From Gammaproteobacteria bacterium (GTDB taxonomy: Bacteria > Pseudomonadota > Gammaproteobacteria > Pseudomonadales > Azotimanducaceae), in the NCBI GenBank assembly GCA_018666555.1, contig JABIZD010000171.1, positions 1 to 43,337 on the forward strand: a stretch of DNA of 43,337 nucleotides. Reading direction: 5' to 3'. The position numbers and the translations under genes were made by a program. The notes beneath the pieces were generated by a model. It did no database searches. It saw only the letters and a program-made list of their open reading frames with translations, and was not told the DNA's origin. Below, in pieces: positions 1 to 43,337 of this stretch (position 1 is the first letter of the stretch; every line of letters starts with the position of its first letter).

Positions 1-398
1 AAGTCAATCAATTGCGACATGTTCGGTTTTTTGAAGGTCCGGGCTCTCTGCAAAACCACATGGCTAAACATCGCGAAATTATCGCCCCTAAATTCGCCCT
101 GGTAGAGCAGAAACTATCTCAATTGGCAGGCCTGAATGTCATTAGTTGGACGCAACCTAATGGAGGCTACTTTGTATCCGTCGACACCCATCCCGGATTG
201 GCCCGGGAGACAATCTCCCTGGCAGCCCAGGCAGGTGTGAAATTGACCCCTGCAGGGGCCACTTATCCGTTGCGAACAGACCCTGAAGACAAAAACATCC
301 GGATAGCGCCGACCTTTCCTGATATGATCGACCTCGAAAAGGCTCTGGATGTTCTGGTTTGCTGCTTGCAACTTGCCCTGGCCAGATCGCAACACTAA
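1..398 (+). CDS. MocR-type aspartate aminotransferase-like enzyme, C-terminal fragment
   Basis: This is the 3' end of a gene that enters from the left edge; the reading frame is already open at base 3, so the internal TTG at 12 is not a true start. The residues resemble the end of the PLP-dependent aminotransferases of Pfam Aminotran_MocR (subgroup Ic aspartate aminotransferases). Visible landmarks are RFFEGPGSL, the KHREIIAPKF helix, PNGGYFVS and the C-terminal TPAGATYP...IRIAPTFP segment, which in this fold carries the substrate-carboxylate-binding arginine (NIRIAPTF). The PLP lysine lies upstream of the window and cannot be checked. The family moves amino groups between aspartate-like donors and 2-oxo acids; the exact substrate cannot be told. 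A 54-base gap separates it from rhlB. Confidence 0.8.
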   Translation, partial: VNQLRHVRFFEGPGSLQNHMAKHREIIAPKFALVEQKLSQLAGLNVISWTQPNGGYFVSVDTHPGLARETISLAAQAGVKLTPAGATYPLRTDPEDKNIRIAPTFPDMIDLEKALDVLVCCLQLALARSQH

Positions 399-452
399 GG
401 CTCCCAAAGAGCTTGTACCCAGTATGTTCTCAGTAGGTTAAATAACTAAATT

Positions 453-1829
453 ATGAATCTAATTAAAAAATGGCTAACCCCATCGTCGCAAAAGAAAGCC
501 AAGACTTCTGCACCAGCAAGTCAGATGAGTCCCCGCGATCAAAAACCAAAAGCGAAAAAAAATAAACCGAAAGCACCTGTGCCGCAGTCAAAGCCAGTCG
601 CCCGGCAACCCTTGGGACAAGACTTCGCTGATCTGGATCTACCAGACCCTTTAAACCAAGCTATTATTTCACTCGAGTTTTCCCAGTGTACACCAGTGCA
701 AAAAGAGGTGCTGCCACATAGCCTGGATGGAGAGGATGTCATTGCGCAGGCTCAAACAGGAACGGGTAAAACTGCCGCATTCCTGATCTCGATAATCACC
801 TATCATCTCGAAAACCCAGAGTACAACCATCGCAAGGCTGGCACTCCATTTGCCCTGATAATAGCTCCCACCCGCGAGTTGGTCATGCAAATCACACAGG
901 ATGCCGTATTACTGACGCAGTATACCGATATCAAGGTGATGTCAGTGGTCGGTGGAATTGATTACGAAAAGCAGAAAACTCAGCTGGCGGGTCCCGTAGA
1001 AATCATCGTTGCCACACCCGGGCGGCTTTTAGATTTCTGTCGTTCTAGCATCATCGACTTATCCAAGGTAGAAATGCTAGTCATTGATGAAGCCGACCGA
1101 ATGCTCAACATGGGCTTTATCCCGGATGTTAAAGCTATCGTACAGCGCACTCCAAAAAAGGACAAAAGGCAGACCCAGCTTTACAGCGCAACCCTTAGCG
1201 AAGATATCAAAAGACTGGCCAGCCAATGGACCATGAAACCAGTCAATGTCACCATAGAACCAGAAAAGCTAGCTGTCGACTCCGTCGAACAGATAATTTA
1301 CTTCACTACCCAAGAGGAAAAACTTAATGTCCTGGGTAATCTGATATCAGAAAATCCGGATAGTAAACTGATTGTTTTCGTTAATCGTAGAGATGACACT
1401 CGTCGGCTTGAAGATCGCCTGTACCGGCGTGGATACAGCACAGGGTTGCTAACCGGGGAAGTGCCTCAACGCAAGCGCATCAAAACCTTAAGTGATTTCA
1501 AAGAAGGTAAAATACAGGTTCTTGTAGCAACTGACGTCGCTGGACGTGGCATCCATGTAGATAATATCAGTCATGTCGTGAATTTTAATCTACCAGAAGA
1601 TCCGGAAGATTATGTCCATAGAATTGGTCGAACCGGAAGAGCAGGAGCAACTGGAATATCGATAAGTCTGGTGTGTGAAAGCGATGCATTTATGATGCCA
1701 AGCATTGAGGAACTGCTGGGAGAGTCTCTGTCTTTCCAATATCCGCCAGATCAGTTACTGGCACCACTGAAAGCACCCCATAGAAAATCCCGCTCGCCGC
1801 AAAAAGTAAATAAACGCCATGACCGCTAG
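453..1829 (+). CDS. rhlB: ATP-dependent DEAD-box RNA helicase RhlB
   Basis: 458-aa DEAD-box helicase. After a lysine/proline-rich, probably disordered RNA-binding extension (about residues 1-52) come the Q-motif region, motif I AQTGTGKT (100-107), PTRELVMQI, VATPGRLLD, DEAD (212-215), SAT, and a second RecA domain ending in YVHRIGRTGRAG. The VAGRGIHVDNISHVVNF...LPEDPEDYVHR stretch is typical of the RhlB branch. In Escherichia coli RhlB unwinds mRNA for RNase E in the degradosome; the Pseudomonas-type proteins carry a similar basic N-terminal tail. It lies upstream of the cupin gene and overlaps it by 11 bases, so the two are probably cotranscribed. No strong Shine-Dalgarno precedes the ATG. 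Assignment to RhlB rather than RhlE or SrmB rests on the C-terminal motifs and overall feel. Confidence 0.85.
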   Translation: MNLIKKWLTPSSQKKAKTSAPASQMSPRDQKPKAKKNKPKAPVPQSKPVARQPLGQDFADLDLPDPLNQAIISLEFSQCTPVQKEVLPHSLDGEDVIAQAQTGTGKTAAFLISIITYHLENPEYNHRKAGTPFALIIAPTRELVMQITQDAVLLTQYTDIKVMSVVGGIDYEKQKTQLAGPVEIIVATPGRLLDFCRSSIIDLSKVEMLVIDEADRMLNMGFIPDVKAIVQRTPKKDKRQTQLYSATLSEDIKRLASQWTMKPVNVTIEPEKLAVDSVEQIIYFTTQEEKLNVLGNLISENPDSKLIVFVNRRDDTRRLEDRLYRRGYSTGLLTGEVPQRKRIKTLSDFKEGKIQVLVATDVAGRGIHVDNISHVVNFNLPEDPEDYVHRIGRTGRAGATGISISLVCESDAFMMPSIEELLGESLSFQYPPDQLLAPLKAPHRKSRSPQKVNKRHDR

Positions 1830-2301
1830 CAAACCTCTTTTAACCGCAAAAGAGATAGAACAGTTAGCTGAAAAAGAACATATCCATCAACACAATGATA
1901 ATGCCATACGAATGACCCGATCACTCAGTGATGCCACCGGCATCAACAGCTTTGGCGTTCATATGGTTCGAGTTAACCAAGGTAGGGAGTCCACCGAATT
2001 TCACCGCCATCAGCAGGATGAAGAATTCATCTATATTCTGTCCGGTAAAGGAGTTGCCACAATCGGGGGTGCGCAATTCCATATATCCAAGGGCGATTTT
2101 ATGGGTTTCAGCAAAAATTCCCAGGCCCATTCGATGTTTAACCCCAACAGCGAAGACCTCGTCTATCTAATGGGAGGCAGTCGCAGCGACATCGATATCT
2201 GCGATTATCCCAGGTTGCAACGGCGACAGTTCAGAGTAAATGGCAGCAGAGAATTCACACATTGGGACAACCTTAAGCCGGTTCAGCCTGACATCAGCTA
2301 A
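1819..2301 (+). CDS. single-domain cupin protein
   Basis: 160-aa cupin. Motif 1 is seen as EFHRHQQDEEFIYILSGKG (two histidines and a glutamate, HxHx4E) and motif 2 as GDFMGFSKNSQAHSMFN (the third histidine), so a divalent metal could be bound in a beta-barrel. No fused domain or signal peptide is present. Family members range from dioxygenases and isomerases to sugar or oxalate binders, so the reaction cannot be named. It begins inside the 3' end of rhlB (11-base overlap) and is followed 25 bases later by the DUF2237 gene, suggesting translational coupling in one operon that continues to the halohydrin-dehalogenase-like gene. Confidence 0.8.
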   Translation: MTASKPLLTAKEIEQLAEKEHIHQHNDNAIRMTRSLSDATGINSFGVHMVRVNQGRESTEFHRHQQDEEFIYILSGKGVATIGGAQFHISKGDFMGFSKNSQAHSMFNPNSEDLVYLMGGSRSDIDICDYPRLQRRQFRVNGSREFTHWDNLKPVQPDIS

Positions 2302-2326
2302 ACTTTGCCTAACCTGGATTATAACT

Positions 2327-2716
2327 ATGTCAAAGCAAATAACTCTCGACGACTCCGTTAATGTATTTGGTGATGAACTGCTCCCCTGCAGCCTGGATCC
2401 GCTAACCGGTTTCTTCAGAGATGGCTGCTGCAACACCTGTGAGCAAGATGTTGGTTCTCATACTATTTGCGTTGAAGTAAATGACCAGTTTTTGGCATTC
2501 TCCAAATCCGTTGGCAATGACTTATCTACACCCCAACCCGGTGGGACTTTCCAGGGTCTAAAGTCAGGTGATCGCTGGTGTTTGTGCGCAGCCCGCTGGC
2601 TTCAGGCCTACCAGGACGGAGCAGCGCCACGTATTTTTCTGAACAGCACTCACATTAATGCCCTTGAAATCGTCCCACTTGAACTGCTGCAGGAATTTGC
2701 AGTCACCGTGAATTGA
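2327..2716 (+). CDS. DUF2237 family protein
   Basis: 129-aa protein matching the conserved DUF2237 family. Diagnostic stretches are NVFGDELLPCSLDPLTGFFRDGCC, SHTICVEVNDQFLAFSKSVGNDLSTP and GDRWCLCAARW. Five or more conserved cysteines (CS, GCCNTC, TIC, WCLC) suggest metal or redox chemistry, but the function of the family is unknown to me. The frame is open further upstream; I chose the ATG at 2327 because conserved sequence begins soon after it and it lies beyond the cupin stop. The next gene starts one base after its stop, so it should be cotranslated with the SDR. It is soluble, with no signal peptide. Confidence 0.85.
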   Translation: MSKQITLDDSVNVFGDELLPCSLDPLTGFFRDGCCNTCEQDVGSHTICVEVNDQFLAFSKSVGNDLSTPQPGGTFQGLKSGDRWCLCAARWLQAYQDGAAPRIFLNSTHINALEIVPLELLQEFAVTVN

Positions 2717-2717
2717 A

Positions 2718-3398
2718 ATGAGTAGACTGGATAAAAAGAAGATTCTCATCACCCAAAGTCAGGACTATATGGGGCCGGCAATCACTGACCTGTTCCAAGC
2801 AGAAGGCGCACACCTGATTTGCAAGCAAGGACCAGTTCCGGGGCAAGGCAGTCTTGAAGACTATGCTGCTGATTGTAGTGATATCGATATTCTCATCGCT
2901 AATCTCGCCCATGATCCATGCAACTCACCTGTAAGCAACATACTTGATGCAGACTGGCAGGCTCTTTTTGACTCTATGGTACATCCCCTCATGGTGCTGA
3001 TAAGGCACTTTGCACCAATCATGGCAGCTAGAGGTCACGGCAAGATCATCGCCATTACCAGTGCGGCGCCATTACGCGGCATTCCAGGATCGACGGCCTA
3101 CTGTGCAGCCAGAGGTGCACAAAATGCTTTTATTCGCGCCTGTGGCCTTGAATACGCACCCGAGAATGTACAGATCAATGCAATCGCACAGAACTATGTC
3201 AGCAATCCCGTCTATTACCCTGAAGAATTGGTGAACAGCGAACGCTTTCAAACCCACCTAAAAAGAAATGTACCCATTGGCAGAGTCGCAAAGCCCGAAG
3301 AGCAGGCAGAATTAGCGCTATTCCTGGCCTCAGACCACAGCGACTTTTTTGTCGGGCAAATTTTCCCGTTCGCGGGTGGCTGGGTCACAGGGCTATGA
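2718..3398 (+). CDS. halohydrin dehalogenase-like SDR protein
   Basis: 226-aa Rossmann-fold protein of the SDR superfamily that lacks the features of a true dehydrogenase. The nucleotide-binding glycine motif is replaced by T12-x4-Y17-x-G19, and the active site is S115-x12-Y128-x3-R132 instead of S-Y-K. These two patterns are the signatures of halohydrin dehalogenases, which convert vicinal haloalcohols to epoxides plus halide without cofactor, and reverse this with azide, cyanide or nitrite. The segment after the active site, QNYVSNPVYYPEE (N159, Y160, Y166, Y167), aligns with the halide-pocket loop of HheC (PNY...FYPTE). The C-terminal part (RVAKPEEQAELALFLASD...VGQIFPFAGGW) also follows HheA/HheC closely. 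Catalysis and substrate are inferred, not shown. The gene is tightly coupled to DUF2237. Alternative: a catalytically inert or non-redox SDR with another role. Confidence 0.8.
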   Translation: MSRLDKKKILITQSQDYMGPAITDLFQAEGAHLICKQGPVPGQGSLEDYAADCSDIDILIANLAHDPCNSPVSNILDADWQALFDSMVHPLMVLIRHFAPIMAARGHGKIIAITSAAPLRGIPGSTAYCAARGAQNAFIRACGLEYAPENVQINAIAQNYVSNPVYYPEELVNSERFQTHLKRNVPIGRVAKPEEQAELALFLASDHSDFFVGQIFPFAGGWVTGL

Positions 3399-3417
3399 CG
3401 ATTAAAAACCGATACAG

Positions 3418-3972
3418 ATGATTTCCCGGGAAATCAGGGTCTGGCACCTGGAATTATTTGAAAGCCACAAAATACAGGAGATGGATGACCGGCCATATAG
3501 TCTTGCCAGGCAAACTGAATTAACCCCGGAATTCAATCGCTATCTCTATACCGCGGTGGGAAGCCAATGGTATTGGATTGATCGCCTTAACTGGTCTCAC
3601 AGCGACTGGAAAAACTACTTGCAAGCACCTGAAGTCGAAGTCTGGGTTGCTTATCAGCAGGCAGACCCTATCGGCTACTTTGAACTTGCTCTGCAACCCT
3701 CCAAATCCGTAGAGATCTCCTACTTCGGTTTATTACCGTATTTTATTGGCCGAGGTTTAGGGGGTAAATTCTTAGATGACGCCATCCACAGAGCGTTTAT
3801 TCTTGGTGGCAATCGCGTTTGGCTACATACCTGTACCCTGGATCATCCCAGAGCGCTGCAGAATTATCAGTTAAAAGGTTTTAAGGTTTTCAAAGAAGAG
3901 CAGTTCACCACTCAACTACCCGCTGATAATCTTCAACCCTGGCCAGGTGCAAACGCTCCGCAAACCTCTTAA
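3418..3972 (+). CDS. GNAT family N-acetyltransferase
   Basis: 184-aa acetyltransferase-fold protein. The acetyl-CoA pyrophosphate-binding motif A is visible as ISYFGLLPYFIGRGLGGKFL (R/Q-x-x-G-x-G/A form in GRGLGG). Motif B follows with WLHTCTLDHPRALQNYQLKGFKVF, the usual helix-turn-strand closing the CoA site. The acceptor is unknown; similar stand-alone GNATs acetylate small amines, amino acids or protein N-termini. It lies 19 bases after the SDR on the same strand and probably ends this operon; the 154 bases that follow contain no gene and no obvious terminator hairpin. Confidence 0.8.
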   Translation: MISREIRVWHLELFESHKIQEMDDRPYSLARQTELTPEFNRYLYTAVGSQWYWIDRLNWSHSDWKNYLQAPEVEVWVAYQQADPIGYFELALQPSKSVEISYFGLLPYFIGRGLGGKFLDDAIHRAFILGGNRVWLHTCTLDHPRALQNYQLKGFKVFKEEQFTTQLPADNLQPWPGANAPQTS

Positions 3973-4126
3973 GGGCCTGGGCATCACCTTTGGATACTAG
4001 TGAACCTATGCTTAAGTCTGCTGCGAGGCCGTCAGAATTCACTTGATAAGAGATAGTATTGAAGCAGATAAAATGGTCCTGAGATTAAGCCCGGATCAAT
4101 AAGCACCCTTAGCTGACCTCTAGAAA

Positions 4127-5476
4127 TCAGTAGGCTTGAGCCGGTAACCAGAGCACCAGATCTGACCAGACATAGATGACTACCAAACCAATCAATTGCA
4201 AAACAATAAAAGGCACCACACCCCGATAGATGGTAGCAACAGATATCTCAGGAGGTGCCACACCTTTTAAGTAAAAAATGGCGAAACCAACAGGCGGGGT
4301 TAGAAAGGCAGTCTGCAAACAGACTGCAAATAACACCGTAAACCAGATCAGGTTAAAACCCAGGTCAGCCACTACTGGACTAACCAAGGGCAGGACAATC
4401 AGCGTTATCTCAATCCAATCAAGGAAGAATCCGAGTAAAAAGGTCACCAGTAGAATAACAATAATAATACCATGAGCTTCGAAAGGCAGACCTAGCAAAG
4501 CATCGGCTATCAATTCGTCGCCACCCAGTCCCCTGAGGACCAGCGAAAACGCCGTTGCACCGATAAAAATTGCAAAAATAAAGCCGGTGGTTTTAGTCGT
4601 TTCAATGACCACTTCACGCAGCACAGTGGTATTCAGCTGACCCTGTAGCCAGGCCAGCAACATCGCACCAAAAGCACCGACACCCGCGGCTTCAGTAGGC
4701 GTCGCCACACCAAAAAAAATTGATCCGAGAACCGCTAGAATCAACAGCACAGGGGGAACAATTGAAACCAGCACCTTGATTATTAACCCCGCTGAAAGAC
4801 TCTCTAACTTATCCGCAGGGGGTGCGAGTTCTGGTCTCATATAGGCCAGCCCGACAATATAAATGACAAACATGGCTCCCAGTAACAAACCCGGGAAAAG
4901 GGCTCCCAGGAACAGATCACCCACGGGTAAAGCAAGCCGGTCAGCCATTAATACCAACATAATGCTAGGAGGGATCAAGATGCCCAGGGTACCCACCGCA
5001 CACACCGTACCCGCAGCTAGTTCAGGCTGGTAACGCTGGGCAAGCATAGGCGGGATACCGAGTAAGCCTAACAAAACAACCGATGCACCGATGATACCGG
5101 TGGAGGCGGCAAGTAGTACGCCAATTAAGGCTACAGACAAGGCCAAGCCTCCTGGGATCGAGTTAAAAACGCTCGATAAATTATCCAGCAGCCGTTTTGC
5201 CAAACCAGACCTGTCCAACATGATCCCCATGAAGATGAACATTGGCAGCGCAACCAACACCCAATTATTCATGACATCCCATATTCGATCTGCTACCAGG
5301 GTGGAATAATCCCAGTTAATAGCAACATCGAGTTTAAAATCAATCTGAGCCACAATACCGATAGCAGTAAACAATACTGCTAACCCTCCCAGGACCCAGG
5401 CAACCGGGAATCCTGAAAATATCAGCACGATAAAGGATAAAAACATCATCAAGCTTAACCAATCCCCAGCCGACAT
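4127..5476 (-). CDS. dctM: TRAP transporter large permease (DctM-type)
   Basis: 449-aa integral membrane protein, almost entirely hydrophobic with about a dozen helices. The DctM signature is visible in GLLGIPPMLAQRYQPELAAGTVCAVGTLGILIPPSI and the related half-repeat late in the protein (LTPPVGFAIFYLKG). It is the large subunit of a tripartite ATP-independent periplasmic transporter that couples solute uptake to a sodium gradient in the inner membrane. The ATG overlaps the stop codon of the small-permease gene by one base, so the subunits are translationally coupled. The substrate is set by the binding protein at 6025-7134. Confidence 0.92.
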   Translation of the reverse strand: MSAGDWLSLMMFLSFIVLIFSGFPVAWVLGGLAVLFTAIGIVAQIDFKLDVAINWDYSTLVADRIWDVMNNWVLVALPMFIFMGIMLDRSGLAKRLLDNLSSVFNSIPGGLALSVALIGVLLAASTGIIGASVVLLGLLGIPPMLAQRYQPELAAGTVCAVGTLGILIPPSIMLVLMADRLALPVGDLFLGALFPGLLLGAMFVIYIVGLAYMRPELAPPADKLESLSAGLIIKVLVSIVPPVLLILAVLGSIFFGVATPTEAAGVGAFGAMLLAWLQGQLNTTVLREVVIETTKTTGFIFAIFIGATAFSLVLRGLGGDELIADALLGLPFEAHGIIIVILLVTFLLGFFLDWIEITLIVLPLVSPVVADLGFNLIWFTVLFAVCLQTAFLTPPVGFAIFYLKGVAPPEISVATIYRGVVPFIVLQLIGLVVIYVWSDLVLWLPAQAY

Positions 5477-6024
5477 CAGGATTGCACCTTTTCAGGCCAG
5501 TTAAACAGGAAGCTGGAGACTCTAGCTAATCGGGCTAAAGCGGCGAGCACAAGCAATACAAAACTAACCGGCAGCAACCCCTTGATTAACCAGCGAAAGG
5601 GTAACCCGCCGGGCGCTTCTGATATTTCAGCCGTGCTGAACGAATACTGTACCAGAGGCACTGAAGCATAGATTACCAGCACCAGAAAGGGCAGCAACAA
5701 TACCATGATACCGTAAAGTTCAACCCACGCTTGCGTCACCGCAGACCATCTCTGGCGCAACACATCTACCCTGACATGAGCATCGAGGACAAAGGCGTAA
5801 GTCAGCCCAATCAGAAACCCGCCGGAATAAAGGTGCCATTGCAATTCTTCGAGTTCGATAAAGCCTTGGGCGAACCAATATCTAGCGATAACATTTATCA
5901 TAATGACCAACAACAATAACAACCAAATAACGCCTGTCCATACCCCTAAACTGACAAGAGCCGCCTCGACGAACCTTGAAAATCGCGTTTCAGGATACGA
6001 TGGCTTTGATTGAGCCTGCATCAT
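5476..6024 (-). CDS. dctQ: TRAP transporter small permease (DctQ-type)
   Basis: 182-aa membrane protein with four predicted helices, the normal size and topology for a DctQ subunit. The region after the first helix shows the family pattern of aromatic/charged residues (ARYWFAQGFIELEELQWHLYSGGFLIG). It forms the membrane complex with the large permease and stabilises it. It starts directly after the stop of the binding-protein gene and shares one base with the large permease, giving the order P-Q-M in one transcription unit. Two consecutive ATG codons are possible starts. Confidence 0.9.
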   Translation of the reverse strand: MMQAQSKPSYPETRFSRFVEAALVSLGVWTGVIWLLLLLVIMINVIARYWFAQGFIELEELQWHLYSGGFLIGLTYAFVLDAHVRVDVLRQRWSAVTQAWVELYGIMVLLLPFLVLVIYASVPLVQYSFSTAEISEAPGGLPFRWLIKGLLPVSFVLLVLAALARLARVSSFLFNWPEKVQS

Positions 6025-7134
6025 CTACTCAAAATCCCGGGGCAAATAGGCGAGTTCCTTCCAGTTTCGATAGTCTGCCATAAAGGCTTTCTGTGAAGCC
6101 CATATTTCAGCAAAATCAGCATCCTTTTCTGCCTCTTCCTGCAATACCGCTGTCGAGATTGTCTGTAGTTCTCTCAGCAGTTCCAGGTCAAATTTTATCG
6201 GCGTTACCCCCTTATCAGCGAAACCAGTGATGACTCGACCCTGCAACGATTCTCCACGAGCTAAATTCCTGATTACCCCACTGGTACAGGCCATTTCAAG
6301 CAAGGTCTGGTCAGAAGCAGACAGGGCATTCCATCTGTCCAGGTTGACGACGAAATGTGACGCTGTAAATGTCTGGTGCCAACCAGGAAAGTAATTATAT
6401 TTTGCCACCTTATCAAAGCCCAGTAATTGATCGACATTGGGAAGTGAAAACTCAGTAGCATCTATGGCGCCCTTCTCCAGAGCCTGAAAAATTTCACCCG
6501 ATGGAATAAGCGTTACTGAGGCCCCCAATTGCTGAAGAACCCGGCCTCCCAAACCGGCAAAACGAATCTTAAGGCCGTCAAACTGGCTTAAATCTGTAAT
6601 TGGAAATCTAAACCAGCCGGCTGTTTCAGGGCCTATAATTCCACACAATATGGGATGAATATTATGGGATCGATAGAGGTTTTCGGCTAATTGTTGACCT
6701 CCTGCCTCATAGTACCAGGCAGTATACTCCCAGGGTTCCATACCAAATGGCACTGCGGCAATAAGCGGCGTTGCCGGTATTCTGCCCTGATCATATCCAA
6801 GCCAGGTATAACCCGCTTCCAGTTTACCGTCTTTGACACTTTCGGTAATACTAAAGGCTGGCACCAGCGTTCCCGGTTCATATATTTCCAGTTGAATTCT
6901 ACCCGCCGTTGCAAGCCGTAAACGCTCTGATATCTGAAGTATATTGTCACCCAAGGCGGGTAAATTGGTGCCAAACGCGACTGGCGTTCGCCATTTTATA
7001 ACGCTCCTGGCTGTTTGAGTAACCTTGGCCGTTGCATCTGCCTCTGTGGAGCGCAAACTTAACGAACCTAACAGGCCTGCAGTGAATGCGACCAAAATAG
7101 CAATCAGGGCTGTTCGATTGTTCCAATGATTCAT
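6025..7134 (-). CDS. dctP: TRAP transporter substrate-binding protein (DctP/TakP-like)
   Basis: 369-aa periplasmic solute-binding protein with an N-terminal hydrophobic segment (about residues 8-28) that serves as signal peptide or anchor. The mature part shows DctP-family features: WRTPVAFG...LGDNILQISERLRLATAGRI near the start, the GLKIRFAGLGGRVLQQLGA hinge with the conserved substrate-binding arginine, IPSGEIFQALEKGAIDATEF, and FNYFPGWHQ-like YNYFPGWHQTFTASHFVVN. The last two resemble the TakP/oxo-acid branch (family DctP7), which binds 2-oxo acids such as pyruvate with sodium. The substrate is therefore likely a small carboxylate, but this is inference. It is the first gene of the TRAP operon and is transcribed away from the alpha/beta hydrolase gene. 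Confidence 0.88.
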   Translation of the reverse strand: MNHWNNRTALIAILVAFTAGLLGSLSLRSTEADATAKVTQTARSVIKWRTPVAFGTNLPALGDNILQISERLRLATAGRIQLEIYEPGTLVPAFSITESVKDGKLEAGYTWLGYDQGRIPATPLIAAVPFGMEPWEYTAWYYEAGGQQLAENLYRSHNIHPILCGIIGPETAGWFRFPITDLSQFDGLKIRFAGLGGRVLQQLGASVTLIPSGEIFQALEKGAIDATEFSLPNVDQLLGFDKVAKYNYFPGWHQTFTASHFVVNLDRWNALSASDQTLLEMACTSGVIRNLARGESLQGRVITGFADKGVTPIKFDLELLRELQTISTAVLQEEAEKDADFAEIWASQKAFMADYRNWKELAYLPRDFE

Positions 7135-7203
7135 AATGCGATCGACTCTGATAATCTTTGAATGACTGCCCTATACTAACGCGATTCAATATTGGTAGCA
7201 CCC

Positions 7204-8100
7204 ATGACACCGACGTGGTTTAAAGAAAGCCTGAATCACCAGCCCTCAGCACATTTTATTGATGTAAGCGGTGCAAAAATACACTACCTTAGCTGGTTTA
7301 ATCCGGGCAAACCCGGCCTGCTGTTTGTTCATGGCCATGCCGCGCACGCTCACTGGTGGGATTTCATCGCACCAGGCCTGGCAACTGACTACAGCATCGC
7401 AGCAATAGACTTAAGTGGTTCCGGCGACAGTGATCATCGCAAGCTCTACAGCACGGAAATTTTTGCTGAAGAAATAGCCGCCGTTATCGCCGCGGAGGGA
7501 TGGGATGACGTTAGCCTGGTCGCGCACAGTTTCGGCGGTGTCATGGCTCGAAGCACTACTTTTTTATATCCAGGGCTAATCCAAACCATGGTACTGGTTG
7601 ATAGCGTCGTGAATGGACGGGCCAGAAGCGCTAAAGCAGTAGAAAAACCGATCCGGTCACCCAGGAGGTCGAGAGCGACCCAGGAACGGATTTACAAGAC
7701 TATCAGCGAAGGACAGCGGCGTTTTCGTCTCAAGCCACCACAACCCTGCGAAAATGCTTATATTATTGACCACATTTCCAGGCATTCCCTGAAAGAAACA
7801 CAAAAGGGCTATACATTTAAACTGGACCGGAAATTATTTGCAAAATTAAAGGCAAGCCCTAACCTTCCGAACGGGTTAAAAATGGTACAGGCTTTCATGG
7901 GAACCAAGGGATTCGTCATCGGTGAGGACAGTCACTTCTTCACCGGTATCAACACCACTAACCTGGAAACGCTGCAGTCACTCAGGCCAGGCAAGTACTT
8001 ACAGGTGATTTCGGGTGCGCGCCATCATGTCTTCCTGGATAAGCCACAAAGCTTCATTCGCTCCCTCAAAACGCTGCTGAGTAGCAACCCGGCTGTTTGA
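7204..8100 (+). CDS. alpha/beta hydrolase
   Basis: 298-aa alpha/beta-hydrolase-fold protein. The oxyanion-hole motif is HGHAAH (43-48), the nucleophile elbow is AHSFGG with serine 109, and the catalytic histidine is in GARHHVFLDKP near residue 276. Serine, not aspartate, is the nucleophile, so this is an esterase/lipase/C-C hydrolase type and not a haloalkane dehalogenase or epoxide hydrolase, in spite of the nearby halohydrin-dehalogenase-like gene. A cap domain rich in basic residues fills residues about 135-220. I start at the ATG at 7204; a TTG four codons upstream is possible. It is divergent from the TRAP operon across about 70 bases. Confidence 0.85.
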   Translation: MTPTWFKESLNHQPSAHFIDVSGAKIHYLSWFNPGKPGLLFVHGHAAHAHWWDFIAPGLATDYSIAAIDLSGSGDSDHRKLYSTEIFAEEIAAVIAAEGWDDVSLVAHSFGGVMARSTTFLYPGLIQTMVLVDSVVNGRARSAKAVEKPIRSPRRSRATQERIYKTISEGQRRFRLKPPQPCENAYIIDHISRHSLKETQKGYTFKLDRKLFAKLKASPNLPNGLKMVQAFMGTKGFVIGEDSHFFTGINTTNLETLQSLRPGKYLQVISGARHHVFLDKPQSFIRSLKTLLSSNPAV

Positions 8101-8148
8101 CAATGGCCGAGCGACCAGACCCCCTAAATCCAACCTGCGGTATCTAAC

Positions 8149-8976
8149 CTATGCAGGCCGGTTGCCATCATCGATAGTAATACGCTGCATCTTTCGATGC
8201 TGGGGCCAATAATCGTTAACAGGTTTGTGCTGGGTGATTCTGTTATCCCAGAACGCGATAGAGTCAGGTCGCCAGTTAAATCGGCAGGTGTGTTCCGGTA
8301 ATACTGCGTGTTCATACAAGAACTGCAGCAAAGCGTCGCTTTCCTTCGCTTTCATACCGCATATTCTGACAGTAAACAAAGCATTCACGAACACGGACTT
8401 TTTACCGCTTACTGGATGAGTTCGAATGACCGGATGCTCAACGGGCGGGTTATCCACCACCATCTGCGCAAGACGCTCTCTTCCGCCTGGTTCCTCCAGA
8501 GACTCCCTAAACCCATAGCTGAAATCGTGCATTGCAGTTAGCCCGGACAGAAATGATTGCATGCTATCCGATAAATTATCATAAGCAGCGGACATGCTGG
8601 CGAAAAGTGTATCGCCACCGCGCTCCGGAATAATGACCCCATGCAATATCGAACCCAGTGGCGGACAGCGCCTGAAGGTCATATCCGTATGCCACATTTC
8701 AATTTTTGAGGGATGCTCTCTATCGTTTTCAAGAATGGTCAGCTCGGGTAGGCCGCTGATGTGAGGATAAGCCTCGTGACATTGAGGCTCACCGAACAAC
8801 CGAGCAAACCTGGCATGGGCCTCAGGTGGAAAAGGCTGGTCTCGAAAAAAAATAACCTCATACTGGAGAAGCAAACGTTGAAGTTCGGAGAACTCCCTGT
8901 CTGATATTTCTGCTGATAAATCAATACCGGATATTTCAGCACCGATTGCGCCTGCCACAGGGTTGATCTGCAACAT
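8149..8976 (-). CDS. TauD/TfdA family Fe(II)/2-oxoglutarate dioxygenase
   Basis: 275-aa member of the TauD/TfdA oxygenases. The metal-binding residues are H96 and D98 in MWHTDMTF and H250 in NRITQHKPVNDY; arginines in the terminal HRKMQRITI segment would hold the 2-oxoglutarate carboxylate. The N-terminus (GAIGAEISGIDLS) and FRDQPFPPEAHARFARLFGEP are standard for the family. These enzymes hydroxylate sulfonates, aryloxyacetates or other small acids, releasing sulfite or an aldehyde. The substrate cannot be inferred; no sulfonate transporter is adjacent. It is convergent with the hydrolase gene, so the two are not cotranscribed. Confidence 0.9.
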   Translation of the reverse strand: MLQINPVAGAIGAEISGIDLSAEISDREFSELQRLLLQYEVIFFRDQPFPPEAHARFARLFGEPQCHEAYPHISGLPELTILENDREHPSKIEMWHTDMTFRRCPPLGSILHGVIIPERGGDTLFASMSAAYDNLSDSMQSFLSGLTAMHDFSYGFRESLEEPGGRERLAQMVVDNPPVEHPVIRTHPVSGKKSVFVNALFTVRICGMKAKESDALLQFLYEHAVLPEHTCRFNWRPDSIAFWDNRITQHKPVNDYWPQHRKMQRITIDDGNRPA

Positions 8977-9056
8977 ATTCAGTAAAGCCTCTAAGCGTAC
9001 TGAACAAAAAATTATGTTAACTCGTCTTTAACATACCTTCAGTTCAGTGGTTAACT

Positions 9057-9227
9057 TCATTCCATGGCATCCAGCTGCTTAGCAACATTTTCAGCCTGGG
9101 CTTCGATCTCAGCGATTAATTCCTTGGTCTTATGGGTTGACAGAGCCACAACCCGATTAGGCCCAAGCCGGCGCAGACCGTTTAAAATTTCCTCAACTGA
9201 TGCCTTTGCCTCAGATATTTGACTCAT
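9057..9227 (-). CDS. 56-aa acidic helical protein, unknown function
   Basis: Short gene that starts with ATG (MSQISEAKASVEEILNGLRR...) and ends with QLDAME. A weak Shine-Dalgarno-like AGGGTG lies about 7 bases upstream of the ATG. The composition is soluble and amphipathic, with a pattern of alternating charged and aliphatic residues consistent with one or two helices (residues about 5-20 and 32-54); there is no cysteine and no membrane segment. I do not recognise the family. It lies alone between the dioxygenase gene, on the same strand 80 bases downstream, and the divergent 92-aa gene. Support is the intact frame, the codon usage like that of neighbours, and the protein-like sequence. Confidence 0.55.
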   Translation of the reverse strand: MSQISEAKASVEEILNGLRRLGPNRVVALSTHKTKELIAEIEAQAENVAKQLDAME

Positions 9228-9338
9228 GCTGAACACCCTGTATATTGATGACGCAAATCATACAACAACTGGTGCCCTCATTCATCATCTGCTGTCTACT
9301 CAACGAGAAATTAAATATCGCAAGGCCCTGTCCACGTA

Positions 9339-9617
9339 ATGCCTATATTAACTAGCAAGTACCATGACTCAACCATCAGCATTGGCTATTCTGGTCAGGG
9401 CCAGGTTGAATTGAAAGTAAACGGCATCATCAGGACCAAAGCGGCACAGGCAAACTACCTTAAACTGGCAACTTCACTGCAAACAGGTTATGAATGGCAT
9501 GAGTGGGTCGAGGGAATCTGCCTAATCAAACCAACGCATACCCAACTGACCCTGACGTGCAACAACGAAACAATCGCCGATCAGCGATTTAATTCTGAAT
9601 CTGACTATCAGCAATGA
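9339..9617 (+). CDS. 92-aa hypothetical protein
   Basis: Small soluble protein that I do not recognise. The first half has a beta-strand pattern (STISIGYSGQGQVELKVNG), then a helix-like segment (AQANYLKLATSLQ) and a tryptophan-rich part (YEWHEWVEGICLI), followed by further strands. There is no signal peptide or membrane segment. It is followed after 7 bases by the PNPOx-like gene, so the two are probably cotranscribed and may act together. Expression signals are weak: AAGG lies about 12 bases before the ATG. It may equally well be a small domain restricted to this lineage. Confidence 0.6.
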   Translation: MPILTSKYHDSTISIGYSGQGQVELKVNGIIRTKAAQANYLKLATSLQTGYEWHEWVEGICLIKPTHTQLTLTCNNETIADQRFNSESDYQQ

Positions 9618-9624
9618 GCAGAAC

Positions 9625-10212
9625 ATGACGATAATATCGCAGTTAGAAAATGATCTGGAAAGAGCAAGGGCACTATCCGACCCAAATCACAATGTATGCT
9701 ACTTTGCCCTGGCCGATAACAAAGGATTCCCCAGTATCAGAACACTGGTGCTGCGATCAGTTTCAGCTGGCGGCATTACCTTATTTACCAATAAAACCAG
9801 CCCAAAATGGAAAATACTGGAAGACAATCCGCATTGCCAGATCCTCCTGTGGTACCCGAGCATCCAGATACAGTATCGCCTGTCTGGAATCTGCTCCGAT
9901 CTCGGTCAAACTAACCTCGAACAGGATTGGCAGCGGCGCCCCAACAAAAGCAAACTCTTGGACCACTTCTATGACACCATCCAGGCACAGAGCCAACCCA
10001 TTGCATCACGGCAAAAGTTAACTGATGGGCTGAAACAACTCAGCACACAAATACCACCAGAGGGCTTCTTTATGCCCCCATCAGCAGGCGCCTTCAATGT
10101 TGATATTAAAGAGGTTGAAACCCTGCAACTCAGCCAGAGTGAGGAACCCCATATTAGGGAACTTCATACCAAAAGCGATGCCGGCTGGGCAACCCAGACG
10201 CTGATACCCTGA
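9625..10212 (+). CDS. pyridoxamine 5'-phosphate oxidase family flavoprotein
   Basis: 195-aa protein of the PNPOx-like split-barrel fold. The N-terminal region (ALADNKGFPSIRTLVLRSVSAGGITLFTNKTSPKWKILEDNPHCQILLWYP) has the layout of PdxH: an FMN-binding RTLVLR-like strand, FTN followed by S-x-K, and a later QYRLSG strand corresponding to the QVRxxG motif. The C-terminal PdxH active-site residues are not well conserved (it ends EEPHIREL...GWATQTLIP), so it is closer to the Alr4036/Pyridox_ox_2-type relatives than to true PdxH. It probably binds FMN; the redox substrate is unknown. It is preceded by the 92-aa gene. Confidence 0.75.
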   Translation: MTIISQLENDLERARALSDPNHNVCYFALADNKGFPSIRTLVLRSVSAGGITLFTNKTSPKWKILEDNPHCQILLWYPSIQIQYRLSGICSDLGQTNLEQDWQRRPNKSKLLDHFYDTIQAQSQPIASRQKLTDGLKQLSTQIPPEGFFMPPSAGAFNVDIKEVETLQLSQSEEPHIRELHTKSDAGWATQTLIP

Positions 10213-10228
10213 GTCCCACAAAAACACT

Positions 10229-10257
10229 TTGACAGCGGTCCCATTCAACCTTAAATT
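10229..10257 (+). promoter_or_regulatory. sigma-70-type promoter of the small RNA locus
   Basis: Perfect -35 hexamer TTGACA (10229-10234), a 17-base spacer and TAAATT as -10 (10252-10257, four of six consensus bases). It faces the structured region that ends at the terminator at 10423-10454, so initiation is expected near 10264. It starts just after the stop of the PNPOx-like gene and reads away from it. Confidence 0.5.
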
Positions 10258-10263
10258 AACCCT

Positions 10264-10454
10264 ATCGATTTCTTGTCGCCGACAAGTTCTGACCAGGGGG
10301 AACCTGAGGCGCTCCTTTCAACACCCTGAATGTAAAGGAGGTGATCCCATCAATAGCCAGTCTATAAAGGGAGCCTCCGAGTTACTATAGCTCGGAGCAT
10401 GCTCCCGTAAGAAAAGACAGAGCCCCTGGGTATGAAAGTATCCAGGGGTTTTTT
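10264..10454 (+). ncRNA. candidate structured small RNA of about 190 nt
   Basis: Between the PNPOx-like gene and convergent metR there is no convincing ORF, but a promoter, several stems and a strong terminator line up. From 5' to 3': an inverted repeat CTTGTCG/CGACAAG (10272-10286); CTCCTTT (10312-10318) that can pair with AAAGGAG (10334-10340) around a 15-base loop; AAAGGAGGTGATCC (10334-10347), complementary to the 16S rRNA 3' end; a long hairpin GGGAGC+CTCCGAG / CTCGGAG+GCTCCC (10369-10406, CAT bulge); and the terminator hairpin. It could be a trans-acting RNA or a leader for a tiny ORF that starts at the AUC at 10349, seven bases after GGAGG, and meets a UAG after 13 codons in the loop of the long hairpin. 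I do not recognise it as tmRNA, 6S, SRP or RNase P RNA. Confidence 0.5.
10423..10454 (+). terminator. Rho-independent terminator of the small RNA locus
   Basis: CCCCTGG (10423-10429) pairs with CCAGGGG (10442-10448), extended by three more pairs (one G-U) around a TGAAAG loop, and is followed by six T residues. It ends a plus-strand transcript 57 bases before the metR stop codon. Confidence 0.85.
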
Positions 10455-10511
10455 CTGGTATTGGCTCAATGGTTAGAGATTCCAGGGTTGCAGACCGCGA
10501 CTTATCCCACT

Positions 10512-11429
10512 TTAGTCGACTCTGCCAATGCCACTTAAATACTCAAAACTACTGGTGACCGCTGTAGTCAGAAAATCTTCCATAAAAGGGGTATCCAACT
10601 GATCTTCACGAATTGCGGCATAAAGGGTACACCAGAGGCCCTCTGGACCGAGCTTACAAGCTGTAACCACATCCGCATCCAAATACTCCGTCAATGCCCA
10701 ATTCGGCAAACAGGCAACGCCCCTGCCACTGGCAACCAGTTGCACCATCATGGTGGTCAGTTCAGCCGTACGGGTATGGGCCGGCTCCAGATCAAAGGGA
10801 TCAAGGAAACGCGTAAAGATATCCAGACGGTTACGGTCGATGGGATAGGTAATCAGTGTTTCATTGACGATTTCATCGGGTGAAACAAACACCTGCTTTG
10901 CTAACCGATGACTTTTCCCTAGCGCTAACATAGCCTCGTAATGAAACAGCGGCACATAATGAATACCGGGAATGTCGATTGGGTCAGAAGTGATGACCAA
11001 ATCAATGTCTCCTCGTGCCAAAGGCGGGAACGGCGTAAAATTAAACCCAGCGGTCAGGTCTAATTCAACTTCTGGCCAGTTCGCACGATAGCTGTTAATA
11101 CACGGAACCAGCCATTGAAAACAGCTGTGGCACTCTATGCATATATGCAGTCGTCCGGCTTCACCACCGGAAAACCGGGAGATATCCCGTTCAGCTGTCT
11201 TGAACAGCGGTATAGCTTCATCAGCCAGTTCCAACAGGCGTCGACCGGCGCTGGTAAAGCGGGTGGGCCTGGTTTTGCGCACAAATAAAGTACATTCAAG
11301 CCTATCCTCCAAATCTTTTATCTGGTGGGAAAGAGCAGATTGAGTCAAGTACATCCGGTCAGCAGCCTCAACTAAACTACCCGTTTCACGCAGTGCTTGA
11401 AGCGTCTTTAGATGTCGTAATTCTATCAC
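10512..11429 (-). CDS. metR: LysR-type regulator MetR
   Basis: 305-aa LysR-family regulator that matches MetR throughout: N-terminal helix-turn-helix MIELRHLKTLQALRETGSLV...LTQSALSHQIKDLE, the hallmark IECHSCFQWLVP, LDLVITSD-like DIDLVITSDPI, ETLITYPIDRNRLDIF and GEGLW-like GPEGLWCTLYAAIR. MetR activates methionine-synthesis genes (metE, metA, metH) with homocysteine as co-effector. The start is GTG at 11429, backed by AAGGA seven bases upstream. No metE is adjacent in this window, so its targets lie elsewhere, possibly including sulfur-amino-acid genes further along. An AT-rich inverted repeat lies just upstream. Confidence 0.92.
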   Translation of the reverse strand: MIELRHLKTLQALRETGSLVEAADRMYLTQSALSHQIKDLEDRLECTLFVRKTRPTRFTSAGRRLLELADEAIPLFKTAERDISRFSGGEAGRLHICIECHSCFQWLVPCINSYRANWPEVELDLTAGFNFTPFPPLARGDIDLVITSDPIDIPGIHYVPLFHYEAMLALGKSHRLAKQVFVSPDEIVNETLITYPIDRNRLDIFTRFLDPFDLEPAHTRTAELTTMMVQLVASGRGVACLPNWALTEYLDADVVTACKLGPEGLWCTLYAAIREDQLDTPFMEDFLTTAVTSSFEYLSGIGRVD

Positions 11430-11452
11430 CGAGTATTCCTTGAATAAAAATC

Positions 11453-11472
11453 ATGATAAATTGATTTATCAT
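11453..11472. promoter_or_regulatory. 9-bp perfect inverted repeat upstream of metR
   Basis: ATGATAAAT, a 2-base TG spacer, then ATTTATCAT: a perfect 9+9 palindrome about 25 bases upstream of the metR GTG. It fits a dimeric regulator's operator and sits where a promoter for metR (and perhaps for the divergent GT4 gene) must be. The classic MetR site TGAA-N5-TTCA is not exact here; GAAATATTC at 11474-11482 next to it is the nearest match. The rest of 11430-11687 holds no ORF I can support. Confidence 0.35.
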
Positions 11473-11687
11473 TAGAAATATTCATAATTTAACAGGTCAA
11501 TTCGGGTATTTCAATTATTGCGATTGGGCCAGACAATGATGCAACAATGATCATTCTCATTTCAATCCTAAATCGGTAATATAGCTTTCTTTTGTGGATA
11601 GATGACATTGTAAGCAGTAAAACCTGGCAAGGCCCCGCATCCACCACAACAAACCGCAAGGCAACAAACTCAGAGCAATTTCGCAAC

Positions 11688-12944
11688 ATGCATACCATCA
11701 AACCGCTGAAAATCTGCCTGCTGGGCTATCGCAGCAATCCCTATAGTGGCGGGCAAGGCATCTATATGCGCTATCTCAGTGAGGCGCTGGTTGAGGCTGG
11801 TCATAGTGTGGACGTGATTTCAGGCCCGCCCTATCCAGACCTCGACCCCCGCGTAAAATTAATTACCCTGCCCAGCCTGGACCTTTATGCTCAGGAAGAC
11901 CATATTTCTGCTTTCCGGTTCAGGATGCTTTTATCTTTCACGGACAGCTTTGAATATTTCAGCACTTTTACCGGGGGGTTTCCTGAGCCTTATACTTTCG
12001 GCCGTCGGCTTGTGCGTCACTTTAAAATCAACCAGCCCGACTACGACATTATTCACGATAACCAAAGTCTTTGTTATGGCGTACTAAAACTGCAGAAAAT
12101 GGGCTACCCGGTGCTAACGACTATTCACCATCCCATTACCAGCGACCTGGCAATCGCTTTATCGCAAACCAACACCTGGGGTATGCGGCTACTGATAAAA
12201 AGATGGCATTCTTTTCTACGCATGCAAAAGAAAGTGGTGCCCCAGCTTAAACACCTTGTCACCGTTTCCAGGGCAGCACAGCAGGACATTGCGGCTGCAT
12301 TTGGCGTTGCCAGGGAAGCAATTGATATCGTACATAATGGTATCGATACCGCGTTATTCAGACCGCTAGACGGGGTCGAACGTAAACCTTTTACTATCAT
12401 GACTACAGCAAGCGCTGATGCACCTTTAAAGGGTATAAACTACCTCCTTGAAGCGATCGCCATTACCAAAACCTCGTTTCCGGAAATAGAACTTTGCTTA
12501 ATAGGCAGCTTAAAGCCAGATGGAGAATCAAACCAACTTATCAAGAATCTCAAACTAGACGACCATATTCACATCCATAGCCAGATTACAACAGACCACA
12601 TGGTACGCCTTTATGCCGAGGCCACTATTGTGGTTGTCCCTTCTATATATGAGGGATTTGGGTTACCCGCCGCCGAAGCGATGGCCTGTGGATTGCCCGT
12701 TATCTCAACCGATGGTGGGGCCTTACCAGAGGTTGTTGGTGATTGCGGCGTCATCGTTCCAACCAGAAACAAAGAAGCTATCGCAACTGCTATTATCGAT
12801 CTACTTAACTCACCCGAGAAGCGGGCATCGTTAGGCCTGATGGCGCGACGGCGCATACAGGAACAATTCAGCTGGGCCCGTGCTGCAAGCGCCTTGGCGC
12901 AACTGTATAAAACGATTCCAGGAGACCGAACCCATGTCACTTGA
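11688..12944 (+). CDS. family 4 glycosyltransferase (GT-B fold)
   Basis: 418-aa retaining GT4 enzyme. The N-terminal domain has KICLLGYRSNPYSGGQGIYMRYLSEALVEAGHSVDVIS, typical for the acceptor side. The C-terminal domain has IDIVHNGIDTALFRP, then SIYEGFGLPAAEAMACGLPVI, holding the E-x7-E pair that contacts the nucleotide-sugar donor, and GALPEVVGDCG. It would transfer a sugar from a nucleotide-sugar in the cytoplasm; donor and acceptor are unknown. I start at the ATG at 11688; an in-frame TTG at 11592 would add 32 residues without family similarity. It overlaps the following methyltransferase by 11 bases and begins a cluster with a toroid protein and a second methyltransferase. Confidence 0.85.
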   Translation: MHTIKPLKICLLGYRSNPYSGGQGIYMRYLSEALVEAGHSVDVISGPPYPDLDPRVKLITLPSLDLYAQEDHISAFRFRMLLSFTDSFEYFSTFTGGFPEPYTFGRRLVRHFKINQPDYDIIHDNQSLCYGVLKLQKMGYPVLTTIHHPITSDLAIALSQTNTWGMRLLIKRWHSFLRMQKKVVPQLKHLVTVSRAAQQDIAAAFGVAREAIDIVHNGIDTALFRPLDGVERKPFTIMTTASADAPLKGINYLLEAIAITKTSFPEIELCLIGSLKPDGESNQLIKNLKLDDHIHIHSQITTDHMVRLYAEATIVVVPSIYEGFGLPAAEAMACGLPVISTDGGALPEVVGDCGVIVPTRNKEAIATAIIDLLNSPEKRASLGLMARRRIQEQFSWARAASALAQLYKTIPGDRTHVT

Positions 12945-13668
12945 AACGATCGATTTTACCCGCCTCGCACTGGCCGATGGTGACCAGCTTCTCGACGTAG
13001 GCTGCGGTGAAGGACGGCACAGCATCACTGCTTACCTTCTTAAAAAGGGTTCAACCATAGGCCTGGATCTGTCTCTTCGGGACCTCAATACGGCGCGGCA
13101 AAGATATACAGATTTCCACCAGCCAGAACAAACTGACAAGAATCTCTGCTTTATTTCTGGAAGAGGTCAGGAATTACCCTTTGCCGACCAGCAATTCGAT
13201 AAAGTGATCTGCTCTGAGGTACTCGAACATATTCATGATTATCCCTCAGTATTAAATGAAATCAAACGGGTTCTAAAGCCTGGAGGTATTTTGGGTATAA
13301 GTGTGCCAAGATACTTTCCGGAATGGATCTGTTGGATGCTCAGCAAGGCTTATCATGAAGTAGAAGGTGGCCATGTGAGAATATTCAATGCTCGAAAGCT
13401 GCAGGTTAGCATTGAAGCTCTGGGTTTCCACAAATATGACAAACACCATGCTCACGCCTTGCATGTTCCATACTGGTGGTTGAAATGCTTGTTCTGGCAG
13501 GAAGCCAATCCCGATGCAGAAAACTGGATCACACGGCAATACCATCGCTTCCTGGTCTGGGATCTGATGAAGAAGCCATGGATCACACGTCTGGCTGAGC
13601 GTTTACTCAATCCCATTATAGGTAAGAGTGTCGTCATGTATTTTGTGCATTCAGAGACCCAACCTTAA
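12934..13668 (+). CDS. class I SAM-dependent methyltransferase
   Basis: 244-aa Rossmann-fold methyltransferase. Motif I LLDVGCGEGRHSI (about residues 17-29) and the acidic GLDLS end of strand 2 bind S-adenosylmethionine. FADQQFDKVICSEVLEHIHDYPSVLNEIKRVLKPGGIL covers motifs II-III. The C-terminal half (FPEWICWMLSKAYHEVEGGHVRIF) is specific to a sub-branch. The acceptor is not known. The ATG at 12934 is preceded by AGGAG and lies inside the 3' end of the glycosyltransferase gene, so the two are translationally coupled. The next gene begins 11 bases after its stop. It presumably methylates the product, or a precursor, of its neighbour glycosyltransferase. Confidence 0.85.
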   Translation: MSLETIDFTRLALADGDQLLDVGCGEGRHSITAYLLKKGSTIGLDLSLRDLNTARQRYTDFHQPEQTDKNLCFISGRGQELPFADQQFDKVICSEVLEHIHDYPSVLNEIKRVLKPGGILGISVPRYFPEWICWMLSKAYHEVEGGHVRIFNARKLQVSIEALGFHKYDKHHAHALHVPYWWLKCLFWQEANPDAENWITRQYHRFLVWDLMKKPWITRLAERLLNPIIGKSVVMYFVHSETQP

Positions 13669-13679
13669 GGGAGTCACGC

Positions 13680-14753
13680 TTGACTAATGTTTATGTTGCC
13701 AAGGGATTTTATCCCGCGGCTTACTTCAAAAAAACGATTGACTACATTGCCTCAGTTCAATCGGCTGATGGTGACATTGCCTGGTTTGAAAATGGCACTA
13801 CCGACCCCTGGGATCATGTCGAGGCTGCGATGGCGCTATCCATTGGCGGCAGATTGGAACAAGCCGAACTGGCTTATCACTGGTTAAAGCATCGGCAACT
13901 TGAGCAGGGCGGATGGTACGTGTCCTATCGGGGGAGAAAAGCTGAGGATACCAGTCGGATCGAATCAAATTTCGTTGCTTATGTGGCCACCGGAGTCTGG
14001 CATCATTATTTAATTTCCAAAGATCAGGATTTTCTTAGATTATTATGGCCGACGGTATCCCAAGCTATGGCCTTTGTCTTGGATTTACAGGGTGAACAGG
14101 GACAGATTTTCTGGGCTCTGGATTCCGATAAGGGCATTCGCGAAGATGCACTCATTACTGGCTGCTGTTCAATCTACAAAAGTCTCGGCTGTGCCATTAA
14201 CATTGCTGAAGTCCTTAACGAACCTGCCGAACACCTGATATCCATGAAAAATGCTCTCGGTAAAGCACTGACCGAACGAACCGACTGCTTCGACCAGACC
14301 TGGGAAAGCAAACAACGATTTGCTATGGACTGGTTTTATCCTGTGCTTACCGGCGTTATACAAGGCAAGGCAGCTGTAGACAGAATCAATTCCAGATGGG
14401 ACGAATTTGTAGTTGATCAACTCGGTTGCCGATGCGTTAACGATGAGCCCTGGGTGACTGTCGCGGAAACGTGCGAGTTAGTCATGTCTTTGATATCTAT
14501 ACAGCAGTACCAACGAGCTGTCGAAGTATTCAGCTGGATTCACCAGTTCCGCAAGGAAGACGGCTCCTACTGGACGGGATACGTCTACCCAGATAAAGCA
14601 ATCTGGCCAGAAGAGCGAACCACCTGGACTGCTGGGGCCGTCCTGCTGGCAGCAGATGCAATAGCCCAGGTCAGTGGCGGCTGCAAGATTTTTACCAACC
14701 ATCAGAAGCCGGTATCTCTGGAGAGAGCCAAGTTGCCCGCAGGAGGGCCCTAA
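13680..14753 (+). CDS. alpha/alpha-toroid protein (prenyltransferase/squalene-cyclase-like)
   Basis: 357-aa protein with repeated helical-hairpin elements. Repeat cores are visible as YIASVQSADGDIAWFENG, HWLKHRQLEQGGWYVSY, DLQGEQGQIFWALD and WIHQFRKEDGSYWTGY, each with a Q/E-x-x-G-x-x-W-like end similar to QW repeats of squalene cyclases and prenyltransferases; similar toroids occur in glycosidases. The class II cyclase DxDD motif is not present, so cyclase activity is doubtful. DPWDHVEAAMAL and WPEERTTWTAGAVLLA may line a central cavity. Translation starts with TTG, supported by AAGGGAG six bases upstream. It is the third gene of the GT4 cluster and faces the second methyltransferase with 13 bases between stops. 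Annotation as prenyltransferase would be superficial. Confidence 0.7.
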   Translation: MTNVYVAKGFYPAAYFKKTIDYIASVQSADGDIAWFENGTTDPWDHVEAAMALSIGGRLEQAELAYHWLKHRQLEQGGWYVSYRGRKAEDTSRIESNFVAYVATGVWHHYLISKDQDFLRLLWPTVSQAMAFVLDLQGEQGQIFWALDSDKGIREDALITGCCSIYKSLGCAINIAEVLNEPAEHLISMKNALGKALTERTDCFDQTWESKQRFAMDWFYPVLTGVIQGKAAVDRINSRWDEFVVDQLGCRCVNDEPWVTVAETCELVMSLISIQQYQRAVEVFSWIHQFRKEDGSYWTGYVYPDKAIWPEERTTWTAGAVLLAADAIAQVSGGCKIFTNHQKPVSLERAKLPAGGP

Positions 14754-14766
14754 GGTGACTTGTTAA

Positions 14767-15378
14767 TTAAAGACGTTGCAGTAAACCGAGCGTTTTAATG
14801 GTTGGCAACGCCCTGAACGCACCCGACGCAATGGCTAACTGGTAAATTTCATACGGTGCCTGTCCACCCGCTTCGGGATCAGGAAAAATGTCATGGATCG
14901 CCAAATACCCTCCAGGAACAATATGCCTTGACCAACTACGGTAGTCAGTTAACGCCGCATCGCGACTATGCCCACCATCAATGAAAACCAGGCTCAGTGG
15001 AGTCGCCCAATGTCGGGCAGCAACACGGGAAGAGGCGACAACAGGAACTACCACATCCTCCAACCCGGCTTCCTGCACAGTCTTACGAAAAGCCTTAAAG
15101 GAATCCATACGGCCAATAGAGGCGTCATACAAATCTGGATCATGATATTCCTCGCCCAACTGATGTTCTTCTGAACCACGGTGATGATCGACTGCAAACA
15201 GGGTGCTACCCGATTCCAGACAAGCAGCGCCAAGGTAGACAGTAGACTTACCGCAATAGCTACCAACCTCCAAGCAGGGGCCTAACGCCAAAACCTGATT
15301 CGCCGCATCATACAAGGCACGGCCTTCTTCAGGGTCCAGAAATCCTTTCACGGTATTGATGTCAATAGAGAGATTCAC
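14767..15378 (-). CDS. class I SAM methyltransferase (CmcI/Methyltransf_24-like)
   Basis: 203-aa methyltransferase. GPCLEVGSYCGKSTVYLG is the SAM-binding loop, FAVDHHRGSEEHQ the acidic end of strand 2, and SLVFIDGGHSRDAALTDYRSW...GGYLAIHDIFPDP the DGGH segment typical for O-methyltransferases of the cephalosporin-type CmcI/Methyltransf_24 group, often metal-dependent. A longer frame reaching 15465 exists, but its first 29 residues are the shifted reading of a good small membrane-protein gene; the GTG at 15378 lies five bases after that gene's stop. I therefore take the GTG as start. The gene faces the toroid gene tail to tail and belongs to the same cluster by content. Confidence 0.82.
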   Translation of the reverse strand: MNLSIDINTVKGFLDPEEGRALYDAANQVLALGPCLEVGSYCGKSTVYLGAACLESGSTLFAVDHHRGSEEHQLGEEYHDPDLYDASIGRMDSFKAFRKTVQEAGLEDVVVPVVASSRVAARHWATPLSLVFIDGGHSRDAALTDYRSWSRHIVPGGYLAIHDIFPDPEAGGQAPYEIYQLAIASGAFRALPTIKTLGLLQRL

Positions 15379-15383
15379 GGAGT

Positions 15384-15563
15384 TCAAGCCAACAAAAAAG
15401 ACAGAATAAAGATAACACCAGCACAGAGCAGGCAATAGATAAGCAGATTGATCGGCATAGGCCATTTTTGGTTACCTGAAACAGGCAACTGGTTGCCTAT
15501 TTTTAACCAGATTAAACAGGCCAGCACGATACCCAGCACAAGACTTAGTATCAGTAATCCCAT
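15384..15563 (-). CDS. 59-aa two-helix membrane protein
   Basis: Small gene read from an ATG at 15563 to a TGA at 15384. Two hydrophobic helices (GLLILSLVLGIVLACLIWL and INLLIYCLLCAGVIFILSFL) are separated by a short polar loop (KIGNQLPVSGNQKWPMP). The Shine-Dalgarno GAGGGAG about five bases before the ATG is one of the best in the window. Five bases after its stop comes the GTG of the methyltransferase, so the two form an operon. The function is unknown. It may anchor or assist the cluster's enzymes at the membrane. It is easily overlooked because it is short and because the methyltransferase frame is open through it. Confidence 0.7.
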   Translation of the reverse strand: MGLLILSLVLGIVLACLIWLKIGNQLPVSGNQKWPMPINLLIYCLLCAGVIFILSFLLA

Positions 15564-15599
15564 ATCACTCCCTCTACCCAGGCCAAACCATTCCCGAAT

Positions 15600-16796
15600 T
15601 CATTGATTATCAATCTTCAGAAAGCGCAGTTTATCACCTGGCCTTACGGATTGACCCATTTCTACTTGGGCCAGGGCATTTGCCCAGGAAACCGATGACA
15701 TAACACCAGACCCCTGGTTATCAAAGCGTGTCAGCAAATGTCCCACATCAGATGCCTGCGCCCTGACACGCAGATATTGCCGGCGGGAACCTGCACCAAA
15801 ATCAAAATCAGCAGTTCCCCAGAAATATTCTGGCAAAACATCGCTCTGGCCCTGTAATGCGAGCAAGAAGGGTTTCGCCAATATAAGAAAAGTGACAAAG
15901 GTGGACACTGGATTACCTGGCAAGCCAAAAAACGGCGTCCCCGAAACTGATCCGAAAGCAAGTGGCTTCCCTGGTTTGATGGCAAGTTTCCACAACTCAA
16001 TTCGACCTAACTTTTCTACAGCCGCCTTAACGAAGTCGAGTTCACCCACTGAAACTCCGCCCGAGCTAAAAATACAATCACTCTCCTGCGCCGCTCTAAT
16101 TAACGCCTTTTCAGTGGCAGTGGCGGTATCAGCAACGACGCCTAAATCGATCACCTGCATACCCATCTGCTGCAGCAATCCGGTCAGGGCATAGCGATTT
16201 GAATTGTAAATCTGCCCTGGCTGGAGCGGCAACGGAGGATCAATTAATTCGTCGCCTGTGCTGAATATAGCGACGGTCAACGGCTTGACAATGTTCACCT
16301 GTGACAGACCAATGCTTGCCAGTAGACTGACATCCTGGGGAAGAAGCCGCCTACCTGCTTTTAATACCCGTTCGCCTTTGCTGATATCCTGGCCTACAGG
16401 ACGAACATTGTCGCCAAAAGAGGGGAGGACCTGAACTGCAATTTCCCCATCTGCTTCAACGACATTCTCCTGAATTACCACTGTATCAGCGCCAACGGGT
16501 AAAGCAGCCCCGGTAAAAATTCTTGCGGCTGACCCCGAAACCAGCGGCCTGCCTACTGAACCTGCAGGAATAAAGTCCGACACTGGCACAGATGATCGAT
16601 CGGCTAGATCCTCATGACGAATCGCGTATCCATCCATGGCACTGTTAGCCATAGGCGGCACATTGATAGCAGAAAACACATCTCGGGAGAGGGTCGCACC
16701 AAAGGCTGCTTTTAATCCTACTTCAAGCTCTCCTTTTGAAGGACTAACTTGGTCAAGGAGGAGCTTTAAAGCATCATCAACAGGCAGAAGCGCCAT
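15600..16796 (-). CDS. moeA: molybdopterin molybdenumtransferase MoeA
   Basis: 398-aa MoeA, full length. It shows the N-terminal PPMANSAMDGYAI, IFTGAALPVGADTVVIQE, the central MoCF-binding domain FSTGDELIDPPLPLQPGQIYNSNRYAL with SGGVSVGELDFVK, and KPLAFGSVSGTPFFGLPGNPVSTFVTF, followed by the C-terminal beta domain. MoeA inserts molybdate into adenylylated molybdopterin in the last step of molybdenum-cofactor synthesis in the cytoplasm. AGGG lies six bases before the ATG. It follows moaB by 25 bases on the same strand; the pair forms a small cofactor operon. Other Moco genes are not in the window. Confidence 0.95.
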   Translation of the reverse strand: MALLPVDDALKLLLDQVSPSKGELEVGLKAAFGATLSRDVFSAINVPPMANSAMDGYAIRHEDLADRSSVPVSDFIPAGSVGRPLVSGSAARIFTGAALPVGADTVVIQENVVEADGEIAVQVLPSFGDNVRPVGQDISKGERVLKAGRRLLPQDVSLLASIGLSQVNIVKPLTVAIFSTGDELIDPPLPLQPGQIYNSNRYALTGLLQQMGMQVIDLGVVADTATATEKALIRAAQESDCIFSSGGVSVGELDFVKAAVEKLGRIELWKLAIKPGKPLAFGSVSGTPFFGLPGNPVSTFVTFLILAKPFLLALQGQSDVLPEYFWGTADFDFGAGSRRQYLRVRAQASDVGHLLTRFDNQGSGVMSSVSWANALAQVEMGQSVRPGDKLRFLKIDNQ

Positions 16797-16821
16797 TTTA
16801 ATCCCTGGTTTCTGGGGTTAT

Positions 16822-17325
16822 TCAGTGGTGACCTCGTTGCAGCAACTCGGCAAAATTACAGGGTTTATGCTCACTGTCCAGTTGATCTTTCAAAAGGCCA
16901 CTCCATGCCGTTCGGCAGGCACCGGTCGAACCAGGCACGCAAAAAACCAGGGTGTTATTTGACAACCCTGCGAATGCCCTGGATTGGATGGTTGAGCTGC
17001 CGATCTCCTCATAGGATAACTGCCGGAATATTTCACCGAAGCCACTGATCTTAGTGTCCAGCAACGGTTCTAGCGCCTCAGGGGTCGAATCTCTAGTGGT
17101 AAAACCGGTACCACCGGTCGATACTATGACCTGAACCTCAGGGTCAGCAATCCACGCAGAAACCTTAGCCCTGAGAAGATATATATCGTCAGCGACTATG
17201 GCACGATCGACCAGGAAATGACCATCCTGCTGCAGCGACTCACACAATAACTGCCCTGATGTATCGGTTTCAATCGTTCTGGTATCCGAAACAGTCAGCA
17301 CGGCAAATTTAAGTTGCTCTTTCAT
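16822..17325 (-). CDS. moaB: molybdenum cofactor biosynthesis protein MoaB
   Basis: 167-aa MoaB, close to the Escherichia coli length. FAVLTVSDTRTIETDTSGQLL, VIVSTGGTGFTTRDSTPEAL, ISGFGEIFRQLSYEEIGSSTIQSRAFAG and VFCVPGSTGACRTAW match the MoaB/MogA fold, which adenylylates molybdopterin or is its close relative. It is transcribed with moeA. Its ATG overlaps by ATGA the stop codon of the truncated nhaD reading frame, so it may depend on translational coupling to that remnant; there is only a weak Shine-Dalgarno. Confidence 0.95.
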   Translation of the reverse strand: MKEQLKFAVLTVSDTRTIETDTSGQLLCESLQQDGHFLVDRAIVADDIYLLRAKVSAWIADPEVQVIVSTGGTGFTTRDSTPEALEPLLDTKISGFGEIFRQLSYEEIGSSTIQSRAFAGLSNNTLVFCVPGSTGACRTAWSGLLKDQLDSEHKPCNFAELLQRGHH

Positions 17326-17867
17326 AATCCAATGCCAGCTTCTATCAACATAATACTAGACTGGCCCATTAATAACGATGTCGTCAGATTGTCTGCAACC
17401 GGTGAAAGGAAAAACGCGATAATACCTGTGATCCAAAACAGCTTGCGATACCCAAAGGAACGGTTAATCAACCAAGCCCTGAGCACTTCAAATACATTCC
17501 GATCTGTCATGGCATTGATGTACATCATAGCCACGAGCAAGAACAATAACAGTGCCCCATACTCGAGTAGGTTATGTTCCAGAACGGCTCTTAGGTGCTC
17601 GGGGTCATGGCCTGAATCAATGCTTAATACAGCCACAATTGCCCAAATCACCCCAGCCGCCAGCACGACCGGTTTTGATTTCTTGAGGTGAATGAATTCT
17701 TCAGCCATCACCAGAGCGTAAGCAATAACAAAAATAGCCAACGCCAGAAAGCTCAAGGGAGCTGTGATCAAGCCTAGGTTTTCGCTATCACCTCCTGAAC
17801 TTGCCAAACCCATCATGGGTAACAATATTAATATGGAAAAGCCTGGAAATTTTGATAAATACATCAT
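17322..17867 (-). pseudogene. nhaD: truncated NhaD-type Na+/H+ antiporter (N-terminal part only)
   Basis: 181-aa reading frame that matches only the first third of NhaD sodium:proton antiporters (normally over 400 aa). Family-like sequence includes AIAYALVMAEEFIHLKKSKPVVLAAGVIW, LEYGALLLFLLVAMMYINAM, DRNVFEVLRAWL and FFLSPVADNLTTSLLMG. Similarity stops at residue 168, where intact NhaD continues into further helices; here 13 unrelated residues follow and the frame ends in the first codon of moaB. A deletion that joined nhaD to moaB is the simplest reading. The five or so remaining helices cannot be an antiporter, so I call it a pseudogene, although the frame is clean and may still carry moaB transcription and translation. 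Confidence 0.75.
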
Positions 17868-17891
17868 CTTGAAATCGCCAATCCTTTTGAT

Positions 17892-18665
17892 TTAGTAACC
17901 TTTCCAGTTCGGAGCTCTTTTTTCAGAAAACGCTTTGGGTCCTTCAACAAAATCCTCACTGGACCGCATTGCTTTTACCTGATCGTATTCCCCCCTGATC
18001 GCATCCTCAAGCGATGCCGACGACATGCCTTGCATAGCCGCTTCTTTACTTGCCCGAACCGATAGAGGCGCGCACTCAAGAATCAACCCTGCCCATCTCT
18101 TAGCCGCTGCTAAAGCCTCACCCTGGGGTACCACTTCGTTTACAAAACCCAAGGATAAGCCCTCATCGGCAGGGACTCTACGGCCCGTCAGCAGCATACC
18201 CATTGCCTGTTTCATGCCGATCTCTCTTGGCAAGCGATGAATACCTCCAGCCAATGCAGCCAAGCCAACCCTGGGTTCAGGCAGCGCAAATATGGCATTG
18301 GCTGAAGCAATAATCAAATCACACGCTAGAGCAATTTCAAACCCTCCACCCATGGCCAGCCCATTAACCGCCGCAATGACTGGCTTAGGATTATCAAACC
18401 GAGAAGTTAACCCGGCGAATCCGGTACTCGGCCCGCCCATTTTTCCACCACCGGCTTGATATTTCAGATCATTACCCGCACTGAAAGCTCTTTCACCGTC
18501 ACCGGTAATGATCGCCACCCACTGCTCCGGATCTGCAGAAAACTCGTCAAATACTTCTGCCAATTCAAAATTACCTGGAGGATGTAAGGCGTTCATTACC
18601 TCCGCTCTCCGGATGGTAACAATGGTTAAGCGGCCCTCTTTTTCAACACTACAATATTCGCCCAT
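17892..18665 (-). CDS. enoyl-CoA hydratase/isomerase family protein (crotonase)
   Basis: 257-aa crotonase. The oxyanion-hole segments are AFSAGNDLK and NGLAMGGGFEIALACDLIIAS. Two glutamates, E110 and E130, sit 20 residues apart, as the catalytic pair E144/E164 of rat enoyl-CoA hydratase does, so a hydratase reaction is plausible. The C-terminal RAPNWKGY tail is seen in carnitinyl-CoA dehydratase-like members. It would act on acyl-CoA esters in the cytoplasm; chain length and stereochemistry are unknown. GGGAG stands seven bases before the ATG. It is preceded by a 212-base gap after patB and followed by the truncated nhaD. Confidence 0.88.
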   Translation of the reverse strand: MGEYCSVEKEGRLTIVTIRRAEVMNALHPPGNFELAEVFDEFSADPEQWVAIITGDGERAFSAGNDLKYQAGGGKMGGPSTGFAGLTSRFDNPKPVIAAVNGLAMGGGFEIALACDLIIASANAIFALPEPRVGLAALAGGIHRLPREIGMKQAMGMLLTGRRVPADEGLSLGFVNEVVPQGEALAAAKRWAGLILECAPLSVRASKEAAMQGMSSASLEDAIRGEYDQVKAMRSSEDFVEGPKAFSEKRAPNWKGY

Positions 18666-18778
18666 ATATGCGCTCCCTTTCTCTAAAATGCTAACTTCTC
18701 AAATGCTAATAATATTAGTTTGCTGGTTGTGATCCTCTGCTAAAAGCAGTCTACTGGCCTGTAAATATTCCCAATCAA

Positions 18779-18797
18779 TTGATCGCAATTGCATCAA
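18779..18797. promoter_or_regulatory. palindromic site upstream of the crotonase gene
   Basis: TTGAT, one C, the self-complementary GCAATTGC, then ATCAA: a near-perfect 19-base dyad about 115 bases upstream of the crotonase start, in the 212-base gap after patB. It may be an operator for a dimeric regulator. The same gap also has CTGC-TAAAA-GCAG (18737-18749). I cannot match either to a known regulator. Confidence 0.25.
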
Positions 18798-18877
18798 TGC
18801 AGGCCGAACCTGTCAATATCCTCATCTGCTAAAAATAGAACGAAAAGATCATTGCCGGTTTATTTTCAACATTACGA

Positions 18878-20014
18878 TCAGCCGTTGCAAGCCTTCTCAA
18901 TCCGGTTCAGTCCTTCTTCGAGCAAGGATCTGGGGCAACCAAAGTTCAACCTCATATATCCCAAACCGTAGAATTCATCACCCGATGACAGGCCCACACC
19001 CGCCTTTTCAAAATGACCCAGAGGGTCTGATAAATCTAATTCCTGTATATTCAACCACGCCAGATAAGTGGCCTCTACCCGGTTAACGCGGATTCCCCTA
19101 ATCTCCTGACATCGATCATAAACATAGTCTCTATTAGCTGCAAGATATACAAGCAGAGCTTCATGCCAATCGGCACAATCAGTCCAGGCGGCCTCTGTCG
19201 CGACATATCCAAAGGTATTTACATTAGCCATAATACCCTCACCGGCTTTACGATATTGCTCTCTAAGCAATTCATTTTCAGCTATTGCAACGGCGCAGCC
19301 GAGGCCTGCCAGATTAAACGTCTTGGAAGCTGCCATCAGCGTAATGGTGATGTCTGCAGCGCGCTGACTGATTGACGCGATCGGCGTATGCTGGCGACCA
19401 TCCAGCACCAACTCACAATGAATTTCGTCCGAGCAAATTTTAACATCATAGCGATCGCATATTGCCACGATTTCCTGCATTTCGCCCACACTCAGCATTC
19501 GCCCCAGGGGATTGAGTGGATTACACAATAGCAGCAGGTCGATCTCAGGCCGTGCTGCCACCTGACGAGCCAACTCGGCAACGGGAAATCGCCAGTTATC
19601 CTGTTCACTCATCTCGAGGGTAATTAAATCCCTGTTCATATTTCCCGGCGCATCGATAAATGGCCGGTATACAGGAACAGCCGTTACAACGGCGCCACCG
19701 GGCTTGACAAGCCCTCGACATATTTGATTCAGGGCCGGGACCAGACCCGGAGAAAATAAAATATCGGATTCTTCGACCATCCAGCGATAGCGCGATTCCA
19801 GCCTTGCCACCACGATCTCTATCAGGCTAGCCGGTATCTCGGTATAACCGAACACACCATGATCGACTCTCCTGCGGATGGCCTCCAGGACGGGCTGCGG
19901 ACACCTAAAATCCATATCAGCGACCCACATGGGAATGATTTCCCGGGCTCGGTACTTCGCCCATTTCTTGCTATCGCTACTCTGTCTATCAACCAGAAAA
20001 TCGAACTCAGACAT
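18878..20014 (-). CDS. patB: MalY/PatB-family PLP C-S lyase
   Basis: 378-aa fold-type I PLP enzyme of the MalY/PatB group. [14 protein letters not shown] and FGYTEIP are hallmarks near the N-terminus; [22 protein letters not shown] (D196) and [15 protein letters not shown], with K231 as Schiff-base lysine, complete the site. Such proteins cleave cystathionine or other cysteine S-conjugates to pyruvate, ammonia and a thiol, and some also act as regulators. A role in homocysteine formation is likely in view of metR and the SAM-II-controlled gene in the same window, but they are not in one operon. GAGGG lies before the ATG. It is divergent from msrA over 95 bases. Confidence 0.87.
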
Positions 20015-20059
20015 ATAACCCTCTTCCCTTTAAGGGTTGTCATGGTAACTTAATCTCGC

Positions 20060-20088
20060 TTAGCATAGTCAAACAAGCAATCTATATT
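20060..20088 (+). promoter_or_regulatory. putative sigma-70 promoter of msrA
   Basis: TTAGCA (20060-20065) as -35, 17 bases, TATATT (20083-20088) as -10, 21 bases before the msrA ATG. Expected initiation near 20095 would leave a very short leader. Confidence 0.35.
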
Positions 20089-20109
20089 GACAACAAAAGG
20101 GTAAAAGCC

Positions 20110-20745
20110 ATGGGTTTTTTTACAACAAGTGCAAAACTGCCATCAAGCCAGGAGGCACTACCTGGTCGAGATATTGCTGTAGAAGTTCCCCAGAGTCACT
20201 TCGTCAATGGTAATTCACTACGCCCACCCTTTCCAGAAAATCACCAGTCGGCTCTTTTCGCCATGGGCTGCTTCTGGGGCGCAGAAAAGTTATTCTGGCA
20301 GGTCAGTGGTGTTTTTACGACTGCCGTTGGCTATGCCGGTGGACATACCAACAACCCATCCTATGAAGAAGTATGCTCAGGTATGACCGGCCATACTGAA
20401 GCTGTGCTGGTCGTCTGGGACCCCGAAAAGGTGACCTTTGATAGGTTACTAACCATTTTTTGGGAAGGCCATAATCCAACCCAGGGTATGAGGCAGGGCA
20501 ACGATATGGGCACTCAGTACCGATCAGCCATCTATACCACTTGCGAGAAGCATTATCAGTCAGCGATAGAAAGCCAGCGCCGCTTTCAAGCCAAATTACT
20601 GGCCCAGGGCTACCCGCCAATTACCACTGAGATGAGCGTCGATGACGCGTTTTTCTACGCTGAGCACTATCACCAGCAATATCTCGCTAAAGTCCCTAAT
20701 GGGTATTGCGGACTCGGTGGAACCGGCGTCTGCTTCGCGGATTAA
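20110..20745 (+). CDS. msrA: peptide-methionine (S)-S-oxide reductase MsrA
   Basis: 211-aa MsrA. The catalytic GCFWG motif has its nucleophilic cysteine at residue 54, followed by [33 protein letters not shown] and the [22 protein letters not shown] signature. Resolving cysteines are in the C-terminal [12 protein letters not shown]. The length is that of the Escherichia coli-type enzyme with an N-terminal extension (about 45 residues) and no signal peptide. It repairs methionine S-sulfoxide in proteins with thioredoxin as reductant. It overlaps the convergent purC by four bases at the stop codons. Confidence 0.95.
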
Positions 20746-21650
20746 CCGATCAGCAATTTGTAAGCCTGTTCATAGCGCGACAAGGTATTATCAACTACTT
20801 CCTGCGGCAGAGCTGGCCCGGGATACTCTTTGTTCCAGAGCCCCTGATCGACGAGGGTTTGCGTATAGTTACGCACATACTGCTTATCATAACTATTCTG
20901 CTCCTGGCCGGGTTGCCACTCATCGGCAGGCCAGAATCGAGAACTATCCGGCGTCAGCACTTCATCTATGAGCACAGGCTCGAGACTATCGCCTTCTAAT
21001 CCAAATTCAAACTTAGTATCGGCGATGATAATACCCCTGCCCGCAGCATACTCTCTTCCCTCCAGGTAGATTGACATGGCAATGTCACGTATTCGCGACA
21101 TCAGCTCCTTGCCTGCAATCTGGCAGCTTTCCTCGTAGCTTATATTTTCATCATGCCCTTCGTCAGCCTTAGTAGAGGGAGTGAAGATAGGATTCTCTAT
21201 GCGATCACTATTCACCATACCCGCAGGCAAGTCTATCCCACACACCTGACCGGTGGACTGATAGTCCTTATAACCACTACCGGTAAGGAACCCCCGGACA
21301 ATACACTCTACCGGCACAACCTTGCTTTTTCGGCAGATCATCACACGTCCAGCCAGCATCTGTTGCTGCGCTTGTGTCAAACCGGGAATTTCTGTTGCGT
21401 CAGTGCTAATCAAATGATGACGATAACGGCCATCAAAAAAATCAAACCAAAACTGAGAAATTTTTGTCAGCATGATGCCCTTACCTGGGATACCATTTTG
21501 CAAAACAACATCAAACACACTGACTCTGTCTGAGGCTATAATCAGTAAACCTTCTTCGCCATCTGGCAGAGTGATATCGTATAAATCGCGTACTTTGCCT
21601 TGCCTTTTATTCGGAAACGGTAAATCTGTCATCATCACGGCTTCAGTCAT
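20742..21650 (-). CDS. purC: phosphoribosylaminoimidazole-succinocarboxamide synthase (SAICAR synthase)
   Basis: 302-aa SAICAR synthetase: ATP, CAIR and aspartate to SAICAR in purine synthesis. [68 protein letters not shown] and [12 protein letters not shown]...[15 protein letters not shown] are all present. The protein is of the longer class (about 300 residues, as in yeast ADE1) rather than the 237-residue Escherichia coli form. I start at the ATG at 21650 with AAAGGAG ten bases upstream; 13 extra codons are open to 21689 and a later pair of ATGs is also possible. Its 3' end overlaps that of msrA. Confidence 0.95.
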
Positions 21651-21704
21651 ATCAGCAATGCTCCTTTCCATAAAAATAAAAATGCTCAATCATGCCCATG
21701 ATCC

Positions 21705-22925
21705 TTAGGCCAGAGCTTGTTTAAAATCATCCAGCAAATCTTCGATTTCCTCAATTCCCACAGAAAAACGAACCAATGAATCAACAATACCCATTTCTTT
21801 TCTTTTGGCGGCCCCCGCCTCGTAAAATATTGAGTGCGCCACCGGTATCGCCAACGTGCGCGTATCTCCCAGATTGCTTGAGCAAATGACTAATTTAAGA
21901 GAATCTATCAGGTCGAAACAATCAAGGCCATCCTCTAATTCGATACTTATTATGGCACCTGGATAACGAAACCACTCGCGACTCCTCTGGTAGTCCGGAT
22001 GGTCGGCTAAACCTGGATAATGGACCTTCTGAATCCGTGGGTGGTCTTTAAAAAAAGCAGCTAGTACGGCTGCATTTGCACAGGCTCGGTCCATCCGCAG
22101 TGCTAAGGTATCAGAGCCAATGGATAAGTGATGGGCCGCTTCAGCTCCCAAAGTGGCACCAAAATCCCTGAGCCCCTTTTTCTTGATCTGGTTTAATCCC
22201 CATAAGCGGGCGTCCCCGGTTCGATAATTATCGTAAATATTGGCGAATGCTTGCCAGTCATACTGACCCGTCTCTGTGACACACCCACCTAATGCATTGG
22301 CATGGCCACCGATATATTTAGTCAGCGAATTGATCACCAGGCTCGCACCAGCACTCTTAGCCTGGAATAAATACGGCGACGTCAGGGTATTGTCAACGAC
22401 ATAAACCAGTTGCTTTTTTGCGCACAACTCACCAATACGATACAAATCAGAGATCTGCGTTCGTGGGTTTGCGATGGTTTCAGTAAATACCAGTTTTGTT
22501 TCTGGCCTTAACGCAGCTTCAACATGCCTGACGTCAGTTGCATCAACAAAGGAAACGTCGATACCATGGGCAGCAAACGATTGAAACAGACTATTAGTGT
22601 TACCAAACAAAAACTGCGATGTGATCACGTGATCGCCTGCTCGCAGCAAAGAAAATAAGGTCGTTCCAATGGCACTCATACCGGTCGCAAATGCAACCGA
22701 AGCTACCCCTGATTCCATCAAGGTTACTTTATCCTGCAAAGCATTAACGGTCGGGTTTACCTGTCGACCATAACTATAACCGGCTTCCTTTCCCTGAAAC
22801 ACCCTAGCCAGTTGTCGTGCTTCATCGAAGCAGTAGGCCACTGATGTATGTACCGGTTTATGCACCGAGCCATGCTCAATTTCTGAACGTCGGTCAGCGT
22901 GTAAAATTTTAGAAGAAAACTCCAT
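21705..22925 (-). CDS. cystathionine gamma-synthase family PLP enzyme (methionine synthesis)
   Basis: 406-aa enzyme of the Cys/Met-metabolism PLP family. YSYGRQVNPTVNALQDKVTLMESGVASVAFATGMSAI binds the cofactor phosphate, and K203 in INSLTKYIGGHANALGG is the Schiff-base lysine. Members act as cystathionine gamma-synthase, O-acyl-homoserine sulfhydrylase (MetZ/MetY) or C-S lyases; sequence alone does not decide. The SAM-II riboswitch directly upstream strongly suggests a step in methionine synthesis that is shut off by S-adenosylmethionine, most likely sulfide or cysteine addition to an activated homoserine. It is not in an operon with purC by function, though only 54 bases separate the two and read-through is possible. 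Confidence 0.85.
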   Translation of the reverse strand: MEFSSKILHADRRSEIEHGSVHKPVHTSVAYCFDEARQLARVFQGKEAGYSYGRQVNPTVNALQDKVTLMESGVASVAFATGMSAIGTTLFSLLRAGDHVITSQFLFGNTNSLFQSFAAHGIDVSFVDATDVRHVEAALRPETKLVFTETIANPRTQISDLYRIGELCAKKQLVYVVDNTLTSPYLFQAKSAGASLVINSLTKYIGGHANALGGCVTETGQYDWQAFANIYDNYRTGDARLWGLNQIKKKGLRDFGATLGAEAAHHLSIGSDTLALRMDRACANAAVLAAFFKDHPRIQKVHYPGLADHPDYQRSREWFRYPGAIISIELEDGLDCFDLIDSLKLVICSSNLGDTRTLAIPVAHSIFYEAGAAKRKEMGIVDSLVRFSVGIEEIEDLLDDFKQALA

Positions 22926-22941
22926 AGGTCTTTCTCAGGAT

Positions 22942-22969
22942 AAAAAAAAACCCGCCATTAAAGCGGGTC
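22942..22969 (-). terminator. riboswitch expression platform: intrinsic terminator
   Basis: On the minus strand GACCCGC pairs with GCGGGTT (the last two pairs using the first T residues) around the TTTAATG loop, followed by a run of nine T. The 5' arm overlaps CGCTTTA, which can instead pair with TAAAGCG at 22980-22974, so terminator and antiterminator exclude each other. It lies only 17 bases before the ATG of the regulated gene. Confidence 0.8.
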
Positions 22970-22973
22970 AGTG

Positions 22974-23028
22974 CGCTTTAGCCGAATTTGTTATTGCGCC
23001 CGCAAGCTGATAATCAAATCGGCGCACA
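22974..23028 (-). promoter_or_regulatory. SAM-II riboswitch aptamer
   Basis: Minus-strand leader of the PLP enzyme. P1 is TGCGCC (23026-23021) with GGCGCA (23000-22995). Its loop holds the conserved GATTTG and AGCTTGC elements, and the 3' part has AATAACAAATTCGGCTAAAG, in which CAAATtCGG can fold back on CCGATTTG of the loop to make the pseudoknot. GAUUUG...GCUUGC...ACAA..CGCUAAAG is the arrangement I know for the SAM-II (SAM_alpha) class that binds S-adenosylmethionine. The terminal TAAAG of the aptamer is also the 5' arm of the antiterminator, so ligand binding would release the terminator and switch expression off. Confidence 0.85.
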
Positions 23029-23135
23029 TTGATTTTAAGATGACTTAGACCCTAAAAGCAAATTTTAACAAGCAATGCCGGAATCCTCTTATCACTGTTA
23101 CAATCTCTCCTCAAAGCATTAAGTACCTCTCGACT

Positions 23136-24443
23136 ATGGAACAGAAACAATTTAACCAGGCCCTCTTAGAGTTTCTCCAGGATTCACCGACGCCTTTTCA
23201 TGCCACAGAACAAATCTCCAACCGGCTGGGGGAACAGGGCTTTAACAGACTAAACGAGGAAGATAGCTGGGACCTTAAGCCGGGTAGTTATTTTGTTACC
23301 CGAAATCAATCATCAATTATTGGCTTTACTATTGGCAAACAACCCCTGGATGAAACCGGCATACGCATGATAGGCGCTCATACCGATAGCCCTTGTCTGA
23401 AAGTAAAGCCGTCTCCTGACATATCCGACCACACCTATGGTCAACTGGGTGTCGAAGTTTACGGTGGCGCTCTGTTGAATCCCTGGTTTGACAGAGATCT
23501 CAGTATTGCCGGGCGGGTCACTCTTGAAGATGAAAGCGGGGCCATCAGCAATTGCCTGGTCGATTTTAAACGACCCATAGCGACGATACCCAGTTTGGCC
23601 ATCCACCTGGACAGAGAAGCCAATAAGAAGCGTAGCATCAACCCCCAGACGGATATACCCCCTATTATTAACCAGTCAGGTAGCCCACTGACTGCCCTGC
23701 TGGAGAATCAGATCGAATTACAGCATGGCAAGATTAATCTCCAGCAGGTGCTCTCCTGGGATCTATGCTTGTACGACACCCAGGCTCCCGCCATTATAGG
23801 CCACGATGAGGATTTCATTGCTAGTGCAAGGCTCGATAACCTGCTTTCCTGTTACGTTGCCTGTGAAGCTTTACAGCAGGCCGACTCACGTGTTTCCAGC
23901 CTGATCGTCTGTAATGATCATGAGGAAGTCGGTAGTGCTTCAGCAGCAGGTGCTGAAGGAAGTTTTCTTAAGGATATTCTTGAGAGGATCATGCCAAATA
24001 CCGAGATCAGATTGAGAACCCTAGCTAAATCGATGCTGATTTCAACAGATAACGCCCACGGAATTCATCCCAACTTCTCTGGCAAACACGACAGCCAGCA
24101 CGGCCCAATCCTTAATCAAGGTCCCGTCATCAAGATAAACTCTAATCAACGCTACGCCACCTCAAGCGAGACCATGGCTTATTTCTTATCACTGTGCCGT
24201 AAATTAGATATCCCAAGCCAGCAATTTGTTACCAGAACAGACCTGGCCTGCGGCAGCACAATCGGCCCAATCACAGCAAAAACAATCGGTATCAAAGCGG
24301 TTGATGTAGGTGTGCCTACCTTTGCCATGCACTCCATTCGTGAGCTGGCCGGAGTGAAAGATGCCTATTTGCTGCTGCAGGCCTTAACCGCCTTCACTAC
24401 AGCCTTAAGACCGATATCGATCAATAGTATTACCGGCAACTGA
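23136..24443 (+). CDS. apeB: M18 family aminopeptidase
   Basis: 435-aa zinc aminopeptidase of peptidase family M18 (aspartyl aminopeptidase/ApeB). Metal ligands and catalytic residues are visible in GAHTDSPCLKVKP, ASARLDNLLSCY, CNDHEEVGSASAAGAEG, STDNAHGIHPNFSGKHD and the late VGVPTFAMHSIREL. Length and order agree with the bacterial group near 430 aa. It removes N-terminal, preferably acidic, residues from peptides in the cytoplasm as a large homo-oligomer. It is divergent from the riboswitch-controlled gene; the 108 bases before its start hold its promoter but I see no clear consensus. The ATG has only a weak ribosome-binding site. Confidence 0.92.
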   Translation: MEQKQFNQALLEFLQDSPTPFHATEQISNRLGEQGFNRLNEEDSWDLKPGSYFVTRNQSSIIGFTIGKQPLDETGIRMIGAHTDSPCLKVKPSPDISDHTYGQLGVEVYGGALLNPWFDRDLSIAGRVTLEDESGAISNCLVDFKRPIATIPSLAIHLDREANKKRSINPQTDIPPIINQSGSPLTALLENQIELQHGKINLQQVLSWDLCLYDTQAPAIIGHDEDFIASARLDNLLSCYVACEALQQADSRVSSLIVCNDHEEVGSASAAGAEGSFLKDILERIMPNTEIRLRTLAKSMLISTDNAHGIHPNFSGKHDSQHGPILNQGPVIKINSNQRYATSSETMAYFLSLCRKLDIPSQQFVTRTDLACGSTIGPITAKTIGIKAVDVGVPTFAMHSIRELAGVKDAYLLLQALTAFTTALRPISINSITGN

Positions 24444-24503
24444 ACTCAACGGCTTTAGCGCTCATCAGCAAGTCTTAGGGCATTGGATTTGTTCGTGCAC
24501 AGC

Positions 24504-25928
24504 TCACTGCGGCAGCACAATATCACTCTGTTCCGCCTGCCATTGCAGTCGTCGAATGAGGCTCGCAATGACCGGATCTTGCTCGGAGTCCGCAAAACTT
24601 TGTTCGGTTCGCTTTTGATAGTCTCCTATCCTGTTTTGAGTTAACCATCGATCCTGCTTAAACTGGCTCCATCTCAGTTTCTCCTCGTCATTGAGCTCAC
24701 TGCAGAAGTTTCTCGCCTTAAAGCGAAACAGTAGTTCATCCAACCTTGCGTCATCAAAACTGCCTGACATTTCAGAGCAATCGGACCTGAGATTTCGGGC
24801 CTGGGTCATTCTGCCAACATCCTGAGCAGAGAAAAATTCACCCCCATACAACATAAATTCAGGATCCATCGGATCGGTTTCGGCAGGACTGGCATACACT
24901 TCCGTAATCGTTTCAACCAGGCCCGCCGAATTCTGCAATATCTTTTGCCGTTCAGCGCATAACGCTAAATCAATTCCCAGACTGTCCGCTTTAGCCGCCG
25001 GAAGCGTTGCTATCGGGGCTATTGCCGGGCAGCGATTTATCTGCAGGGTCTGCAACGCTGGTCTGATGCTATGGTCATGCTCATCTTTGACTGCAAACAA
25101 CCGTTGTTTTAGCTGTTCCGAGGTAAGCCCTAACAGAGCTTCAGGCTCACCTAACAAATCAACACAGATAATACTATTACGATTCACTGGATGGGCTGCC
25201 ACAGGCAGCAACACACCGATGTGTGCGCGGGAAGCAGGATAGAAGGTTGCAATATGAATTAGCATCTGCTTTTTCAAGGGATACAACTGATCAAGTACAA
25301 AGGGTTTAAGTCGAAGCTTGAAAAAGAACTCGCATAGCTTTGGTTGGACCTGGCGAAGTTTCTTAGTCACACCTATCGTTGCATAGACATCCGACAAGGC
25401 ATCGTGGGCATGATCGTGATTAATTTCATTAGCTGCCGCCAGGTGTTCAAGTTTAAAACTAGTGGTGCCATCGGCTTTTTTCGGCCAGGAAAAGCCTTCT
25501 GGTCGCAAAGCGTGTGCCATTCGCATCAGGTTAATCACGTCCCAACGGGAATTCCCGCCTTGCCATTCACGAGCATAAGGCTCAAATAAATTCCGATACA
25601 GCGCCTGGCGGATAAATTCATCATCAAAATTTAAATTGTTATAACCCGTTACACAGGTCTGCGGCTGCATGAATTCAGCCATAATCTGATTTAAGAAATC
25701 GATTTCCAGGAGGCCGTCATGCGGTAAGGCTTCTACGTCGATACCCGTGGTTAGAATAGCTTCAGGGTCAACCAGAATATCATCTGACAAGGCAGAGAGA
25801 ATATTCACGGGCTCATCGACAAGCTCGAGATTCAGGTCAGTCCGTATCCCGGCAAACTGAATTGCCCGGTCGAGGATTGAATCAAGACCGGTAGTCTCGA
25901 GATCATACCAAAAAAAGGTATCTTTCAT
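24504..25928 (-). CDS. sbcB: exodeoxyribonuclease I
   Basis: 474-aa exonuclease I, one residue shorter than the Escherichia coli protein. The DEDDh exonuclease domain opens with FFWYDLETTGLD (D9, E11), continues with VTGYNNLNFDDEFIRQALYRN and ends with HDALSDVYATIGV. The SH3-like and helical C-terminal domains follow, with MDPEFMLYGGEFFS and FRFKARNFCSELNDEE as familiar segments. It digests single-stranded DNA 3' to 5' and interacts with SSB. Monocistronic by position: it is divergent from the DASS transporter and convergent with the aminopeptidase. Confidence 0.95.
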   Translation of the reverse strand: MKDTFFWYDLETTGLDSILDRAIQFAGIRTDLNLELVDEPVNILSALSDDILVDPEAILTTGIDVEALPHDGLLEIDFLNQIMAEFMQPQTCVTGYNNLNFDDEFIRQALYRNLFEPYAREWQGGNSRWDVINLMRMAHALRPEGFSWPKKADGTTSFKLEHLAAANEINHDHAHDALSDVYATIGVTKKLRQVQPKLCEFFFKLRLKPFVLDQLYPLKKQMLIHIATFYPASRAHIGVLLPVAAHPVNRNSIICVDLLGEPEALLGLTSEQLKQRLFAVKDEHDHSIRPALQTLQINRCPAIAPIATLPAAKADSLGIDLALCAERQKILQNSAGLVETITEVYASPAETDPMDPEFMLYGGEFFSAQDVGRMTQARNLRSDCSEMSGSFDDARLDELLFRFKARNFCSELNDEEKLRWSQFKQDRWLTQNRIGDYQKRTEQSFADSEQDPVIASLIRRLQWQAEQSDIVLPQ

Positions 25929-25990
25929 GGTATTCTCATTCGTATGACAAGCAAAACTGTTCCATAACCCATATTATAACGAATACCCGC

Positions 25991-27397
25991 ATGACATTCG
26001 AAGCCCCTTCAAGCACCTCTTTTACTCTATCAACGCGAATTCTGTTTAGCCTGTTAGGGCCGCTGCTCGGCATACTGCTGTATAGCAGTCTTGCCATATG
26101 GGACATACCCTCGATGATAAAGATCACTGCGGCAATTTCCTTATGGACTGCCATCTGGTGGATTTTCGAGCCAATCCCTATCCCTGTGACTTCACTGATC
26201 CCCCTGGCTTTGCTACCCTTTTTCGGCATTTTAACGCCTGCCCAGGTCGGCGCGGCTTACGGGAGTCCATTGGTTCTGCTGCTGATGGGCGGATTTATTC
26301 TATCAACAGCCATGGCAAAAAGTGGCGCGCACAGGCGTATTGCACTGACCATGGTGAATGCCTTCGGGTCACAAAGCAGCAAGCGCCTGGTATTTGGTTT
26401 TATGGCCGCATCCGCCTTCCTGTCGATGTGGATTTCCAATACGGCCACCACTCTAATGCTACTCCCTGTGGCAATGGCCGTGCTCGAGAAGTCCAACGAC
26501 AAGGCCATCGCCGTCCCTCTACTTCTGGGTATTGCCTATGCAGCCAGCATTGGCGGCATAGGTACACCCATCGGTACCCCGCCCAACCTCGTTTTCAGAG
26601 AAGTGTACGAAATCAACATGGGTAGCGAAATCGGCTTCCTTACCTGGATGTCCTGGGGAATTCCAGTGGTGTTACTCATGGTCCCGATAACCGGCCTGTG
26701 GTTAACAAGGAGCCTGCATTATAAAGGCAATTTTGAGCTCCCTCAGGTGGGCAACTGGACCACCCCTGAGGTTAGAGTGCTGCTGGTTTTTTCGTTGACC
26801 GCCCTTGCCTGGGTAACCCGAAGCCAACCCTTCGGCGGCTGGGGACAGTGGCTTAATCTGCCGGCTGCCAATGATGCCAGCGTGGCAATGATCGCTGTGG
26901 TCTGCATGTTCCTCATTCCCGATGGTAAAGGCTCCAGACTTCTGGATTGGGAGACAGCCAACAAAATCCCCTGGGGCATGCTGATTCTATTTGGTGGCGG
27001 TATCGCGATAGCGACCGCTTTTGTAGAATCCGGGCTCTCGGCTATGCTGGGTGAATGGCTCTCTGCCCTGGCATCTATGAATATTATTCTCGTGGTGTGC
27101 TTGATCTGTTTTACCATCACCTTTATGACTGAAATGACCAGCAATACTGCAACTACCACCCTGATGCTGCCAATTCTCGCAGCAGCAGCCCTCGGCGCAA
27201 ATTTAGATCCAGCTCTGCTCATGGTTCCTGCTGCCATGAGCGCCAGTTGTGCTTTCATGTTACCTGTGGCGACAGCGCCCAATACCATCATGTTCAGTAC
27301 TGGATTATTCCCAACCAAAACTATGGCCAAAGAAGGCTTGATACTCAATTTAATTGGGGTCGCGGTGATCAGTTCCTGCTGCCTCTGGTTGTTGTAA
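25991..27397 (+). CDS. DASS/SLC13 family sodium:anion symporter
   Basis: 468-aa inner-membrane transporter with about 11-12 helices in two inverted repeats. Both SNT hairpin-tip motifs are present: ISNTATTLMLLPVAMA and TSNTATTTLMLPILAA, which coordinate sodium and the substrate carboxylate in VcINDY-like proteins. IPLALLPFFGIL, GTPIGTPPNLVF and MLPVATAPNTIMF are further family sequence. The substrate is probably a C4 dicarboxylate, citrate or another divalent anion; sulfate is possible too. It is divergent from sbcB over 62 bases and appears monocistronic. Confidence 0.9.
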   Translation: MTFEAPSSTSFTLSTRILFSLLGPLLGILLYSSLAIWDIPSMIKITAAISLWTAIWWIFEPIPIPVTSLIPLALLPFFGILTPAQVGAAYGSPLVLLLMGGFILSTAMAKSGAHRRIALTMVNAFGSQSSKRLVFGFMAASAFLSMWISNTATTLMLLPVAMAVLEKSNDKAIAVPLLLGIAYAASIGGIGTPIGTPPNLVFREVYEINMGSEIGFLTWMSWGIPVVLLMVPITGLWLTRSLHYKGNFELPQVGNWTTPEVRVLLVFSLTALAWVTRSQPFGGWGQWLNLPAANDASVAMIAVVCMFLIPDGKGSRLLDWETANKIPWGMLILFGGGIAIATAFVESGLSAMLGEWLSALASMNIILVVCLICFTITFMTEMTSNTATTTLMLPILAAAALGANLDPALLMVPAAMSASCAFMLPVATAPNTIMFSTGLFPTKTMAKEGLILNLIGVAVISSCCLWLL

Positions 27398-27542
27398 AGA
27401 CAGCGGCGGGGTCAGTCACCTTCTGACTTCAAGTATCATATATCGCCTCAGTGCCCATTCTGGATCGATCCAGCTAACAATGGCATCGCCACGCCAGGCA
27501 GAAAAAAAAGTGACCTCGCTACTATCGGCCAGGGTTCCACTA

Positions 27543-28481
27543 TCAATCAACGATATCACCGTTGCGATACAGGCGATTATTGATACGAGCCAGACGTGAC
27601 TCACGAGTCTGTTCTTCCATATCTGGATACTTTGGAGCAGTCATAAACCGGGCAAACCAATCCTCTATCAAACCATCTTGCGTCAATAAGTTCTCCAGAA
27701 GAGTCTTGGCCTGTTTAATAAAGGCAGGATCAATCTGTTCACTGGCCATGTCCACATTCAGCTCCGGGTCCCTGTAATAGACCTCATTATCTTCTGCTGA
27801 CAATTCGATAGCCAGGTCAGCTAAAAGGTCAGTCAAAGTGGGGGCCCTGAAGCCAATTGAAAATGTCATACCTTCTGTTTCTGCAACACCCCAGTGGCCC
27901 ACCCTGGGAGGAAGGTAGAGCATATCTCCAGGTTCCAGCAACCACTCATCTACCTGCTGAAAGTTCTTCATAATCCGCAAATCAGAATTATCCAGTAGCG
28001 GTGGAGATTCATCTTCTGTGCGGCCTATTCTCCAGCGCTTACGGCCTTCGACCTGTATAAGAAAAACATCGTATTGATCAAAATGCGGGCCCGCACTGCC
28101 ACCGGCCGGCGCGTAACTGACCATGACATCATCCAATCGCCATTTGGGAAGAAAACTGAAGTTAGATAAAAGCGCTTTTACATCGGGCACCCAGAGATCC
28201 ACGGCCTGCACCAGCAGCGTCCATGCCGTATCTGGCATGGCCCGGAAATCAGCTTCTGAAAACGGGCCTTGTCGTAATCGCCATGGTCCTGCTGGATCAG
28301 ACCCAAGGACCATCCTCGACTCTACTTCTGGTTCTAATGAAAGACCGGCAAGCTCATCTGCCGATAGAGGTGATGCATATCCTGCAAACGCCCCTTGCAC
28401 CATTAGCGGCCTACGTTGCCAGTATAGTTCCAGAAACTGCTGCGCACTCAGGCCACCAAACATATTTGTATATAAAGTCAT
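27543..28481 (-). CDS. cupin/JmjC ribosomal oxygenase-like protein (YcfD/RoxA type), short
   Basis: 312-aa Fe(II)/2-oxoglutarate oxygenase of the ROX family. The metal site is H133-x-D135 in GPHFDQYDVFLIQVEGRKRWRIG and H196 in LPPRVGHWGVAE. Escherichia coli YcfD hydroxylates an arginine in ribosomal protein L16. After the JmjC barrel come dimerisation helices (residues about 210-290), but the winged-helix domain that should follow is nearly absent: the protein stops at RLYRNGDIVD, which corresponds to YANGEKID in YcfD, roughly 54 residues before the normal end. It is either a naturally short form or truncated. Convergent with the DASS gene; the 145 bases between hold no convincing gene. Confidence 0.82.
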   Translation of the reverse strand: MTLYTNMFGGLSAQQFLELYWQRRPLMVQGAFAGYASPLSADELAGLSLEPEVESRMVLGSDPAGPWRLRQGPFSEADFRAMPDTAWTLLVQAVDLWVPDVKALLSNFSFLPKWRLDDVMVSYAPAGGSAGPHFDQYDVFLIQVEGRKRWRIGRTEDESPPLLDNSDLRIMKNFQQVDEWLLEPGDMLYLPPRVGHWGVAETEGMTFSIGFRAPTLTDLLADLAIELSAEDNEVYYRDPELNVDMASEQIDPAFIKQAKTLLENLLTQDGLIEDWFARFMTAPKYPDMEEQTRESRLARINNRLYRNGDIVD

Positions 28482-28772
28482 TATTTAATGATCCAAAAAG
28501 TCCCGTTGCTGATCTTATCACCAGACCCGGAAAACAATAGCCACTATGCACAATAGTCAAATCGAACCAGGCAGGCCAATACACCGGTCAAGTCATCGCT
28601 GCCATCCATTAACGCCTAAGCCAGCCAGTTCAGGCAAGAAGCCAATGCTCCCGACAGGAAAAAGTCTGCCATTCTATCGCCACAGAAGCGATAGTGTTCT
28701 AAACCCCGATCTGACAAAATAGGGGGAGCCAGGCAGCCGCCTATTAAGCTTGTCAAATGACAGGAGAATGAT
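28482..28772. other. 291-base intergenic region with a 7-bp hairpin
   Basis: Divergent region between the oxygenase-like gene and the acyltransferase gene. It contains CTATCGC-CACAGAA-GCGATAG (28674-28694), a perfect 7-bp stem without a following T run, so not a terminator. An antisense frame here (28616-28897) overlaps the acyltransferase start and has no coding character. Both genes' promoters should lie here but I see no clear consensus. Confidence 0.4.
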
Positions 28773-29651
28773 GTGCTTAGATTTTTACCAGGACCAGTCA
28801 AGGGTTGCCTGAGCCTTGTATTAATATGTTTAAACACCGGATTTTTTTGCATTCCTCTATATGCTGCTGCGCTCGCGCGCGCGCTTCTTCCCAGCACTTA
28901 CCAGCCCGCTTTTACGCGGTTTTCGATGGCCACGGCTGAAAACTGGATAAGTATCAATAATGGTATTCTAGATTTGTTCCAGAAGCTGAATATCACGGTA
29001 GAGGGAGAACCTGAACTCAGCCAGGACAACTGGTATCTGGTCATCTGCAACCACCAGAGTTGGACAGATATTCTGATTTTACAGCGCATATTGAATCGAA
29101 AAATTCCTTTCTTAAAATTTTTTATTAAGCAGGAATTAATATACACCCCCATTATTGGCCTGTGTTGGTGGGTGTTAGATTTCCCTATTATGAAACGCTA
29201 TTCAAGGAAAAAACTACGGAAACACCCTCACTTGAAAGGCAAGGATCTGGCAACTACGCTGAAATCTGCTGAAAAATTCAAGCTTACACCAGTTTCGGTG
29301 TTGAATTTCCTCGAGGGCACCCGATTCACAGAGGAAAAAAAGACTACCCAGAAGTCTCCTTATCGACATCTGTTAAAACCAAAAAGTGGCGGCGCAGCCA
29401 TGGTCATCAATTCTCTCCAGGACCATCTGGATTCTATCCTCGATATCACCATCGCCTACAAAAACCTGACGCCGACATTCTTTGAATTCCTTTGTGGTCA
29501 CGAGCCAGAAATATTTTTCAGGATCGACCAGATAGGCTTACCCAGTGAAGCCCATTCCAGTACCCTATCGTCAGCCAAGGCAACCCAGCATTGGATTGCG
29601 GATCGTTGGAATAGTAAAGATAATCTACTCGTAGAGTTGCTCGAACACTAG
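28773..29651 (+). CDS. 1-acyl-glycerol-3-phosphate acyltransferase family protein (YihG-like)
   Basis: 292-aa membrane-bound acyltransferase. The catalytic H94-x4-D99 motif is in CNHQSWTDILILQ, and the glycerophosphate-binding FLEGTRFTEEKK follows. An N-terminal hydrophobic region (residues 8-40) anchors it in the inner membrane. The overall arrangement, including PIMKRYSRKKLRKHPHLKGKDLATT, is that of YihG-type proteins, which acylate lysophosphatidic acid or related lipids beside the main PlsC. The start is GTG at 28773 with AGGAG seven bases upstream. A CGCGCGCGCG run lies within the coding sequence of the anchor. Confidence 0.88.
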   Translation: MLRFLPGPVKGCLSLVLICLNTGFFCIPLYAAALARALLPSTYQPAFTRFSMATAENWISINNGILDLFQKLNITVEGEPELSQDNWYLVICNHQSWTDILILQRILNRKIPFLKFFIKQELIYTPIIGLCWWVLDFPIMKRYSRKKLRKHPHLKGKDLATTLKSAEKFKLTPVSVLNFLEGTRFTEEKKTTQKSPYRHLLKPKSGGAAMVINSLQDHLDSILDITIAYKNLTPTFFEFLCGHEPEIFFRIDQIGLPSEAHSSTLSSAKATQHWIADRWNSKDNLLVELLEH

Positions 29652-29689
29652 CTTGGAGGCTATTCTGCTGTGATCATGGAGACAATTTA

Positions 29690-31411
29690 GTGACCGCTAT
29701 TTATAACGACTATTTCGGGCTAAAAGAGTCCCCTTTTTCTATAGCACCAAATCCTCAATATCTTTACATGAGCGACAGACATCGCGACGCCCTCGCACAT
29801 CTCACTTATGGTATTCAAGGCGACGGTGCCTTTATTCTATTAACCGGAGAAGTCGGTACTGGAAAAACCACGGTATGCCGATGTCTGCTGGACCAGATCC
29901 CTAAAAAAGTCGATACCGCGTTTATTCTAAACCCGAAGCTGACCGCCTCAGAACTACTCGCAGCCGCATGCGATGACCTGAAGATAAAATACCCGAAAAC
30001 TGCCAGCATCAAAGTCTTAACTGATCGAATCAACGCCTACCTCCTCAAAGCCCACAGTAATGACAGGAAAACGGTTCTAATCATTGACGAGGCGCAGAAC
30101 CTCTCCATCGAGGTGCTTGAACAGCTTCGTCTGTTGACTAATCTTGAAACGCATCAGCGAAAACTGCTGCAAATAATCCTGCTGGGTCAACCGGAACTGC
30201 TCACCATTCTCGCGAAGCCCGAGCTAAGACAGCTTTCTCAACGCATTACTGCTCGGTTTCATCTTGATGCACTGAATAGAAATGAAATTGCCTCTTACAT
30301 TAAACATCGACTGGTCGTAGCGGGTGCGAAAGGGACTTTCTTTCCTGACTCAGCAATTAACCGTATATACAAAATCAGTTCCGGCATTCCTCGTGTAATC
30401 AACCTGATCTGTGATCGATCCTTACTCGGGACCTATTCAGAAGGTGAAATTCAGGTGTCCCCAAGCATTGTTAAAAAGGCAGCAAGGGAAATCCTCGGGC
30501 CGACACCTCCGTTCAAAATAAACTGGAGATATACAGCGATCGCATCGAGTGTCGCACTGATCATAGCGGTGCTCGCGTTAATCTATAGCCAAGCCGTGGA
30601 GCAGCCTGCGCCTCTGGCGAACAACCAGCCGAGTCATTCTCCGCCGATGCAACCACCTGTCATCCGCGAGCAAGTCATGACCGAATCGCAACCGATGATA
30701 ACAACAAGCGTACCAACGACTAACACAAGCATCCCAGCGGCAGAATTAGCGGTTGCCCCAAAACTTCAGGAACAGGCCTACCCAGAAGAAACGGTCCTCC
30801 CCGAGCCTGCAGAAAATAGTCTGGAAGAACTGTTTGGTCACGAAAATCCCGATACCGCACTAAACGACCTTCTAAGTATCTGGGGCGTGGGTTTCACAGG
30901 AAATGCTATAGCATCCTGCCGGACGGCCGAAACCATTGGCTTATTCTGCTATTCCAGCATTACCAGTTTAAATGAGATCAATGATTTTAATCGACCTGTT
31001 GTTGTCCAATTTAAAGATCGATGGTTTACCCTTACATCCCTCAATAACGACAGTGCCTCTTTAGAGGCCGGTTCACAAACATACCAAATACCCATTTTTG
31101 AATTTATCAATAGCTGGAACGGTAACTTCACCCTGCTCTGGCGAGCCCCACCGGCCTACAAAGGGCCCTTATCGCGAGGAGATCGTGGTCCGGCGATAGA
31201 CTGGCTTGTTAATCGGCTCGCCCTGATTAACGCCGAACCTCTGGTACTGAGCGCCGGTTACATCTTTGACGGGGAACTGGAGACTAAAGTAAAGCAATTC
31301 CAATTATCGACAGGATTAACACCCGATGGCATAGCAGGTGTAAAAACCTGGCTGAAAATTAATGATGAAGACGATAGTGGTACGCCTAAACTAACTGGGA
31401 GTAACAGCTAA
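29690..31411 (+). CDS. exeA: ExeA/GspA-type ATPase with peptidoglycan-binding domain
   Basis: 573-aa protein in three parts. The N-terminal AAA ATPase has MTAIYNDYFGLKESPFSIAPNP, Walker A GEVGTGKT (53-60) and Walker B VLIIDEAQNLS. A single transmembrane helix (about residues 282-302) is followed by a proline/serine-rich linker. The periplasmic part ends in a peptidoglycan-binding domain (GPLSRGDRGPAIDWL...FDGELETKVKQFQLSTGLTPDGIAGVKTWLKI). In Aeromonas, ExeA with ExeB places the type II secretin in the cell wall. GTG start with GGAG eight bases upstream. The stop codon shares a base with the ATG of gspB. No other gsp genes are in the window. Confidence 0.92.
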   Translation: MTAIYNDYFGLKESPFSIAPNPQYLYMSDRHRDALAHLTYGIQGDGAFILLTGEVGTGKTTVCRCLLDQIPKKVDTAFILNPKLTASELLAAACDDLKIKYPKTASIKVLTDRINAYLLKAHSNDRKTVLIIDEAQNLSIEVLEQLRLLTNLETHQRKLLQIILLGQPELLTILAKPELRQLSQRITARFHLDALNRNEIASYIKHRLVVAGAKGTFFPDSAINRIYKISSGIPRVINLICDRSLLGTYSEGEIQVSPSIVKKAAREILGPTPPFKINWRYTAIASSVALIIAVLALIYSQAVEQPAPLANNQPSHSPPMQPPVIREQVMTESQPMITTSVPTTNTSIPAAELAVAPKLQEQAYPEETVLPEPAENSLEELFGHENPDTALNDLLSIWGVGFTGNAIASCRTAETIGLFCYSSITSLNEINDFNRPVVVQFKDRWFTLTSLNNDSASLEAGSQTYQIPIFEFINSWNGNFTLLWRAPPAYKGPLSRGDRGPAIDWLVNRLALINAEPLVLSAGYIFDGELETKVKQFQLSTGLTPDGIAGVKTWLKINDEDDSGTPKLTGSNS

Positions 31412-32037
31412 TGTCTTATATCCTGGATGCACTAAATAAATCAGAGGAAGAAAAGAAACAACACAAAACACCCGGTTTAAATACCATCCATATCCGATCT
31501 GAACGACAACATAATGGAAATAGAAAATGGCTCTGGCCAACAATCGGCTTCGCCTTGATTACAATCAACCTCCTGTTCTTACTCTGGTACACGGCAGATA
31601 AAGGTGAAACCAACAATAATCCGAACCTAACCAATAGCCAGATAAGCTCTGTTCCAGTGCCATCGGTAAAGCCTAAATCTCGGCCGGCAAAGCTAATTCA
31701 AAATGCCAATACAGTCGTCCCGCGCCAAGTTCTACCGGTACAACGATCAACATCAACGACAGTGAACACACCCAGACGAACCAGCGTACCCGCGCCTAAT
31801 CCTGCTAAGGCTTTTTTATCTTCGGAAATCCAGATCGATAACATCAAATTTTCCAGCCATATTTATGCTGAGGATAGCTCACTGAGAATGGTTGTTATCA
31901 ACGGAAAACGTTTCAAAGAAGGCGATCAAATCTCTAAAGATCTGGAGCTGCAGGCGATATCTCAGGATGGAGTGATCATCAAGCAGGGCAATCGACTCAT
32001 TCCTATCAGCGTAATTAGTAACTGGGCGGAGGATTAG
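31411..32037 (+). CDS. gspB: general secretion pathway protein B (ExeB/GspB)
   Basis: 208-aa partner of ExeA. MSYILDALNKSEEEKKQ is the canonical N-terminus, then a membrane helix (WLWPTIGFALITINLLFLLWY, about 40-60), a proline/serine/threonine-rich linker and the C-terminal T2SSB domain (SSEIQIDNIKFSSHIYAEDSSLRMVVINGKRFKEGDQI...LELQAISQDGVIIKQGNR). It is translated by TAATG overlap with exeA. The pair is thought to span the cell wall and help secretin assembly; here it stands apart from the rest of the type II machinery. Confidence 0.92.
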   Translation: MSYILDALNKSEEEKKQHKTPGLNTIHIRSERQHNGNRKWLWPTIGFALITINLLFLLWYTADKGETNNNPNLTNSQISSVPVPSVKPKSRPAKLIQNANTVVPRQVLPVQRSTSTTVNTPRRTSVPAPNPAKAFLSSEIQIDNIKFSSHIYAEDSSLRMVVINGKRFKEGDQISKDLELQAISQDGVIIKQGNRLIPISVISNWAED

Positions 32038-32039
32038 AC

Positions 32040-32825
32040 TTACGGCTGAGGATTGGATGAGCCCATTCGTTGGGCACTGAGCACTTGTATCTGTCTCTTC
32101 ATTTCCAGAACTTCGGTATTGTGACGAGCCCGGTATTCAAGATTAGAGCGGATATCCAACCTGGCTTCTTTCAATTGCTTACTCAAAACATCAACACTAC
32201 GCCGGTGTGTCTCCGCCAGGTCGGTCTGATCCTGAAGTCTCTGAGTGAGCAGCACTATGGTTGTGGCTTGTTCTTCTGATCCCGAGACCAGGCCACTTTC
32301 AAGTTCGATCAAGCTCTTATTAACTGTATCCAAATTGCCTTTGAATCCTGCAACCGCACTGGCAATCGGGTCAAGCTGCGCCCTGAATGCTGTGGTCGAA
32401 TTCTCCAGGTCCTGGGCCAAGGATTCAATTCTGGGCCTATTCTGTCGGTAGGCAATAGCCCAAAGTTTATCTATTTCACCAACATTAGTGTCCGCCTGGC
32501 CTTGCATCTCCTGCAGGGTCTTGGATACATCTGTACCAGTAGCGGCAAGGCGACCCTCCAATTCCAGGATGCTATCCTGGCTTTTAGACAGTAACTCGTT
32601 AGCCTGTACCAGTTTTTTCTGGACTTCATATAAAACATAACCGCCGAAGCCCATGACAATCACCATCAAAAACAATACAAAGACCAGTATGCCATTAAAA
32701 CTACTCTGCTTAGGGGCATCCGAACGACTACTCTTCCTATAGGAAGACACTTCATCTGCATCTGGCTTAATAGAGGGCAAAATGCCGTGGTTTCTGTCGT
32801 CTTGAGGTCTGCTGTCTTGGTTCAT
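32040..32825 (-). CDS. membrane-anchored coiled-coil protein, unknown function
   Basis: 261-aa protein with a polar N-terminal cytoplasmic tail (residues 1-42), one membrane helix (NGILVFVLFLMVIVMGFGGYVLY, about 44-66) and a long, heptad-rich periplasmic region that should form a coiled coil (about 67-255), rich in E, Q, L and R. I recognise no enzymatic motif. Topology resembles cell-envelope spacer or scaffold proteins. It converges with gspB with only two bases between the stops, so proximity to the exeA-gspB pair may or may not be functional. No cysteine is seen. It may be read together with the PuuD-like gene upstream, but a terminator separates the two. Confidence 0.7.
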   Translation of the reverse strand: MNQDSRPQDDRNHGILPSIKPDADEVSSYRKSSRSDAPKQSSFNGILVFVLFLMVIVMGFGGYVLYEVQKKLVQANELLSKSQDSILELEGRLAATGTDVSKTLQEMQGQADTNVGEIDKLWAIAYRQNRPRIESLAQDLENSTTAFRAQLDPIASAVAGFKGNLDTVNKSLIELESGLVSGSEEQATTIVLLTQRLQDQTDLAETHRRSVDVLSKQLKEARLDIRSNLEYRARHNTEVLEMKRQIQVLSAQRMGSSNPQP

Positions 32826-32836
32826 TTTATATTCTT

Positions 32837-32865
32837 AAAAAAACAGGGCCCCAAACAGGGCCCTG
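32837..32865 (-). terminator. Rho-independent terminator after the PuuD-like gene
   Basis: On the minus strand CAGGGCCC pairs with GGGCCCTG (8 bp, loop TGTTTG) and is followed by seven T residues. It ends transcription of the gene at 32891-33568 just before the start of the coiled-coil gene. Confidence 0.85.
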
Positions 32866-32890
32866 GCTGAGCTTGTTATCTAAACCGAAT

Positions 32891-33568
32891 TTACAAGGCG
32901 ACCATTAATCCATACAAAACTGCTGTCAATAACAGGCCACAATGAATTACGCCCTTAACTGAAGCCATGGGTCCTACTTGTCCACGAATCGCGTTAACTT
33001 CCAAGGCTAATATAACCAAGAACACAGCAACCAGGCTAAGGGTGGTGGTAGACATCCCATCCATTAACATGGATGTCGGCATATGCGCCGAAGATCCCAT
33101 GAAAAACAGCATTGGAATGGAGAACAGTGTATTGCTTCGTGATGCCAGTGCTGCTTTCGGTGCAGCTGCAGCTGCCTCTGCCAAGGCTTCGCCACCACCG
33201 GCCACTTGAGTCGCTGAGGCAATCAGAATCTGTTGATTTGGCCAGATAATAAACCAGACATTAATTGCCATCAGCGTGCCTAAGGTCGCTCCAACCGCAA
33301 TATCATAGGTCAATGCTCCGTGTCTTGTATAAAGCAGATAAAGCCCGGTAAGGAAAGTAAACGCGGCACCCCACCTGAACCACCATAATGCCCTGGGTAC
33401 TAATTTCTGTATGGCCCCTGAGCGATGCTCAGCTTCTGCTTCTTTGAAGTATTCCGTCTGAACGAAATTAAAATAATATAGCAGCCCGATCCACGTGATG
33501 CCGGCCAGGAAGTGGCCCCATCGAAACAAATAATCAACGCCGGCCTCGGTAAATAAAGGTATGTCCAT
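32891..33568 (-). CDS. PuuD-like membrane protein (urate oxidase N-terminal domain family)
   Basis: 225-aa membrane protein with about six to seven helices. The family signature is DYLFRWGHFLAGITWIGLLYYFNFVQTEYFK, with GHFLAGITWIG at the first helix, VPRALWWFRWGAAFTFLTGLYLL and INVWFIIWPNQQ. It corresponds to the membrane domain of urate hydroxylase PuuD, in which a C-terminal cytochrome c domain normally follows; here there is no CxxCH and the protein ends with the membrane part. Function is thus unclear: heme-linked electron transfer is possible since histidines are conserved. A Shine-Dalgarno GAGG precedes the ATG, and a strong terminator follows the stop. Confidence 0.75.
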   Translation of the reverse strand: MDIPLFTEAGVDYLFRWGHFLAGITWIGLLYYFNFVQTEYFKEAEAEHRSGAIQKLVPRALWWFRWGAAFTFLTGLYLLYTRHGALTYDIAVGATLGTLMAINVWFIIWPNQQILIASATQVAGGGEALAEAAAAAPKAALASRSNTLFSIPMLFFMGSSAHMPTSMLMDGMSTTTLSLVAVFLVILALEVNAIRGQVGPMASVKGVIHCGLLLTAVLYGLMVAL

Positions 33569-33702
33569 TTTTTTATCCTCTAATTTAATTACGTCTGTTC
33601 AAGCAGTTCTTTTACAAGACTCGTGAAGAACCATGCAACCAATACTATAGCAATTTCAGGCGAAACAGTAACCCAAAACTGACCCAAAACTAATCCGAAC
33701 TA

Positions 33703-33921
33703 TTAACTCAAGCGTGAAATGCCTATCAGTTTCGAAAATTCATCGTACTCAATTTCAAAATAGCCACTCACACCGTTTACTGTTACAAACGGACGTAAGT
33801 TTTTTGCCGGGAATTGCAGACTGGTTCGGTCGTCCGCGGTCACAACTACCGTCGTTGCTTCACCCCGATAATATCGTTGAATCTCATCGGGGGATATATC
33901 CAGGAAAAACCGTTTACGCAT
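33703..33921 (-). CDS. DUF2835 family protein
   Basis: 72-aa protein of the DUF2835 family, common in gammaproteobacteria. RKRFFLDISPDEIQRYYRGEATTVVVTADD and LQFPAKNLRPFVTVNGVSGYFEIEYDE are characteristic. Its function is unknown; its compact alternating pattern suggests a small beta-rich domain. The frame is open to 33975, but I choose the ATG at 33921 from the family's usual length; GGGA lies a few bases upstream. It stands downstream of groEL, separated by the groEL terminator. Confidence 0.8.
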   Translation of the reverse strand: MRKRFFLDISPDEIQRYYRGEATTVVVTADDRTSLQFPAKNLRPFVTVNGVSGYFEIEYDEFSKLIGISRLS

Positions 33922-33973
33922 ATCATCCCAAAAATTCCGCATAGAGACGCTATTTTGCAACATAATCGATAAC

Positions 33974-33999
33974 AAAAAAAACCCCGCTCTAGGGCGGGG
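33974..33999 (-). terminator. Rho-independent terminator of groES-groEL
   Basis: Minus-strand CCCCGC pairs with GCGGGG around CCTAGA and is followed by eight T residues. It lies 21 bases after the groEL stop codon. Confidence 0.88.
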
Positions 34000-34020
34000 C
34001 TTTTAGTCATGACCGGTGGT

Positions 34021-35694
<1,674 letters not shown>

Positions 35695-35697
35695 TTA

Positions 35698-35739
35698 TCT
35701 AATATAATTACTAATACATCTAATATAATTACTAATACA
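35698..35739. repeat. two perfect 21-base tandem copies between groES and groEL
   Basis: The 21-base unit TCTAATATAATTACTAATAC+A occurs twice head to tail (35698-35718 and 35719-35739), followed by a diverged partial TTTAATCT. It fills about half of the groES-groEL spacer, all A/T-rich. It may come from replication slippage and could alter the mRNA between the two cistrons. Confidence 0.9.
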
Positions 35740-35753
35740 TTTAATCTATTGGT

Positions 35754-36041
35754 TTAACCAACGACCCCAAAAACTTCACTTTCACTCATGATGAGAAGTT
35801 CTTCGCCGTCTAATTTGACTGCGCTACCTGCATACTGACCAAACAGTACTTTGTCGCCAACAGAAAGATCCATTGCCTGGACATCACCATTTTCTAATTT
35901 TTTACCTGGCCCTACCGCTAGAACCTCACCTTGAGAAGGCTTTTCGGCAGCAGAATCAGGAATATAAATTCCTCCTGCTGATTTCGTTTCCTCTTCCAGG
36001 CGCCGTACCAGCACTCGATCGTGTAATGGACGAATACTCAT
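35754..36041 (-). CDS. groS: co-chaperonin GroES
   Basis: 95-aa Hsp10. [21 protein letters not shown], the mobile loop [25 protein letters not shown] and [22 protein letters not shown] are standard. It caps the GroEL ring. AGGAG precedes the ATG well. It is first in the groES-groEL operon, under the CIRCE operator and promoter listed next. Confidence 0.98.
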
Positions 36042-36137
36042 TCTTTTCTCCTAATCTAGCTCATCAACAGCGGTATTCTGTTGATACCTAATTAAAATTA
36101 AACCCAGCTAGTCTCTGGCTTCGTTAACACAGAGGTT

Positions 36138-36164
36138 CTAGCACTCTCCCCTAGGGAGTGCTAA
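36138..36164. promoter_or_regulatory. CIRCE operator (HrcA binding site)
   Basis: CTAGCACTC (36138-36146), a 9-base spacer and GAGTGCTAA (36156-36164) match the CIRCE inverted repeat TTAGCACTC-N9-GAGTGCTAA except for the outermost base of one arm. It lies about 97 bases upstream of groES, right after the -10 region on the minus strand, the usual position. HrcA would repress the operon. A further half-site (GAGTGCTAT) is at 36196-36204. Confidence 0.88.
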
Positions 36165-36192
36165 TAATAGGGGCAGATTTAGCAGAGTCAAG
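36162..36192 (-). promoter_or_regulatory. overlapping heat-shock and housekeeping promoter of groES
   Basis: Minus strand: TTGACT (36191-36186), 16 bases and TATTAT (36169-36164) form a good sigma-70 promoter. The same stretch reads CTTGAC, 13 bases, CCCCTATT, close to the sigma-32 consensus CTTGAA-N13-CCCCATNT. Transcription would start inside the CIRCE element. Confidence 0.6.
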
Positions 36193-36309
36193 GGTAGAGT
36201 GCTATATTTCTTCGAAAGAATTCTCTGAACAAGGATCTGGTACTCAAATCCGCTCTATGAAAGAATTTCCAGATGAATTTCAGATAGATTGGATCCAGTA
36301 AGTCATACC

Positions 36310-36636
36310 ATGAGTGCATCGAACGAAAACAAAAAAGCCGTCTGGAGTGTGATCGCTCGCATTCCGAGTGGTAGAGTTGCAACTTACGGACAAATAGCAA
36401 CGCTGGCAGATATTCCAGGCCAGGCAAGATTTGTGGGATACCTGTTAGCCAGACTGCCCCAGGGCTCTACCCTACCCTGGCACAGGGTCGTCAACAGTAG
36501 CGGGAAAATTACTAATCCAAATGCTGCTGCGCAGGCAGTCAGGTTGCAGGCCGAAAGTGTCAGCTGTGATGCTAATCGAGTCTCTCTCAAACAATACCGG
36601 TGGCAGATCCCGGCAGAGTCGCTTTCAACAACCTGA
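36310..36636 (+). CDS. alkyltransferase-like protein (ATL, MGMT family without active cysteine)
   Basis: 108-aa protein of the O6-alkylguanine-DNA alkyltransferase C-terminal domain. VWSVIARIPSGRVATYGQIATLA holds the helix-turn-helix region and RFVGYLLAR the arginine-finger part. The active-site PCHR is PWHR here (56-59), the hallmark of ATL proteins (Escherichia coli YbaZ/AtlA) that bind O6-alkylguanine without removing the alkyl group and hand it to nucleotide excision repair. ATG at 36310; a TTG seven codons upstream is open. Divergent from groES. Confidence 0.88.
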   Translation: MSASNENKKAVWSVIARIPSGRVATYGQIATLADIPGQARFVGYLLARLPQGSTLPWHRVVNSSGKITNPNAAAQAVRLQAESVSCDANRVSLKQYRWQIPAESLSTT

Positions 36637-36719
36637 AACAGCCCTGTGAACGGTAGGCAACCAAACCGACAATGAATGAACGAAACCTGGCTTGGCTCAT
36701 CGCCGTGCGACTTGAAGTA

Positions 36720-38030
36720 TCAAACTACGGCCATTCGCTCTCTTTTGACCAAGATGCTTACCAGAATTATTGCTGGCAAGCCGATCAAGGCCGCGCTTGT
36801 AAAGAAAACAGCATAGCCAGATGCGTCAACGATCATACCTGAGAAACCACTTACAAACTTGCCCGGCAAGGTCATCAAAGAACTGAATAAGGCGTACTGT
36901 GTGGCTGTATAAGCCGTATTGGTAAGGCTCGACAGGTACGCTATGAAGGCGGTTGCGGCCAATCCACCACTTAAGTTATCCGCACTGATGACGATGGCAA
37001 GATGGATCAAATCGGGCTCGATCAAGGCCAACCCTGCAAATAATAGATTCGTTACCGCAACCAGCACTGCGCCCAGCAACAAGGGTTTTAAGATACCCCA
37101 TTTGAGAACCAGAACACCGCCCAGTACAGAACCACTGATCGACATGGCAAAACCAAACACCTTGGCGATATTAGCAATTTCAATCTTGCTATAACCCAGA
37201 TCCAGGTAAAAGGGATTCGCCATGATCCCCATGGCAATATCACTAAGACGATAGCAACCGATTAGCAATAACAAAAAAAGAGCAAACCTGCCATTAGTCC
37301 GGAAAAAATCCCGAACTGGGTCCCAATACGATACCAAGAAACCCTGCCATTCAGTTTTACTTGTTGGGCCTTTAAGGTCAGTGACACTATTGGAACTGCC
37401 AGACTCTGAATTCGTACTTGCTTCTTTATCTGGCTCAGCAACTAAAAGGATGGTGATCATACCGATCATCATCAAACAGGCCATCAACTGGTATGCGGTA
37501 ACCCAATCAAAATATTCTGCAAGATATAACGCGCCTGCTCCGGCAACCAGTAAGGCGATCCTATAGCCTAGTATATAAGCAGCAGACATCGCACCTTGTA
37601 CCGTAGACTCAGCCGATTCAATCCGAAATGCATCAATAGCGATATCCTGAGTGGCCGAGGAAAAGGCAACGATCAAGGCGACTATAGAGAGCATCAGCAG
37701 TGATTCTGGGCCAGCCAACGTCATACCCCAGAGACCAAGGGCAATACCTATCTGCGCCAATAAGATCCAGCTGCGTCTTTGACCCAGCAAGGGCTGAAGG
37801 AATGGCAATTTAACGCCATCAACGACAGGAGCCCAGAACACCTTAATTGAGTAGATCATACCCACCCAGGCAAAAAACCCGATAGCGGACCGGCTTATTT
37901 CTTCATCTCTCAACCAGGCTGTTAATGTCGAGAATACCAGCAGATAGGGCAGTCCAGCGGAGAATCCGAGAAAAACCATCGAACGTACACGCGGCCTGCC
38001 ATATACCTTAAAAGCCTCAGTCCAGTTCAC
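36720..38030 (-). CDS. ampG: AmpG family muropeptide transporter
   Basis: 436-aa major facilitator with 12 or more helices. RVRSMVFLGFSAGLPYLLVFSTLTAWLRDEEISRSAIGFFAW, GQRRSWILLAQ and FSSATQDIAIDAFRIE are the AmpG hallmarks. It imports anhydro-muropeptides from the periplasm for cell-wall recycling, which in many species also signals beta-lactamase induction. A polar insertion (about residues 205-235) lies in the central loop. GTG start with AAGGGA upstream. It is preceded on the same strand by yajQ, 24 bases apart, so the two may be cotranscribed. Confidence 0.92.
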   Translation of the reverse strand: MNWTEAFKVYGRPRVRSMVFLGFSAGLPYLLVFSTLTAWLRDEEISRSAIGFFAWVGMIYSIKVFWAPVVDGVKLPFLQPLLGQRRSWILLAQIGIALGLWGMTLAGPESLLMLSIVALIVAFSSATQDIAIDAFRIESAESTVQGAMSAAYILGYRIALLVAGAGALYLAEYFDWVTAYQLMACLMMIGMITILLVAEPDKEASTNSESGSSNSVTDLKGPTSKTEWQGFLVSYWDPVRDFFRTNGRFALFLLLLIGCYRLSDIAMGIMANPFYLDLGYSKIEIANIAKVFGFAMSISGSVLGGVLVLKWGILKPLLLGAVLVAVTNLLFAGLALIEPDLIHLAIVISADNLSGGLAATAFIAYLSSLTNTAYTATQYALFSSLMTLPGKFVSGFSGMIVDASGYAVFFTSAALIGLPAIILVSILVKRERMAVV

Positions 38031-38054
38031 TTGACTTCCCTTGGTTTAAACAAA

Positions 38055-38537
38055 TTAATCCCTGAAGTTCTGATACTGCAGCGGAACATCTAATTCAGCT
38101 TCCTTTAAAAAACTGATGACGGCCTGCAGGTCATCCCTCTTCTTACCGGTTATCCTGACCTGTTCACCTTGAATAGCGGCTTGAACCTTCAAACGCTGAT
38201 CCTTAATCATCTTAACCATCTTTTTAGCTAGCAGACTTTCTATACCCTGACGGATAATTACGGTCTGATGTAATAGCTTACCCCTGGCGACAGGGTCTGT
38301 AATTTCCATTACTTTAGGATCAACCCGTCGGCGAATAAATTTGCTACGCAGAATGTCCAGCATCTGGTCCAACTGAATATCTGCCTGAGCGGTCAACTGC
38401 ACATCATCACCAAGCCGGGTATATTCCGCCGTAACACCTCGAAAATCATAACGTGTGGATAGCTCCCTTTTAGCCTGATCGACGGCATTGTCGACCTCCT
38501 GAAAATCAACTTCTGAAACAACATCGAATGATGGCAA
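38055..38537 (-). CDS. yajQ: YajQ family nucleotide-binding protein
   Basis: 160-aa protein; Escherichia coli YajQ has 163 residues. PSFDVVSEVDFQEVDNAVDQAKRELSTRYDFRG, the central KLLHQTVIIRQGIESLLAKKMVKMIKD and VRITGKKRDDLQAVISFLKE are diagnostic. YajQ members bind nucleic acids or nucleotides, and in Xanthomonas a homologue binds cyclic di-GMP. The frame is open 26 codons further, but the family begins at M-P-S-F. I take the TTG at 38537, seven bases behind an AGGAG; so this gene starts with TTG. Confidence 0.92.
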   Translation of the reverse strand: MPSFDVVSEVDFQEVDNAVDQAKRELSTRYDFRGVTAEYTRLGDDVQLTAQADIQLDQMLDILRSKFIRRRVDPKVMEITDPVARGKLLHQTVIIRQGIESLLAKKMVKMIKDQRLKVQAAIQGEQVRITGKKRDDLQAVISFLKEAELDVPLQYQNFRD

Positions 38538-38761
38538 AGGAACTCTCCTGTCATTTAAATTTGCGGTTATATTATTAAACCAGACATGCCCAATATCAAA
38601 CAGAATCGACACCAACCCTTAAACCAGAACAAGAGTTAGTAATAATTCTGACGCAACCCCAGTCACCAACGCGTTTCATAACCGGATAGGACTGTGCGGT
38701 GGACTCACAGTAGCGTAAACTGCAAGGACAAATTCTATGGTTTAACAAGTCGAGCACTAGC

Positions 38762-39334
38762 ATGGGAAAGCGCCTGTCAAAAATATACACCCGTACTGGT
38801 GATGCTGGCTCCACCGGGCTCGGTGATGGCACTCGAGTGAACAAAATTCATCCGAGAATCGAGGCAATAGGGGACGTAGACGAACTCAACTCCCATCTGG
38901 GTTTATTAATCGAGTCGATGAAGATAGAGAACAATCCCTTGTTCTCGCCGATTATACAATTTCTTTCTGATCATCAACATCGCATCTTTGATCTTGGCGG
39001 AGAACTTTCCATCCCAGGATACACGTTAATGAAAACCCATCACGTTGAGGCAATTGAGTCGTTTCTTGATGAACTCAACGCAGGCCTAGAGCCACTTGCA
39101 AACTTCATTTTGCCTGGCGGTTCTGTTCTGATATCGCAGTGTCATCTAACCCGTAGTATTTGCAGACGAGCTGAAAGAAGAGTACTGACCCTTGCAGATG
39201 CAGAAACGGTCAACCCCGCCAGTCTAAAATTCCTTAATCGATTTTCCGACTGCCTTTTCGTGATCGCCCGCTGCTGTGCTAAACGAACTCAAATTCCTGA
39301 GGTGCTCTGGCAGAAGGAAGCGCCCTTGGACTAG
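38762..39334 (+). CDS. PduO-type ATP:cob(I)alamin adenosyltransferase
   Basis: 190-aa corrinoid adenosyltransferase of the PduO/MMAB family, which makes adenosylcobalamin in the cytoplasm. IYTRTGDAGSTGLGDGTRV is the ATP-binding loop, IEAIGDVDELNSHLG the second conserved block, FILPGGS and CHLTRSICRRAERRVLTL the corrin/ATP contact helices. No other cobalamin gene and no B12 riboswitch is seen nearby. Convergent with aceF with a four-base overlap of stops. The 224 bases upstream (38538-38761) contain no ORF I can support. Confidence 0.93.
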   Translation: MGKRLSKIYTRTGDAGSTGLGDGTRVNKIHPRIEAIGDVDELNSHLGLLIESMKIENNPLFSPIIQFLSDHQHRIFDLGGELSIPGYTLMKTHHVEAIESFLDELNAGLEPLANFILPGGSVLISQCHLTRSICRRAERRVLTLADAETVNPASLKFLNRFSDCLFVIARCCAKRTQIPEVLWQKEAPLD

Positions 39335-41040
39335 CCAGTAAAATTATCTGTATCACCGAGTAACCCACCCAGGTGCACTAGAAATCTCGCCGCTTCAGCG
39401 CCATCGATCGCCCTATGATCGTATGACAAAGCCAGTGGCAAATAAAGCCTGGGTACAAACCGGTCACCATCATACACAGGTTTTATCTGCGCCTTGGCAA
39501 CACCCAGGATAGCTACCTCATGCCCATTAATGATCGGCGTAAAGCTGGTACCACCAATACCGCCGAGGCTGGAGATAGTAAAGGTCGAGCCCTGCATGTC
39601 CAGCGGAGATAATTTGCGTTGCCGAGCCTGGCCCGCTAATGATGCTGCTTCTGAGGCTACTTCGGACAAGCTTTTTTGATCGGCTTGCTTGATATTAGGA
39701 ACGACCAAACCGGCATCAGTTTCTACCGCAATACCTATATTATAAAAGTCTTTCTCTATCCAATGTTGATAGTCAGGTTCAATTGATGAATTGAACCTCG
39801 GGTAGGCCTGAAGCGCCTTCGTACAAGCCTTAACCAAAAATGCCAGGAGCGTCAGTTTGACCTTATCTTCTGACTGCTCCTGGTTAGTACGCTTTCTTAA
39901 TGCTTCCAGTTCTGTGATGTCTGCTTCATCAAAATGGGTTACGTGGGGAATCGTCTGCCAGTTACGTTGTAAATTTTTTGCACTTACCTGTCTTATCCTG
40001 GGCAGTGCTACCTTGGTGACCGGTCCAGATTTTGAAAAATCCGGCAGTGGTCGGGTCTCAGTTATCTGGCTCTGGGGTATGCCTTTGCTGAAACTGGTCT
40101 TCACAAACAGTTGAACATCTTCTTTTAGAATCCGGCCGCGTCTACCGGAGCCAGCGACTTGAACAAGATTCAAGCCAAACTCTCTCGCCAGCTTACGTAC
40201 TGCCGGACCGGCATGGAAAAGCGATGCTGATGACGCAGTTTCGGCTTCTAAAGTGGAACGCACTGCTGCTAACGGCTTTCTAACTGTCTGATTACCTGCC
40301 TGGTTAACGGCCTGCGCGGAAGCCTCAACAGGTACCGCCGCTTTACTGGCAGCGACAGGATTAAGCTGATTGGCTGAGTCAACTGGCAGGATTGTTTCAG
40401 GACTCGGTCGGCTTGCTGCCTGTGCCCGAATTTCAATCAATAATTCATCAGAAACCACCGATTGTTGTTCCGAAGTAAGAATACGTTCAATCACACCCGC
40501 ACACGGTGAGGGTATCTCAACACTGGCTTTATCAGTTTCGACAACTAGCAGTATCTGGTCTGCCTGAACAAGCTGATCCACGGCGCAGAGAACCTCTGTC
40601 ACTTCTGCCGATTCGACCTCTCCCATATCCGGCATGCACAGCGAGACGGTAACTTCCTCAGACCAGCTATCGACAATATTCTCTGGAGACGATGAAGTTA
40701 CTGGCGGTGGTTCGACTTTATCCTCTGCCTGAATTACAGTGGTTGCAGCATCCGGGCTGATTGAAGACTGTTCAATCTCAGGCACATAATCATCGCCCAA
40801 GCTTGCTTCCAGCTCCAGCAACTTGTCTCCCTCGTCTACTATTGCACCTATATCAACAAAAAACTGCTTGATAACACCTGCTACGGGTGATGGAATCTCG
40901 ACGCTGGCCTTATCTGACTCAAGCACCAGCAGAGATTGATCTTTTTCGACGGCATCACCGACGCGAACCAGAATTTCTACAACTTCAATTTGCTCTGCTT
41001 CGCCTACATCAGGTACAGCAATGAAATTACCGGAACTCAT
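39331..41040 (-). CDS. aceF: dihydrolipoyllysine acetyltransferase, PDH E2
   Basis: 569-aa E2 subunit. Two lipoyl domains carry the acceptor lysines K44 (LESDKASVEIPSP) and K171 (VETDKASVEIPSP); Ala/Pro/Gln-rich linkers follow. The E1/E3-binding domain is at about 277-312 (AGPAVRKLAREFGLNLVQVAGSGRRGRILKEDV). The catalytic domain ends with SYDHRAIDGAEAARFL, H542 and D546 being the HxxxDG active site. Escherichia coli AceF has three lipoyl domains; two is usual in Pseudomonas-like species. The ATG overlaps the aceE stop (ATGA). Confidence 0.96.
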   Translation of the reverse strand: MSSGNFIAVPDVGEAEQIEVVEILVRVGDAVEKDQSLLVLESDKASVEIPSPVAGVIKQFFVDIGAIVDEGDKLLELEASLGDDYVPEIEQSSISPDAATTVIQAEDKVEPPPVTSSSPENIVDSWSEEVTVSLCMPDMGEVESAEVTEVLCAVDQLVQADQILLVVETDKASVEIPSPCAGVIERILTSEQQSVVSDELLIEIRAQAASRPSPETILPVDSANQLNPVAASKAAVPVEASAQAVNQAGNQTVRKPLAAVRSTLEAETASSASLFHAGPAVRKLAREFGLNLVQVAGSGRRGRILKEDVQLFVKTSFSKGIPQSQITETRPLPDFSKSGPVTKVALPRIRQVSAKNLQRNWQTIPHVTHFDEADITELEALRKRTNQEQSEDKVKLTLLAFLVKACTKALQAYPRFNSSIEPDYQHWIEKDFYNIGIAVETDAGLVVPNIKQADQKSLSEVASEAASLAGQARQRKLSPLDMQGSTFTISSLGGIGGTSFTPIINGHEVAILGVAKAQIKPVYDGDRFVPRLYLPLALSYDHRAIDGAEAARFLVHLGGLLGDTDNFTG

Positions 41041-43337
41041 ATGCTAACCGGGTTTACTTTTTCGGGATCAATACCGAGCTCTGACATAGCCGACTTGACC
41101 ACGCTGACATCAATTATATTTTCACGAGCCAGCGCATCTAAACTTGCCAGGGTAATGAAGTAACGATCCACTTCGAAAAAGGACCGGAGTTTAGCCCGTG
41201 TATCACTTCTCCCAAAACCATCCGTTCCAAGAACGGTATACGAGCTTTTTAACTGTGACCTGATCTGATCCGCATAGAGCTTGAGATAATCGCTCGCCGC
41301 TATCACCGGGTTTGAGGATTTATCAAGGCAGGTTTGCACATAGCTGCGTCTTGGCTCTGCATCAGGATGCAGGAGATTCCAACGGTCGACGTCATCCCCG
41401 TCGCGCTTTAATTCATTAAAACTGGTGACACTCCACAGGTCAGAATCAATATCATACTGCTCCTTTAGTATCTCCGCGGCGGCCACCACTTCACGCAAAA
41501 TAGCACCAGAACCCAGTAACTGAACCGCCTTTTTACCACTCGACTTGGCTTTCTTCTTGAGCTGATACATCCCCTTGATAATACCACTGACACAATTTTC
41601 TGGCATTTTGGGCTGTACGTAATTCTCATTAGTCACGGTAATATAAAAATACTTGGCCTGCTTATCGACATACATCAACTGCATTCCATGCTGGACAATT
41701 ACTGCCAGTTCATAGGCGTAAGCAGGATCATAGGAAACACAGTTAGGCACTGTGCTCGCCAGTATGTGACTGTGCCCATCCTGATGTTGAAGTCCCTCTC
41801 CGTTTAATGTCGTTCGACCCGACGTACCGCCGAGCAAAAAGCCCCTGGCTCGAAGATCACCTGCGGCCCAACACAAATCACCGATGCGCTGAAAGCCAAA
41901 CATAGAATAAAAAATATAAAATGGAATCAGGGTCGTGGCATGATTCGAGTAGGCTGTTGCAGCAGCAAGCCAGGCTGCAAATGCCCCACCTTCGTTAATT
42001 CCTTCTTCCATGACCTGGCCATGCTCATCTTCGCGATAAGCCATTATCTGACCGGTATCAACTGGCTCATAGAGTTGACCTACGCTGGAATAAATACCCA
42101 GTTGCCTGAACATCCCTTCCATGCCGAATGTTCTGGCTTCATCAGGAACAATCGGCACGACTCTTTGACCCACGGCGTCATCTTTAATCAAGGCTGAAAG
42201 GATCCTGACAAATGCCATAGTCGTCGAAATTTCACGTTTCCCCGACCCCTTCGTGATGGCCTCAAAAATCTCAAGGCCGGGAATAGACAAACCGTCAAAT
42301 TCGTTTACACGAGAGGGTATTGGCCCCCCCAACTTGGCACGGCGTTCTTTGAGGTAGCGAATTTCGTTCGAATCCTCCGCCGGCCGATAATAGGGAAGCG
42401 ACGCCAACTCGTCGTTACTGATAGGGATATCAAACCGGTCCCGAAATACACGCAAGGCATCCGTGTCTAATTTTTTAACTGAATGCGTATAATTCTGGGC
42501 TTCACCGGCCAGGCCCAGACCATATCCTTTAACCGTTTTAGCGAGTATGACAGTCGGTTGGCCTTTGTGAGCAACCGCCGAAGCATAGGCTGCGTAAACT
42601 TTGTAAGGGTCATGACCGCCTCTATTGAGCCTGAATAATTGTTCATCCGTGAGATGATCTACCATTTCTCGGAGTTCTGGATAGGCTCCAAAAAAGTGCT
42701 CTCTGACATAGGCTCCATCATGACTCTTGTAATTCTGGTAGTCACCATCGACTGCCTCATCCATGCGCTGCTGCATAATGCCGGTTTTGTCATTCTCAAA
42801 TAACGCATCCCATTGTCGACCCCAGACAACTTTAATGACGTTCCAGCCAGCCCCTCGGAACACGCCTTCGAGCTCCTGTATTATTTTACCATTGCCACGA
42901 ACTGGTCCATCAAGACGCTGCAAATTACAATTGACGACAAAAATAAGATTTTCCAGTCGCTCTCGACCGGCTAAAGATATGGCCCCCAATGACTCGGGCT
43001 CATCCATCTCACCATCGCCAATAAAGCACCACACTTTACGGTCACCTGGTGATGACAATTGCCGGCTTCCTAAATACTTCATGATATGGGCTTGGTAGAT
43101 TGCCTGTAAGGGTCCAAGGCCCATAGATACAGTCGGGAACTGCCAGTAATCTGGCATAAGCCACGGATGAGGATAGGAAGACAAGCCGTTACCGTCAACT
43201 TCCTGCCGGAACTGATCTAACTGTGATTCGGTAAATCTGCCCTCGAGAAAGGATCTGGCATAAATCCCCGGCGAACTATGCCCCTGGATATAAAGCAGGT
43301 CACCCATCGCTTCAGCCGTATTGGCCCTGAAAAAGTA
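41037..43337 (-). CDS. aceE: pyruvate dehydrogenase E1 component, N-terminus outside the window
   Basis: 766 residues of the roughly 890-aa homodimeric E1; the 5' end lies beyond the right edge (the frame continues as YFFRANTAEA before the first internal ATG at 43307). The thiamine-diphosphate motif is GDGEMDEPES...VVNCNLQRLDGPVRGN; QGHSSPGIYARSFLEGR, DEARTFGMEGMFRQLGIYS and GRTTLNGEGLQHQDGHS are strictly AceE. It decarboxylates pyruvate and passes the acetyl group to AceF lipoyl domains. aceE-aceF form an operon with a four-base overlap. Confidence 0.97.
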   Translation of the reverse strand, partial: YFFRANTAEAMGDLLYIQGHSSPGIYARSFLEGRFTESQLDQFRQEVDGNGLSSYPHPWLMPDYWQFPTVSMGLGPLQAIYQAHIMKYLGSRQLSSPGDRKVWCFIGDGEMDEPESLGAISLAGRERLENLIFVVNCNLQRLDGPVRGNGKIIQELEGVFRGAGWNVIKVVWGRQWDALFENDKTGIMQQRMDEAVDGDYQNYKSHDGAYVREHFFGAYPELREMVDHLTDEQLFRLNRGGHDPYKVYAAYASAVAHKGQPTVILAKTVKGYGLGLAGEAQNYTHSVKKLDTDALRVFRDRFDIPISNDELASLPYYRPAEDSNEIRYLKERRAKLGGPIPSRVNEFDGLSIPGLEIFEAITKGSGKREISTTMAFVRILSALIKDDAVGQRVVPIVPDEARTFGMEGMFRQLGIYSSVGQLYEPVDTGQIMAYREDEHGQVMEEGINEGGAFAAWLAAATAYSNHATTLIPFYIFYSMFGFQRIGDLCWAAGDLRARGFLLGGTSGRTTLNGEGLQHQDGHSHILASTVPNCVSYDPAYAYELAVIVQHGMQLMYVDKQAKYFYITVTNENYVQPKMPENCVSGIIKGMYQLKKKAKSSGKKAVQLLGSGAILREVVAAAEILKEQYDIDSDLWSVTSFNELKRDGDDVDRWNLLHPDAEPRRSYVQTCLDKSSNPVIAASDYLKLYADQIRSQLKSSYTVLGTDGFGRSDTRAKLRSFFEVDRYFITLASLDALARENIIDVSVVKSAMSELGIDPEKVNPVSI

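Follow-up and report, generated by a model that had tools for sequence, protein, structure and literature searches.

A probable halohydrin dehalogenase gene retained within a family of Gammaproteobacteria

The window analysed here is a stretch of 43,337 nucleotides from a gammaproteobacterial contig (JABIZD010000171.1). On its plus strand, an open reading frame (ORF) of 226 codons runs from ATG to stop at positions 2718-3398. This gene, hhe, encodes a protein of 226 amino acids (P0001) that is probably a halohydrin dehalogenase (HHDH), as judged from the ORF, its motifs, solved relatives, a tree and an alignment. Upstream on the same strand lie genes for an RhlB-like DEAD-box RNA helicase (453-1829; best model NF002340, 516.8 bits, below the cut-off of 564), a cupin-domain protein (1819-2301; PF07883, E = 1.4e-14) and a DUF2237 protein (2327-2716; PF09996, E = 1.5e-50, and synteny), followed downstream of hhe by a gene for a GNAT acetyltransferase (3418-3972; PF00583). 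The longest ORF for the DUF2237 protein, 2240-2716, starts inside the cupin gene, and comparison with relatives suggests 2327 as the true start. The ATG of hhe is found one nucleotide past the DUF2237 stop, a spacing as in an operon. The description of the gene as housekeeping-flanked in the original prediction holds broadly: the helicase gene lies upstream, and a scan of 20 further window ORFs turned up many with housekeeping roles. Farther downstream, three genes on the minus strand (4127-7134) resemble by eye a TRAP-type transporter, and each of them (clusters c7, c8 and c9) keeps this position downstream of hhe at 12 loci.

Within the genus of the window, 11 of 12 loci present the helicase, cupin, DUF2237, hhe and GNAT genes in this order, and at the twelfth (L023) the contig starts just upstream of hhe. 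The DUF2237-hhe-GNAT block is conserved in three genera (the window's, g9 and g21), and at 14 loci the GNAT gene follows hhe immediately; the cupin gene lies about 1.8 kb upstream of hhe in g9, and none was seen in g21. Of the 15 genus genomes, 12 have both hhe and DUF2237 and three have neither. Both the synteny and this joint pattern would suit a catalytically altered HHDH homologue that performs another reaction, on a metabolite linked with the cupin, the DUF2237 protein or the GNAT protein. Such an altered reaction is unlikely, since the catalytic and motif residues of P0001 are all intact, the neighbourhood of related hhe genes differs in other genera, and the three genus genomes without both genes are incomplete (62, 84 and 72%). 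Outside the genus the link also breaks, with DUF2237 found in genomes without hhe and hhe in genomes without DUF2237. Among the other lineages scanned, the neighbours of hhe change and include DsbA-like, GNAT, PQQ, HpaB, glyoxalase, GST and HlyD proteins as well as transporters; no partner gene common to all hhe lineages was seen in the neighbourhood clusters of the loci. Since these clusters were built from all ORFs of at least 70 amino acids, some of them are shadow ORFs. Adjacency to a GNAT gene was considered as a link between P0001 and HheD2-type genes and was set aside, the two GNAT proteins having no detectable likeness in one BLASTP comparison (E = 0.096).

The assignment of P0001 begins with two short motifs. 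As given in PMC11976700, HHDHs are marked by T-X4-F/Y-X-G and S-X12-Y-X3-R, and SDRs by T-G/A-X3-G/A-X-G and S-X10-14-Y-X3-K. A filter on the two HHDH motifs is described in PMC4989007, where a selection of 19 expressed enzymes was confirmed as HHDH-active. In P0001, motif 1 (T12-x4-Y17-x-G19; 2751-2774, plus strand) reads T12-QSQD-Y17-M-G19 and replaces the glycine-rich NAD(P) motif with what is predicted to be a nucleophile or halide pocket. Motif 2 (S115-x12-Y128-x3-R132; 3060-3113, plus strand) would provide the catalytic triad. Neither classical SDR motif is found in P0001, and Arg132 replaces the lysine of the second. Both HHDH signatures sit exactly at the residues named in the original prediction, and the two further regions that it recognized, the NY...YYPEE loop and LASD...VGQIFPFAGGW, are present as well. 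The former is a putative halide-site loop, N159-Y160...Y166-Y167-P168-E169-E170 (3192-3227, plus strand).

The motifs are not a chance match, since all 62 loci examined, that of the window among them, carry both; this count is no independent sample because the loci were chosen by similarity to P0001. Nine further SDR ORFs from these stretches served as a control and none carries both motifs, one of them (L108) having a chance string that resembles motif 1. In a second control of 16 SDR loci (nine full-length, seven fragments), motif 1 was found in none and S-x12-Y-x3-R in one (L129). The full-length SDR control L118 is also without a glycine-motif match, so absence of this motif alone is not decisive. 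As a point against the assignment, P0001 contains a loose G-x3-G-x-G pattern at residues 38-44, away from the cofactor position; the only other one of the 62 loci in which this pattern turned up is L113, in a part of the ORF that is spurious and unrelated. That ORF, of 1116 amino acids, was considered as an HHDH domain fused to a large protein and was rejected, as by eye its N-terminal part resembles a chance open frame and a separate Met start precedes its HHDH part.

The alignment extends the difference from SDRs well beyond the motifs. P0001 lacks about 22 residues from the nucleotide-binding half of SDRs, a deletion that it shares with HheB, HheD2 and HheD8 and that is not present in HheA2, HheC and 6a41. 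In addition, T12-x4-Y17-x-G19 stands where SDRs have TGxxxGIG, ANLAHD where they have NNAG, and M87 and R132 take the places of the catalytic Asn and Lys, respectively. Across the 62 loci and six references, residues T12, G19, D57, S115, Y128, A131, R132, L203, G213, G220 and G221 are invariant. From these features, P0001 is predicted to be without a nicotinamide cofactor site. Its Pfam families are adh_short and adh_short_C2, with matches that start only at residue 47-48 because the nucleotide-binding residues are missing and the cofactor motifs are replaced. Pfam and NCBIfam give SDR families only, the NCBIfam scores falling far below their cut-offs among the best 25 listed. A structure model of P0001, built on a shallow alignment of 11 sequences, has HheB as its top structural match, with scores tied with those of SDRs. 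In the model, residues 160-168 have pLDDT values below 50 and leave the halide-site loop undefined; the loop does align with those of HheB, HheC, HheD2 and HheD8.

Among solved structures, the best phmmer matches of P0001 are 8xxb (1.1e-51) and 7b73 (2.1e-51), both of which bear the generic name SDR in the match list. The entry 7b73 is HheD2 (PMC9629495, in agreement with the entry title), and 8xxb is, by its entry title, HheD8 with bound chloride. Next are two HheB structures, 5b12 (1.7e-44) and 4zd6 (2.7e-44), then 6a41 (1.3e-28), titled only as a dehalogenase, and 3uxy (9.5e-24), an SDR by title; HHDHs of the A- and C-types rank lower, among SDRs. For the tree, 62 loci were combined with six HHDH references and nine full-length SDRs, seven of 16 SDR rows having been dropped as too short. 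The 68 HHDH rows split from the nine SDRs with support of 100/99, and P0001 falls on the HHDH side; the tree program warned of long branches (HheA2, HheC and several SDRs), so the deep joins are unsure. On the question that the original prediction had left to phylogeny, P0001 groups with HHDHs and not with NAD(P)-dependent SDRs. An NAD(P)-dependent SDR that displays both motifs by chance would explain the overall fold, the Pfam families and the tied structural scores, but it is very improbable given the position in the tree, the missing nucleotide-binding segment, the lack of a glycine motif, the R for K replacement and a Pfam match that begins so late. The identity proposed originally is instead backed by the motifs, the nearest solved chains, the tree and the lost cofactor-binding segment.

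The tree also places P0001 among the HHDH subtypes, as represented by references other than those of the E-, F- and G-types. Together with the B- and D-types, P0001 forms a clade of 64 rows (97/92). Within it, P0001 sits in a clade of 27 rows (97/81) that includes genes from other families of the order and no solved reference. The sister of this clade is a B plus D clade of 37 rows (99/98), composed of an HheD2/HheD8 clade (23 rows, 100/99) and an HheB clade (14 rows, 97/90). P0001 lies outside both the HheD and the HheB clades and is therefore neither D nor B by position. Its own clade may correspond to subtype E or to an unnamed subtype; published E-type HHDHs come from marine gammaproteobacteria. 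Among the matches listed from the open-licence literature, none was seen that dealt with HheE or with HHDHs in the window's bacterial family; one listed paper, on marine Pseudomonas (PMC6922532), mentions halohydrin dehalogenase four times.

Comparison with individual enzymes is in keeping with this placement. HheD2 and HheD8 share with P0001 both motifs and the short architecture without the nucleotide-binding segment, at 41% and 40% identity respectively, but they belong to their own clade; HheD2 is identical over 222 residues to L102, a gene of another family in the same order whose neighbours differ from those of hhe. HheB from Corynebacterium sp. N-1074 has 39% identity and the same short architecture, but it clusters with other genes of the window's family and joins the D-types without P0001. 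HheC (1pwx) and HheA2 (1zmo) have both motifs and the catalytic triad, whereas their identity is 25-26%, their N-terminal half is longer and they occupy a separate branch. Among 461 plasmid records with a match, the closest is an HHDH (BES08_RS27300) of plasmid pSA2 from Novosphingobium resinovorum, with 44.6% identity to P0001 and motif 2 intact; unlike P0001, it has Ser for Thr in motif 1 and falls on the HheB side of the tree.

The distribution of hhe was followed in three samples, in which all counts include the window's own genome and many genomes are incomplete. In a relatives sample of 58 genomes, 37 of them from the window's family, hhe was found in 25 (matches better than 1e-60). All 25 belong to that family, and a clean gap separates them from the best of the remaining matches of any kind, at 2.1e-22. 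At E <= 1e-30, an order sample contains hhe in 36 of 390 genomes (13 of 142 genera) and a phylum sample in 5 of 398, with one match per genome in both; one of the five phylum matches (G543, 2.3e-32) groups with 6a41 in the tree. The contig scan for relatives reached only close relatives and one distant match. The gene is therefore uncommon overall and usual in the family: the remark in the original prediction that HHDHs are rare stands for the phylum and not for the window's own family. Of six gene pairs compared, four are saturated at synonymous sites, and the two usable ones give dN/dS values of 0.086/1.52 (about 0.06; P0001 and L021) and 0.046/0.54 (about 0.09; L028 and L024), which indicate purifying selection on hhe in the window's genus. 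In this bacterial group, hhe appears to be a long-kept ordinary gene and not a recent acquisition for pollutant degradation.

Epoxide hydrolases are potential partners of an HHDH. As originally predicted, none is encoded near hhe: there is no EHN match on the window's contig, and a BLAST search with seven EHN enzymes found no epoxide-hydrolase-like ORF in 62 stretches, which vary in length from about 4.6 to 14 kb and in which the window was represented by its first 12.5 kb. An alpha/beta hydrolase at 7192-8100 was considered for the role of nearby epoxide hydrolase or haloalkane dehalogenase and was not supported; its NCBIfam scores are far below the cut-offs, it has only two weak solved relatives (the best, at 9.7e-11, a fluoroacetate dehalogenase), and its nucleophile elbow AHSFGG has by eye a serine. 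Three EHN-family epoxide hydrolases, all with a GGDWG motif, are nevertheless encoded on other contigs of the window genome, which provides a plausible enzyme for a downstream step. In the order sample, with kinship ignored, EHN enzymes occur in 23 of 36 genomes with hhe against 68 of 354 without it, or by genus in 11 of 13 against 27 of 129. By clade, EHN accompanies hhe in 12 of 13 genomes of the window's clade, 5 of 5 of the HheB clade and 6 of 18 of the HheD clade. Within the window's family the contrast is weak (24/25 with hhe versus 8/12 without in the relatives sample; 7/7 versus 10/11 in the order sample). Because phylogeny was not removed, this co-occurrence is a lead only.

Three physical links between EHN and HHDH genes were found, all outside the window's clade. 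In pSA2, the EHN hydrolase gene stops 11 bp before the HHDH gene. The pair (L153; NZ_CP017077.1, 7796-9669) lies among catabolic-looking genes, and the HHDH is annotated only as an SDR family oxidoreductase. An apparent catabolic HHDH-epoxide hydrolase operon is present in pSA2 and absent from the window, where P0001 has no such neighbour. In the other two links, found in genus g22 (HheB clade) and G129 (HheD clade), about 9-10 kb separate the hydrolase gene from the HHDH gene. At the g22 loci L149, L151 and L152, the HHDH gene is followed on the same strand by genes for a glyoxalase, a GST and an HlyD-family protein, a neighbourhood that looks like an electrophile-detoxification island.

Other genes of halogen metabolism were surveyed in the 58 genomes of the relatives sample. 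Matches above cut-off were obtained for haloalkane dehalogenase (NF002938) in 15 genomes, none of the window's genus; for 2-haloacid dehalogenase (TIGR01428) in 10, the window genome not among them; and for tryptophan halogenase (PF04820) in 35, with two strong copies in the window genome. By eye, none of the three follows a pattern that tracks hhe. The two strong halogenase matches lie about 2 kb apart on a contig outside the window (C170:18248-22999).

With a probability of roughly 0.88, the hhe product is a cofactor-independent HHDH of SDR fold that interconverts halohydrins and epoxides, a chemistry assigned from its family. P0001 is a probable added member of a known, uncommon enzyme family that makes epoxides from halogenated alcohols. 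The basis seen here for this reading is the sequence with its motifs, the phylogeny, the lost cofactor-binding segment, conservation and distribution. By analogy, Tyr128 would take the proton from the hydroxyl group of a vicinal halohydrin, with Arg132 as activator of the tyrosine and Ser115 assisting. The resulting alkoxide would then close to an epoxide as the halide leaves for a pocket bordered by motif 1 (T12/Y17/G19) and by the 159-170 loop, and the reaction would be reversible. More tentatively, natural halohydrins or epoxides may be cleared or salvaged in the cell, with the epoxide handed to EHN-type hydrolases encoded elsewhere; as a guess, the substrate could be natural bromohydrins from algal haloperoxidase chemistry.

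The same scaffold and chemistry may serve a reversed cellular job, in which small anions (chloride, cyanate, nitrite) open the ring of reactive epoxides and so quench them, as a form of electrophile detoxification. According to PMC4989007 and PMC11976700, HHDHs as a family work in either direction and accept several anions, and the g22 relative lies beside detoxification-type genes with an EHN hydrolase at some distance. This role is doubtful for P0001, as the g22 neighbourhood belongs to another clade, the cupin, DUF2237 and GNAT genes of the window do not show it, and ring opening by halide would be redundant given epoxide hydrolases. A tentative reading of the 27-row clade is that of an uncharacterised subtype of HHDHs, passed down by descent in Pseudomonadales that are probably marine, as suggested by sample codes in record titles and general background. 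Its task could be the turnover of natural halohydrins and epoxides with unlinked EHN hydrolases, and not pollutant degradation.

The physiological role of HHDHs gives these observations their context. A 2016 review describes only two of the HHDH genes then known as sharing an operon with an epoxide hydrolase gene and leaves room for other physiological functions (PMC4989007). The clade that contains P0001 adds an HHDH branch without a solved reference in the tree. The interest of P0001 is moderate and lies in the retention of hhe across a family and in the question of what HHDHs do physiologically. Since hhe is retained in 25 of 37 genomes of the family, with conserved synteny in part of it and purifying selection in the window's genus, HHDH physiology would be testable there by genetics.
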